From positions 1 to 64,000 of the forward strand of contig REEV01000051.1 of NCBI GenBank assembly GCA_007694915.1: a stretch of 64,000 nucleotides of DNA, written 5' to 3'. How positions within the stretch are numbered: the stretch's first letter is position 1; every line of letters starts with the position of its first letter. The DNA comes from Cyanobium sp. PLM2.Bin73. Lineage in GTDB: Bacteria > Cyanobacteriota > Cyanobacteriia > PCC-6307 > Cyanobiaceae. A program made the translations under genes and the position numbers. Positions 1-64,000 of the stretch are shown here, in pieces. The notes beneath the pieces were generated by a model, which saw only the letters and a program-made list of their open reading frames with translations, was not told where the DNA came from and made no database searches.

Positions 1-204
1 GCTCAGCAGCGGCACCCGGCCGATGTCACGCAGGTAGCTGCGCACCAGGTCGCCACCGCCGGGCTGGTTGGCCTCAGCCTGGGCCACGCGGGGACCGCTG
101 GCGGCCGCGCGGGAGCCAGCGGAGACGGTGGCAGCAGAGACGGTGGCAGCAGAGACGGTGGCAGGTGCCAGGGCGGCGGGGGCGGCGGCGGCGCGAGGAG
201 CCAT
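1..204 (-). CDS. RNA polymerase sigma-70 family factor, N-terminal fragment (runs off the window start)
   Basis: Manual minus-strand translation from ATG at 204: MAPRAAAAPAALAPATVSAATVSAATVSAGS...GGGDLVRSYLRDIGRVPLLS. 'D.VR.YLRDIGRVPLL' is the region 1.2 signature of cyanobacterial group 1/2 sigma factors. Not in the supplied ORF list because it is truncated. Confidence 0.85.
   Translation of the reverse strand, partial: MAPRAAAAPAALAPATVSAATVSAATVSAGSRAAASGPRVAQAEANQPGGGDLVRSYLRDIGRVPLLS
118..162. repeat. 15-bp tandem repeat, 3 copies (AGC[G/A]GAGACGGTGGC), within the sigma-factor N-terminus
   Basis: Three consecutive units at 118-132, 133-147 and 148-162; encodes (ATVSA)n. Confidence 0.9.
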
Positions 205-216
205 GGCGTTCGTGAG

Positions 217-240
217 TTACGAAACATAGTTGTTTCGTAA
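217..240. promoter_or_regulatory. Perfect 10-bp inverted repeat with 4-nt spacer: TTACGAAACA-tagt-TGTTTCGTAA
   Basis: Direct reading; lies 13-36 bp upstream of the sigma-factor ATG. Confidence 0.75.
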
Positions 241-315
241 ACCTATCACCCCTGGCCGGGCCTGGCCCCTGCCAGCGCCCAGCAGCCCCCCGCTCCCCCT
301 GGCGAGGATGGGGGG

Positions 316-1041
316 ATGCCAGCCGAACGGCTCCAGAAGCTGATCGCCGCCGCCGGGCTCTGCTCCCGCCGCAGCGCCGAAACCCTGCTCAGCCAGGGCC
401 GCGTGGCCGTGAACGGCCGCAGCGCCGGTCTCGGCGATCGGGCCGATCCAGCCAGCGACACGATCACGGTGGATGGCCGGCCCCTGCGTCCGCCGCCCCC
501 ACCCCTGCTGCTGCTGTTGCACAAACCCGCCGGGGTGCTGTGCAGCTGCCATGACCCCCGGGGCCGCACCACCGTGCTCGACCTGCTGCCCCCGGAGCTG
601 CGCCGGGGGCGGGGGCTGCATCCGGTGGGCCGCCTCGACGGCGACAGCCGCGGCGCCCTGCTGCTCACCAACCAGGGCGATCTCACCTTGCGCCTCACCC
701 ACCCGCGCTACGGCCACCGCAAGACCTACCGGGTGTGGGTGCGGGGAGCGCCCTCAGCCGGCATCCTGGAGCGCTGGGCGGCCGGGGTGCCCCTCGAGGA
801 GGGGCCCAGCCAGCCGGTGCTGGTGCGGCGCCGGCAGCAGCTGGGTGATCGCTGCCAGCTGGAGCTGGTGATGGGCGAGGGCCGCAACCGCCAGATCCGC
901 CGCACCGCCGAGCGGCTCGGCCATCCGGTGCTGGATCTGCAGCGACTGGCGATCGGACCGGTGCAGCTGGGGACCCTGGCGGAGGGCCAGTGGCGCCACC
1001 TCGATCGCCGAGAATGGCGGGCCCTGGACTGCGATCCCTGA
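316..1041 (+). CDS. RsuA/RluB/RluE-family rRNA pseudouridine synthase
   Basis: S4 domain start 'ERLQKLIAAAGLCSRRSAETLL', 'HPVGRLDGDSRGALLLTNQGDLTLRLTHPRYGHRKTYRV', 'GRNRQIRRTAERLGHPV'. Confidence 0.92.
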   Translation: MPAERLQKLIAAAGLCSRRSAETLLSQGRVAVNGRSAGLGDRADPASDTITVDGRPLRPPPPPLLLLLHKPAGVLCSCHDPRGRTTVLDLLPPELRRGRGLHPVGRLDGDSRGALLLTNQGDLTLRLTHPRYGHRKTYRVWVRGAPSAGILERWAAGVPLEEGPSQPVLVRRRQQLGDRCQLELVMGEGRNRQIRRTAERLGHPVLDLQRLAIGPVQLGTLAEGQWRHLDRREWRALDCDP

Positions 1042-1754
1042 TCCGCTTTCCCGCCACCCTGCACCACGGTCTTAACCGGCTCGGGCTCGGCCGGCTGGGG
1101 CTCGGCCAGCTCTGGCGGGGGCGCTCGCAGACTGCCGGGGGCGCCTCGCCAGCGGCTCTGCCGGTGGATCCGCTGTTGGCCGCCGGCGAGCTGTTGCGCC
1201 AGCAGCGTCAGCGGCGCCAGCTCAGCCTGCGCCAGCTGGCCGACGAAACCCGCATCAGCACCGCTGTGCTGGAGGCCATGGAGCGCGGCTGGCGCGACCG
1301 GCTGCCGGAGCCCGCCTACCTGCGCACGATGCTGCCGCTGATCGAGCGGCACCTCGAGCTGGAGCCCGGCAGCCTGAAGGGGGTGCTGCCCCAAGGCATG
1401 GCCACCGGCCAGCGGGGTCGCTCCGGCGGAGGTCTGCTGCGGCGCTTCACCCCCGGCTCGATCGATGTGTTCACCACCTGGCAGGGCACCGTGCTCTACG
1501 GGCTGCTCACCCTGGGGCTGATCTACGGGCTCAACCTGCAGCAGCAGCGCCTGGCAGCGGCCGGTCTGCTGGCGGTGACGCCAATCCCGCCGCGGCCCGC
1601 CAGCGGCGTCGATCCCCGCAAGGAGGCTGCCCCAGCCGGCGCCGGGGCCAGCGCCCACCAGGCGCTGCTGGACACCTATCCAGAGCTGCGACCTCTGAAG
1701 CGCGCCGCCGAGGGTCAGGCGCTGCGGCTGTGGCGGGAAGCCAGTTCGCCGTAA
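1014..1754 (+). CDS. RodZ-like helix-turn-helix protein with a single transmembrane segment
   Basis: 'GELLRQQRQRRQLSLRQLADETRISTAVLEAMERG...PEPAYLRTMLPLIERHLEL' HTH, followed by a TM segment near 'TVLYGLLTLGLIYGL'. Confidence 0.75.
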   Translation: MAGPGLRSLIRFPATLHHGLNRLGLGRLGLGQLWRGRSQTAGGASPAALPVDPLLAAGELLRQQRQRRQLSLRQLADETRISTAVLEAMERGWRDRLPEPAYLRTMLPLIERHLELEPGSLKGVLPQGMATGQRGRSGGGLLRRFTPGSIDVFTTWQGTVLYGLLTLGLIYGLNLQQQRLAAAGLLAVTPIPPRPASGVDPRKEAAPAGAGASAHQALLDTYPELRPLKRAAEGQALRLWREASSP

Positions 1755-3262
1755 CCCTTGAGCGGCCCATCCAGCTGCTCGATCGGCCGCTCCAGCCGCC
1801 AGGTCCAGTTCGCCCCCAGGGTGCCCGGGGTGTTGAAACGCGCCTCATCACCCAGTTCCAGCAGGTCCTGCAGGGGCACCACCACCAGCTCCGCCGGTGT
1901 GCGCAGCGCCAGCTCCAGCAGCTGCCAGCCCGGCGCGGTCACGGCGGCACCCAGCACGGTCTGCACCCGCCCACGCAGCTCGTCATCCAGTCCCCGCCAC
2001 CAGCCCACGGCCGTGGCGTTGTCGTGGGTACCGGTGTACACCACCCAGCCGGAACCATGGATGTTGGCGGGCAGGTAGGGGTTGTCCGGGTTGCCGTCGA
2101 AGGCGAACTGAAGGATCTTCATGCCCGGCAGGCGGTGGCGGTCCCGCAACGCCTCCACCGCCGGCGTGATCACCCCCAGGTCTTCGGCCACCAGCGGCAA
2201 CCGCCCCCCCACCAGGCCGCCCCGCAGAGCCAGCCGCAGCCACAGAGCGGACAGCAGCAGATGGCCTGGGGACGAGCGCCAGCGGCCGTCCTGGGCGGTG
2301 GCGGCCCCCCCGGGCACGCTCCAGTAGGCCTCCAGAGCCCGGAAGTGGTCAAGGCGCAGCAGGTCGAACAGCTCCAGCTGGCGCTGCAGGCGCCCCAGCC
2401 ACCAGCTGAATCCCGTAAGCAGGTGGCGCCGCCAGCGGTACACCGGTGTGCCCCAGAGCTGACCGGTGGCCGAGAAATAGTCGGGCGGCACCCCGCTCTG
2501 CTCCTCGAGGCCGCCGCCCTGGGCCAGGGAGAACAGGCCTGGACGGCTCCAGACATCTGCGCTGTCGTGGGCCACGTAGAAGGGCAGATCGCCGAACAGG
2601 CTCACGCCCTCCCGGGCGGCATGGCGGCGCAGGGCCTGCCACTCCTGCTGGGCCAGCCACTGCAGCAGGGTTTCGGCCAGCAGCTCCTTGCGGTGCCCGC
2701 GGTCAAACCGCCGCAGGGCGCCGGGCTGGCGCCGGGCCAGGGGCTCGGGCCACTGCCACCAGGGCCGGCCCTGCTGCTGGCGCCGCAGCACCATGAAGCG
2801 GCAGTGGTCGGGGAGCCAGAAGCGCTCCCGGCGGCACCAGCGGCGCAGGGCCCGCTGGCGCTGGCGCGACTGGTTGGGCCAGTGCTGGGCCAGGGCCCGG
2901 CCGAGGGCCTGGGCACGGCGGTCCTGCCGGGCCGGATCGAGGCGCTCGGCCGGGCCCTCACCCGGATCGGCCCCGTCCAAATCCGCGGCCGCGGCCCCAT
3001 CCGCAGCGGTGGCCGGGTCCAGGAAGCCCTGCTCCAGCAGCCGCTCCCGGTCCAGCAGCCAGGGGTTGAGGGCCGAACCGCTGGGAGAGCTGTAGGGCGA
3101 CCCGGTGCCGTCAGGCGGCGCCAGCGGCAGCAGCTGCCACACGCCGATGCCGTGGCGACCCAGCAGGGAGAGCCAGTCATGGGCGTGGCGGCCGAAGCTG
3201 CCGCAGCCCCCGGGCCCGGGCAGGGCCGTGGGATGCAGCAGCACGCCGGCGCGGCCGCTCAC
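1715..3262 (-). CDS. malQ: 4-alpha-glucanotransferase (amylomaltase)
   Basis: 'GRAGVLLHPTALPGPGGCGSFGRHAHDWLSLLGRHGIGVWQLLPLAPPDGTGSPYSSPS', 'LLRLDHFRALEAYWSVP', 'VVYTGTHDNATAVGWW'. GTG start at 3262 overlaps the upstream stop. Confidence 0.93.
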   Translation of the reverse strand: MSGRAGVLLHPTALPGPGGCGSFGRHAHDWLSLLGRHGIGVWQLLPLAPPDGTGSPYSSPSGSALNPWLLDRERLLEQGFLDPATAADGAAAADLDGADPGEGPAERLDPARQDRRAQALGRALAQHWPNQSRQRQRALRRWCRRERFWLPDHCRFMVLRRQQQGRPWWQWPEPLARRQPGALRRFDRGHRKELLAETLLQWLAQQEWQALRRHAAREGVSLFGDLPFYVAHDSADVWSRPGLFSLAQGGGLEEQSGVPPDYFSATGQLWGTPVYRWRRHLLTGFSWWLGRLQRQLELFDLLRLDHFRALEAYWSVPGGAATAQDGRWRSSPGHLLLSALWLRLALRGGLVGGRLPLVAEDLGVITPAVEALRDRHRLPGMKILQFAFDGNPDNPYLPANIHGSGWVVYTGTHDNATAVGWWRGLDDELRGRVQTVLGAAVTAPGWQLLELALRTPAELVVVPLQDLLELGDEARFNTPGTLGANWTWRLERPIEQLDGPLKGYGELASRHSRSA

Positions 3263-4536
3263 GCTTCCGGCAGCCGGTAGCGGCTCACGATCTTCTTGGC
3301 GAAGGCGGGGATGTGGGCCTCGGCCTTCTCGGGATGGTGGCGCCGCACCCAGAGGGCGTTGCGGGTGAAGTGGGAATCGATCGAAAAGCGGCCGTACTCC
3401 AGGCCCCTGGGTCCGAAGCGCTCCACCACCAGGCCGATCAGCCGGGCCAGCCACAGCGGCAGCTTCAGGGCCCTGTCATAGGCCTCGATGCCCTGCTGCA
3501 CCGCCGCCCGGCGGTCGCCGCTGGAGGTCACCGGCACCGTCTCCAGTTCGGGCTCCACCAGATCCAGCAGCTGCTGGCCCTTGCCGTTGCGCACGGTGAT
3601 CCACTGCTGGCCGAAGGTGGCCCCCATGTAACCCACCACCAGGTCGGCTCCGGCGTTGGTGTAGTCGAAGCAGCTCAGGCAGCTGGGGGCGAACACATCC
3701 TTGAGCTTGGGGGTATCGAGCCCGAAGAAGGGCACCGTCTCGGTGCGGCCGTCGCTGTGGCGGAAATGCACGCGGAAGTCCTGCATGAACTCGTAGTGCA
3801 CCACTGTCTCCGGCGAGCTCACCGTGCTCTCCAGGAAGGTCTGCAGACCCTGGCGGCTGACGTTGTCGACGCAGGGCAGCCCCAGCACGTAGAGCTCATC
3901 CAGCGGCAGGGTGGGCTGCACGGCGCGCAGCGCCTGGATCTGGCAGCCCACCCCGATCGCCAGCAGCCGGCGGATGCCGCTGCCGGGCAACTGCTCCAGC
4001 ACCTCCAGATTGGGCGAGAGCGTGGGCTTGTTCACCCGGGCGCTGAGCACCTCCTCGGGGGTGCGGGCCAGGCGCGGCACGGGGGTGAAGCGGTCGCTCT
4101 CGCTCTGGCCGACGCACAGCACCGCATCCACCAGGCCTGTTTCCAGGGCGCGCACGCCGATGCGGGTCACGATCCCGGTCCACTGGGCCCCGTCAATGGG
4201 CTGGCGCAGCCGTGCCATCAGCATGCGCTGGTGGACGCCGAAGTAGAGCTCATCCTCGTTGTCGAGATCGCGGCTGCGGCCGTGGGCCTCGCTCTCCATC
4301 GCCTCGAAGCGCTGGGTGAGGAAGGCGCAGCTGCGCTTCACGTAAGCCACCCAGCGGCTGTCGCAGAGACCGCACTGGCTGCAGAGGTCCTTGGCGGGAT
4401 ACACGCTGCCCTTGGCCAGGGGTCTGGCCTTCTCGTGAGGAGCCGGCACGGGAGGGCGGGTTGCTGCGGCACAACCTATCGGCTGCCCTGGACGGCGGGG
4501 GGCCTGGCAGAGGGCTGGGGCAGAGGGCTGGGGCAA
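3259..4536 (-). CDS. bciB: F420H2 dehydrogenase beta-subunit/HCAR family protein, likely ferredoxin-dependent 3,8-divinyl (proto)chlorophyllide a 8-vinyl reductase
   Basis: 'AKDLCSQCGLCDSRWVAYVKRSCAFL', 'LAIGVGCQIQALRA', 'DVFAPSCLSCFDYTNAGADLVVGYMG' resemble BciB/HCAR; exact start uncertain. Confidence 0.78.
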   Translation of the reverse strand: MPQPSAPALCQAPRRPGQPIGCAAATRPPVPAPHEKARPLAKGSVYPAKDLCSQCGLCDSRWVAYVKRSCAFLTQRFEAMESEAHGRSRDLDNEDELYFGVHQRMLMARLRQPIDGAQWTGIVTRIGVRALETGLVDAVLCVGQSESDRFTPVPRLARTPEEVLSARVNKPTLSPNLEVLEQLPGSGIRRLLAIGVGCQIQALRAVQPTLPLDELYVLGLPCVDNVSRQGLQTFLESTVSSPETVVHYEFMQDFRVHFRHSDGRTETVPFFGLDTPKLKDVFAPSCLSCFDYTNAGADLVVGYMGATFGQQWITVRNGKGQQLLDLVEPELETVPVTSSGDRRAAVQQGIEAYDRALKLPLWLARLIGLVVERFGPRGLEYGRFSIDSHFTRNALWVRRHHPEKAEAHIPAFAKKIVSRYRLPEA

Positions 4537-4554
4537 AGTGGTGCGCCGCAGCAG

Positions 4555-4638
4555 CCGCTGTTCGCCCCCAGCTGTTCCCCCCAGCTGTCCGACCCCAGCT
4601 GTTCAACCTCAGCTGTTCAACCTCAGCTGTCCGCCCTG
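4555..4638. repeat. ~14-bp tandem repeat, about 6 copies of CAGCTGT(T/C)C(A/G)ACC(T/C), abutting the downstream ATG
   Basis: AGCTGT cores at 4570, 4583, 4597, 4611 and 4625 (13/14/14/14-bp spacing) plus a degenerate copy at 4555; ATG at 4639. Confidence 0.9.
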
Positions 4639-5685
4639 ATGCCGCCCCGCATTGCCGCCATCTGGAATCGCCGGCGAACACCAGGCAAGGCTCGGTTACA
4701 GCCGCGTCTGCGGCGGCCATGGCCATGGGGGCTGCTGCTGCGCCGCGGCCTGCTCGCCGCTGTGGGGGTGGTGGCGGGGGCAACCGTGCTGGGGGTGGTG
4801 TGGCCCGAACCGGAGCGCAGGGGCGTCGGCAGAGACCCCGAGACCGTCTCCGAACTGGCCAATGTGCCCAACCGGGCCGTCACGGTGCTGGTGATCGGCC
4901 TCGATTCCGACCAGCTCAATGCCACCAGCAACAAGGCGGCACCCGCGGGTCCTGCCAATGCCGATGCCCTGCTGCTGGTGCGTGTCAACCCCGACGGCCC
5001 CGTGCAGGTGCTGCCGCTGCCCACCACCCTGGCCGTGCAGCTGCCGGGCGAGAGCAGCCCCCAGTCGCTGGGGAGTCTGTACGCCAGCGGGGGAGAGGCG
5101 CTCACGGCCGACGCCGTGCGTGATCTGGCGGGCCTGCCGGCCGGACGACCCGATCGCTACGTGGTGCTCAGCCGTGGCGCCCTGCGGGCCCTGGTGGAAG
5201 GCCTGGGTTCGGTGGAGGTCAACCCCCGGCAGACCATGCGCTACAGCGACAAGACCCAGGATCTGGAGATCGACCTGCAGGCCGGCGTCCAGCGCCTCAG
5301 CCCCGTGCAGATGGAGCATCTGGCCCGCTGGCGGGACGCCGGCAAACCCCTGGAGAGCCGTCTGATGAGCCACCAGCAGGTGGTGGAAAGCCTGCACCGG
5401 GAGCTGCGTCTGCAGGGCATGGCCGCCGACCTGCCCGCTCTGGTGCGCAAGCTGCGGGGACAGGTGAACACCAACCTCAGCCAGGGGGAAATCCTCAGCC
5501 TGCTGGCGGCGGGCCTCAGGCCCGACAGCAGCATGAGCTTCACCACCCTGCCCCTGGCGGCTCCCCGCCAGGGCGAGGCGGCCAAGGCCACCGGGCTGCG
5601 GGAACGGGCGGCCGAGCTGCCCGAACCGTTCTGGCCCGAAGCCAAGGCCCCAGACAGGGCCCAGGCCAGCGATCCGGCCCCCTGA
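4639..5685 (+). CDS. LytR-CpsA-Psr (LCP) family protein
   Basis: N-terminal TM; 'VTVLVIGLDSDQLN..ANADALLLVRVNPDGPVQVLPLPTTLAVQLPG', 'YVVLSRGALRALVEGLGSVEVNPRQTMRYSDKTQDLEIDLQAGVQRLSPVQMEHLARWR'. Confidence 0.88.
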   Translation: MPPRIAAIWNRRRTPGKARLQPRLRRPWPWGLLLRRGLLAAVGVVAGATVLGVVWPEPERRGVGRDPETVSELANVPNRAVTVLVIGLDSDQLNATSNKAAPAGPANADALLLVRVNPDGPVQVLPLPTTLAVQLPGESSPQSLGSLYASGGEALTADAVRDLAGLPAGRPDRYVVLSRGALRALVEGLGSVEVNPRQTMRYSDKTQDLEIDLQAGVQRLSPVQMEHLARWRDAGKPLESRLMSHQQVVESLHRELRLQGMAADLPALVRKLRGQVNTNLSQGEILSLLAAGLRPDSSMSFTTLPLAAPRQGEAAKATGLRERAAELPEPFWPEAKAPDRAQASDPAP

Positions 5686-5692
5686 CCAGGGC

Positions 5693-6250
5693 TCAGGACA
5701 GCTGCAACTGCTGCCAGCGCAGCGCCAGCGCGCGGCGCAGCAGCAGCGGATCGCCAGACTCCTCGGCAGCGTCCAGATCCAGCCCCCCCAGCCAGGGCAG
5801 GGAATCAGCGCGGCGGGACCCGGCCTGCCAGGAGCCACCCCACTGCACCAGACCGGCACAGGGCACCCGCCAGCGCTCCAGCAGTGCCGTGGCGGCGGCG
5901 GGCAGGCCGCTGTCGAGCTGTTTGGCACTGAACAGCAGCAAGGCCGGCTGGCGCCAGGCGCCCAGGCTCTCCGCCCAATGGCCGCCGCCAGCCAGCCCCT
6001 GGCCCGGATCGATGGGCAGGGTCACCAGCTGAGCGGGCGAGCCGCCAGCGGGCGCGGCCCGCTCGCTCAGAGCGGCCAGGGAGGCCTGGGGATCGGCGGG
6101 TGCCAGGGGCGGAGCCAACGCCAGGCCCAGCGCCTGCGCCAGAACGGGGGCGGTCTTGTGCAGGCGGCCCGCCACCTTCGCGGGCGTGCCGAAGGCCAGC
6201 AGCACCAGCACGGGGGGGAGCGGCGGCGCAGGGGGAGAGGAAAGCGTCAT
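5693..6250 (-). CDS. Conserved hypothetical protein
   Basis: Well-formed ORF between flanking genes, divergent from prs; no recognised domain. Confidence 0.6.
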   Translation of the reverse strand: MTLSSPPAPPLPPVLVLLAFGTPAKVAGRLHKTAPVLAQALGLALAPPLAPADPQASLAALSERAAPAGGSPAQLVTLPIDPGQGLAGGGHWAESLGAWRQPALLLFSAKQLDSGLPAAATALLERWRVPCAGLVQWGGSWQAGSRRADSLPWLGGLDLDAAEESGDPLLLRRALALRWQQLQLS

Positions 6251-6318
6251 GGATGTTTGCAAAGGCCGCACCGAAGCGCTTCTACCATCAGGATTCCGCT
6301 GACGCGCTCGCGCCTGCC

Positions 6319-7323
6319 GTGACCAGTTTCCTCACCGCCGACCGGCTGGCACAGGCAAACCAGGCGGCGTCAGGCCAGGACACCCGCAGGCTGCGGCTGT
6401 TCAGTGGCACCGCCAACCAGGAGCTGGCCCGCGAGATCGGCGCCTACCTGGGCGTGCCGGATGGGCCGCGGGTGATCAAGCGCTTCGCCGACGGCGAGAC
6501 CTACATCCAGATCCAGGAGTCGATCCGCGGCTGCGACGTGTTCCTGGTGCAGCCCACCTGCGTGCCGGTGAACGACCACCTGATGGAGCTGCTGATCATG
6601 GTGGACGCCTGCAAGCGGGCCTCGGCCCGCCAGGTGACCGCCGTGATCCCCTACTACGGCTACGCCCGGGCCGACCGCAAGACCGCTGGCCGCGAATCGA
6701 TCGCCGCCAAGCTGGTCGCCAACCTGCTCACCATGAGCGGCGTTGATCGGGTGCTGGCCATGGACCTGCACTCGTCCCAGATCCAGGGCTACTTCGACAT
6801 CCCCTGCGACCACATCTACGGCTCACCGGTGCTCGTCGACTACCTCAAGACCCGGGACCTGGGCGAGATGGTGGTGGTGTCTCCGGACGTGGGCGGCGTG
6901 GCCCGGGCCCGGGCCTTCGCCAAGCAGATGAACGACGCCCCCCTGGCGATCATCGACAAGCGCCGTGCAGCTCACAATGTGGCCGAGAGCCTCACGGTGA
7001 TCGGCGATGTGGCCGGCAAGACGGCCGTGCTGATCGATGACATGATCGACACCGGCGGCACCATCTGCCAGGGCGCCCGGCTGCTGCGCCGCAGTGGTGC
7101 GGCACGGGTGCTCTGCTGCGCCACCCATGCCGTGTTCTCCCCCCCGGCGGCGGAGCGCCTCTCCGAGACCGGACTGTTCGAGGAGGTGGTGGTGACCAAC
7201 TCCATCCCCCTGGCCGCCGATCGGCGCTTCCCCCAGCTGCGGGTGCTGTCGGTGGCCAACATGCTCGGTGAGGCAATCTGGCGGATTCACGAGGAGAGCT
7301 CAGTGAGCTCGATGTTCCGCTGA
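6319..7323 (+). CDS. prs: Ribose-phosphate pyrophosphokinase
   Basis: 'RLRLFSGTANQELAREIGAYLGV', 'FADGETYIQIQESIRGCDVFLVQPT', 'YYGYARADRKTAGRESIAAKLVANLL', 'VLIDDMIDTGGTICQGA'. GTG start inferred at VTSFLTADR. Confidence 0.97.
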   Translation: MTSFLTADRLAQANQAASGQDTRRLRLFSGTANQELAREIGAYLGVPDGPRVIKRFADGETYIQIQESIRGCDVFLVQPTCVPVNDHLMELLIMVDACKRASARQVTAVIPYYGYARADRKTAGRESIAAKLVANLLTMSGVDRVLAMDLHSSQIQGYFDIPCDHIYGSPVLVDYLKTRDLGEMVVVSPDVGGVARARAFAKQMNDAPLAIIDKRRAAHNVAESLTVIGDVAGKTAVLIDDMIDTGGTICQGARLLRRSGAARVLCCATHAVFSPPAAERLSETGLFEEVVVTNSIPLAADRRFPQLRVLSVANMLGEAIWRIHEESSVSSMFR

Positions 7324-7352
7324 CCCTGCCCCTGATACTGTCGACGCCGCGG

Positions 7353-8579
7353 ATGGCCACCGCAGTCCGCCGCCTGCTGGCGGCGACCCTCAGCGCCGCG
7401 GCCCTGGCCACGGGCTTCGGCCCGGCCCTGGCTCCGGCCCCGGCGGCAGCCCAGGGCCGCAGTGCCGACCGCGAGCAGGCCCGCTCCAGGGCAGCCTCGC
7501 GCATCGGAGTGTGGCTCACCAACAGCCCCAGCCCGCTCTATTACCAGCCGGCGCGGATCGACCAGGCGGTGAATGAGCTGGCGGCGGCGGGCTTCACCAC
7601 CCTCTACCCCAACGTGTGGAGCCGGGGCACCACCTTCCACCGCAGCCGCTGGGCGCCGATGGAGCCGGCCCTGGAGAAGGCCAATCCAAACTTCGATCCC
7701 ATCTGCCACATGACCCGCGCCGCCCAGCGCCGCGGGATGGAGGTGTTCCCCTGGTTCGAATACGGGCTGATGGAGCCGGCCAGCGCCGAGGTGGTGAAGC
7801 GCAAACCGGAGTGGGTGCTGCAGCGCCGGGACGGCAGCACCGCCTACCCGATGCACGGCACCACCATGGTGTGGCTCAACCCGGCCCACCCGGAGGTGCG
7901 CGAGCGCTTCATCGGCCTGATCACCGAGATCGTGCAGCGCTGCGGGGTGGACGGCATCCAGTTGGATGACCACTTCGCCTGGCCGGTGGAGCTGGGCTAC
8001 GACCCGTTCACCCGGCAGCTTTACCGCCAGGCCACCGGCCAGGAGCCGCCGGCCAACCACAACGACCGCTTCTGGATGCGCTGGCGCCGCCAGCAGCTCA
8101 CCGAACTGCTGCGCGAGCTGCGCGCCGCCCTGCGCGACCTGGACGAACAGGCGCGCAGGAGCGGCAAGGGCACCGGCCACCCCACCTGGATCAGCCTCTC
8201 ACCGGGGCCCTTCCGGTTCGCCTACAACCGCTGGCTCCAGGACTGGGAGCTGTGGACCGTGGGCAGCCTCGTGGACGACCTGGTGGTGCAGAACTACGCC
8301 TACTCGGTGCAGGGCTTCGCCAACGACCTCAACCAGCCGGCGCTGGTGAAGGCCGGCGAGTGGGGCATGCCGGTGGAGATCGGCATCCTGGCCGGCTTCG
8401 GTGGCCGCACCACCGACATGACCACCCTGGCGGAGAAGGTGCGGCTGACCAAGAAGCGCGGCCACGGCGTGATCTACTTCTATTGGGAAGGGCTCTGGGG
8501 CGAACACGCCGGCCGGGAGGGCCCGGCCCTGCGCCAGCGCGCCTTCCGCGACCTGCACCGCAGCGTGCAGAGGCCCTAG
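7353..8579 (+). CDS. Family 10-like glycosyl hydrolase (GHL10/DUF187 type), secreted
   Basis: 'RIGVWLTNSPSPLYYQPARIDQAVNELAAAGFTTLYPNVWSRGTTFHRS', 'VDGIQLDDHFAWPVELGYDP', 'WISLSPGPFRFAYNRWLQDW'. Confidence 0.82.
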   Translation: MATAVRRLLAATLSAAALATGFGPALAPAPAAAQGRSADREQARSRAASRIGVWLTNSPSPLYYQPARIDQAVNELAAAGFTTLYPNVWSRGTTFHRSRWAPMEPALEKANPNFDPICHMTRAAQRRGMEVFPWFEYGLMEPASAEVVKRKPEWVLQRRDGSTAYPMHGTTMVWLNPAHPEVRERFIGLITEIVQRCGVDGIQLDDHFAWPVELGYDPFTRQLYRQATGQEPPANHNDRFWMRWRRQQLTELLRELRAALRDLDEQARRSGKGTGHPTWISLSPGPFRFAYNRWLQDWELWTVGSLVDDLVVQNYAYSVQGFANDLNQPALVKAGEWGMPVEIGILAGFGGRTTDMTTLAEKVRLTKKRGHGVIYFYWEGLWGEHAGREGPALRQRAFRDLHRSVQRP

Positions 8580-8590
8580 ACAGCCAGGCC

Positions 8591-11320
8591 TCAGGTGGCC
8601 AGGCACTGGTCCACCACCTCGCGGGTGTTGGTGGAGAGGTCGGCGGCCGCCAGCTGCTCGAGGGCCTCGCGCAGGCGGGCCTGACGTGCCGGCCCGTAGC
8701 TCTGCCAGCGGCTGAATACCTTGGCCAGGCGGGAGGCGGTGATCGGGTTGCGGCGATCGAGCGCGGCGATCTGGGCGGCCAGAAAGCGGTAGCCGCTGCC
8801 ATCGGCGGCGTGGAACACCGGCGCATTGCCGGCCAGGCCCCCGAGAACCGCCCGCACCGAGTTAGGAGCGGCGGGGTCGTAGCGGGGGTGCTTCAGCAGC
8901 CCCGCTACCCGCTCCAGGCCATCGGCGAAGGGGGCGGAGGCCTCCAGGGCAAACCAGGCGTCGAGGATCACCGGCCGCTGCTGCCAGCGCTGGAAAAAGG
9001 CGTCCATCGCCTCCTGACGCTGGGGGATCGGATAGCACTGCAGGGCCTGCAGGCCGGCCCGGGCCAGGGTCATCGAGGGGCCGCTCACGGCGTCGCGGGC
9101 GGCGGCGATCACGGCACCATCGCAGGCGCCCACCCGCCAACGCCAGATCGCCGCGGTGAGGCTGCGGGCGCCGCTGCCCTCGGGCCAGGCCAGGCTCCAC
9201 TCCGGGCGGCAGCGCTCGAGGGCCTCGGCCAGAGGATCGGCCAGGGCTTCTCCGAAGCGCTGCTGCAGGGCCAGGCGGGCGGCGAACAGGGCCGGCGGGT
9301 CGGGCTCGAGGTCCGCCGCGGCGGCCGCATCCTCCAGTTCGGGCAAGGCGGGCAGGGCCATCAGGGCAGCGCGGCTGGCCTCCGAGAGGGCGGGATCGGC
9401 GAGGATGCGACCCATCGCCTCGATCAGTTCGCTCTCAAGGGCCCCATCGGGCTGGCCCGCGGCGCGACCCAGCAGGGCATCGCGCAGCAGGGCCTGGCCA
9501 GCGTCCCAGCGGGCGAAGGCGTCGCTGTCGTGGGCCAGCAGGTGCACCAGTTCGGCGCTGGGCCGGCCCAGCTCCAGCTTCACCGGCGCCGAGAACTGAC
9601 GCAGGACCGATAGGGACGGCGGATGGTGCTGGCGGGGCAGATTCAAGATCCTGATGTGACGCTCCGGCCCGGCCACCACCAGCAGCCGGGTGAGCTGGCC
9701 CGCCTCACCGCTGCCACTGCTCTGCCTGGCCTGGGCGTCGCTCTCGCCCTCGAGCTGCACGGGCAGGGGCTGGCCGGCCTGATCGAGCAGGCCCAGGGCC
9801 AGGGGGATCACCAGCGGCTGCTTGTCGCTCTGGCCAGGGGTGGGGGGGGTGTGCTGGCGGATCTGCAGCTCCAGCTGGCCGGCCTCTCCGTCCCAGAGGC
9901 GGCGCACCTCCAGCCGGGGCGTGCCGGCCTGGTGATACCAGCGCCGGAACTGGCGGAAGTCGAAGCGCGGCAGGGGCGCTCCGGCAGCCCAGGCCTCCTC
10001 GGCGGCATCCTCCATGGCCTGCACGAAGTCGTCGCAGGTGGCCGCGGAGCCATCGTGACGCTGCACGTAGAGGGCCATGCCGCGCTGGAACGTGGCTTCT
10101 CCCAGCAGGGTATGGAGCATGCGGATCAGCTCCGACCCCTTTTCGTAGATGGTGGTGGTGTAGAAGTTGTCGATCGCCTGATAGGCATCGGGCTGCACCG
10201 GGTGAGCCGTGGGGCCTGCATCTTCTCGGAACTGGGTGTTGCGCAACAGCGCCACATTCTCGATCCGGTTGAGGGCAGCGCCATGGAGATCGGCGCTGAA
10301 ACTCTGATCACGGAACACCGTGAGGCCCTCCTTGAGGGAGAGCTGGAACCAGTCGCGGCAGGTGATGCGGTTGCCGGTCCAGTTGTGGAAATACTCGTGG
10401 GCAATCACACTCTCGATGCGCTCGAGTTCGGCGTCGGTGGCCGTTTCGGCATCGGCGAGCACCAGCTTGGAGTTGAAGATGTTGAGGCTCTTGTTCTCCA
10501 TCGCGCCCATGTTGAAATGGCGCACCGCCACGATGTTGAATTCATCGAGGTCGTACTCCAACCCGTAGCGCTGTTCGTCCCAGGCCATCGCCCGCTTGAG
10601 CGACGCCATCGCATGGGCGGTGTAGGGAGAGTCCCCGGGCTCCACATGGATGCGCAGGGTCACCGCGCGGCCACTGGCGGTGGTGAACTGATCGCGCACC
10701 TCCTCCAGCTGGCCGGCCACCAGGGCGAACAGATAGGAGGGCTTGGGGAAGGGATCGTCCCACACGGCGTAATGGCGTCCCCCACCGTTCACCGCATCGG
10801 CCAGCTCAACCGCATCGGCCAGCTCACCGGTCTCCACGCAGTTGCCGTTGGAGAGCAGCACCGGGCAGCTGCTGCGGTCGGCCTCGATGCGCACCCGGAA
10901 GCGGCTGAGCAGATCAGGGCGGTCGGGATGGAAGGTGATGCGGCGGAAGCCCTCGGCCTCGCACTGGGTGGTGAACAGCCCGCCGCTCACATACAGGCCC
11001 TCAAGGGCTGTGTTGGCGTGGGGCCGGATCCGCACCCGGCTCTCAAGCACGAAGGCGCCCCCCGGAGGTTGGGGGATCACCAGGTTCTGGCCGTCGAGCC
11101 GCATCGCCTCAGGGGCCAGGGGCTGGCCATCGCAGCGCAGCTCCAGCAGCTCCAGGTCCACCCCCTGGAGCACCAGCGGCCCTGGCCCGGCCTCCGGGTT
11201 GGGCCGGAAAGCCAGCCGCGCCTCCACCTCGGCGTGGTCCTCGAACAGGCGCACCGTGAGGTCGGTGCGATCCAGCAGCTGGGCTGCGGGCCGGTAGTCG
11301 GCGAGACGCACGCTGGTCAT
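8591..11320 (-). CDS. pepN: Aminopeptidase N (M1 family)
   Basis: 'VAVRHFNMGAMENKSLNIFN', zinc motif 'VIAHEYFHNWTGNRITCRDWFQLSLKEGLTVFRDQ'. Confidence 0.97.
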   Translation of the reverse strand: MTSVRLADYRPAAQLLDRTDLTVRLFEDHAEVEARLAFRPNPEAGPGPLVLQGVDLELLELRCDGQPLAPEAMRLDGQNLVIPQPPGGAFVLESRVRIRPHANTALEGLYVSGGLFTTQCEAEGFRRITFHPDRPDLLSRFRVRIEADRSSCPVLLSNGNCVETGELADAVELADAVNGGGRHYAVWDDPFPKPSYLFALVAGQLEEVRDQFTTASGRAVTLRIHVEPGDSPYTAHAMASLKRAMAWDEQRYGLEYDLDEFNIVAVRHFNMGAMENKSLNIFNSKLVLADAETATDAELERIESVIAHEYFHNWTGNRITCRDWFQLSLKEGLTVFRDQSFSADLHGAALNRIENVALLRNTQFREDAGPTAHPVQPDAYQAIDNFYTTTIYEKGSELIRMLHTLLGEATFQRGMALYVQRHDGSAATCDDFVQAMEDAAEEAWAAGAPLPRFDFRQFRRWYHQAGTPRLEVRRLWDGEAGQLELQIRQHTPPTPGQSDKQPLVIPLALGLLDQAGQPLPVQLEGESDAQARQSSGSGEAGQLTRLLVVAGPERHIRILNLPRQHHPPSLSVLRQFSAPVKLELGRPSAELVHLLAHDSDAFARWDAGQALLRDALLGRAAGQPDGALESELIEAMGRILADPALSEASRAALMALPALPELEDAAAAADLEPDPPALFAARLALQQRFGEALADPLAEALERCRPEWSLAWPEGSGARSLTAAIWRWRVGACDGAVIAAARDAVSGPSMTLARAGLQALQCYPIPQRQEAMDAFFQRWQQRPVILDAWFALEASAPFADGLERVAGLLKHPRYDPAAPNSVRAVLGGLAGNAPVFHAADGSGYRFLAAQIAALDRRNPITASRLAKVFSRWQSYGPARQARLREALEQLAAADLSTNTREVVDQCLAT
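10791..10826. repeat. Perfect 18-bp tandem duplication ACCGCATCGGCCAGCTCA x2 within pepN
   Basis: Direct reading; encodes ELADAV-ELADAV. Confidence 0.95.
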
Positions 11321-11823
11321 GGCAGGGCAGGGGGATTGGGAGCGGCCTTGACGGCCTGCTGCACGTCACGCAACACGTCCTCCGGCAGCTGGTCCGGGCA
11401 GAGCTCGGCGGCGCCCAGCACGGCGGCGTTGATCGAGCCCTTGCGCAGATCATCCAGGCTCAGGGGCGTGTCCGACACCGGGGCAATGCCGCCCCCGTGG
11501 CTGCCCTGGATCCACACGCTGATGGTTTCAGCGGCGATCGTCACGGCCAGGTCGAACTCCACCCCGGCGGTGCGGGCAATGCACACGTTGAGGGCGGCCA
11601 GGCGGGTGTACACATCCATCTCGGCCTCGCTGGCCGGAGCCGCCAGGGCTGGCGAGGCCGGCAGCGCCATGGCTGCCACAGTCAGCAGAGACGCCAGAGG
11701 CGCCCTGCGCAACCGCGCGGCGCGCTGGGACTGGGGGCGCTGGGACTGGAGGCGCAGAGGCACAGCGGCCACCGGTGAGGTGAATCCATGCTGCTGCATG
11801 GCGAGGCGGTACCGCCCCGGCAC
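11317..11823 (-). CDS. Conserved hypothetical secreted protein
   Basis: Hydrophobic signal-like segment 'LLTVAAMALPASPALA'; ATGA overlap with pepN; start uncertain. Confidence 0.6.
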   Translation of the reverse strand: MPGRYRLAMQQHGFTSPVAAVPLRLQSQRPQSQRAARLRRAPLASLLTVAAMALPASPALAAPASEAEMDVYTRLAALNVCIARTAGVEFDLAVTIAAETISVWIQGSHGGGIAPVSDTPLSLDDLRKGSINAAVLGAAELCPDQLPEDVLRDVQQAVKAAPNPPALP

Positions 11824-11841
11824 CGATCTCCATAGGCTGGG

Positions 11842-13002
11842 ATGGTGGATTCCGCAGCCGCCAGCCCTTCTTCAGCCGCGGCTTGCGCCGAGGGGCCGCA
11901 GCAGGAGCTGAAGCTGCTGCTGCTGGCCTCCCGCCAGCACCTGGCCAGTGCTGACCTGCGCCAGCTTCAGCAGTTGCTTCGGGATCAGAACCTGGGGCTG
12001 AACGCCCAGCTCACGATCAGCGATCCCGCCCGTCATCCGGAACTGCTGGAGCTGCATCGACTGGTGGCCACCCCCGCCCTGGTGAAGCTGGCTCCCCTGC
12101 CCCGCCAGGTGTTCGCCGGCAGCACGATCAGCAAACAGCTGCGCAGCTGGCTACCCCGCTGGCAGCAGGAGCAGGTGGTGAGCGGTCTGGGCATCAACCT
12201 GCCCCCGGTGGAGACCGATGGCAGCCGCAGCCGCCGGGAACTGCAGCTCGACGATCAGCTGCTGGTGTTGCGCCAGGAGAACGAGGCCCTGATCGAGCGT
12301 CTGGGGGTGCAGGAGCGCCTGCTGCGCATGGTGGCCCATGAGCTGCGCACCCCGCTCACCGCCTCCAAGCTGGCGTTGCAGAGCTATGAGCTGGGCCAGA
12401 TCGACGTCCACCGCTTCCAGGACGTGCTGCGCCGGCGGCTGAACGACATCGAGGCCCTGTCGCAGGATCTCCTGGAGGTGGGCAGCACCCGCTGGGAGGC
12501 CCTGTTCCACCCCCAACGGCTCAGCCTCGGCACCGTGGCGGCGGAGACGATCCTGGAGCTGGAGAAGCTGTGGGTGGGCCGGGATCTCTGCCTGGTCACC
12601 GATATCCCCGCCGATCTGCCGGACGTGTATGCCGATGGCCGGCGGATGCGCCAGGTCCTGCTCAACCTGCTGGAGAACGCCTTCAAGTACACCCCCGATG
12701 GCGGCAGGGTGAGCCTGGCCCTGCTCCACCGCACCAGCCAGTGGCTGCAGCTGAGTGTGTGCGACAGCGGCCCGGGCATTCCGGAGGCCGAGCAGCAGCG
12801 CATCTTCCAGGAGCGGGTGCGCCTGCCCCAGACCGCCGGCAGCACCTCCGGTTACGGGGTGGGCCTGTCGGTGTGCCACCGCATCGCCGAGGTCCATGGC
12901 GGACGCATCTGGGTGGTGTCCAAGCCCGGCGAGGGGGCCTGCTTCCACGTCACCGTGCCGGTGTGGAACGGCCAGAGAGCAGCGCAGGGAACGCCGTCTT
13001 GA
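11842..13002 (+). CDS. sasA: Adaptive-response sensory histidine kinase SasA (KaiB-like N-terminal domain)
   Basis: KaiB-like N-terminus 'LKLLLLASRQHLASADLRQLQQLLRDQN..LVATPALVKLAPLPRQVFAG', H-box 'RMVAHELRTPLTASKLALQSYELGQ', HATPase 'LLENAFKYTPDGG'. Confidence 0.96.
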   Translation: MVDSAAASPSSAAACAEGPQQELKLLLLASRQHLASADLRQLQQLLRDQNLGLNAQLTISDPARHPELLELHRLVATPALVKLAPLPRQVFAGSTISKQLRSWLPRWQQEQVVSGLGINLPPVETDGSRSRRELQLDDQLLVLRQENEALIERLGVQERLLRMVAHELRTPLTASKLALQSYELGQIDVHRFQDVLRRRLNDIEALSQDLLEVGSTRWEALFHPQRLSLGTVAAETILELEKLWVGRDLCLVTDIPADLPDVYADGRRMRQVLLNLLENAFKYTPDGGRVSLALLHRTSQWLQLSVCDSGPGIPEAEQQRIFQERVRLPQTAGSTSGYGVGLSVCHRIAEVHGGRIWVVSKPGEGACFHVTVPVWNGQRAAQGTPS

Positions 13003-13142
13003 CGAAGGGACACCCCGGCCCGTAGCGTCCACGGATCGGCGCAACGGCCCAGATCCAAGATCTGGTGCTGCTTCTCCTCAACAGCCCTGCTCACGGGGTT
13101 TTACTGTTGAACCCGCATGGCGGGATATGGCGCCGTGGCCTC

Positions 13143-13215
13143 GCCCCCATCGTCTAGAGGCCTAGGACACCTCCCTTTCACGGAGGCGACAGGGGTTCGA
13201 ATCCCCTTGGGGGTA
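13143..13215 (+). tRNA. tRNA-Glu (anticodon TTC)
   Basis: GCCCCCA...TGGGGGT acceptor stem, CCTCC-CTTTCAC-GGAGG anticodon arm, AGGGGTTCGAATCCCCT T-arm. Confidence 0.96.
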
Positions 13216-13279
13216 TTACAAGCGACGCGCATTGCAAGCGAAGCGCATTTCGAGTTACGCGGATTGCGAGTGACGCGAC
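13216..13279. repeat. 16-bp imperfect tandem repeat, 4 copies, immediately 3' of tRNA-Glu
   Basis: TTACAAGCGACGCGCA / TTGCAAGCGAAGCGCA / TTTCGAGTTACGCGGA / TTGCGAGTGACGCGAC. Confidence 0.85.
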
Positions 13280-13344
13280 TCCGCGGCCCCCTCTGACTGT
13301 TCACTTCACCCTTGCGGAGTGATGGATGCCGGGGCGATAACTGA

Positions 13345-15270
<1,926 letters not shown>

Positions 15271-15385
15271 GGCGGTCCCCGGCGATTCGGTGCTCGTTTG
15301 CTCACAGCGCCGGGCCGTGGATGCTCCCTGGCTGCGGCGGCAGCCAGCCTGGAGCTGAAGCAGCCAGCCACCAGGAGATGCGTTC

Positions 15386-16909
15386 ATGAGCGCGGTGCTC
15401 ACCAACCCCCTGCGGGTCGGCCTGAGGCAGGAGAGGATCATCCCCGCCCAGTGCATCGTGATCTTCGGGGCCAGCGGCGACCTCACCCAGCGCAAGCTGA
15501 TCCCGGCCCTGTTCGAGCTCTACCGCCAGCGCCGGCTGCCCAGCGAGTTCGCGGTGCTGGGATGCGCCCGCCGGCCCTGGAGTGATGAGGAGTTCCGCTC
15601 GCGCATGGCCGAAGCCCTGGGCGATGAGATCGCCGGCCACGGCCACATCTGGGAGGGCTTTGCCGCCGGGCTCTTCTATGAACCCGCCGACCTCGCCAAC
15701 CCCGTCTCGATCGTGGCCCTCGGCGAGCGGCTCGAGCAGATCGACCGGCTTCGCGCCACCCGCGGCAACCGCACCTTCTACCTGTCGGTGTCACCGGCCT
15801 TCTACGGCAGCGGCACCCGGGCCCTGGCCGCCGCCGGCCTGCTGGACGACCCCGACCGCACCCGGGTTGTGATCGAAAAGCCCTTCGGCACCGACTACCC
15901 CAGTGCCCAGGCCCTGAACAAGGTGGTGCAGGCCTGCGCCAAGGAAAAGCAGATCTTCCGGATCGACCACTACCTCGGCAAGGAAACGGTTCAGAACATC
16001 CTGGTGCTGCGGTTCGCCAACACCATCTTCGAGCCGATCTGGAACCGCAATTACATCTCCAATGTGCAGATCACGGCGGCGGAGACGGTGGGGGTAGAGG
16101 AGCGGGCCGGCTACTACGAAAGCAGCGGCGCCCTGCGCGACATGGTGCAGAACCACCTCACCCAGATCCTGGCGCTCACGGCCATGGAACCTCCTGGGCG
16201 CTTCGATGCCGAGGCCATCCGCAACGAGAAGGCCAAGGTGCTGCAGGCCGCCCGGCTGGCCCACCGGAGCGAGCCCTGGAAGTGCTGCGTGCGCGGCCAG
16301 TACGGGCCCGGGGGCAGCGCCCGCAGCCCGATCCCCGGTTACCGAGAGGAGCCTGGGGTGAACGCCAACAGCACCACGGAAACCTACGTGGCGATGAAGC
16401 TGTTCATCGACAACTGGCGCTGGCAGGGGGTGCCCTTCTACGTGCGCACCGGCAAGCGACTGCCTAAACGCCTCAGCGAGGTGGTGCTCACCTTCCGCGA
16501 GGCTCCGGTGCACCTGTTCGATGCCGCCGGCGGTGCCCCCACCCCCAACCAGCTGATCCTGCGCATCCAGCCGGATGAGGGCGCTGACATCCGCTTCGAG
16601 GTCAAGGCCCCCGGCTCCGGCATGCGCAGCCGCCCGGTGGACATGGCCTTCAGCTACGACGAGAGCTTCGGTGAGCCGAGCGATGAGGGCTACGTGCGCC
16701 TGCTCGCCGACGCCATGCTCGGCGATCCCACCCTGTTCACCCGCAGCGATGAGGTGGAGGCCGCCTGGCGGCTGTACACGCCACTGCTGGAACTGATCGA
16801 AGACGCCCCCTGGCAATTGCCGGTGCAGCCCTACGAGGCCCGCACCTGGGGACCTGCCGCGGCCGATGTTCTGCTGGCCGATGACGGGCTGGTGTGGCGT
16901 CGTCCCTGA
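15386..16909 (+). CDS. zwf: Glucose-6-phosphate 1-dehydrogenase
   Basis: 'IVIFGASGDLTQRKLIPALFELYRQ', 'FRIDHYLGKETVQNILVLRFAN', 'VPFYVRTGKRLPKRLSEVVLTF'. Confidence 0.97.
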   Translation: MSAVLTNPLRVGLRQERIIPAQCIVIFGASGDLTQRKLIPALFELYRQRRLPSEFAVLGCARRPWSDEEFRSRMAEALGDEIAGHGHIWEGFAAGLFYEPADLANPVSIVALGERLEQIDRLRATRGNRTFYLSVSPAFYGSGTRALAAAGLLDDPDRTRVVIEKPFGTDYPSAQALNKVVQACAKEKQIFRIDHYLGKETVQNILVLRFANTIFEPIWNRNYISNVQITAAETVGVEERAGYYESSGALRDMVQNHLTQILALTAMEPPGRFDAEAIRNEKAKVLQAARLAHRSEPWKCCVRGQYGPGGSARSPIPGYREEPGVNANSTTETYVAMKLFIDNWRWQGVPFYVRTGKRLPKRLSEVVLTFREAPVHLFDAAGGAPTPNQLILRIQPDEGADIRFEVKAPGSGMRSRPVDMAFSYDESFGEPSDEGYVRLLADAMLGDPTLFTRSDEVEAAWRLYTPLLELIEDAPWQLPVQPYEARTWGPAAADVLLADDGLVWRRP

Positions 16910-16935
16910 GCACCGCACCTCCGCCCCGACCCGCC

Positions 16936-18234
16936 ATGCCCACCCAGCTCACCCTCCAGGCCCCCACGGCCCTGCCACCCGAAGAGGTTCCCAACTACCT
17001 GCAGACGCTCTGGGGGGAGGGGCTGCAGGGCTCCGATGGCGCCACCACCTTCACCCTGGTGGTGTACGAAGCCTCCTGGCTGCAGCAGCATCTGATCCGC
17101 ACCGGCCGGGCCGACGGCCCCCTCACCGGCCTGCTCGAGCGCGAGCTGATCGAAGCGGCCAAACAGGCGGTGAGCGAACTCGGGCTGCCCCTGAGCACGG
17201 CCGTGATGGATCAGCGCCTGGCCTGGGAGCTGGGCCAGCAGCCTGGCCACCACGAGGCCCAGGACCTGCGTGGCCAGTTCGTGGAGGGCGCCATCAGTGC
17301 CCACAAACCCCGGCGGCTGATCACCCTGGCCCCCACCCTCGACGAGGGCCAGCCCCTGGAAACCCTGGTGGCCGCCTACTGCCCCCTGCCGGACGAGGGA
17401 GCCGGCGGCACCGCCTGCGGTGACGTGGTGGTGTTGCGGGGCGGGCGCGGGTCGCTGCAGCAGTCGCTCGATCTCGTCCATCCCCTGATCTGCCCCGATC
17501 TGCCCTGCTGGGTGTGGTGGAACAGCAGCCTTGACGAAGCCCCCGAGCTGCTGGAGGCCCTGGCACCCCCGTCCCGGCGGCTGGTGGTGGACAGCTCCCT
17601 GGGCCATCCCCGACGCTGCGTCGACCTTCTGGTGCGCTGCATCGAAGCCGGCCAGGCGGTGAACGACCTCAACTGGCTGCGGCTGCGCACCTGGCGGGAA
17701 TCGCTGGCGATGGTGTTCGATCCCCCCTCGCGCCGCACCGCCCTGGAGCATGTGGTGCAGCTGGACATCGACGTGGAGGGCGACCACCCCCTCAAGGGGC
17801 TGCTGCTGGCGGCCTGGATCGCCGACCGGCTGGGCTGGCACCTGGTGGAGTCGTACACCATCCCGGGCAACGGGGATGGCGATGGCATCGGCGCCGCCCT
17901 CGAGCGCACCGATGGGGCCGCCGTGCAGTTGCGGCTGATGCCGGTGCCGGTGGGCAGTCCCAAGATCCACCCTGGCGCCCTGGTGGGTCTGCGGCTGATC
18001 TGCGCGCCCCAGGGCCGTCCGCCCCTGTGCGTGATCCTGTGCTCGGAATCGGGTGGCTGCATGCGCCTGGAGGCGGGAGGCATGGCCTCGATGGAGCTGG
18101 CTGAAGACGTCGTGCCCCTGCCCAACGAGAGCGAGGAGATGGAGCTGGCCCGACTGCTGGCGGGCGGCCACGACAGCACCAACCCGCTGCTGGCTGCCGC
18201 CGCCTCGATTGCGGCCCGGCTGCTGCCGGCCTGA
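16936..18234 (+). CDS. opcA: Glucose-6-phosphate dehydrogenase assembly protein OpcA
   Basis: Located directly 3' of zwf; OpcA-like motifs 'LPCWVWWNSSLDE', 'RRLVVDSSL', 'DLNWLRLRTWRESLAMVFD'. Confidence 0.92.
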   Translation: MPTQLTLQAPTALPPEEVPNYLQTLWGEGLQGSDGATTFTLVVYEASWLQQHLIRTGRADGPLTGLLERELIEAAKQAVSELGLPLSTAVMDQRLAWELGQQPGHHEAQDLRGQFVEGAISAHKPRRLITLAPTLDEGQPLETLVAAYCPLPDEGAGGTACGDVVVLRGGRGSLQQSLDLVHPLICPDLPCWVWWNSSLDEAPELLEALAPPSRRLVVDSSLGHPRRCVDLLVRCIEAGQAVNDLNWLRLRTWRESLAMVFDPPSRRTALEHVVQLDIDVEGDHPLKGLLLAAWIADRLGWHLVESYTIPGNGDGDGIGAALERTDGAAVQLRLMPVPVGSPKIHPGALVGLRLICAPQGRPPLCVILCSESGGCMRLEAGGMASMELAEDVVPLPNESEEMELARLLAGGHDSTNPLLAAAASIAARLLPA

Positions 18235-18263
18235 GCGCCCGCGCTCCGCCTCCCTTCCCCGCC

Positions 18264-19721
18264 ATGGCCTGCCTGATCGCCGCGCCCGCCAGTGGCAGTG
18301 GCAAAACCCTGCTCAGCCTGTCGCTGGCGGCCCTGGCCCGCCGGCGCGGCCTGCGGCTGCAGCCGTTCAAGGTGGGGCCCGACTACCTCGATCCCCAGCT
18401 GCTGAGCCGGGCGAGCGGGCTGGCCTGCCGCAACCTCGATCCCCTGCTCTGCGGTGAGGACTGGGTGCGGCGCTGCTTCCACTGGTACGGCAGCCGGGCC
18501 GATCTGGCTCTGGTGGAGGGGGTGATGGGGCTGTTCGATGGCCGTGGATCCGGCAGCGAGGGCAGCTCAGCGGCGGTGGCGGCCCAACTGGGGCTGCCGG
18601 TGGTGCTGGTGGTGGAGGCCTCCCGCCAGGCCGGATCGATCGCCGCCCTGGTGCGCGGCTTCCGCGATCACGGGCCACCGCGGGTTCAGCTGGCCGGGGT
18701 GGTGCTCAACCGGGTGGGCTCGGAGCGCCACCGGACCCTGCTGGCCGAGGCCCTGGCGGCGATCGCCGTGCCGCTGCTGGGGGTGCTGCCCTCCAGTCCC
18801 GCCCTGGAGGTGCCCAGCCGGCACCTGGGACTGCTGCCCGCCCATGAGCTGGCCGACCTGGAAAGCCGCAGCGCCAGCTGGGCGGATCTGGCCGAGCGGC
18901 ACCTGGATCTGGAGCGGCTCTGGCCCCTGCTGGCCCCGGCCATGGCCCCGGGGCCCGGCACCGCCGCGACGCTAGCGCCGGTCCAGGCACTGCTCGCAGG
19001 CCAGACGGACAGCCACCGCGCCGGCCCCAGCTCAGGCCCCCCGGCCGTGGAGACCAGGCCCCGGGTGGCGGTGGCCAGCGACGCCGCCTTCCACTTCCGC
19101 TATCCGGAGGCCGGAGAACTGCTCGAGGCCCTGGGGGTGGATCTGGTGCCCTGGAGTCCTCTGGCCGATGTGCCCCTGCCCCCCGGCAGCGCCGCCGTGC
19201 TGCTGCCGGGGGGGTTCCCCGAGCTCCATGCCGCCCAGCTGGCGGCCGCCCGGCGCAGCCTGACCGCGCTGCGCCAGGCCCACGCGGCCGGGTTGCCGAT
19301 CGTGGCCGAATGCGGCGGCCTGCTGCTGCTGGGGCGCGAGCTCTGCGATCCCCTCGGCCAGCCCCACGCCATGGCAGGCCTACTGCCCTTCCGTGCCCGG
19401 CGGGCCACCCTCAGCCTCGGCTACCGCCAGGCCCAGGCCAGCGCCGACGGTCTGCTGGTGCGCCGGGGAGAGGCGCTGCTGGGCCATGAATTCCACCGCT
19501 GGCAGCTGCAGAAGCCCGGCGGCGAGCTGCCGCCGGAGGGGCAGACGCTGTGGCGACTCGAGGGCTGGGGTGTCCCGGCCCGGGCGGAGGGATGGGGCAC
19601 GGCACACCTGCACGCCAGCTGGTTGCACCTGCACTGGGCGGGCTGCCTCCAGATTCCCCGGCGCCTGGCGGCGGCGGCCCGTCAGCGTGGGCTGTCTCTG
19701 AGCGCAGCGACCCGCCGTTGA
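18264..19721 (+). CDS. cobB: Cobyrinate a,c-diamide synthase
   Basis: 'LIAAPASGSGKTLLSLSLAALARRRGLRLQPFKVGPDYLDPQLL', 'EGVMGLFDG', 'AECGGLLLLGREL', glutaminase domain. Confidence 0.95.
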   Translation: MACLIAAPASGSGKTLLSLSLAALARRRGLRLQPFKVGPDYLDPQLLSRASGLACRNLDPLLCGEDWVRRCFHWYGSRADLALVEGVMGLFDGRGSGSEGSSAAVAAQLGLPVVLVVEASRQAGSIAALVRGFRDHGPPRVQLAGVVLNRVGSERHRTLLAEALAAIAVPLLGVLPSSPALEVPSRHLGLLPAHELADLESRSASWADLAERHLDLERLWPLLAPAMAPGPGTAATLAPVQALLAGQTDSHRAGPSSGPPAVETRPRVAVASDAAFHFRYPEAGELLEALGVDLVPWSPLADVPLPPGSAAVLLPGGFPELHAAQLAAARRSLTALRQAHAAGLPIVAECGGLLLLGRELCDPLGQPHAMAGLLPFRARRATLSLGYRQAQASADGLLVRRGEALLGHEFHRWQLQKPGGELPPEGQTLWRLEGWGVPARAEGWGTAHLHASWLHLHWAGCLQIPRRLAAAARQRGLSLSAATRR

Positions 19722-20317
19722 CCCACCTGCTCGGCGAACTGGCGGCCTTCGCCCTGGCGGTGGGCATCTCTCCTCTGCACATCGCCCTGCTTCTGCTGCT
19801 CCTGCTCGGCCCCCGCCCACTGCACCGCGGCGGCTGGTTTGTGGCCGGCTGGCTGCTCACCACCGCCCTGGCGGTGGTGCTGCTGCTGAGCGTGGGTCAC
19901 GGTCTGCTGCTCACGATGGAGAAGGGCAGCGGCCACCGCACTGGGCTCGACCTGCTGGCGGCCGGTGCCCTGCCGCTGCCGTTGCTGCTGGTGGTGAGCG
20001 CCGCTCTGGAGCTGGCCAGCCCCGACAATCTGTTTCTGTTGGCCAAGGCCGCCGGCGGGCTGCTGGCGGCGGGGCTGGGCACAGGCCAGGAGGTGGTCGG
20101 TGCGGCCCTGTTCTGTCTGCTGAGCGCCTCACTGCTGATGCTGCCGCTGCTCGCCCTCCCCGTGGCGGGCAGCGATCGGGTGCTGCCCCTGCTGGAGGCG
20201 GGCAAGGGCTGGCTGTTCAGCCGCGGCGATCTGGTGGTGGCTCTGGTGAGCCTGGCTCTGGCCGGCTACCTGGGCTGGCAGGGGATCGAGGGCCTACAGC
20301 TGGGCCTGGCGGCCTGA
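19718..20317 (+). CDS. GAP/LysE-like polytopic membrane protein
   Basis: Several hydrophobic helices 'FALAVGISPLHIALLLLLLLGPRPLHRGGWFVAGWLLTTALAVVLLL'; TTG start inferred, overlapping the cobB stop. Confidence 0.6.
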   Translation: MTHLLGELAAFALAVGISPLHIALLLLLLLGPRPLHRGGWFVAGWLLTTALAVVLLLSVGHGLLLTMEKGSGHRTGLDLLAAGALPLPLLLVVSAALELASPDNLFLLAKAAGGLLAAGLGTGQEVVGAALFCLLSASLLMLPLLALPVAGSDRVLPLLEAGKGWLFSRGDLVVALVSLALAGYLGWQGIEGLQLGLAA

Positions 20318-20523
20318 AACACCTGTGCAACCAGGCGCTGGACAGCAGGCATCACGGCTTGATCAACCTTCATGAGACTGGGCAGAGCCGACCCAGCTGA
20401 GATCGCGAATCAGAAGCAATAGTAATGGCACTTGAAGCACAGATCAGCGATAAAGAATAATTGCTTACCTCCAGAATTTACCCGACGAAAGACTCAGAGT
20501 AAAGCCATCAGGGGAGCGCTGAC

Positions 20524-21363
20524 ATGACAACCCAACTCACCAACTCAGGATGGTCCAATGGCACAACAGGCACTTGGAGCAAGCGCAGCGACAAGGTTCG
20601 CGATCGACGGAAAGGGATTGAGCTTGCCTCCCGTTTCAGGCCCCGCACCGGCGCGGGTGACGACCTCATTGATGGGGCCGCCGTGCGTCAAAGCGGCCTC
20701 AGCATCAGCGGCAGCCTCCAGACCGAGGCTGGCAACGACAGGGTCCGCGGAGTCTCGCAGAAGCAGGCAGGAATTTACAATGAAGGGACCATCAACACGG
20801 GACGCGAAAATGACAGAATCATTGGCCGGTCGACAAATTCAAGAGGGCTGGAGAATCAAGGAAACATTTACACCGGTGACGGCAATGACCTGATCACCGG
20901 CAGGAGCAAGAGCCAAGAAGGCATTACCAACAGCGGCTATATCAACATGGGCGGCGGTAATGACACCCTTCGCGGCAAAGGAGTTCTGGCAGGCCTTCGC
21001 AATGATGGCTACATCGACATGGGCAATGGAGCTGATGTCGTGGATGTACTGCAGGGAGGCTTTGAAGGGAGCGGGTACTTGAATATGGGCTCGGGCTTTG
21101 ACAAGGTGTTCGGCTTCGGCCCCCAAACTATCGATGGCGGAGGCGATCGCGATTCCCTCTTTCTGAAGCAAGGCACCTACAAGATCACCGACAACGTCGA
21201 TGAATGGGGTTACACCTATGGTAAAGCAATCAAAGATTTGAGCGGCACATCGATGATTGTCAACAGCTTCGAAAGCATCGGCAGTGCTCTTTCGCTCAAG
21301 GAGGTTGATCTGAAAAACGGCACTCTGCTCATCAATGCCATGGGAGATGTGAGCTACCTCTAA
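20524..21363 (+). CDS. Orphan repeat protein with RTX-like (GxGNDxxxG) 25-residue repeats, unknown function
   Basis: Repeats such as TGDGNDLITGRSKSQEGITNSGYIN and MGGGNDTLRGKGVLAGLRNDGYID; GGGGAG RBS upstream; visibly lower GC than the flanks. Confidence 0.8.
   Translation: MTTQLTNSGWSNGTTGTWSKRSDKVRDRRKGIELASRFRPRTGAGDDLIDGAAVRQSGLSISGSLQTEAGNDRVRGVSQKQAGIYNEGTINTGRENDRIIGRSTNSRGLENQGNIYTGDGNDLITGRSKSQEGITNSGYINMGGGNDTLRGKGVLAGLRNDGYIDMGNGADVVDVLQGGFEGSGYLNMGSGFDKVFGFGPQTIDGGGDRDSLFLKQGTYKITDNVDEWGYTYGKAIKDLSGTSMIVNSFESIGSALSLKEVDLKNGTLLINAMGDVSYL
20647..21114 (+). repeat. Coding repeat array: about seven 22-25-aa units
   Basis: Manual alignment of units starting TGAGDD, TEAGND, TGREND, TGDGND, MGGGND, MGNGAD, MGSGFD. 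Confidence 0.85.
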
Positions 21364-22797
21364 GGCGTCTCTTCCCGCAACCAGCACGCCCAAAGCCGCT
21401 GATCGGCCCGGCTGCCCGGACCGGCCACCAGGGCCACCGCCTGACTGGCCCGGCTCACCGCCACATACACCAGCTGGCGGCGCAGCAGCTCGTCGCGGGG
21501 CCAGAACACATCGGCATCCACGAACACCTGGCCGAAGGTGCTGCCCTGGCTGCGGTGCACGGTGAGCACGGCGGCCGGACCGAGGGCGGCGAAGGCATCG
21601 CGCACCAGAAAGAACTGGCGCCACATCCCCCGGGCCGCGGCCTTGCCCTGCTCCCGGGCTGTGGCCCGGGCCGCGGCTCGCAGCCGCTCCAACACGGCCT
21701 CGAGGCTCTGGCGGGGGAGGCTGCCGGCCGGGGGCAGCAGGCGCAGGTTGAGGTCGCTGTCGCCCGCCTGCACCGATGCCGTGAGGGTGTCGATCAGGGG
21801 CGCGTCAGCGACGCCGAAGTCGGCCAGGTCGCAGCGCTCGGGGGTGACATCGCGCACCACCAGCTCGCGGTTGGAGCCAAGCACCATGTCGGGCTCCTCG
21901 CCGGCCTCCTCCCCCTCCCGGCAGGCAGGGGCCATGACGGCGCTGCGGCTGATCAGCACCTCCCCAGGGAGCACCGGCAGCTGGTCGGCCATGGCCCCGT
22001 GCAGGGCACGGCGGGCGATCGGCACCAGCTGCTCCAGGGAGCGGTTGGTGTAGCAGAGGATGCGGGCCAGGTCGGGATTGTCGGTTTCGGCGCTGCGGCG
22101 CAGGGCAGCCTGGGCCTCCAGCAGCCACTCCTGGCGATCGAGCAGGGCCACCCGCCCCTCGGCACTGCAGACCGGCGGCAGCGGCGGCGGCCGGCGGCAG
22201 GGCAGGGCCTGCTCGCGAATCCCCTGGGCCAGCCGCAGCACCGGCCCCTGGTGGCGCACCACCTGGCGCAGGGCCGCACTGTGGGCGCGGGCGAGGCCGA
22301 ACACCGCGCTCTCGGGCTCACCCACCGGCGGCAGCTGGGCCGGATCGCCCACGAACACCAGCCGGGTGCGGAAGGGATGGGCGCAGCGCAGGCTGATCTC
22401 CAGCAGCTGGCTGTCGAGCATCGAGGCCTCATCGATCAGCACCAGAGCCAGGTGCTCCAGGGCCGCGGACGTCTGCTCGCTCTCCTCGCAGCGCTCCAGA
22501 TCCCCCTGCCGTTTCAGCCGCAGCCGCAGCAGCCGGTGGATAGTGGAGGGATACCAGGTGGGCGTCAGGCCGGCAGCCCGCAGGTGGCTGCGCAGCACGC
22601 CCACCGCCTTGTGGGTGGGGGCCACCACGGTCCAGCACAGGCCAGCGGCTTCAGCCTGGGCCAGGAAGCGCATCGACAGAAAGGTCTTGCCGGTGCCGGC
22701 GTAGCCGCTGAGCACAAACGGCCGATCGCTCTGGGGTGCCGCCAGCCAGGTGGCGAAGGCGGCGCAGGCGGCCTGCTGGTCGGCGGTGAGGGTGTCG

Positions 22798-22805
<8 letters not shown>
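21360..22805 (-). CDS. Superfamily I DNA helicase (RecD/Dda-like AAA ATPase)
   Basis: Walker A 'LSGYAGTGKTFLSMRFLAQ', 'LALVLIDEASMLDSQLL', 'LVFVGDPAQLPPVGE', 'VLTVHRSQGSTFGQVFVDAD', 'LVYVAVSRASQAV'. Confidence 0.92.
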
Positions 22806-24359
<1,554 letters not shown>

Positions 24360-25241
24360 TCAGACCACCAGATCGTCGAGGCCATGGGCCAGGCCATGGC
24401 TGCGGCACCAGGCCAGCACCGTGTTCACCAGCAGCATGGTCACCGTCATCGGCCCCACGCCCCCCGGCACCGGCGTGAGGGCTGCGGACAGCGGCTCCAC
24501 CTCGGCGGCACGCACGTCGCCGCACAGGCCCCCCTCGGGCCGCCGGTGGATGCCCACATCCACCACCACGGCCCCGGGCCGCACATGCTCAGCGCCCACG
24601 ATCTCAGGCCGGCCGGCAGCCACCACCAACACCTCGGCCTGGCGGCAGAGTCCAGCCAGATCGGCGCTGCGGGAATGGGCCACGGTCACGGTGGCGTCGG
24701 CGGCCTGGAGCATCAGCGCCATCGGCTTGCCCACCAGGATGCTGCGCCCCACCACCACGGCCCGCCGGCCGGCCAGCGGCAGCTGGTGGCGGGCCAGCAG
24801 CGCCATGACCCCCGCCGGCGTGCAGCTGCGCGGGCCCGGTTCGCCCTTCAGCAGCCGGCCCAGGTTGAGGGTGTGCAGGCCGTCGGCGTCCTTCTCCGGA
24901 TCGATCGCCGCCAGCAACGGCCACTCCTCCAGCCCGGCGGGCAGGGGCAGCTGCAGCAGGATGCCGTCGCAGGCGGGATCGGCGTTGAGGCGCTGCACCG
25001 CCGCCAGCACCGCGGCGGGGCAGGCATCGGCGCCCAGGTGCTCGCCCAGGCTGGTGATGCCCACCCGGCCGCAGGCCTTCTGCTTGTTGGCCACGTACAC
25101 CCCGCTGGCGGGATCGTCGCCCACCCGCAGCACCGCCAGCCCAGGCGGCCGGCCGATGGTGCCCTGGCGCTCGGCGATGGTGGCCCGCAACCGCGCTTCG
25201 AGTTCGGCGGCAAGCTGGCGGCCGTCGAGGATGAGGGCCAT
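24360..25241 (-). CDS. folD: Bifunctional methylenetetrahydrofolate dehydrogenase/cyclohydrolase
   Basis: '[15 protein letters not shown]', '[13 protein letters not shown]', '[13 protein letters not shown]', '[21 protein letters not shown]', '[19 protein letters not shown]'. Confidence 0.97.
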
Positions 25242-25296
25242 GGCGAGGGGGCGGCTGGCCCCAGCTTGCACCGGCCCCGGCGGCTAGTTTTGATCG

Positions 25297-27354
25297 ATGG
25301 GATGGCCGCGGCTGCGAACCCTCTGGCGGAGACTGCTGCGGGTCGAGCGTCCCGTGCAGAGCCCCGCCTGCTGGCGAGGCCAGGACGCCGCCGCCGTGCT
25401 GATGGTGTGCCTGCTGGTGGCGCTGGTGTCCAGCTGGCCATGGCTGGTGGAGCCCAACCTGCGGGCCGGCATGGTGGCGCCGTTCACGGTGCGGGCTCCC
25501 CAGGCGGCCCGGGTGGTGGACAGCACGGCCCTGGAGCAGCGCCGCGAGCAGATGCTGCCGCGCACCACCGTTCAGGTGGTGGATGAGACCGCCAGCACCC
25601 TGCTGCTGCAGCGCCTCGATGAGAGCCTGCAGGCGATCGAGGCCCAGGCCGGCAGTGCCGAGACCCTGGTCAAACCGGTGTCGCTCAGCGAGGTCGAACG
25701 CCAGTGGCTGCAAGGGCTGGACAGGGGGCAGCGCAGCGCCTGGGAGCAGCGGCTGCGCCAGGCCCAGCTGCGCATGCTCAGCCAGGGCCTGGCGGCCGGC
25801 CTGGCCGAGGAGCAACTGCTGCAGGCGGCCAGCCTGCAGCTCGAGGGTCTGTCCAGCCCCGCCCGGGATGTGGGGGCGCGGCTGCTGGTGCACGTGCTCC
25901 AGGGCCAGTCCAACCTGCGCAGTGATCCAGCCCTCAGCCAGCGGCGCATCGAGGCGCTGATCAACCAGGAGGGCATTCCCACCATCGCGGTGGAGACGGG
26001 CGATCTGGTGGTGCAGCAGGGCGAGCGCATCAGCGCCCAGGCCTTCGATGTACTCGATTACTTCGGGCTGGTGAACCGGCAGCCTCGGCCCCTCACCTGG
26101 CTGCAGCACCTGGTGGAAGCCCTGGCGGCCTGCGGCCTGCTGGTGCTGCTGCAGCGGCGCTGGCGGCCGAGCCTGGAGCCCCGCCAGGCCATGCTCTCCC
26201 TGGCCACCCTGCTGGCGGTACAGGGAGTCAACCTGTGGCTGGGCCCCCTGTCCAGTCCGATGCTGCTGCTGGTGCCCCCCACCCTGCTGCTGGCCCAGGG
26301 GCTGGGCAGCGGCTGCGGCCTGGCCTGGCTGGCGGCGGCCACCCTGCTCTGGCCCCTGCCGCTCAGTGGTGTGCTGGGGGTGCGGCTGCTGGTGGCGGCG
26401 GCCACCGGCACCGCCGCGGCGATGGCCGCCGACCGCCAGCGCAGCCGGGCCGGACTGCTGCAGCTGGCGGTGCTGCTGCCGGCCATCGCGGTGCTGCTGC
26501 AGTGGCTGCTCCTGCAGGGCCGGGGCCAGCCGGGCCAGATCGACCTGCTGGGGGAGGGGCTGACGCTGGCGGGCCTGCTGATGCTGGGCCTGCTGCTGGC
26601 GCCGCTGGTGGAAACCTCCTTCGGGTTGCTCACCCGCACCCGGCTGCTGGAGCTGGCCGACCTGGAGCGGCCGCTGCTGCGCAAGCTCTCCTGCGAGGCG
26701 CCGGGCACCTTCGAGCACACCCTGATGATCACCGGCCTGGCGGAGGAGGGAGCCCGCAGCATCGGCGCCGACGTGGACCTGGTGCGCACCGGCGCGCTCT
26801 ATCACGACGTGGGCAAACTGCATGGCCCGCAGTGGTTCATCGAGAACCAGGAGGGGGGAAACAATCCCCACGACCAGCTCGATGACCCCTACGCCAGCGC
26901 CGCCATCCTGCAAGCCCACGTGGACGAGGGGCTGCGGCTGGCACGCCGCTACCGGCTGCCCAGGCCCCTGGCCGACTTCATCCCCGAGCACCAGGGCACC
27001 CTCAAGATGGGTTATTTCCTGCACCAGGCCCGCGAGCGCAACCCAGCGGTGCCGGAGGAACGCTTCCGCTACCGCGGCCCCGCCCCTCGCAGCCGCGAAA
27101 CCGCGATTCTGATGCTCGCCGACGGCTGCGAGGCCGCCCTGCGCTCCCTGCCGCCCACCACCACCGAAGACCAGGCCAGGGAGATGGTGCGCCGCATCCT
27201 GGAGGCGCGCCAGCGCGACGGCCAGCTGTTGGCGAGCGGCATCAGCAGGACCGAGCTGGAGCTGCTGATCCGGGCCTTCGTGCGGGTGTGGAAACGCATG
27301 CGCCACCGCCGCATCCCCTACCCGATCCCGGCCCGCAAGGCCTTCAGCGCCTGA
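25297..27354 (+). CDS. 7TM-HD (PgpH-like) HDIG-domain phosphohydrolase
   Basis: Extracellular domain, several TMs, HD domain 'SCEAPGTFEHTLMITGLAEEGARSIGADVDLVRTGALYHDVGKLHGPQWFIENQ...NPHDQLDDPYASAAI', 'FIPEHQGTLKMGYFLHQAR'. Confidence 0.92.
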   Translation: MGWPRLRTLWRRLLRVERPVQSPACWRGQDAAAVLMVCLLVALVSSWPWLVEPNLRAGMVAPFTVRAPQAARVVDSTALEQRREQMLPRTTVQVVDETASTLLLQRLDESLQAIEAQAGSAETLVKPVSLSEVERQWLQGLDRGQRSAWEQRLRQAQLRMLSQGLAAGLAEEQLLQAASLQLEGLSSPARDVGARLLVHVLQGQSNLRSDPALSQRRIEALINQEGIPTIAVETGDLVVQQGERISAQAFDVLDYFGLVNRQPRPLTWLQHLVEALAACGLLVLLQRRWRPSLEPRQAMLSLATLLAVQGVNLWLGPLSSPMLLLVPPTLLLAQGLGSGCGLAWLAAATLLWPLPLSGVLGVRLLVAAATGTAAAMAADRQRSRAGLLQLAVLLPAIAVLLQWLLLQGRGQPGQIDLLGEGLTLAGLLMLGLLLAPLVETSFGLLTRTRLLELADLERPLLRKLSCEAPGTFEHTLMITGLAEEGARSIGADVDLVRTGALYHDVGKLHGPQWFIENQEGGNNPHDQLDDPYASAAILQAHVDEGLRLARRYRLPRPLADFIPEHQGTLKMGYFLHQARERNPAVPEERFRYRGPAPRSRETAILMLADGCEAALRSLPPTTTEDQAREMVRRILEARQRDGQLLASGISRTELELLIRAFVRVWKRMRHRRIPYPIPARKAFSA

Positions 27355-28886
27355 TGGCCCTGAGTTTCCGGCAGCTCCAGGCCCAGCTCCAACCCTCCTG
27401 GGGCCGGGTGAGCGCCGGCCACGGCCCCGGTGTGGATGTGCTGATGGTGCCCTCGCTGTCGCTGGAACAGCAGCAGATGGGGCTGGTGACGGGAGCCCAC
27501 CACTACGAGGAGCGCCAGCTGTTCGCCCTGATCGGCCTGCGGCATCCCGGCGTGCGCATGGTGTACGCCAGCAGCAAACCCCTGGCCGACCTGGTTGTGG
27601 ACGCCGTGCTGGAGCTCCTGCCCGGGGTGCCCGCCTCCCATGCCCGGCGGCGCCTGCACCTGGTGGACACCGATGACGCCTCCAACCGGCCGCTGGCGGC
27701 CAAGTTGCTGGAACGCCCAGCCCTGCTGCAGCGCATCGCCGAGCTGCTGCGCCCCGGCCGCAGCTTCATCAGCTGCTTCGTGGTGAGCGATCTGGAGCGC
27801 CAGCTCTCGGAGTGCCTGCAGGTGCCCCTGCTGGGCACCGATCCGGCCCTGGCCCACTGGGGCAGCAAGGCCGGCAGCCGGGCCCTGTTCGCCCGCCAGG
27901 GGGTTCCCCACCCCCCGGGCAGCGGCCTGGTGCACTCCCTGCCCGACCTGGCGGAGGCCACCGCCGAGCTCTGGGAAGGCCAGCCCGCGCTGCACCGCTG
28001 CGTGGTGAAGCTCAACCAGGGCTTCAGCGGCGAGGGCAACGCCTGCCTGGCGCTGGAGCCCCTGCAGCTGGCGGGGCTGCCGGCGCACCGGCGGCGGCAG
28101 CGGCTACGGACGGCCCTGGAGCAGTTGCCGATGCCGGCCGCCAACTGGATGGAGCTGCTGGCAGCGCAGGGAGCGGTGGTGGAGGCCTGGTTGGAGCCCT
28201 GGGAGACCGGCGCCGGGGCGATCCGCTCCCCCAGCGTGCAGGGGATGATCCACCCAGGCGGCGCGGGGCGATCGCCCCAGGTGGAGGTGATCTCCAGCCA
28301 TGAGCAGGTGCTGGGCGGCGCCAACGGGCAGACCTACCTGGGCTGCCTGTTTCCGGCGGCGGCGGCCTACCGGGCCGAGCTGATGGCCTATGGCCAGGCG
28401 GTGGGAGAGGCGCTGGCGGCGGAGGGGGCCCTGGAGCGCTACGCGGTGGACTTCATCGCCCGGCGCCGCGGCCGTCACTGGGACCTGCAGGCGATCGAGG
28501 TGAACCTGCGCCAGGGGGGCACGACCCACACGTTCATGACCCTCAACGCCATCACCAGCGGCCGCATGGATCCGGCCAGCGGCCTGTTCCGCTCCCCCAC
28601 CGGCTCGCCGCTCTACTACCGCGCCACCGACAACCTCTGTGACCCGCGCCTGCGCGGGCTGCTGCCCACCGACCTGATCGACATCGTGGCCGAGGCGGGA
28701 CTGCACTACGACCCGGCCCAGCTGCGCGGCAGCGTCTTTCACCTGCTGGGCTGCCTCTCGGAGTTCGGCAAGCTGGGCATGACCTGCATCGGCCGCAGTG
28801 AGTCCGAGGCCGAGGCGGTGTTTGCGGCCACGGCCGGCCAGCTGCTGCAGGCCGCCGCCAGCCGGGGTCAGCTCCAGCGCCGCTGA
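27354..28886 (+). CDS. ATP-grasp ligase (PGM1-related peptide/carboxylate-amine ligase family)
   Basis: 'CFVVSDLERQLSECLQVPLLGTDPALAHWGSKAGSRALFARQGVPHPPGS', 'VVKLNQGFSGEGNA', 'YAVDFIARRRGRHWDLQAIEVNLRQGGTTHTFMTL'. ATG overlaps the upstream stop (TGATG). Confidence 0.78.
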   Translation: MALSFRQLQAQLQPSWGRVSAGHGPGVDVLMVPSLSLEQQQMGLVTGAHHYEERQLFALIGLRHPGVRMVYASSKPLADLVVDAVLELLPGVPASHARRRLHLVDTDDASNRPLAAKLLERPALLQRIAELLRPGRSFISCFVVSDLERQLSECLQVPLLGTDPALAHWGSKAGSRALFARQGVPHPPGSGLVHSLPDLAEATAELWEGQPALHRCVVKLNQGFSGEGNACLALEPLQLAGLPAHRRRQRLRTALEQLPMPAANWMELLAAQGAVVEAWLEPWETGAGAIRSPSVQGMIHPGGAGRSPQVEVISSHEQVLGGANGQTYLGCLFPAAAAYRAELMAYGQAVGEALAAEGALERYAVDFIARRRGRHWDLQAIEVNLRQGGTTHTFMTLNAITSGRMDPASGLFRSPTGSPLYYRATDNLCDPRLRGLLPTDLIDIVAEAGLHYDPAQLRGSVFHLLGCLSEFGKLGMTCIGRSESEAEAVFAATAGQLLQAAASRGQLQRR

Positions 28887-29920
28887 TGCCAGGCCCAGGC
28901 GTCGGCCAGGATCGTTTCGAGGTCTGAGCGCAGGGGCTGCCAGCCGAGCTCGGTGCGGGCCCGGGCGGCGTCGGCCACCAGCTCGGCCGGATCCCCAGGC
29001 CGGCGGGGGGCATCGTGGACGCTGAGCGAGGCCCCGGTGACGCGGCGGGCGGCCGCGATCACCTCCTGCACGGAATAGCCCCGGCCGGTGCCGAGGTTGT
29101 AGATCAGCGGTGCCGCGGCCCCTGATTCCCCAACAGCCGCCCCCCCGGCCAGCAGGCGATCCAGCCCGAGCACATGGGCGGCGGCCAGGTCGCTCACGTG
29201 GATGTAGTCGCGGATGCAGGTGCCATCGGCAGTGGGGTAGTCACGGCCGTACACCTGGATCGCCGCCCGGCGGCCGGCCAGGGCCTCCAGCACCAGGGGA
29301 ATGAGGTGGGTTTCGGGATTGTGGTCTTCTCCCAGGTCGCCGGCCGGATCGGCGCCGGCGGCGTTGAAGTAGCGGAAGATCACGCTGGGCTGGCCGTAGG
29401 CGGCGGCGAAGTCAGCCAGCAGCTGCTCCACCATCCACTTGCTGCGTCCGTAGGGGTTGATCGGCCGCTGGGGCGTGGACTCGCGGATCGGGATCTGATC
29501 CGGCTCGGGGATGCCGTAGGTGGCGCAGGTGGAGCTGAACACCAGGGGGATCTGGGCGCCGCGCCGCTCGCTCTCGGCCCGCAGCGCCTCCAGCAGAACC
29601 AGGGTGTCGCCCAGATTGTTGCGGTAGTAGAGGGCCGGGTCGGTCACGCTCTCGCCAACGTAGGCATAGGCGGCGAAGTGCAGCACCGCCTGCACCGGCC
29701 CTGCGGGCAGCAGGGGATGGCGACCCTGGAGCAGCTGGTCGAGCAGGACCCGATCGCCCAGCTGACCCTCCACCAGCGGCACCTGCAGCACCGCCTCGGC
29801 GATGTCGCGGTGGCCGTACACCAGGTTGTCGAGCACCAGCACGGACTGGCCGGCGCGCTGCAGGGCCCGCACCGTGTGGCTGCCGATATAGCCGGCGCCA
29901 CCGGTCACCAGAATCGTCAT
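28868..29920 (-). CDS. galE: UDP-glucose 4-epimerase
   Basis: 'MTILVTGGAGYIGSHTVRALQRAGQSVLVLDNLVYGHRDI', 'FSSTCATYGIPE', 'NPYGRSKWMVEQLL', 'GTCIRDYIHVSDLAAAHV'. Confidence 0.96.
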   Translation of the reverse strand: MTILVTGGAGYIGSHTVRALQRAGQSVLVLDNLVYGHRDIAEAVLQVPLVEGQLGDRVLLDQLLQGRHPLLPAGPVQAVLHFAAYAYVGESVTDPALYYRNNLGDTLVLLEALRAESERRGAQIPLVFSSTCATYGIPEPDQIPIRESTPQRPINPYGRSKWMVEQLLADFAAAYGQPSVIFRYFNAAGADPAGDLGEDHNPETHLIPLVLEALAGRRAAIQVYGRDYPTADGTCIRDYIHVSDLAAAHVLGLDRLLAGGAAVGESGAAAPLIYNLGTGRGYSVQEVIAAARRVTGASLSVHDAPRRPGDPAELVADAARARTELGWQPLRSDLETILADAWAWHQRRWS

Positions 29921-30012
29921 CAAAGCTGTCCAGGTGCGGGCCACTGTGCCGCAGGCTGAGTGATCACGCAGCAGTGGTGATCGGGCAGGATTGGCACAGC
30001 CGAGGCGAAGCG

Positions 30013-30504
30013 ATGGACCCCAGCCCCCTGGCTCCAGGCTCCACCGGCGGCGGCTCTGGCTCCGGTCCCCTGCCGCCCCTGCCCGACTGGGTGCTCTGGC
30101 TGCAGGCCGGGTTCACCGCCCTGGTGGCCGTGCTGTTCGTGGCCCTGCTGGTGCAGTCCCGCCAGCAGACCAGCCGCATCCAGGAACTCCAGCAGCGGCT
30201 CCAGGGTCTGGAGAACAGCCGCGCCCTGGAGCGCACCACCGGCCTGGAGGATCAGCTGCGCAACGCCGTGGAGCGGCTGCAGACCCTGGAGCGCGACAGC
30301 AGCCGTCTTGATGTGCTGCAGGCCGAAACCGACGCCCTCAGCGCCCAGCTGCGCCAGCTCGCCCGTCCTCCGGCCGCGCCGCCACCCCCTGGCAGCGGCC
30401 CTGGCCCTGAACGGGGAGGGTCTGAAGGGAGCTGGCCGGGTTCAACGCCGGCCCCCGCTGAGCCTGCTCCGCTGATTCAGCCGGGCGGCGCCAGAGAGCC
30501 CTGA
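30013..30504 (+). CDS. Hypothetical membrane-anchored coiled-coil protein
   Basis: Single TM 'WVLWLQAGFTALVAVLFVALLVQ', then a coiled-coil-like stretch. Confidence 0.6.
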   Translation: MDPSPLAPGSTGGGSGSGPLPPLPDWVLWLQAGFTALVAVLFVALLVQSRQQTSRIQELQQRLQGLENSRALERTTGLEDQLRNAVERLQTLERDSSRLDVLQAETDALSAQLRQLARPPAAPPPPGSGPGPERGGSEGSWPGSTPAPAEPAPLIQPGGAREP

Positions 30505-30523
30505 GCCCGGGGGCAGCAACAGG

Positions 30524-31371
30524 TCAGCCCTTCACAGCGTCGCCGCTGGCACTGGGGAGGATGTAGCGCTGCAGGCCGATGAACAGCGCCAGCACCGGCA
30601 GGATCGAGATCACCGATCCCGCCGCCACCAGGCGCCAGTCGAGGGAGAAGCTGCTGGCCAGCTGCTGCAGCCCCAGGGGCAGGGTGTAGAGCTCCGGTTC
30701 ATCGAGAATCACCAGGGGCCAGAGGAAGTCACTCCAGGTGCCGATGAACACGAACATCGCCAGGGTGATCAGATCGGCCCGGGCGGCGGGGATCATCACG
30801 TTCCACCACTCGCCGATGGGCGTGCAGCCGTCGCTGCGGGCCGCCTCCTCCAGCTCCACCGGCACACCCAGAAAGCTCTGGCGCAGCAGAAAGATGCCGA
30901 AGGCCGTGGCGGCCTGGGGAATGATCAGGGCCCACAGCGTGTTGCGTAGGCCGATCTGCACCATCAGCAGATACAGGGGGATCATCACCACCTGGAAGGG
31001 GATCAGGATCGTGGCCACCACCAGCGCCAGCACCAGCCCCCGGCCGGCGAAGCGCATCCGTGCCAGGGGATAGGCCGCCAGGGAGCAGAAGGTGAGGTTG
31101 GCCAGCACCGCCAGGGCACTGACGATGGCGCTGTTGCGCAGGTAGGTGGCCATCGGGCTGTCGGCGAACAGGCGCCGGTAGGCCTCCAGGCTGGGCTCGG
31201 CCGGCAGCAGCGCCGGCGGGCTGGTGAAAATGTTCTCGGCCGGTCCTTTCAGTGAGGTGCTCACCAGCCACAGCAGAGGCACCAGCATCGCCAGCGCCAC
31301 CAGCAGCAGCCCTGCCAGCTGCAGGGCTGCTGGCAGGGCCGTGCGGCGACTCCCGGCGGACGACCGTGCCA

Positions 31372-31375
<4 letters not shown>
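30524..31375 (-). CDS. Carbohydrate ABC transporter permease (MalG/UgpE type)
   Basis: '[27 protein letters not shown]', EAA-like loop '[48 protein letters not shown]'. Confidence 0.9.
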
Positions 31376-33015
<1,640 letters not shown>

Positions 33016-33124
33016 CACAGGGCTCCCTATACGGATCGATTATGAGTTAGGTCCATATTAGGCGCACAGCTGGCCCGCTCCCCGCGGCAGAAGCCCTGCC
33101 CTCAGCTGCCCTCAGCGGCAGACC

Positions 33125-33754
33125 TCAGCGCGAGAACACCGGCGGCTGCAGGGCCTCGGCCTTCTCCAGCTGCGGCCGCAGGCTGGCCAGGTCCACGAAG
33201 CGGTCGGCGGCGTTGCGCAGCTCCCGCGCCACCATCCCCTCGGTGCTCATCAGCACCACCTGCAACCCCCGGGCCCGCAGCACCTCCACCAGCCGCTCCA
33301 GATCGCGGCTGCCGCTCAGCAGCCACACCACCTCGGTGCGGCCGGCCACCGCCATCAGATCCACGGCGATCTCCACATCGAGATTGGCGCGCACGTACTG
33401 GGGCCGCCCCTCGCCCTCGCCACCACCCGATCCGCCTGTCCCCCCGCCCCCCAGTTCCCGCAGCGGGCGGGTGCGCACCGTGAAACCCAGGCTGGTGAGC
33501 ACGTCCCGGAAGGGCCGCTGGTCGCCGGGATCGCGCAGGCCGGCATACCAGAAGGCACTGGCCAGCTCCAGCTCAGGCTGGCCCTCGGCGTAGGCCAGCA
33601 GGCGGCGGGGATCGAAGAACCAGCCCAGCTTCTGCTGGGCGTAGAACATGCTGTGGCCGTCCACCGCCAGCACCAGCCGCCGCCGCGGGGCGGCCCCCTG
33701 GGGCAGCGGCTCTGAAACGGCCGCGGATCCGGGTGGTGGCTGGGAGGGGGTCAC
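33125..33754 (-). CDS. NYN domain (LabA/DUF88-like) protein
   Basis: 'LAVDGHSMFYAQQKLGWFFDPRRLLAYAEG', 'ANLDVEIAVDLMAVAGRTEVVWLLSGSRDLERLVEVLRARGLQVVLMST'. Confidence 0.88.
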   Translation of the reverse strand: MTPSQPPPGSAAVSEPLPQGAAPRRRLVLAVDGHSMFYAQQKLGWFFDPRRLLAYAEGQPELELASAFWYAGLRDPGDQRPFRDVLTSLGFTVRTRPLRELGGGGTGGSGGGEGEGRPQYVRANLDVEIAVDLMAVAGRTEVVWLLSGSRDLERLVEVLRARGLQVVLMSTEGMVARELRNAADRFVDLASLRPQLEKAEALQPPVFSR

Positions 33755-33816
33755 ACCGGCGCGGTCGCGGACTCGACCGTACCGCGCCCGTACATTGGGT
33801 CCAGTGGGACGGGGCC

Positions 33817-35415
33817 ATGGGCAACGGCGATCCGGCCAGCGGTGATCGAAGCTCCGGAGATCTGGCCCTCGTCCTCCATGCCCACCTGCCCTACGTGCGC
33901 AGCGCGCAGGCTGGATCCCTGGAGGAGGACTGGTACTTCCAGGCCCTGCAGGAGTGCTACCTGCCCCTGCTGGCGGTGCTTGAGGCCGCGGCCGGCGATC
34001 GCCGTACGCAGCCCCGGCTCACCCTCGGGCTCTCGCCCACCCTGCTCAGCCTGCTGGGCGATCGGGAACTGAACGCCCGTTTCCTGCCCTGGCTGCTGCA
34101 GCGCCAGCTGTTGCTGGAGCAGGCCCCCGCCGCACACCAGCAGGCCGCCCGGCACCTGGCCGAACAGCTGGCGGCGGTGGAGAGCCAGTGGCTCGCCCAT
34201 GAGGGCCAGGTGGTGCGGCGCTTCCAGCAGCTGCAGCAGCATGGCGTGCTCGACCTGATCACCTGCGGCGCCACCCACGGCTACCTGCCCCTGCTGCGCC
34301 AGGTGCCGGAGGCAGTGCAGGCCCAGCTGGTGAATGCCGTGCGCGAGCACGAGCGCCAGCTGGGCGAGCGGCCGTTGGGGATCTGGCTGCCGGAATGCGC
34401 CTACTACGAAGGGCTGGATCAGCAGCTGGTGGCCACCGGGCTGCGCTATTCGGTGCTCGACGGCCACGGCCTGCTGCACGCCCTGCCGCGCCCCCGCTAC
34501 GGGGTGTTCGCGCCCGTCTGCTCACCGGCGGGGGTGGCCTTCTTCGGGCGTGACGGCAACGCCACCCTGCCGGTGTGGAGCGCCCGGGAGGGCTACCCAG
34601 GCGACGGCGTCTACCGGGAGTTCCACCGCGATCTGGGCTGGGATCTGCCCGAGCAGCAGCTCCAAGAGGCGGGCATCGGCAGCCGACGCCCCCTGGGGCT
34701 GAAGCTGCACCGGGTCACGGCCCAGGGCTGCCCCCTGGAGCACAAGCAGCCCTACGAGCCGGCGGCCGCCGCCGAGCGGGTGGAGCAGCACGCCAGCGCC
34801 TACCTGCAGGGCCGGGCCGCCGAGCTGGCCGCTCTGGCCGGATCGATGGAGCCCATCCCCCTCCTGGTGGCACCCTTCGACGCCGAGCTGTTCGGGCACT
34901 GGTGGTTTGAGGGGCCCCAGTTCCTGGCGGCTGTGTTCCGCCGCTGCAGCCAGGCCGGCGTGCGTCTGGTGACCCTGCGCGAGGCCCTGCAGCAGCGGCC
35001 CAGCCTGCAGGTGTGCCGGCCCTCGCCCAGCAGCTGGGGGCAGGGCGGCTACCACGACTACTGGCTCAACGACAGCAACGCCTGGGTGGTGCCGGAGTGG
35101 CAGCGGGCGTCGCGGGCCATGGTGCGGCGGGTGAACCGCGGCGTGGCCACCCAGCAGCAGCGCGAGCTGCTCACCCAGGCGGGGCGGGAGCTGCTGCTGG
35201 CCCAGAGCTCCGACTGGAGCTTCATCCTCAGGGCCGGCACCACCACTGAACTGGCCCGCGAGCGCATCCAACGCCACCTCGATCGCTTCTGGCGGCTGCT
35301 CGATGCCATCGACCACAACCGTCAGCTCCCCGACGACTGGCTGCAGGCGGTGCGGCGCGAAGACCGCCTGTTCCCCAGCCTCAACGCCGCCGACTGGGTG
35401 ACGCACACCGGCTGA
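33817..35415 (+). CDS. Glycoside hydrolase family 57 protein (alpha-amylase/branching-enzyme type)
   Basis: 'LALVLHAHLPYVR', 'GIWLPECAYYEGLDQQL', 'PFDAELFGHWWFEGPQFL'. Confidence 0.92.
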   Translation: MGNGDPASGDRSSGDLALVLHAHLPYVRSAQAGSLEEDWYFQALQECYLPLLAVLEAAAGDRRTQPRLTLGLSPTLLSLLGDRELNARFLPWLLQRQLLLEQAPAAHQQAARHLAEQLAAVESQWLAHEGQVVRRFQQLQQHGVLDLITCGATHGYLPLLRQVPEAVQAQLVNAVREHERQLGERPLGIWLPECAYYEGLDQQLVATGLRYSVLDGHGLLHALPRPRYGVFAPVCSPAGVAFFGRDGNATLPVWSAREGYPGDGVYREFHRDLGWDLPEQQLQEAGIGSRRPLGLKLHRVTAQGCPLEHKQPYEPAAAAERVEQHASAYLQGRAAELAALAGSMEPIPLLVAPFDAELFGHWWFEGPQFLAAVFRRCSQAGVRLVTLREALQQRPSLQVCRPSPSSWGQGGYHDYWLNDSNAWVVPEWQRASRAMVRRVNRGVATQQQRELLTQAGRELLLAQSSDWSFILRAGTTTELARERIQRHLDRFWRLLDAIDHNRQLPDDWLQAVRREDRLFPSLNAADWVTHTG

Positions 35416-35439
35416 GGCCCGCCCGTGAGGCCCAGCCCA

Positions 35440-36696
35440 TCAGCCCCGGGGCCAGAGCAACTGGGCCAGCAGCGCCGGCTCACGGCCCTGCATCCCCATC
35501 AGGCCGATCTTGACGCTCCAGGGCGCCGTGGCGAACAGGCGCACCATGGCAGCCACCAGCTCCGGCATGGTCAGGGTGTTGGTGAGAAAGCCGGTCCACT
35601 GCCGGGGCGGCAGGGCGAAGAAGGTGGCGAAGTGGGCCCGCAGCTGGGCCTCGGAAAAGCGCATCAGCTTCTCCAGGCCAAACTGGTAAAGGGCATGGCG
35701 GCGGCGCAGCTCCTGCGGCCACAGGGCCAGCCAGCCGGCGGTAGCCAGCTGGGCCGGGGAGGCCCGCGGGTCGGCCAGGGCCGCCGCCAGCGCCGCCGCC
35801 AGCGCCGGCCCCCGGCGCAGCAGGGCCCCCACCAGATAACCGGAGGCCGGATGCACCATCGCCGCCGCGCCGCCGAAGGCCAGCAGGGGCTGATCCAGGT
35901 CTGGCAGCGGCAGGTTCATCGGGAACAGGCACAACTCCTCGTGCTCCACCGCCTCGATCGCCACACCCCGGTGGGCCAGACGCCGCTCCAGCCGTTGCCG
36001 CAGGGTGTCGTAGGGCAGCGGCGGCGCCAGAGCCAGGGAGGTTTCCTCCACGAAGAAGCGGCCCTCCCCCAGATCCATGGCGTAGAGGAAGGTGGGCGGC
36101 TCCCGGCGCTCGGCGGAGCTGAGGTGGTCGCAGCGGAAGTCCATCAGCACGAACTGGCCTGGCTCCACCGGTGGCGCACTGAACCTCCCCACCACCCCAT
36201 AGGCGGCCTGGCCCGCCACCGGCCCCCGGTCGGGCCGCCGCACCAGGGCCGCCCGGTGCCCGGAGGCGTCCACCACCAGCCGGGCCCGCAGCTCCCGGCC
36301 ATCAGCGCAGCGCACGCCACTGGCGGTCAGCGACAGCGCCTCCCCCCGCTCCCAGCGCACCCCGCCGGCGACGCACTGATCGAGCCAGTGGCGCTGCAGC
36401 AGGGTCTTGTCGAAGAGGCCATAGTCGCGGCCGTGGGGGGTGGGGGCATCGGCCGCAGGGCCACCGCCCGGCCCGAAATAGCTGCAGGTGCGGCTCCAGC
36501 GGTGCTCCAGCAAATGGGAGAGCCCCAGCGCGTCCACCTCCTCGCCCCAGATGCCGTAGGTGTTGGGCCAGGGCGCCGCCGGGTCGCTGGCACTGAGCAC
36601 CATCACCTGCACCTGCTCGCTGGCGAGGGCCGCGGCGATGCACAGGGCCGCCGGGCCGCCGCCCACCACCAGCACGTCCACCACGGGGCCATCCAC
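35440..36696 (-). CDS. crtL: Lycopene cyclase (CrtL type)
   Basis: 'VDVLVVGGGPAALCIAAALASEQVQVMVLSASDPAAPWPNTYGIWGEEVDALGL', 'VLMDFRCDH', 'FGGAAAMVHPASGYLVGALLRRGP'. Confidence 0.92.
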   Translation of the reverse strand: MDGPVVDVLVVGGGPAALCIAAALASEQVQVMVLSASDPAAPWPNTYGIWGEEVDALGLSHLLEHRWSRTCSYFGPGGGPAADAPTPHGRDYGLFDKTLLQRHWLDQCVAGGVRWERGEALSLTASGVRCADGRELRARLVVDASGHRAALVRRPDRGPVAGQAAYGVVGRFSAPPVEPGQFVLMDFRCDHLSSAERREPPTFLYAMDLGEGRFFVEETSLALAPPLPYDTLRQRLERRLAHRGVAIEAVEHEELCLFPMNLPLPDLDQPLLAFGGAAAMVHPASGYLVGALLRRGPALAAALAAALADPRASPAQLATAGWLALWPQELRRRHALYQFGLEKLMRFSEAQLRAHFATFFALPPRQWTGFLTNTLTMPELVAAMVRLFATAPWSVKIGLMGMQGREPALLAQLLWPRG

Positions 36697-36713
36697 GACA
36701 GCGCGGGGATCGC

Positions 36714-39468
<2,755 letters not shown>

Positions 39469-39470
<2 letters not shown>

Positions 39471-40662
39471 GCACAACCAACCTCAATCGAACGATTCTAT
39501 CGAGGCCGGCGCCGGGCTTTCCCGCAGCGAACGTCGGCTGCGGGAGCGCCAGCGGCGGGGCGAGCTCCGGGTGCGCTCGGCTGCCGCGTTCCGGGTCCTG
39601 GTGAGCGAACGGGGGTTGGAGCAGGCCTACGCGGCCACGGATGTGGTGGTGGCCGCCGACGCAGGCTTCACCGACCAGGCCAGTCTGCACCTCTCCCTGG
39701 GCCCCAGCGATCCACCGATCCGGCTGCGGGAGGCCCAGCTCGGTGGCGTGACGGGGCTGGCCACGGGCGGCCCCGGCGAACTGGTGCTGCCGGTGGGCGG
39801 CGGGCTGGTGGAACCGGGCCGCCGCAGCGGTGCCCAGCTGCTCGGGGCCCTGCTGGCCGGCGAGGCGCTGGCCTTCGACGCCAGCGGCGAGGCCACGGCA
39901 GCCCATCCCCGCCGCGACCTGCACACCGAACTCAGCCGGGAGCGGATCGGCGGCGGCCGGCTGCTGTTGCACCGGGCCATCGGCGAAAACGGCGTGGTGG
40001 CGGTGAGCAGCGCCGCCGGGCTCTGCGCCAGCCCCTGGGGCCCCCTGCTGGGCCCCTGCGGCACGGCCCTGTGGAGCTGCGGGGGCGCCGGCAGCATCGG
40101 CCTCACCATGCCGGGTCTCAGCTTGCTGGGGCCCGGCTCCCCGGTGCTGGTGGGCGGCGGCATCGGCTGGGTGTTGGGAGCCGGCAGCGGCCACCAGCCC
40201 GCCCCCCGGCGCCAGCCCAGTGGCCATGCCCTCACCCCCGGGGTCACGGTGGCGGTGAGCGTGGATCTGCACGGCCTCGACGGCCGCTGGCTGCGGCCCT
40301 GTTTCATGGCCGGCCACGGCTGCGCCCTGCTGGTGGCGATCGCCGCCCCTGTGCCGCTGCTGGATCTGGAGGTGGCCCGGCAGGCGGCGGCGGGCCCCGA
40401 GACACTGGAGGCTCCGGTGCTGGATGTGGCCATCCCACGGCGGATCAAGCCGGCCCTGGGCTCGGTGAACTATGCCCAGCTGGCCAGCGGCCGCTTCGTG
40501 CTGGGCGAACGGGAGCTGCGCTGCGCCCCTGCCCACAGCCCCCGCCTGGCGAGCGAGATCAGCGCCGAGCTGGTGAGCCGGCTGGAGCAGAACCGCTTCC
40601 CGATCCGGCTGCCGGTGCTGCCACTCTCGGAGCGGCCCAGCCTGCTGCCGATCGACAGCTGA
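39469..40662 (+). CDS. Homocysteine biosynthesis (HcyBio/DUF39) domain protein
   Basis: '[17 protein letters not shown]', '[20 protein letters not shown]', '[54 protein letters not shown]'. Confidence 0.75.
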
Positions 40663-40857
40663 ACGTGGTTGCAGCCGGGTCGATGGGAAGGCTCGCGCCG
40701 GAGATGAACCAGCTGGTGTCTTTCCGGCGGCAGAAGACTGCGCGAATCAACAATGATTTCGCTCCAGGTCAAGCATTTTGGGAGTGGCGCCTGATTGCGG
40801 TGACTCACCATCAATTAGGATCTTTCGATCATCACCTCTGCGGAGGATTTCCTGTCC

Positions 40858-41355
40858 ATGTCGATGTCCCCGTCGATGTCCATGCCCCTGCTGCTCGCAG
40901 CCATGGCCCTGGGCCTTGTGCTGCCCTCCGCCGAGGCCCGCGCAGAACCCACAGAAACCCTGTACAGCCTAGAAACGCGCTGCTCGGTGGCCGGTGGCGA
41001 GCCCGAGCCCTGCGTGGTGGAGGCCACAAAGGATGCGGAGGGCACCACCTATCGGCACACGATCGGGGAGCGCGTTGAAACCGTGCGCATCAGCGATGCA
41101 CCGGTGCGGATGAGTGTCTGGGACCCCAGCAAGAACACCTGGAACCCCCTGAACAGCGCCGCAGCGCGTTTTTCCACCAACACGATCTGCTTCAACGGTC
41201 GCGATCTGTGTGTGGTGAATGCCAACTACCTCAACAGCGTGCGCGAGGAGCGTCCCGACGCCACCGCCGGCCGCGACCTGGTGCAGGTGCGCTTCGATGA
41301 CAGCGGTCGCGTGGACCTCACCTGCTACGACGACGGCTGCAAGGAGGTGCGCTGA
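40858..41355 (+). CDS. Hypothetical secreted protein with six cysteines after the signal peptide
   Basis: Signal peptide 'MPLLLAAMALGLVLPSAEARAEP'; four Met codons cluster at the N-terminus; GCGGAGGA-type RBS upstream. Confidence 0.75.
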   Translation: MSMSPSMSMPLLLAAMALGLVLPSAEARAEPTETLYSLETRCSVAGGEPEPCVVEATKDAEGTTYRHTIGERVETVRISDAPVRMSVWDPSKNTWNPLNSAAARFSTNTICFNGRDLCVVNANYLNSVREERPDATAGRDLVQVRFDDSGRVDLTCYDDGCKEVR

Positions 41356-42326
41356 TGAACCGCACGGCACAACGCGTCAGCCTGCTGCTCACCGGCGTTC
41401 TGGCGCTGCCCAGCTCGGTCACGCCGGCCCTCGCCCTCTCTGGCGCCGGCAGGCCATCGGCAACAGCCCCTCTGCTCGCCCGCGGCGGCGGCGGCGGCAT
41501 GGGCAGCGGACGCATGGGCAGCGGGGGAGGCGGCAGCCGACTGGGCAGCGGTGGCGGCAGCAGTGGCTTCAGGAACGCCGGCCCGGGCCTCAGCAGCGGC
41601 TCCAACAAGCCCAGTGGCGGCTGGAGCAGCAAGTCGAAGGGCAGCAGTGGTCCGTCGCTAGAGCGGCCCAAAGCGGTGGCCCAACCTCACGGCAGCAGCA
41701 GTGGCCTGGGCAACCGCGACATCAATCGCAACCAACGCAGCGGCGATCGCCAGGGCGTGCGCAGCGACAACCTCGGCCAGCGCTCCGATGTGCGCATGGA
41801 GCGCATCGACCAACGGGGTGACGTGCGCACAACCCGCATCGAAAACCGCACGGATCGGGTGCACGACCGCTCCAAGGTGCGCCGTGACCGCGTGGACAAC
41901 CGTGGGCGCAACTACTGGGACACCTATCCCGGCTGGGCTCGACCCGGCTGGGGCTACGCCCGGCCCTGGAACTCCGGCTGGTACGGCGGCTGGTCCAGCC
42001 CCAGCTGGGGCTGGTGGGGGCCCCGGGCCGCAGCCTGGGGCGTGGCCTCCCTCACCACGGCCGCGGTGATTAATGCTGCGGTGAATGATGCCGTGAACGA
42101 CCACGTGAGCTACATCGTGGTTCCCAACAGCAACTACGACCTGATGTACGGAACAATCGCACCGGTGGGCACGGAAGTGGTGAGTTTCGAGGTCTACATG
42201 GGAGAAACACCCATCACCATGCGGGCCGACTGCCGCCGGGGCACCCTCAACGGCAGCACCCCCAACACCATTGGGGAGGCGGAGTTGATGAATGCGGCCT
42301 GCCAGGTGGCCTTTGGCAGCGTTTGA
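41355..42326 (+). CDS. Hypothetical secreted Gly/Ser-rich protein with Arg/Asp-rich repeats
   Basis: Signal peptide; Gly/Ser-rich region; 'RSDVRMERIDQRGDVRTTRIENRTDRVHDRSKVRRDRVDNRG'; TGATG coupling to the upstream CDS. Confidence 0.75.
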   Translation: MNRTAQRVSLLLTGVLALPSSVTPALALSGAGRPSATAPLLARGGGGGMGSGRMGSGGGGSRLGSGGGSSGFRNAGPGLSSGSNKPSGGWSSKSKGSSGPSLERPKAVAQPHGSSSGLGNRDINRNQRSGDRQGVRSDNLGQRSDVRMERIDQRGDVRTTRIENRTDRVHDRSKVRRDRVDNRGRNYWDTYPGWARPGWGYARPWNSGWYGGWSSPSWGWWGPRAAAWGVASLTTAAVINAAVNDAVNDHVSYIVVPNSNYDLMYGTIAPVGTEVVSFEVYMGETPITMRADCRRGTLNGSTPNTIGEAELMNAACQVAFGSV

Positions 42327-42378
42327 ACCCCAGTTTGAACCCCGCAACCCATCACCGAAACTCCCCACACGTCACCGC

Positions 42379-43338
42379 GTGAAAACAATCTTCTGGAGTG
42401 CTCTGGTGACCCGGATCCCCCATCTGACCATCGCCCTTGGTGGCCTGCTGCTGGTGCAACCCTCGGGGCGCGCCGAAACGCTGGCGGCCGAAAGCCTGGC
42501 GATTGAAACAGCTGGCGGCGAAACAGCTGGCATCGAACCGCTTGAGGTGGAGCCGCTTGAGCTTGAGGTTGATTCTCCTGGGGTGAACGCAGCCAGTTCG
42601 CCCTCCTGGCGCGGCACAGTGGAGCTCTATGGGTTCGCTCCCCTGCGAACCACCGGCACCGCCCGGTTGCGGGGCTTCGAAGCGGATGTCGATCTGGATC
42701 TGGGGGATGTGCTGTCGGCCCTGGAGTGGGCCACCTATGTGCGCGGCAGTGTTGAACGCGAGCGCTGGGGGCTGCTCACCGATCTCAGTTACGTGAGGCT
42801 CGGTGGCTCCGGAGCCACAACGGGGCCTGCCGGCCGCCTCACGGGCAAGGCCGAGGTGAGCGATTCCCTGGGCATCTACGACCTGGCGTTGCGCTACCGC
42901 TTCGGCGAGCCGGAGGCCGCCATCGGCGAGAAAGGCTCCTTCACGCTCATCCCCTATGCGGGGGTGCGGGTGATTGATGTGGATCTGGATGTGGACGTGC
43001 AGGTGCAGGGCACCGGGCCACTGGGGTTATCGCTGGAGCGCCAGGGCAATTTCGGACGCACCTGGGCGCAGCCTCTGGTGGGGCTTCAGGGCAGCGTGTT
43101 TCTCTCCCCCCGTCTACGCGCCTTCGCCAGGGCCGACATCGGCGGTTTCGGCCTCAGCGGCGATCAGGACCTCTCCGGCAATGCCCAGGTGGGACTGGGT
43201 TATGCCATCGGCAACAACACCAACCTGAATCTCTCCTGGCGCTATCTGGGGGTGAAGTATCGCAACGATCGCAACCCCAGCAGCGGCTTCAGCAATTATG
43301 AGAATGGCATCGAAGTGGGGCTGAAATTCTTCTTCTGA
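42379..43338 (+). CDS. Outer-membrane beta-barrel protein
   Basis: Signal peptide, alternating amphipathic strands, C-terminal aromatic 'VGLKFFF'; GTG start inferred. Confidence 0.75.
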   Translation: MKTIFWSALVTRIPHLTIALGGLLLVQPSGRAETLAAESLAIETAGGETAGIEPLEVEPLELEVDSPGVNAASSPSWRGTVELYGFAPLRTTGTARLRGFEADVDLDLGDVLSALEWATYVRGSVERERWGLLTDLSYVRLGGSGATTGPAGRLTGKAEVSDSLGIYDLALRYRFGEPEAAIGEKGSFTLIPYAGVRVIDVDLDVDVQVQGTGPLGLSLERQGNFGRTWAQPLVGLQGSVFLSPRLRAFARADIGGFGLSGDQDLSGNAQVGLGYAIGNNTNLNLSWRYLGVKYRNDRNPSSGFSNYENGIEVGLKFFF

Positions 43339-43384
43339 ATTTCGGCCCATTCGGCCACCACCTGTTGATCTTTTCTTGTCTGCC

Positions 43385-43765
43385 ATGGCTCGCTCCAAAC
43401 CCTCTCTGATCTCCGATTTCAAGGATTTCGTCAACAAAGGCAATGTTGTTGATCTGGCCGTTGCCGTTGTGATCGGTGGAGCCTTCGGCCAGGTTGTTGA
43501 TGCCGTGGTGAGCCTGGTGATGGGCGCGCTGCTGGAGCCCGCCCTGAAGGCCGCCAACGTTGACTCCATCCAGCAGTGGCCTGCGGGCACAGTGCTGGTG
43601 GCGCTGATCAACTTTCTGGTGATCGCCTTTGTGGTGTTCCTGATCGTGCGCGCGATCGAGCGCCTGCGTCGCCGCGAAGAAGCCGAAGCGGCCCCGGATC
43701 CCCAGGCCCAGCTGGCCTCGGCCGTCACACGCCTGGTCGACGCTCTCGACCGCCGTAAGCTCTGA
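43385..43765 (+). CDS. mscL: Large-conductance mechanosensitive channel
   Basis: 'SDFKDFVNKGNVVDLAVAVVIGGAFGQVVDAVVSLVM...LINFLVIAFVVFLIVRAIERLRRREE'. Confidence 0.92.
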   Translation: MARSKPSLISDFKDFVNKGNVVDLAVAVVIGGAFGQVVDAVVSLVMGALLEPALKAANVDSIQQWPAGTVLVALINFLVIAFVVFLIVRAIERLRRREEAEAAPDPQAQLASAVTRLVDALDRRKL

Positions 43766-43798
43766 GCCTCACTGCAAATGCAACCCGCCGGCCCTGCC

Positions 43799-44377
43799 TC
43801 AGGGGCCGGCCTGACCGTTCTCGTCGTGTTTGCGGCGTCGGTCGGCCCGCAGCACATGGCTGGCCCAGGCCGGTGCCGCCAGGGAAACCACAAGAATCGT
43901 GAGGGCGGTGCTGAGCCGGCTGGAGAAGGTGCGCGCCACATCCAGGCCGGAATACACGTAGGTGAGGGTCACGATGGCGGCGAAGACACCGGTGGTGAGC
44001 GCGCTGGCGGAGCGAATCAGATCGCGCGGTTGCTGATCGGGGTTGATGTTGGTGGCATTGCCGAAGAGCTGGCCCATCACGGCGCCGGCCACCATCAGCG
44101 CCAGCACCACGAGACCCCGCTCACTGACATGGTCGGCGGGGTTGGCGGTTTTCAGCTTGTCAGCCAGCACGGTGCCGGTGCCCACCAGGGCGCCACAGGC
44201 CAGCCCGATCACCCCCCACCACGATCCTGGCTGGCGGAGGCGGGTGCAGAAGCCCGCCCCTGCCGCCAGCACCAGGGCACTCGCCAGGGTGGCGGGCACC
44301 AGGGGGAGGCGATGCACAACGGCGTAGCCGAGAGCCACGCCGATCAGGCTGGAGAGCAGGCGATTGCGCTGCAGCAT
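43799..44377 (-). CDS. Uncharacterised polytopic membrane protein
   Basis: Several hydrophobic helices; starts 6 bp after the FGE-like gene on the same strand. Confidence 0.7.
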   Translation of the reverse strand: MLQRNRLLSSLIGVALGYAVVHRLPLVPATLASALVLAAGAGFCTRLRQPGSWWGVIGLACGALVGTGTVLADKLKTANPADHVSERGLVVLALMVAGAVMGQLFGNATNINPDQQPRDLIRSASALTTGVFAAIVTLTYVYSGLDVARTFSSRLSTALTILVVSLAAPAWASHVLRADRRRKHDENGQAGP

Positions 44378-44382
44378 CCGCT

Positions 44383-45327
44383 TCACGGGACCACCGGCAC
44401 CACGCAGCGGAAGCCCATGTGGCAGGTGGAGGTGTCGATGCCCTGGGCCAGGCGCGCCGCCGGCCGGTAGCGGTGGCAGTAGCTGGGGGCGCACAGAAAC
44501 GAGCCCCCCTTCACCACCTTGCGCGGCCTCTCCCCATGCTGGGAGCGGGGATCAATGCTGGCCGCCGCGGTGGCACAACACCCCGATGGATCCGTGTGAT
44601 GGGGGCCGTACCAGCTGTCGGTCCATTCCCACACGTTGCCGATCATGTCCACCAGGCCGTAGCCATTGCTGGGATAGGAGCCCACCGGTGAGGTGCGCTC
44701 GTAGCCGTCGAGGCGGCTGTTGTGGTGGGGGAAGTCGCCCTGAAAGGTGTTCGCCACCGGAATCCCGCCGGGATGGAGCTCATCCCCCCAGGCAAACTCA
44801 CAGCCCTCGCGCCCGCCCCAGGCGGCCCGCTCCCACTCGATTTCTGTGGGCAGCCGTTTGCCGCACCAGCGGGCGTAGGCCTGGGCGTCGGCGTGAGTGA
44901 TGTGCACCACCGGATGCTGATCGCGGCCCTTGATCGAGCTGCCGGGGCCTTCGGGATGGCGCCAGTCGGCACCGGGCAGGTACTGCCACCAACCGTAGTG
45001 ATTCTGATGGCCCACCGGGCCGGCGGGAGGCACAAACACGATCGAGGCGGGTTGCAGGCGCTGCGGATGGGCACCGGGATAGAGCCGGGGATCGGCAGGC
45101 AACTCAGCCTGGGTGCGATAGCCCGTGGCCTTCATAAACTTGAGGAACTGGGCGTTGGTGACCGGCGTGCGATCGATCCAGAACCCCAGCACCGAAACCC
45201 GATGGGCGGGCGCCTCCTCGGGGTAGTGGTGATCAGAGCCCATCACGAACTCACCACCCGGCACCCAGGCCATGCCGGTGGCCGGCGGGCGCCCCGGCGG
45301 GCGCCCCAGCTCGGCAACGTTCAGCAC
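44383..45327 (-). CDS. Formylglycine-generating enzyme (SUMF1/EgtB family)
   Basis: 'MAWVPGGEFVMGSDHHYPEEAPAHRVSVLGFWIDRTPVTNAQFLKFMKATGY', 'GKRLPTEIEWERAAWGG', 'DMIGNVWEWTDSWY', 'VVKGGSFLCAPSYCHRYRPAAR'. Confidence 0.93.
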   Translation of the reverse strand: MLNVAELGRPPGRPPATGMAWVPGGEFVMGSDHHYPEEAPAHRVSVLGFWIDRTPVTNAQFLKFMKATGYRTQAELPADPRLYPGAHPQRLQPASIVFVPPAGPVGHQNHYGWWQYLPGADWRHPEGPGSSIKGRDQHPVVHITHADAQAYARWCGKRLPTEIEWERAAWGGREGCEFAWGDELHPGGIPVANTFQGDFPHHNSRLDGYERTSPVGSYPSNGYGLVDMIGNVWEWTDSWYGPHHTDPSGCCATAAASIDPRSQHGERPRKVVKGGSFLCAPSYCHRYRPAARLAQGIDTSTCHMGFRCVVPVVP

Positions 45328-45383
45328 CCGATCACCCTCCCCACGGGTTCAGCCTCTGCTCTGGGTTGTATGCCCGCACCGGC

Positions 45384-46892
45384 CTACGACTGCCCCAGGG
45401 TGGCTTCCATCTTCTCGAGCACCTGCTGCACCGAGAAGCTGGCGGCTTTCTGGCGCGGCGGGAACTCCACGAAGGTCTGCAGGAACTGGCCAACGTAGGT
45501 CTGGGCCGGCACCAGCAGAAAGACGTGATCGAACATCCAGTCCCAGTAGGTGTTGGAGGTGATGTCGGCCCGCTCGTAGGGATCGGTGAGCAGGTTGAAG
45601 ATCTTCGGCACCCGCAGCTGGATGAAGGGTTCGGCCCAGATCTGGCAGGTGCCCTGCACCCGCTGCTCGGCGAACACGAACTTCCAGTTGTCGTAGCGCA
45701 GACCGGTGAGATCGCCGTCGTCGGAGAAGTAGAAGAACTCCCGCCGCGGGCTCACCTCGCTCTTGCCCGTCCAGTAGTCGAGCATGTTGTAGCCGTCGAG
45801 GTGCACCTTGAAGGTCTTGTCACCCACCTGGTGGCCGGCCTTGAGCTTCTCCTTCACATCTGGTTCACCGGCGGCCGCCACCAGGGTGGGAAGCCAGTCG
45901 AGGTGGCTGACGATGCCGGTGAAGGTGGTGCCAGGGGCAATCTTGCCGGGCCAGCGCACCACGGCCGGCACCCGATAGGCCCCTTCCCAGTTGCTGTTCT
46001 TCTCGTTGCGGAAGGGGGTCATGCCGGCATCGGGCCAGCTGTTCATGTGCGGCCCGTTGTCGGTGCTGTACATCACGATCGTGTCGTCGGTGACGCCCAG
46101 CTCATCCATCAGGTTGAGCATCTCACCGATGCACTCGTCGTGATAGATCATCACGTCATGGTATTCCGATTGCCAGCGCCCACTGCGGCCCACATCCTGG
46201 GGTCGGGCATAGGTGCGGAAGTGCATGTGGGTGGTGTTGAACCACACGAAGAAGGGCTCACCGGAGGCCACCGCATCACGGATGAAGCGCTTGGCCTCGG
46301 CCATGAATTCATCGTCGGCCGTTTGCATGCGCTGACGGGTGAGCGGGCCAGTGTTCTCGATCCGCTGGGTGCCGTCGCCGTTGGCCCAGCAGTGCAGCAC
46401 GCCGCGGGGGGCGAAGCGCTTGCGGAAGTTGGGAAACTCGGGGTCGTCTTCCTTGGGGTAGTCGCGAAGTTCGGGCTCTTCTTCCGCGTTGAGGTGGTAG
46501 AGGTTGCCGAGGAACTCATCGAACCCGTGCATGGTGGGCAGGTGTTCGTCGCGGTCGCCGAAGTGGTTCTTGCCGAACTGGCCGGTGCGGTAGCCGTGGG
46601 GCTTGAGCAACTCGGCGATGGTGGGATCCTCGGCGCGGTAGCCCACCTCAGCCCCTGGCAGCCCAACCTTGCTGAGGCCGGTGCGGAACACGCTCTGGCC
46701 ACTGATGAAGGCGGCGCGGCCGGCGGTGCAGCTCTGCTCGGCGTAGTAGTGGATGAACTTGCCGCCCTCCTTGGCCACGCGGTCGATGTTGGGGGTCCGA
46801 TACCCCATCAGGCCATCGCTGTAGCAGCTGAGGTTGCTCTGGCCGATGTCATCGCCCCAGAGGATCAGGATGTTGGGCTTGCCGTTGGGCAT
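45384..46892 (-). CDS. Type I (Cys-type) sulfatase/arylsulfatase
   Basis: 'KPNILILWGDDIGQSNLSCYSDGLMGYRTPNIDRVAKEGGKFIHYYAEQSCTAGRAAFISGQ' carries the C-x-A-x-R formylglycine motif (Cys codon 46728-46730); 'GYRTGQFGKNHFGD', 'YSTDNGPH'. Confidence 0.95.
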   Translation of the reverse strand: MPNGKPNILILWGDDIGQSNLSCYSDGLMGYRTPNIDRVAKEGGKFIHYYAEQSCTAGRAAFISGQSVFRTGLSKVGLPGAEVGYRAEDPTIAELLKPHGYRTGQFGKNHFGDRDEHLPTMHGFDEFLGNLYHLNAEEEPELRDYPKEDDPEFPNFRKRFAPRGVLHCWANGDGTQRIENTGPLTRQRMQTADDEFMAEAKRFIRDAVASGEPFFVWFNTTHMHFRTYARPQDVGRSGRWQSEYHDVMIYHDECIGEMLNLMDELGVTDDTIVMYSTDNGPHMNSWPDAGMTPFRNEKNSNWEGAYRVPAVVRWPGKIAPGTTFTGIVSHLDWLPTLVAAAGEPDVKEKLKAGHQVGDKTFKVHLDGYNMLDYWTGKSEVSPRREFFYFSDDGDLTGLRYDNWKFVFAEQRVQGTCQIWAEPFIQLRVPKIFNLLTDPYERADITSNTYWDWMFDHVFLLVPAQTYVGQFLQTFVEFPPRQKAASFSVQQVLEKMEATLGQS

Positions 46893-47004
46893 GGAGGGAG
46901 CAAAGCAAGCTTCAGGGTGAAGGACCAGGCGGCCCGCGCGCAATCCGCCGCCATGGTTGGCGAGCGTATTGCGCGCTTTCTGCAAACTTCAGCGCATCCA
47001 AACG

Positions 47005-47904
47005 TCAGCGCACCCGGTCGCCGCGCAGCTGGAGCCCACGGCGCTGCCAGCGCAGCACCGGCAGAGACACCAGCACCGTGACCAGCACGTACACCAGGAT
47101 GCCCAATTTCACCCCTGGCATCTCCGGGGCATAGGTGCTGGCCAGGAGCAGGGCCAGTCCCGGGTTGCGCATCGACGTCACCAGGGCCACGGTGATGCGC
47201 TGACCGGATTGGGCCACCTGATCGCCGGCCAGCAGATAGCCGAGCATCAGGCTGAACAGCACCAGCAGCACCATCACGCCAATCGCCCCGAGGTTGGCGC
47301 TGGAGAACTGGAGCAACAGTGGTGCCGTGCGCACCAGCACCGCCAGCACCAGCAGCACCAGCAGGCCATTGGCGAGCCGATCGAGCACCAGCCGCAGCCT
47401 CGGTCTGCGCTCGGGCAGCAGGCGGGCGAGGGCCAGCCCCAGCAGCAGGGGCAGCAGCTGCACCTGGCCCACCTGCAGTGCCACCTGGCGTGGCAGCAGC
47501 AGATCCCAGCCCTGCACGGCGAACACCGGCCCGCTGAGGTCGGCGAGCAGGGGCAACGTGACGATCGCCAGCACCGCGGCGCACACCTGAAGCAGGCCGG
47601 CCAGCGACGCATCACCACCACTTTTGCCGGCCTTGCGCAGAATCAGCGGGGCGCTGGGACAGGCGGCCATCAGGGCAATGGCATGGCGCGCCTCAATGGA
47701 GAGGGCCTGGGCTGGGGGCAGGCTGAGCAGCAGCCAGCCCGCCAGGGGCACCAGCAGGCAGGTGGCCAGTTCAGCCCGCAGGATCAGGGGCCAGTGGCGG
47801 CGCCACTGTTGAAAGGCCTGGAGCGGCAGGTTCACCCCCAGCGCCAGCATCACGGTGAAGAGTGTGAGTGGCACCAACAGGGCCACGGTGGCTTGCGCGC
47901 TCAC
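47005..47904 (-). CDS. Bile acid:sodium symporter (BASS) family transporter
   Basis: 'LFTVMLALGVNLPLQAF', 'MAACPSAPLILRKAGKSGGDASLAGLLQVCAAVLAIVTLPLL', 'VTSMRNPGLALLLAS'. Start uncertain; a longer ORF extends to 48018. Confidence 0.82.
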   Translation of the reverse strand: MSAQATVALLVPLTLFTVMLALGVNLPLQAFQQWRRHWPLILRAELATCLLVPLAGWLLLSLPPAQALSIEARHAIALMAACPSAPLILRKAGKSGGDASLAGLLQVCAAVLAIVTLPLLADLSGPVFAVQGWDLLLPRQVALQVGQVQLLPLLLGLALARLLPERRPRLRLVLDRLANGLLVLLVLAVLVRTAPLLLQFSSANLGAIGVMVLLVLFSLMLGYLLAGDQVAQSGQRITVALVTSMRNPGLALLLASTYAPEMPGVKLGILVYVLVTVLVSLPVLRWQRRGLQLRGDRVR

Positions 47905-47977
47905 AGCACAAAAACGGAGAACTCCATGCCCTAGATTCCGCCCGGCTTCCGGCACAGCCGAGCCATCCTGCACGCTG

Positions 47978-49000
47978 ATGGGCACCGATACCCAGCCCCT
48001 GGCCTTCCCCAGCCACATCTGCCATGTGGACCGGGATCCCCAGACCCTTGCCGCACGCCTGGCACAGCACTATTCCATTCTGGATTTCGGCCCCCGGGCG
48101 GGCTTCGAGGCCAATTTCCTGCATTGCTCCCGCAGCTGCATGGCCGGTGAGCTGCTGCTCTCCGGCGGCTACACCACCCCGATCAGCGGCACCATCGGTG
48201 AGCAGGCCGGGATCGGCTCGATCAACCTCATCTTCAATGGCAGCGGTGACTACGAGGCCGACGGGCTGAAGATGGGGCTCAACTCAAGCCGGCCCCTGTT
48301 CTTCTCACCCGGCCAGGAGTATCACTTCGCCATCAACCATTACAACGGTGTGGTCTTTCACATCAACATGGATCGGCTCGCGCGCACTGCAGCCGCCATC
48401 GGCGGGCTGGGAATTTCCGAGCGGCGCTTCGCCAGCGACCTCTCCTTCACCAGGGTGGTGTACAGCGTTGACCTTCGCCGTAAACGGCTGCTTGAGATCC
48501 TGCGCGGCGCCATTCGCCTGCTGGATCACACTGGCCAGGAGATCAACGGTGATCTGCAGGTGCTGCAGATCGACGATCTGATCTATCGCACCCTGGCGCT
48601 GGTGCTGTGCCCTGGGCTGGAGCAGCCCGCGGCTCAAGAGCCTGCAGCAATTGGCGGCAAGGAACGGATCTTCGAGGAGCTGCTGGAGTGGATTCGCGCC
48701 CATCTGCACACCCCGATCACCCTCACCCAGCTGGAGCAGCGCAGCGGCTATTCACGCCGCACCCTGCAACTGGTGTTCAGCCAACGCTTCGGCTGCGGCC
48801 CGATCCAGTGGATTCGCCAGCAGCGGCTGGAGCAGGCACGCCTCGATCTGCTGAGCCCCGTCCCTGCCGACACGGTGAGCAGCATCGCTGCGCGCTACAG
48901 CTTCAGCAGCCCGGCGGTGTTCAGCCGCGACTTCCACAGCCGCTACGGGGTGACGCCCTCCACATTTCTGCGCGAAGGGCGCCGGCATCAACCCTCCTGA
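47978..49000 (+). CDS. AraC-family transcriptional regulator
   Basis: C-terminal HTH 'HTPITLTQLEQRSGYSRRTLQLVFSQRFGCGPIQWIRQQRLEQARLDLLS...SIAARYSFSSPAVFSRDFHSRYGVTPSTFLRE'. Confidence 0.95.
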   Translation: MGTDTQPLAFPSHICHVDRDPQTLAARLAQHYSILDFGPRAGFEANFLHCSRSCMAGELLLSGGYTTPISGTIGEQAGIGSINLIFNGSGDYEADGLKMGLNSSRPLFFSPGQEYHFAINHYNGVVFHINMDRLARTAAAIGGLGISERRFASDLSFTRVVYSVDLRRKRLLEILRGAIRLLDHTGQEINGDLQVLQIDDLIYRTLALVLCPGLEQPAAQEPAAIGGKERIFEELLEWIRAHLHTPITLTQLEQRSGYSRRTLQLVFSQRFGCGPIQWIRQQRLEQARLDLLSPVPADTVSSIAARYSFSSPAVFSRDFHSRYGVTPSTFLREGRRHQPS

Positions 49001-49083
49001 TCCAGAGGTGAGGCGGTTCGGCAACCACCCTTAAGCTCCAGCACGACGCCCATTTGTTGTTGTTCTCTTCGCCCATCCCTGCC

Positions 49084-49641
49084 ATGGCCGACACCCAGCC
49101 CGACTATCCCACCACTGAGGCCGCCGCAAGCGAGGTCGCTGCGAGCGAAGCCAGCGCCAGCACGGCAGCTGCAGGCGAGGTGCCCGCAAGCGAGGTGGCT
49201 GCGAGCGAGGTGGCCGTAGGCCAGACGCCAGCCACCGAACCCAGCGTGGAAACCAGCACCACCGTGCCTCCCATTGGCGCCGGCCCCACAGGCGACGCCA
49301 CCCCGGCCAGCGATGGTGACGGCGAAGGGGGCGAATGGGCCCTGCTGGTGGAGAAGGTGCAGGCCTGGTGGAGCAGTGGCGAGCTGCAGAAGCTCTGGCA
49401 GCAGAGCCGCACACCCCTCACCCTCGGCCTGGCCCTGTTCGCCGTGCTGCTGGTGCTGCAGGTGTATGCCGGCCTGCTGGGGGCCATCAACAGCCTGCCG
49501 CTGGTGCCGGGGCTGCTGGAGCTGGTGGGCCTGATCTGGGCCGTGCGCTATGGCCTGCCCAGGCTGCTGCGCCGCAGCGAGCGGGAGCAGCTGCTGGGTG
49601 GCCTGCAGAAGCGCTGGAGCAGCTTTCGCGGCAGAAGCTGA
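49084..49641 (+). CDS. CAAD domain (CURT1-like thylakoid) membrane protein
   Basis: C-terminal 'WWSSGELQKLWQQSRTPLTLGLALFAVLLVLQVYAGLLGAINSLPLVPGLLELVGLIWAVRYGLPRLL'; Ala/Ser/Glu repeat N-terminus. Confidence 0.82.
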   Translation: MADTQPDYPTTEAAASEVAASEASASTAAAGEVPASEVAASEVAVGQTPATEPSVETSTTVPPIGAGPTGDATPASDGDGEGGEWALLVEKVQAWWSSGELQKLWQQSRTPLTLGLALFAVLLVLQVYAGLLGAINSLPLVPGLLELVGLIWAVRYGLPRLLRRSEREQLLGGLQKRWSSFRGRS

Positions 49642-49699
49642 CACCCCAAAGGTGGCTGCCGCATCGGTTGATACGGTGGCCCGAATCCGCCCCCCCTCT

Positions 49700-50863
49700 G
49701 TGGATATCCAGCTCGGCCGTTCCCGCACCGTCCGCCGTGCCTATGGCATCGACGAAATTGCCCTGGTGCCGGGCGGCCGCACGGTGGATCCGGCCGTCAC
49801 CGACAGCCGCTGGACCCTGGGGGGCATCGAGCGGGAGATCCCCATCATCGCCAGCGCCATGGACGGCGTGGTGGACGTTGGCATGGCCGTGGAGCTCAGC
49901 CGCCAGGGTGCCTTGGGAGTGCTGAATCTGGAGGGGGTTCAGTGCCGCTACGACGACCCCAATCCTGTCCTCGACCGCATCGCCGCCGTGGGCAGGGATG
50001 AGTTCGTGCCGCTGATGCAGGAGCTTTACAGCCAGCCGGTGCGCGAAGACCTGATCCGCGCCCGCATCGCCGAAATCAAGCAGAAGGGCGGCATCGCCGC
50101 GGTGAGCGCCACGCCGGTGGCGGCGATCCGCTTCGGTCGCGCCATCGCCGAGGCCGGCGCCGACCTCTTCTTCGTGCAGGCCACGGTGGTGAGCACCGAG
50201 CACATCGGCCCGGAAGGGCAGGAGAGCCTTGATCTCGAGGCCCTCTGCCGCGACTTCGGCGTGCCGGTGGTGATCGGCAACTGCGTCACCTACGAGGTGG
50301 CCCTGAAGCTGATGCGTGCCGGTGCCGCCGGTGTGCTAGTGGGCATCGGCCCCGGTGCCGCCTGCACCAGCCGCGGCGTGCTGGGCGTCGGCATCCCCCA
50401 GGCCACCGCCGTGGCCGACTGTGCCGCCGCCCGTGACGACTACGCCGCCGAGAGCGGCCGCCGCGTGCCCGTGATCGCCGATGGCGGCATCGTCACCGGC
50501 GGCGACATCTGCAAGTGCCTGGCCTGCGGCGCTGACGCCGTGATGATCGGTTCACCGATCGCCCGCGCCGCCGAGGCCCCCGGCCGCGGCTTCCACTGGG
50601 GCATGGCCACCCCCAGCCCGGTGCTGCCCCGCGGTACCCGCATCAAGGTGGGCACCACCGGCAGCCTCGAACGCATCCTGCGCGGCCCCGCCGGTCTCGA
50701 CGACGGCACCCAGAACCTGCTGGGTTGCATCCGCACCTCCATGGGCACCCTGGGGGCCCGCACCCTCCGGGAGATGCAGCAGGTGGAGGTGGTCGTGGCC
50801 CCGTCGCTGCTCACCGAGGGCAAGGTGTATCAGAAGGCACAACAGCTGGGCATGGGCAAGTAG
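49700..50863 (+). CDS. GuaB3-family IMP dehydrogenase-related protein
   Basis: 'IIASAMDGVVDVGMAVELSRQGALGVLNLEG', 'VLVGIGPGAACTSRGVLGVGIPQATAVADCAAARDDY', 'VIADGGIVTGGDICKCLACGADAVMIGSPIARA'; no room for CBS domains. Confidence 0.9.
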   Translation: MDIQLGRSRTVRRAYGIDEIALVPGGRTVDPAVTDSRWTLGGIEREIPIIASAMDGVVDVGMAVELSRQGALGVLNLEGVQCRYDDPNPVLDRIAAVGRDEFVPLMQELYSQPVREDLIRARIAEIKQKGGIAAVSATPVAAIRFGRAIAEAGADLFFVQATVVSTEHIGPEGQESLDLEALCRDFGVPVVIGNCVTYEVALKLMRAGAAGVLVGIGPGAACTSRGVLGVGIPQATAVADCAAARDDYAAESGRRVPVIADGGIVTGGDICKCLACGADAVMIGSPIARAAEAPGRGFHWGMATPSPVLPRGTRIKVGTTGSLERILRGPAGLDDGTQNLLGCIRTSMGTLGARTLREMQQVEVVVAPSLLTEGKVYQKAQQLGMGK

Positions 50864-50875
50864 GGCAGCGGGAAA

Positions 50876-50899
50876 CCCCCTCAGCAAGCCGAGAGGGGG
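50876..50899 (+). terminator. Candidate hairpin 3' of guaB3 (CCCCCTC - 10 nt - GAGGGGG), no U-tract
   Basis: Perfect 7-bp stem 13 bp after the guaB3 stop. Confidence 0.5.
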
Positions 50900-50925
50900 C
50901 CAGCCCGGGAGGTCTATCTTGAAAC

Positions 50926-50987
50926 TGTGGGGGCTTCACAGCTCGCACACTCCTCACACCCTCCGGCCCGGCTCGTCCGGGCCTTTT
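50926..50987 (+). ncRNA. yfr1: Yfr1 small regulatory RNA (boundaries approximate)
   Basis: Lies between guaB3 and trxA; single-stranded core ACTCCTCACAC at 50949-50959 flanked by CTGTG/CACAG and GGCCCGG-CTCGT-CCGGGCC hairpins, ending in TTTT; -10-like TATCTT at 50915-50920. Confidence 0.92.
50965..50987 (+). terminator. Rho-independent terminator of Yfr1 (GGCCCGG CTCGT CCGGGCC TTTT)
   Basis: Perfect 7-bp stem with 5-nt loop followed by four T. Confidence 0.9.
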
Positions 50988-51082
50988 CGCTTCGGTGGGG
51001 GCCACCCTGCAACGCTTGATGTGGGGCAGGGGGAGCAGCCTGGGCCCCTTGCTACATTCCTCAAATCCCGATCCCAACAAGG

Positions 51083-51406
51083 ATGTCCAGCGCAGCAGCT
51101 GTCACCGACGCCTCCTTCGAGCAGGACGTGCTCAAGAGTGATGTGCCTGTGCTTGTCGACTTCTGGGCCCCCTGGTGCGGCCCCTGCCGGATGGTGGCGC
51201 CGATCGTCGATGAGATCGCCAAGGAATTCGAGGGTCAGATCAAGGTGTTCAAGCTGAACACCGACGAAAACCCCAACGTGGCCAGCCAGTACGGCATCCG
51301 CAGCATCCCCACCCTGATGGTGTTCAAGGGCGGTCAGAAGGTGGACACCGTGGTCGGTGCCGTGCCCAAGACCACCCTCTCGGGCACGATCAGCAAGTAC
51401 CTCTGA
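51083..51406 (+). CDS. trxA: Thioredoxin
   Basis: '[68 protein letters not shown]'. Confidence 0.98.
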
Positions 51407-52499
51407 CAGCCCCCTGACAGACCTCCGGTCCAGCTTCTCACCGGCCCAGCGCAACGGCGGGATCAGCCCGCTGCAGGCCATTGCCAGCGCCATTCAGCAC
51501 CACCCCCAGCGGCGCATCATTCAACGCGCCCTGGTGTCCTTGCTGGACATCTGCAGGAACGAAACCGATCCCGACGCCTGGCGGATCATCAGCGGCACCC
51601 TGGCCGACATCAGTGAGGCCCTCGAGGTTTTCCGCCCCCACCGCAAGGTGCGCAAGGTGGCGGTGTTCGGCTCCGCCCGCACCACCAGTGACGATCCCGC
51701 CTTTGCGATGGCGGAGCAGCTGGCCGTGCAGTCGGTGAAAGCCGGCTTCGAGGTGATCACCGGCGCGGGTGGGGGGATCATGGAGGCCGCCAACCGCGGG
51801 GCGGGCAGCCAGGCCAGCTTCGGCCTCAACGTCGACCTGCCGTTCGAGCAGCATCCCAATCCGATCGTGAGCAGCTCGGAAGCCAGGCTGCTCGGCTTCC
51901 GCTACTTCTTCACCCGCAAGCTGTTCTTCCTGCGCGAGAGCGACGCTGTGGTGGTGCTGCCCGGCGGCTTCGGCACCCTCGATGAGCTGTTCGAGGCCCT
52001 CACCCTGATCCAGACCGGCCGCACCCAGCCCATCCCCCTGGTGCTGCTGGCGCCGCCCGGGGATCCGTTCTGGAGCAGCTGGCAGGTGGAGGTGCAGCGG
52101 CTGATGACCAAGCGGGGCCTGATCTCCCCGGAGGATCGCTCCCTGGTGTGCCAAACCGACAGCGCCAGCGAGGCGATTGCCCACATCTGCCGCTTCTACC
52201 GGGTGTTCCACGCCGCCGAACTGCTCAGTGATCGGCTGGAACTGCAGCTCAACGCGCCGATCCCGCCCCAGGCCCTGGTGCAGATCAACCGGGAGTTCGA
52301 CGACCTGGTGGAGGAGGGGGTCATCCACGCCGCCGAAACCAGTGACGAAGATGGCTTTCTTCGGCCCTGCCTGCGCTTCCGCTTCAACATGCGCCGCATG
52401 GGCAGGCTGTACCAGCTGATCGATGTGCTCAACGGTCTCAATCTGCCCGCTGGCCCGGCCCTGGAGCAACCTGAGCAGCGCAGTGGCGAGCCGTCATGA
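51357..52499 (+). CDS. LOG/TIGR00730-family Rossmann-fold protein (start uncertain; likely downstream of the trxA stop)
   Basis: '[49 protein letters not shown]', '[24 protein letters not shown]'. Confidence 0.88.
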
Positions 52500-53128
52500 G
52501 GCGACTGGGTCTGATCGACTACGGCATGGGTAACCTGCACTCGGTGCGGCGGGCCTTCGAGCGGCTGGGCTCGGAGGTTGTGACCGTGGCCGATCCGGCA
52601 ACCGATGCCGCCCTGATCGACAGCTGCCAGGGGCTGCTGCTGCCAGGTGTGGGCGCCTTCGATCCGGCCATGGAGCGGCTGCGGGCCAGCGGACTGGACG
52701 CCATGCTGCGCGCCTGGTGCGCGTCGGAGCGGCCGCTGCTCGGGATCTGCCTGGGGTTGCAGCTCCTGTTTGAAGCCAGCGACGAGGGCGAGAGCCGGGG
52801 ACTGGCCCTGCTGCCAGGGCGGGTGCGGGCGCTGCCACGGCGCCGCGGCCACCCGATTCCGCACATGGGCTGGGAACCCCTGATCCCGCTCACCCCCAGT
52901 CCCCTGCTGCCGGCGGGAGCGCCGCAGGCCTGGGTGTACTTCGTGCACTCCTTCGCCGCCGAACCCACCGATCCGGCCGTCAGCACCGCCGGCGTCGCCT
53001 TCGCCGGCGACACCGTGACGGCGGCGGTGTGGCACGGCTCCATCGGCGCCTGCCAGTTTCACCCCGAGAAATCGGGCCGGGCCGGTGCCGCGATCCTGCA
53101 GCGCTGGCTGCAGTGGTTGCCGGCATGA
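52496..53128 (+). CDS. hisH: Imidazole glycerol phosphate synthase subunit HisH
   Basis: 'LIDYGMGNLHSVRRAFERLG', 'LLPGVGAFDPAMERL', 'LLGICLGLQLLFEASDEG', 'GACQFHPEKSG'. Confidence 0.97.
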   Translation: MRRLGLIDYGMGNLHSVRRAFERLGSEVVTVADPATDAALIDSCQGLLLPGVGAFDPAMERLRASGLDAMLRAWCASERPLLGICLGLQLLFEASDEGESRGLALLPGRVRALPRRRGHPIPHMGWEPLIPLTPSPLLPAGAPQAWVYFVHSFAAEPTDPAVSTAGVAFAGDTVTAAVWHGSIGACQFHPEKSGRAGAAILQRWLQWLPA

Positions 53129-53141
53129 GCGCGGGGCGGCC

Positions 53142-53750
53142 ATGAGCCTGCGCCTGAGCGGCGGCCGCCGGCTGCAGAGCCCTCCCGGCGACCTGGCACG
53201 CCCCACCCCCGCCCGGGTGCGGCTGGCGGTGATCAACCTGCTGGCGGCTGAGCTTCCCGGCTGCCGTTGGCTTGATCTCTGCTCCGGCAGCGGCGCCATG
53301 GCCTGCGAAGCCCTGCAGCGAGGCGCCGGCCGGGTGGTGGCGGTGGAGCGCGATAGGCGCCTGGCCGCCGTGACCCGCAGCAACCTCGAGGCCGTGCAGC
53401 AGGGCCTGGGACGCCCCAGCCAGGTGCAGGTGCACGCCACCGATGTGCTGCGCTGGCTGCGGCGCGGCAGAGATGCGGGCGGCAATGCTGCGGGCAGCAG
53501 TGGTGCGGGCGGCAGGGCGGACGACGACGACCAGGGCGGCTTCGATCTGATTTATGCCGACCCGCCCTACGCCGCAGGGCTCTACGGACCGATTGCCGAA
53601 GCGGTGGCCGGCGACCACTGGCTTGCGGAGAGGGGAACCATGATCTGGGAGTGCGGCAGCGGCGCTGTGGCCGAACCGCCGCCCGGATGGCGGCTACGGG
53701 ACCGTCGCCGCTATGGATCGACCAGCGTGGTGCTGCTGCAGCAGGGGTGA
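53142..53750 (+). CDS. rsmD: 16S rRNA (guanine(966)-N(2))-methyltransferase RsmD
   Basis: 'MSLRLSGGRRLQSPPGDLARPTPARVRLAVINLL', 'WLDLCSGSGAMACEALQRGAGRVVAVERD', 'DLIYADPPYAAGLY'. Confidence 0.93.
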   Translation: MSLRLSGGRRLQSPPGDLARPTPARVRLAVINLLAAELPGCRWLDLCSGSGAMACEALQRGAGRVVAVERDRRLAAVTRSNLEAVQQGLGRPSQVQVHATDVLRWLRRGRDAGGNAAGSSGAGGRADDDDQGGFDLIYADPPYAAGLYGPIAEAVAGDHWLAERGTMIWECGSGAVAEPPPGWRLRDRRRYGSTSVVLLQQG

Positions 53751-53765
53751 AGACTCAGAGTTGAA

Positions 53766-53786
53766 GGGCCGGCCGTCCAGCGGCCC
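53766..53786. terminator. Candidate bidirectional hairpin between rsmD and petG (GGGCCG...CGGCCC)
   Basis: 6-bp inverted repeat in a convergent intergenic gap. Confidence 0.45.
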
Positions 53787-53900
53787 TCAGCTGTCGAGCA
53801 TGGAACCGCGGCGGTACTGGCTCCATGCCGCCACGAACAGGCCAAGCAGCGTCACGGGGATCAGCCCCAGCACGATCCCGCAGAGCAGAGGTTCGATCAT
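53787..53900 (-). CDS. petG: Cytochrome b6-f complex subunit PetG (37 aa)
   Basis: [37 protein letters not shown]; canonical PetG, nested in the longer 53787..53987 ORF. Confidence 0.96.
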
Positions 53901-54070
53901 GGCGAAACCGGTGGTGCGATCAGGTGACAATTGTTCCATGCCGGTGTTCCATGCCGGGGTGATGGCGAGACCCCAACCGTTGCTCACGGCGCAGGCCTGC
54001 CGCCCGTCAGGCTGGTGACAGCGCAGCGATCGACGCCGCCTCAGCCAGCACCAGCTCCATCCCTCCCCGC

Positions 54071-54499
54071 GTGATCAGCCCCGTGCGATCGAGCCCTCCC
54101 CCGTCGTCAGCAGCCGATTCCGCCGCCCAGATCGCCCCCCGCGCTGGGATCGGTCGTGGGCTGGTCACCGCCCTGGTGGGGGCAGCGGCCGCGGCCTGTG
54201 TGCTGCTGGCGCTGCTGGTGCTGCCTGGGGTCGGCAGCGACCCGTACACCCGCCAGACCCTGGCGCTCAAGGGCTCCGCGGAGCATGGCGCCCTGCTCTT
54301 TCGCCTCAACTGCGCCGGCTGCCATGGCATCGCCGCCCAGGGCCTGGTGGGACCCAACCTGCATGGCGTGGCGGAACGCAAGAACCAGCGCCAGCTGATC
54401 AGCCAGGTGGTGAGCGGCCGCACGCCGCCGATGCCGAGCTTCCAGCCCGAACCCCAGGCCATGGCCGACCTGCTCGCCTACCTCAACGGACTGGTGTGA
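54071..54499 (+). CDS. cytM: Cytochrome cM-type c-type cytochrome
   Basis: N-terminal TM; '[66 protein letters not shown]'. Confidence 0.85.
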
Positions 54500-55335
54500 G
54501 CCAGGGCCCGCCCGTGGCCACCGGATTCCGGCCCGCCGAATCCCTGGCGCTGGTGCTGGTGGAGCCGGCCGGCCCGCTCAACGTGGGCAGCGTCGCCCGT
54601 CTCTGCGCCAACTTCGGGATCAGCGACCTGCGACTGGTGGCGCCGCGCTGCTCCCACACCGGGGAGGAGGCCCGGCGCATGGCCGTGCACGCTGGGGCGG
54701 TGCTGGAGGAGGCGCGGGTCTTCCCGACCCTGGAGGCGGCCCTGGCCGATTGCCGCCGGGTGGTGGCCACCAGCGGGCGAGGCTGCGGCGAACCCCTGCC
54801 ACCGCTAGACCTCGACGGCGCCCTGGGCTGGCTGGCGGCAGACCCGGGAGACCCGAAACTGGCAGCCGCGCGCGCCCTGGTGTTCGGCCGCGAGGACCGG
54901 GGCCTGAGCAAGGCCGAACTGCTCCAGGCCGGCCGCCTGCTGCACATCCATACGGCGGGCAGCTACGGCTCCCTCAACCTGGCCCAGGCCGCTGCCGTGG
55001 TGCTGCACCACTGGCACCGCCTGCAGAGCAGGGGCCAGCCATCGGCCGTCGCCGGCCCGGGGGCAGCGACGCCGGCAGCGGAGGCGGCCCCATGCCAGCG
55101 GGGGGTGCTCGAGGCGATGCTCAGCGACGCCGAAGGGCTGCTGCTGGAGGTGGGATTCCTCTACCCCCACACGGCCGCGGCCCGGATGGCCAAGTTGCGC
55201 AGCCTGCTCCAGCGCGCCCAGGTGAACACCGAGGAGGTGGCCCTGCTGCGGGGCATGGTGCGCCAACTGCGCTGGGCCGCGACCCGCGGCGACACTGGCA
55301 CCACGGCGGGCGCCGATCCCGCCTCCACCCCTTAA
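54496..55335 (+). CDS. TrmJ/SpoU-family RNA methyltransferase
   Basis: 'LALVLVEPAGPLNVGSVARLCANFGISDLRLVAPRC', 'LVFGREDRGLSKAEL', 'GSYGSLNLAQAAAVVLHH'. Confidence 0.92.
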   Translation: MSQGPPVATGFRPAESLALVLVEPAGPLNVGSVARLCANFGISDLRLVAPRCSHTGEEARRMAVHAGAVLEEARVFPTLEAALADCRRVVATSGRGCGEPLPPLDLDGALGWLAADPGDPKLAAARALVFGREDRGLSKAELLQAGRLLHIHTAGSYGSLNLAQAAAVVLHHWHRLQSRGQPSAVAGPGAATPAAEAAPCQRGVLEAMLSDAEGLLLEVGFLYPHTAAARMAKLRSLLQRAQVNTEEVALLRGMVRQLRWAATRGDTGTTAGADPASTP

Positions 55336-55361
55336 CTTCAGCCGACACAGGTCCAGCTGCC

Positions 55362-56417
55362 TTGAGCGCCGCTCAATCCCCCAGGAGTCCTCGCAGCCGT
55401 TGGCGGCACACCCTGCTGCTGCTGCTGCGGCTGGCCGTGATGGGCGTGGGCCTGGGGGTGCTCACCGCCACCGGGCTGCGGCTGCTTGCACCGCGACTGG
55501 CCGGGGGCAGCCTGCCCGGCCTCGGTCAGCTGGCCGAAGCCACGGGCCAGCAGGGCCTGGCCCCGGGCCGCTTCCAGCCCAGACAGGAGCTCACCCAACT
55601 CAGCCAGCGCTGGCAGCAGCTGGCCGCCGCCCAGAAGGACCTCGAGGCCAGCGGCTTCCTGCTGGTGCTCGATGACGGCCGCTTCGCCCAGCTGAACCCC
55701 GAGCAGCCGATGCCGGCGGCGAGCTCAATCAAGACACAGATCCTAGTGGTGGCCCTGGAGGATCTGGACGCGGGCAAGCTCAGCTGGAACGACCCGCTGA
55801 CGCTCACCCAGGAGCTGGTGGGCGGCGGGGCCGGCTGGATGGCCACCCGTCCGATCGGCACCCGCTTCCCCTTCTTCGAGGCGGCCACCGAGATGATCCG
55901 GATCAGCGACAACAGCGCCACCAACCTGGTGATACAGAAGCTGGGCGGCCAGACCGCCGTCAACACCCGTTTCCAGGCCATGGACCTGCCGGCCACCCAG
56001 CTCAACAACTGGCTGCCGGACCTCGATGGCACCAACACCAGCAGTGCCCGCGACCTGGCCCGCTCCATTGCCCTGGTGGACACCGGCGAGACCCTCAGCC
56101 CCCGCGCCCGCGACCATTTCCGGGAGATCATGGCCAGCTCCCGCACCGATACGATGATCCCTCAGGGTTTGCTGCGGGGCCTGGGGAAGAACGCCGAGGA
56201 GCCCGACCCCGAGCTGCTCAGCCTGGGCGTCAGCGCTCTCAACAAGACCGGCGACATCGGCACCGCCTACGCCGATGCCGCCCTGATCCAGCTGCCCACT
56301 GGCCAGCGGGCCGTGGCCGCCTTCATGGTCACCGGCCCCTTCAATGATCCCCGTTCCGCCGAACTGATCCGCGCCATGGCCGCGGCCGTGAGCCAGACCC
56401 TAGTGGGGCAGCCATGA
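55362..56417 (+). CDS. Class A beta-lactamase-fold serine hydrolase
   Basis: 'MPAASSIKTQILVVALEDLDAGKL', 'MIRISDNSATNLVIQKLGG', 'NKTGDIGTAYADAALI'. TTG start inferred. Confidence 0.88.
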   Translation: MSAAQSPRSPRSRWRHTLLLLLRLAVMGVGLGVLTATGLRLLAPRLAGGSLPGLGQLAEATGQQGLAPGRFQPRQELTQLSQRWQQLAAAQKDLEASGFLLVLDDGRFAQLNPEQPMPAASSIKTQILVVALEDLDAGKLSWNDPLTLTQELVGGGAGWMATRPIGTRFPFFEAATEMIRISDNSATNLVIQKLGGQTAVNTRFQAMDLPATQLNNWLPDLDGTNTSSARDLARSIALVDTGETLSPRARDHFREIMASSRTDTMIPQGLLRGLGKNAEEPDPELLSLGVSALNKTGDIGTAYADAALIQLPTGQRAVAAFMVTGPFNDPRSAELIRAMAAAVSQTLVGQP

Positions 56418-57919
56418 CCCAACCGCCGATGCTGTCGCGCCCCATGACTCCACACCCGCTCCGCCGCCGAGTCCGGCTGTCCCTACTGCTGGCAGCCGGC
56501 AGCCTGCTGCTGTTCCCAGCCCTGAGCCCGGCTCTGGCCCCCGCCCCGGCGGCCGCCCAGCAGCAGGGCAGCCAGGGCAGCGAACCGCTGCTGCGCCGCC
56601 AGACCGTGGCCCCCCTGCCCGGCGCTCTGGATCAGGTGCTGATGGTCAACGACAACAACCCCGAGCTGATCAGCGGGCCGGGCATCCTGATCTCCACCTT
56701 CCCGTCCGCCGGCCGCGGCGTGCCGGCGGCCCATCTCGATGTGGCCCTCGATGGCCGCTTCGACCTGTTCAGCCACCACGTCTACGCCGGCAGGCCGGAA
56801 ACCCTCAACTCCACCCTGTGGCTGGCGGTGGTCGCCCAGCCCCGCGGCGACCGTCCCGTGCAGCTGCGCCTGCTGGAGGGCTCCACGGCCCTCTCCCAGT
56901 CACTGGATCCGGCCATGGCCGGGGCCCCCTTCCTGCCCCTGCCCCCCTTGCTGGCGGAAAGCACCACACCGGCCTGGGCCGGGCCGGGCAGTCGCGTGGC
57001 CAGCGAACTCCTGCGTCGTCACCGCAGCCCCGAAATCCCCCAGGCCTGGACCCTGGAGCCAGGCCAGCCCAGCACCCTGGTGGTGCTGCCCCTGCCGGTG
57101 CGGGGGCTCGACCCGCTGCTCAACGGCCGCAACCTGCAGCTGCGCCTGCACAGCGACGGCCCCGTGAGCCTGGCCACCCTGGCCGCCTTCGGTCCGCTCG
57201 ATCAGCCACCAGCGGCCGACACCTGGGCAGCGCTGCTCGACGGCGGCCTCAGCCCCAAGGAGCACGAGCCCACCCCCCGCGGTGCCCCGGGGCGGATGAT
57301 CTATTCGCGGGTGAGCGGGGTGCAGGTGGGCAGCGTCTGGCGCGGCACCATCACCAGCCCCGGCCAGGCCTGGCTGCGTGCCGACGCCGCCCCGATCTCC
57401 TGGCCGATCGCCTCGCTTGAGCGCGGCCGGCTGGGCACCGAACAGGTGCAGACCGCCGAACTGAAGGCCTTCTACCCCGGCACCGCCTGGGCCGCCCACG
57501 GCAACTACGGGGTGGAGTACGACGTCACCATTCCCCTGCGCAACACCGGAGCGGAACCGGTGCAGCTGCAGCTGGCGTTCGAGTCGCCGATCAAGACCGA
57601 TCCGCCCCTCGGCGGCCTGCGCTTCAACACCACCCCGGTGCGATCGGTGATGTTCCGCGGGCCGATCGAAGTGGCCGGGCTGGATGCCATCGGCGGCCGG
57701 CCGGCGGGACGGCGCCGCTTCCACCTGGTGCAGCGGGCCGGGGACCAGAGCGAGCCCCTGGGGACGGTGAGCTTGGCCCCGGGGGCCACCCGCAACCTGC
57801 GGGTGCGGCTGATCTATCCGGCCGACGCCACCCCGCCCCAGGTGCTGAGCCTGCTGCCCGTGAGCGCCAGCGCAGCTGTGAAACAATCGGCCCCTCAGCC
57901 AGCCAGCAGCACGCCGTGA
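56414..57919 (+). CDS. DUF3370-type secreted protein
   Basis: Signal peptide; '[27 protein letters not shown]', '[57 protein letters not shown]'. Confidence 0.75.
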
Positions 57920-59004
57920 CGCCAGTCCGCCAGCGCCGGGTCTTCCCCTTCACCGCAATTGTGGGTCAGGAGGAGATGAAGCTGGCTCTCCTGCTCAACG
58001 TGATCGATCCCCGCATCGGCGGCGTGATGATCATGGGCGACCGGGGAACGGGCAAGAGCACCGCGATCCGCGCCCTGGCCGATCTGCTGCCCCAGATCGA
58101 GGTGGTGAGCGGTGATCCCTACAACAGCTCCCCCAGCGATCCCGACCTCCAGAGCGAGGAGGTGCGTCAGCGCCTGGAGCGGGGGGAGGAGCTGGTGGCG
58201 GAGCAGCGCCAGGTGCCGATGGTGGACCTGCCCCTGGGGGCCACGGAAGATCGCCTCTGCGGCACGATCGATATCGAAAAGGCCCTCAGCGAGGGCGTGC
58301 GGGCCTTTGAGCCGGGCCTGCTGGCCAAGGCCAACCGCGGCCTGCTCTACGTGGACGAGGTGAACCTGCTCGACGACCACCTGGTGGACGTGCTGCTGGA
58401 TTCGGCCGCCTCGGGCTGGAACACTGTGGAGCGGGAGGGCGTTAGCGTACGTCACCCGGCCCGCTTCGTGCTGATCGGCTCCGGCAACCCTGAGGAAGGC
58501 GAGCTGCGCCCCCAGCTGCTCGATCGCTTCGGCATGAGCGTGGAGGTGCGCACCGTGCGCGACCCCGAGCTGCGCGTGCAGGTGGTGGATCAACGCACCG
58601 CCTTCGACAACGACCCCGACAGCTTCAACAGTTCCGTGCAGCCCAACCAGGACGCCCTCCAGGCCCGGGTGGTGGAGGCCCAGGAGCGGCTGGGCAAGGT
58701 GCAGATCGACGACGACCTGCGCATCCGCATCTCCGCGATCTGCGGCGAACTGGATGTGGACGGCCTGCGCGGCGACATCGTCACCAACCGGGCCGCCCGC
58801 GCCCTGGCGGCCTTCGAGGGCCGCAGTGAGGTGAGCGAAGTCGACGTGGCCCGGGTGGTGGCCTGCTGCCTGCGCCACCGCCTGCGCAAGGATCCGCTGG
58901 AGCAGATCGACTCCGGCGACCGGGTGGTGAAGGTGTTCTGCAAGGTGTTCGAGCGGCCCGAAGCAGCCGACCGCAGAGACTTCGAGCTGGCCCTCGCCGC
59001 CTGA
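57916..59004 (+). CDS. chlI: Magnesium chelatase ATPase subunit I
   Basis: '[50 protein letters not shown]', '[31 protein letters not shown]', '[21 protein letters not shown]'. GTG start. Confidence 0.97.
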
Positions 59005-59033
59005 GGGCCCCGGGGGCTGATGGGGAGCCCCTG

Positions 59034-59504
59034 ATGCGCATCCTCGGCATTGACCCCGGCCTGGCGCGGGTGGGCTACGGCGTGATCGAGATCGATCCCC
59101 GGCAGGGCCGCCAGAGCCTGCTCGACTGCGGCATCCTGCGCACCGACCCGGGCCGCAGTGAGGGGGAGCGGATGGTGGAGATCAGCCGCGATCTGCGCCA
59201 GCTGGTGCGCAGCTGGCGGCCCCGGCTGGCGGTGGTGGAGAAGTTCTTCTTCTACCGCTCCAGCACCACCATTGCCGTGGTGCAGGCCCGGGGCGTGCTG
59301 CTGATGACCCTGGCCCGCCTGCAGGTGCCGGTGGTGGAGTTCCCGCCCATGCAGATCAAGCAGGCCCTCACCGGCAACGGCCACGCCGACAAGCAGGAGG
59401 TGCTGGAGGCGGTGATGCGCGAGCTGCAGCTGGCATGCCCGCCACGGCCCGACGATGCCGCCGACGCCCTGGCCGCCGCCCTCACCGGCTGGTTCCAGCG
59501 CTGA
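59034..59504 (+). CDS. ruvC: Crossover junction endodeoxyribonuclease RuvC
   Basis: 'MRILGIDPGLARVGYGVIE', 'AVVEKFFFYRSSTTIAVVQARGVLL', 'PPMQIKQALTGNGHADKQEV', 'DDAADALAAALT'. Confidence 0.97.
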   Translation: MRILGIDPGLARVGYGVIEIDPRQGRQSLLDCGILRTDPGRSEGERMVEISRDLRQLVRSWRPRLAVVEKFFFYRSSTTIAVVQARGVLLMTLARLQVPVVEFPPMQIKQALTGNGHADKQEVLEAVMRELQLACPPRPDDAADALAAALTGWFQR

Positions 59505-59509
59505 GCGCC

Positions 59510-60226
59510 ATGGACGGACCCCACACCCCTCCTGACAACGCCGGCGCCGCCACCAAGCAGGCCCTGCGGCGGCGGTTGCGGGCGTTGCGCGAGCAGCTGC
59601 TGCCGGACCTCGAGCCGGCGATCCGCGCCCAGGTGCAGCGGGTGCTGGAGAGGCACCTGGACGGGCCGGGCCGGGTGGGCCTCTACTGGCCCCTGGCCGG
59701 CGAGATCGACCTGCGCCCCCTGGCCGATCAGCCCGCCCTGGCCGGCCGGCTGGCCTTGCCCGCCATTGCCGGCGAACGCCTGCACTACCGCCCCTGGCAG
59801 CCGGCCCAGGCCCTGCAGGGCGACGCCTGCGACATCCCCGCCCCACCGCCGGCGGCGGGCGAGCTGGCGGCCGGAGACCTGGCCGTGCTGCTGGTGCCGG
59901 CCCTGGCGATCGATCGCCGGGGACTGCGGCTCGGCTACGGCGGCGGCTGGTACGACCGCCTGCGCAGCGGCTCCGAATGGCGCCGGGTGCCGGCCCTGGC
60001 TGTGCTGCCCTCCGGCTGCCTGCTGGAGCGGCTGCCGGCGGATCCCTGGGATGTGCCCCTCGACGGCTGGATCAGCGAGCTGGGCCTGGGCGAGCCCCCA
60101 TCGCCATCCCAATCCGGTCCAGCCCAGAGCCCTCCATCACAATCTTGTTCACAAACCGGGCCTGATCCCCTCGGCCCCGGTGCACCTTTGCGAGGATCGC
60201 GCCCAGTGCACAGGCGGTCGCCGTGA
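59510..60226 (+). CDS. 5-formyltetrahydrofolate cyclo-ligase
   Basis: '[17 protein letters not shown]', 'VGLYWPLAGEIDLRPLAD', 'LLVPALAIDRRGLRLGYGGGWYDRLR'. Confidence 0.92.
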   Translation: MDGPHTPPDNAGAATKQALRRRLRALREQLLPDLEPAIRAQVQRVLERHLDGPGRVGLYWPLAGEIDLRPLADQPALAGRLALPAIAGERLHYRPWQPAQALQGDACDIPAPPPAAGELAAGDLAVLLVPALAIDRRGLRLGYGGGWYDRLRSGSEWRRVPALAVLPSGCLLERLPADPWDVPLDGWISELGLGEPPSPSQSGPAQSPPSQSCSQTGPDPLGPGAPLRGSRPVHRRSP

Positions 60227-60450
60227 ATCTGTCCCCTCACCGTTCGGACATCTCCCTCAGCGTCGCCCCCACCAGCTCCTTCTCCGCCTCCAGCAGCTCC
60301 TTCTCTGCCCCCACCGCCGCCGAACGGGTGCTGGCCGCCGAGCTGCAGGCCCGCGAGGAGGCCCACGACGCCCTCTCGATGATGGTGACCTCGATGGCGC
60401 GCATGGTGCAGGCGGGCAAGACGCGCGACAGTCGCTGGAAGGACAGCTGA
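60223..60450 (+). CDS. Hypothetical small protein
   Basis: 75-aa ORF with a 4-bp overlap with the upstream CDS; coding status not certain. Confidence 0.45.
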   Translation: MNLSPHRSDISLSVAPTSSFSASSSSFSAPTAAERVLAAELQAREEAHDALSMMVTSMARMVQAGKTRDSRWKDS

Positions 60451-60464
60451 TCAACCCTCTCCCG

Positions 60465-61058
60465 ATGACCGCATCCACCGCCCGGCAGCGGCCATGGCTG
60501 CCGATCAAGGCCCTGATCAAGGTGCTGATGGCCTCGGCCCCTCTGGCGCTGGGGACCGTTCTCCTGGGGTGGAGCACCTCCCCCCCAGCCCGGGCCCACG
60601 CGATCGAAAGCAGCCTGGAACACCTCAGCCAGCAGACTGAGAGCTTCGCCGCCGAGCTGGAACTGAACAGCCGCTTCAGCACAGGCGAACCCGTCGATGC
60701 GGCCACCGTGCGGCTGCTCCCCCCCGAGGGGCCGGGGATCGAACTGGGGCGCACCGATGCCGAGGGGCGCCTGCGCTTTACCCTGCCCGATGCCGCTGCT
60801 GCTGATTGGGAGCTGCAGGTGGACGCGGGACCCGGCCACCGCGACTACCTGGAACTGGCGGAGGCGGGCGCCGCGCCGGCCCTGGCGGCAAGCCCCACGC
60901 CACCGGCGGCCTGGCGGCGCACAGCCCTCGGGCGGCTGCTGGCCCACCGGCCCGGTGGCGTGCAACAGCCACTGCTGGGAAGCCTGGCCAAGGGTGGGGT
61001 GATGGTGGGGCTCGGCGCCGCCGGCGCCCTGCTGCTGGCCCGCCGCCGCCGGCACTGA
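60465..61058 (+). CDS. Hypothetical secreted/membrane protein with C-terminal TM and Arg-rich tail
   Basis: N-terminal hydrophobic segment, C-terminal 'GVMVGLGAAGALLLARRRRH'. Confidence 0.6.
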   Translation: MTASTARQRPWLPIKALIKVLMASAPLALGTVLLGWSTSPPARAHAIESSLEHLSQQTESFAAELELNSRFSTGEPVDAATVRLLPPEGPGIELGRTDAEGRLRFTLPDAAAADWELQVDAGPGHRDYLELAEAGAAPALAASPTPPAAWRRTALGRLLAHRPGGVQQPLLGSLAKGGVMVGLGAAGALLLARRRRH

Positions 61059-61493
61059 ATGGCTGCCCCCCGCCCCATCGCCACGGGCAGCGAAGCCCTC
61101 GATCGCATCGTCGAGCGCCTGGCCGGCAGCACCGACCCGCGCCGCCGCTACGAATACGTGCTCTGGCTGGCCAAGAAACTGGAGCCCCTGCCTGAGGAGT
61201 TCCGCAACGACGCCTTCAAGGTGAAGGGCTGCGTGTCCCAGGTGTACGTGGTGGGGGAGCTGCAGAACGGCACCCTGCACTGGCGGGGCGATTCCGACGC
61301 CGCCATCACCAAGGGCCTGCTGGCCCTGCTGATCGAAGGGCTCGAAGGGCTCACCCCCGAGCAGGCCAGCACCATCGATCCCGGATTCATCGCCGCCACC
61401 GGCCTGCAGGCCAGCCTCACCCCGTCGCGGGCTAATGGTTTCCTGAACATCCTGCGGATGATGCAGGGGCAGGCCAGGGCTCTGGCGGTCTGA
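61059..61493 (+). CDS. sufE: SufE-like cysteine desulfurase activator
   Basis: 'ALDRIVERLAGSTDPRRRYEYVLWLAKKLEPLPEEFRNDAFKVKGCVSQVYVV'. Confidence 0.94.
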   Translation: MAAPRPIATGSEALDRIVERLAGSTDPRRRYEYVLWLAKKLEPLPEEFRNDAFKVKGCVSQVYVVGELQNGTLHWRGDSDAAITKGLLALLIEGLEGLTPEQASTIDPGFIAATGLQASLTPSRANGFLNILRMMQGQARALAV

Positions 61494-61527
61494 TTTCTAG
61501 GATCGGCCTTCTGCGCGCTTCCAGCCC

Positions 61528-62877
61528 ATGACGATCGGCATCGGCCTGCTCGGCCTCGGCACGGTGGGAGCAGGGGTTGCCGAGATCCTCGCCAACCCGG
61601 AAGGACGCCATCCGCTGGTGGCGGAGCTGGCACTGCGACGGGTGGCGGTGCGCGACCTGGCGCGGCCGCGGGCGGTGCCGGTGGCCGCTGAGCTGCTCAC
61701 CACCCAGGCGGAGGCGGTGGTGGACGATCCGGCGGTGGACATCGTGGTGGAGGTTCTCGGGGGGCTGGAGCCCGCCCGCTCCCTGATCCTGCGGGCCATC
61801 GCCGCCGGCAAGCCCGTGGTCACGGCCAACAAGGCGGTGATCGCCCGCCACGGGGAGGAGATCGCCGCCGCCGCCGCCGCCGCCGGGGTGTACGTGCTGC
61901 TGGAGGCGGCGGTGGGCGGCGGCATCCCGATCATCGAACCGCTGAAGCAGTCGCTCGGAGCCAACCGCATCGACCGGGTGAGCGGCATCATCAACGGCAC
62001 CACCAACTACATCCTCAGCCGCATGGCCGCTGAGGGTGCCGACTACGGGGCTGTGCTTGCCGACGCCCAGCGCCTTGGCTACGCCGAAGCCGATCCGGCC
62101 GCCGATGTGCAGGGCGCCGACGCCGCCGACAAGATCGCCATCCTCACGGGCCTGGCCTACGGAGGCTCGGTGCCGCGGCAGGCGATCCCCACCGAGGGCA
62201 TCGACCGGCTCGACGCCCGCGATGTGGCCTATGCCGACAAGCTCGGCTACGTGGTGAAGCTGCTCGCCGTGGCTCAGCGCATCGACAGCCAGCCCGGCGG
62301 TGGTGACAAGGCCAGCGGCGATCCGGACGCGGTGCTGCTCGATGTGCGGGTGCATCCCACCCTGCTGCCCCGCAGTCACCCGCTGGCGGGGGTGAACGGG
62401 GTGTTCAACGCCATCTTGGTGGAGGGCGATCCGGTGGGCCAGGTGATGTTCTACGGCCCGGGAGCCGGGGCGGGGCCCACGGCCTCAGCGGTGGTGGCCG
62501 ACATCCTCAACATCGCCGGCATACGGCAGGCCACCCTCCCTGCGGGCTCAGCCGGGGGGCCGGTGGGCCTCGACCCCCTGCTGGCGGCCGGCAGCTGGCG
62601 CCGGTGCCGCCTCATCGACGGCGCCCTCACCACCCACCGCAACTACGTGCGCCTGCGCACCAGCGACGAAGCTGGGGTGATCGGGCGCATCGGCACCTGC
62701 TTCGGGGAGGCGGGGGTGTCGATCCAGTCGATCGTGCAGTTCGAAGCCCACAGCGACGCCGCCGAGATCGTGGTGATCACGCACGAGGTGCTGGAGGAGC
62801 GGTTCCGGCAGGCCCTCGATGCCATCGCCGCCCTGGCCGAGGTGCAGGGGGTGGCCGCCTGCCTGCGCACGCTCTGA
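61528..62877 (+). CDS. hom: Homoserine dehydrogenase
   Basis: 'IGLLGLGTVGAGVAEIL', 'VVTANKAVIARHGEEI', 'EAAVGGGIPIIEPLKQSLGANRIDRVSGIINGTTNYILSRM', C-terminal ACT domain. Confidence 0.96.
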   Translation: MTIGIGLLGLGTVGAGVAEILANPEGRHPLVAELALRRVAVRDLARPRAVPVAAELLTTQAEAVVDDPAVDIVVEVLGGLEPARSLILRAIAAGKPVVTANKAVIARHGEEIAAAAAAAGVYVLLEAAVGGGIPIIEPLKQSLGANRIDRVSGIINGTTNYILSRMAAEGADYGAVLADAQRLGYAEADPAADVQGADAADKIAILTGLAYGGSVPRQAIPTEGIDRLDARDVAYADKLGYVVKLLAVAQRIDSQPGGGDKASGDPDAVLLDVRVHPTLLPRSHPLAGVNGVFNAILVEGDPVGQVMFYGPGAGAGPTASAVVADILNIAGIRQATLPAGSAGGPVGLDPLLAAGSWRRCRLIDGALTTHRNYVRLRTSDEAGVIGRIGTCFGEAGVSIQSIVQFEAHSDAAEIVVITHEVLEERFRQALDAIAALAEVQGVAACLRTL

Positions 62878-63101
62878 GCAGGAGCAGGGCCGGGCTGCCG
62901 CTTGGTGCGCAAACCGGCATCAGGGGGATGCGCGTCCACCGGGAAGCGGCACCATGCCTTCAGTTCGATTCAAAAGGAATCCTTAAGCCGCGTCTCCTCC
63001 AGCCGGGTCGCGCCGCCAACGCCCGCATCGCTAGGACAGAACCAACCCGGCCTGTCCCCCATGCCGTCCCTCCGCTTCATGAAGCACTTCATGAGACGTT
63101 C

Positions 63102-63314
63102 ATGACCAGCCTTTCCTGCAGCCATCCCCACACCGCCCTCAGCCAGGGCGACTGTGTGCGGATTCAGGCCGATGATCAGCTGTACCAGGTGATCGGCATC
63201 GACGATCGCCACAACCGCTGCTGGTTGCGCCGCTGGCCCCTGGCCCGCCACGGCTCCCAAGTCTTTGAAATTTCCCTGCAGCAGGTGCGGCCTCTCAGGC
63301 CCCACCACTCTTGA
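63102..63314 (+). CDS. Hypothetical small protein (70 aa)
   Basis: MTSLSCSHPHTALSQGDCVRIQADDQLYQVIGIDDRHNRCWLRRWPLARHGSQVFEISLQQVRPLRPHHS. Confidence 0.6.
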   Translation: MTSLSCSHPHTALSQGDCVRIQADDQLYQVIGIDDRHNRCWLRRWPLARHGSQVFEISLQQVRPLRPHHS

Positions 63315-63393
63315 ATGGCGGCGCTCTGCTGACCCCTCGCCCTTGCTCCGGTCGTTGCGGCTGACTCCACCGTTGCGGCTGCCGCCACGGCTG

Positions 63394-64000
63394 ATGTGCA
63401 CCCATTGGCTCCCGCTCCTGGCCGCCGCCCTGGTGCTTGCCGGCTGCCGCGGGGCGGACGGCCCGGGTGCAGCCGCGCCTCCCCAACCCTCCCGCAGCAG
63501 GCCGGGTAGCGATCTGGTGGTGGCCACCAGCGCCAGGGTGGGCTCGGTGGACCCGGTGCGGGCGTCCACCTTCGGAGCGACCCAGCTGCTCAGCGCCCTC
63601 GGCGATCCCCTCTACCGCCTGGGTGATGACGGCAGCGTGCAGCCGGCCCTTGCCGCCGACGTTCCTCGCGTCAGTTCGGACGGCCTGACGGTGACCATCC
63701 CCCTGCGCCGCGATGTGCTGTTCCACGACGGCACCCGCTTCGATGCCGACGCCATGGTGTTCAGCCTGGAGCGCTTCCTGGCGATCGGCACCCTCAGCTA
63801 CCTGCTCGACGAGCGCATCGAGGCCGTGCGGGCCAGCGGCTCCCACGAGCTGGAGTTGCGGCTCAGGCGCCCCACCACGGTGCTGCCCCAGCTGCTCAGC
63901 ACCATCAACCTCACCCCCGTCTCGCCCAAGGCCTACCGAGACCACAGCGATCGCGCCCTCAGTGACCGCTTCGTGGGCACCGGGCCCTACCGGTTGAGCT
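63394..64000 (+). CDS. ABC transporter substrate-binding protein, family 5 (peptide/opine/nickel type), lipoprotein; truncated by window end
   Basis: Manual translation: lipobox 'ALVLAGCRG', 'SDLVVATSARVGSVDPVRASTFGATQLLSALGDPLYRLGDDGSVQPALAADVPRVSSDGLTVTIPLRRDVLFHDGTRFDADAMVFSLERFL'. Confidence 0.9.
   Translation, partial: MCTHWLPLLAAALVLAGCRGADGPGAAAPPQPSRSRPGSDLVVATSARVGSVDPVRASTFGATQLLSALGDPLYRLGDDGSVQPALAADVPRVSSDGLTVTIPLRRDVLFHDGTRFDADAMVFSLERFLAIGTLSYLLDERIEAVRASGSHELELRLRRPTTVLPQLLSTINLTPVSPKAYRDHSDRALSDRFVGTGPYRLS

Follow-up and report, generated by a model that had tools for sequence, protein, structure and literature searches.

Sulfatase–FGE pairs of aerobic S1 systems consist of a Cys-type (formylglycine) sulfatase that adjoins its own formylglycine-generating enzyme (FGE), both with intact active sites. 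In Escherichia coli K-12, the yidFGHIJKL locus combines a divergent AraC-type regulator (YidL), a secondary transporter (YidK) and a sulfatase (YidJ) with the DUF202 protein YidH, the similar-looking YidG and the maturase-related YidF; we found no characterisation of the locus itself in the open-access literature. To our knowledge, most sulfatase substrates are unknown, and neither DUF202 nor DUF1622 has an assigned function. Among picocyanobacteria, an S1 sulfatase has been reported in freshwater strains and as absent from marine ones, and was tied to sulfur supply (Cabello-Yeves et al. 2022, PMC9361551); the passages of that account on the gene concerned, CK_00006730, do not describe linked genes.

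Here we analysed a window of 64,000 nucleotides (the whole stretch of DNA under study; contig REEV01000051.1, positions 1 to 64,000) from Cyanobium sp. PLM2.Bin73. Its sulfatase–FGE pair resembles those of aerobic S1 systems and belongs to a set that is additionally linked to a BASS carrier, DUF202, DUF1622 and an orphan membrane protein, hereafter MEM. The set is real and widely conserved among bacteria, and we give a probability of roughly one half to the reading that it takes up an organosulfate under AraC control and desulfates it in the cytosol.

Layout of the locus

An earlier note, made from the sequence alone, had proposed five genes here, and open reading frame calls together with family profiles recovered all of them in place. 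The AraC-family regulator (47978–49000, plus strand; PF12833 (HTH_18), 2.3e-20; PF00165, 4e-14) is divergent from the transporter, as the note had said, and the other four genes lie on the minus strand: the BASS/ASBT-fold transporter (47005–47904, GTG start at 47904; PF01758, 1.2e-11), the predicted cytosolic Cys-type sulfatase (45384–46892; PF00884, 8.5e-44), the aerobic FGE (44383–45327; PF03781, 6.3e-81) and MEM (43799–44377), a polytopic protein with about six predicted helices and no family match. The sulfatase most likely starts at the ATG at 46892 (MPNGKPNIL...), since the alignment with relatives begins only at this point and no leader-like stretch precedes the domain; a TTG open reading frame reaching 46985 was rejected as an over-extension. 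Long plus-strand open reading frames opposite these genes (for example, 45366–47081) were set aside as antisense artefacts of G+C-rich DNA.

The FGE stop codon is separated from MEM by 5 bp and the sulfatase from the FGE by 56 bp. The 112-bp gap between BASS and sulfatase counts against an inducible set, as does a consensus scan of the locus for promoters and terminators, which found none. About 90 bp 5′ of the sulfatase start, the motif AAGTTTGCA (46981–46989, minus strand) is a weak candidate operator that recurs 5′ of the sulfatase in another Cyanobium locus (L022). A related heptamer, TGCACTT, occurred in 13 of 33 sulfatase upstream regions compared with 0.8 in shuffles, the sequences being related and not independent; we treat the two motifs as a lead to a possible AraC site and nothing firmer.

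Three recurrent neighbours occupy 40858–43338 on the plus strand. They encode c7, a small secreted protein (40858–41355; no family match; 16 of the 31 full-flank relatives described below have it within 8 kb of the sulfatase), c6, a secreted Gly-rich protein (41355–42326; no family match; 17 of 31), and c9, a predicted outer-membrane beta-barrel (42292–43338; weak PF13505 match, 2e-4; 14 of 31). This trio could serve the same process at the outer membrane.

Sulfatase, activator and carrier

The sulfatase combines the PF00884 domain with the C-x-[PA]-x-R motif of S1 enzymes, present as SCTAGR, and is the sole PF00884 protein in the genome. Aligned to human arylsulfatase A (1e2s/1e1z), it conserves the metal-binding and catalytic residues where these could be mapped (DD, C, R, K-x-H, H, DN and K). 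Its closest solved structure is the arylsulfatase 7aj0, followed by human arylsulfatase A; identity as a choline sulfatase (TIGR03417) was rejected at 89.5 bits against a curated cut-off of 433. The neighbouring FGE retains both copper-binding active-site cysteines (GGSFLCAPSYC, aligned to the solved FGEs 6muj and 6s07 with matches at 1e-68) and is the only full-length strong scorer among four FGE-domain matches at three places in the genome. The proposed pairing of enzyme and activator therefore stands, with both active sites intact as judged by alignment. No signal peptide, the presence of which the earlier note had named as a possible refutation, was seen before the sulfatase domain; the leaderless enzyme, the FGE and the carrier are thus consistent with intracellular desulfation.

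ASBT and NTCP, carriers of the BASS (SLC10) family, share a ten-helix fold with two broken helices. The AlphaFold model of the window protein (pLDDT 90.6) has this fold, with ASBT_NM and NTCP as its top Foldseek matches in the PDB at TM-scores of about 0.7–0.8. The sodium sites are another matter: S114, N115, E260 and Q264 of ASBT_NM correspond to I, L, V and R in a remote alignment of about 20% identity, and the Na1/Na2 ligands are replaced in the window protein and 43 relatives in sequence alignment. None of these 44 aligned BASS proteins restores E260 or Q264, and Arg246, located at the break of TM9, is invariant in 36 aligned sequences. Thus, the earlier label of a BASS-family symporter holds for the fold, whereas its Na+-coupled sense is doubtful, since the aligned ligands are replaced and an invariant arginine is found instead. 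We infer that coupling is altered in this carrier; the arginine perhaps meets an anionic group or substitutes for the sodium charge.

Searches of Pfam, NCBIfam and PHROGs returned nothing for MEM, and its AlphaFold model of moderate confidence (pLDDT 77) matched no solved fold in the PDB. An alignment of 11 sequences shows a conserved core, RSASALTTG...GLDxARTFSSRLS. MEM was found in 43 of about 300 family genomes.

Linkage across relatives and distant phyla

To follow the genes across relatives, open reading frames were called in 80 related loci and clustered, and profiles were built; counts refer to the 31 loci of Cyanobium/Synechococcus type whose 8-kb flanks are complete; these were chosen by similarity to the query and are not independent. 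Within 8 kb on either side of the sulfatase we found FGE in 28 of 31 loci, BASS and DUF202 in 27 each, AraC-profile genes in 26 and DUF1622 in 24, along with HAD phosphatase genes in 14 and MscS in 12. Gene order varies: the group MEM–DUF1622–DUF202–BASS lies either 5′ or 3′ of sulfatase–FGE, and in many loci AraC diverges from the sulfatase itself. The exact order of the window locus was found again in L022 (Cyanobium ATX 6A2) and L003. Linkage that persists despite scrambled order argues for functional ties, and with the same genes linked in dozens of genomes it is far above chance. Several observations count against an inducible set: some related loci have no FGE or BASS nearby, and MEM is absent from most, lying within 8 kb in only 9 of 31.

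The linkage that the earlier note had wanted checked is conserved in these relatives. Its core genes were right; it had missed DUF202, DUF1622, the HAD genes, the c7/c6/c9 trio and the parallel with yidFGHJKL. The new element is the recurrent membrane group of DUF202, DUF1622, MEM and BASS.

On the scale of whole genomes, DUF202 was present in 68 of 73 genomes with a sulfatase ortholog, in 61 of them within 12 kb. The genome studied here is exceptional in that its single DUF202 and DUF1622 genes lie away from the window locus on another contig (C85). There, at 1133–3800 (L116), they adjoin second copies of c7 and c6, so that the set occupies two separate sites in this genome. Outside the family, 10 of 30 distant loci have DUF202 in the flanks of the sulfatase ortholog; they come from Planktothrix, an Oscillatoriales bin, Mesorhizobium, Nitrospira, Cupriavidus (three), Variovorax (two) and a Methanocella bin; the same sulfatase and DUF202 are therefore neighbours in Pseudomonadota and Nitrospirota as well as in a methanogen bin. 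With 47 DUF202 matches spread over these 30 genomes, whose mean size is about 5 Mb, we roughly estimate that chance would yield about 0.15 such loci.

The same roles also surround other sulfatases. In a sister genus (g34), FGE, MEM, BASS, DUF202, DUF1622, AraC, c6, c7 and c9 are grouped around at least one sulfatase of about 800 amino acids, which belongs to another subfamily and is only distantly similar to the window enzyme. Islands of this sister genus (L107–L112) sometimes also carry a sulfotransferase, and one of the roughly 800-residue sulfatases has a lipoprotein-like leader. In E. coli, profiles of the window set match YidL (1e-9), YidJ (2e-10) and YidH (2e-6). YidJ is a distant relative of the window sulfatase, YidK is a sodium:solute symporter of a family other than BASS, and the locus lacks DUF1622, MEM and BASS, which belong to the window-type set. 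YidF (L102, 5115–5612) matches only residues 160–245 of an anaerobic sulfatase maturase and appears to be a residual maturase lacking the radical-SAM part, standing in place of FGE. For the yid-type placement of DUF202 next to the sulfatase operon the picture is mixed: it is seen in 27 of the 31 relatives, but in the genome studied here the DUF202–DUF1622 pair lies on the other contig. Across these loci the roles persist even though the sulfatase subfamily, the maturase and the carrier differ; DUF202 is retained.

Other variants were seen. Four related loci (L035, L037, L040 and L041) have another sulfatase in tandem, with about 50% identity, and one or two DUF1254/DUF1214 proteins after it, and in L031 (9622–11806) the FGE match is in two pieces with about 1.2 kb and other open reading frames between them, possibly an insertion. 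The open-access literature yielded nothing relevant on DUF202 in combination with DUF1622 or with sulfatase operons, nor on arylsulfatases together with DUF1254 or, in Synechococcus, with AraC; one candidate DUF202 paper (PMC10434189) was rejected, as it concerns DUF2023/DUF2027.

Origin and possible roles

Some sulfatase match was found in 100 of about 300 family genomes, and an ortholog (82–96% identity) in 73. Among the genomes listed, nearly all those of the window's genus have the ortholog, and reduced genomes (1.3–1.9 Mb) are mostly without it. A maximum-likelihood tree places the window sulfatase in a cyanobacterial clade (support 100/99), whereas Planktothrix and Pseudanabaena fall in another cyanobacterial clade, and the G+C content of the locus (66–67%) is mildly lower, by about 4–5 points, than the approximately 70–73% of most of the window. 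The locus had been suspected to be a laterally acquired island; presence in nearly all listed genomes of the genus, the well-supported clade and the only mild G+C drop led us to reject recent acquisition, and the data agree with long residence and some transfer between phyla. Nor is a sulfatase unexpected in a picocyanobacterium, as had been thought, given its breadth in the family and the published freshwater S1 sulfatases (PMC9361551). CK_00006730 of that paper, an S1 sulfatase typical of freshwater strains, is probably the same gene as the window sulfatase.

How the set would work can be sketched from these comparisons. The AraC protein would sense a ligand and turn the set on. The BASS-fold carrier would pass an organic anion through the inner membrane; the direction is probably inward, and the classical two Na+ sites probably do not power it. 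The cytosolic sulfatase, predicted to be activated by its own FGE, would then cleave off sulfate. The small membrane proteins DUF202, DUF1622 and MEM may belong to the same process, perhaps as partners of the carrier or as an exit for sulfate or product. In favour of this uptake and desulfation count the linkage, the distant DUF202 loci, the enzyme swap in the sister genus, the E. coli parallel, the leaderless sulfatase and a carrier fold shared with the organic-anion carriers NTCP and ASBT. A bolder proposal, which we hold only tentatively, is that DUF202, DUF1622, MEM and a BASS protein free of Na+ sites form an undescribed complex for organosulfate transport or sulfate release that follows whichever formylglycine sulfatase a lineage uses. 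Such a complex, if it exists, would explain why DUF202 lies beside the E. coli yidJ sulfatase.

Alternatively, the set may serve sulfur scavenging and release sulfate from its esters where the inorganic form is in short supply, as in fresh water. The freshwater distribution of S1 sulfatases reported for picocyanobacteria and its link to sulfur supply (PMC9361551) speak for this, as does the origin of many related loci in freshwater Cyanobium and Synechococcus. However, the sulfatase ortholog occurs with FGE, BASS and DUF202 in Prochlorococcus MIT 0701 (L065), a member of a genus of sulfate-rich seawater, which makes pure scavenging less likely; the set is also found in the brackish strains WH 5701, SynAce01 and BSA11S, and its control gene is of the AraC type, typical of substrate-specific induction. 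We therefore consider scavenging unlikely.

Transport could also run the opposite way, with BASS as an exporter. Endogenous sulfotransferases would then make an ester that the sulfatase trims, and BASS, DUF202, DUF1622 and MEM would move product or ester outward, perhaps in an envelope or osmotic response. Sulfotransferase-family proteins score above cut-off at three places in the genome, a sister-group island has a sulfotransferase adjoining its AraC gene, and genes for MscS, MscL and for outer-membrane and secreted proteins are repeatedly found in the vicinity. Against such turnover of an own product, which we judge rather improbable, neither the window locus nor the loci of close relatives contain a sulfotransferase, and the likeness to catabolic regulons of AraC, transporter and enzyme favours uptake. 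That the formylglycine enzyme acts chiefly on phospho- or phosphonate esters and not as a sulfatase is very improbable, for despite weak similarity to PehA-type hydrolases and the HAD phosphatase genes near 14 of 31 loci, its closest solved relatives are arylsulfatases and not phosphonate monoester hydrolases.

That DUF202 and DUF1622 recur next to unrelated sulfatases in phyla far apart links both to the handling of sulfate esters, and the role of these uncharacterised membrane proteins becomes testable through their recurrence with the set. If this BASS clade indeed lacks Na+ ligands, it would be informative on how coupling can change within the ASBT fold. In ecological terms, the set could serve as a marker of the dissolved organosulfates that picocyanobacteria use.
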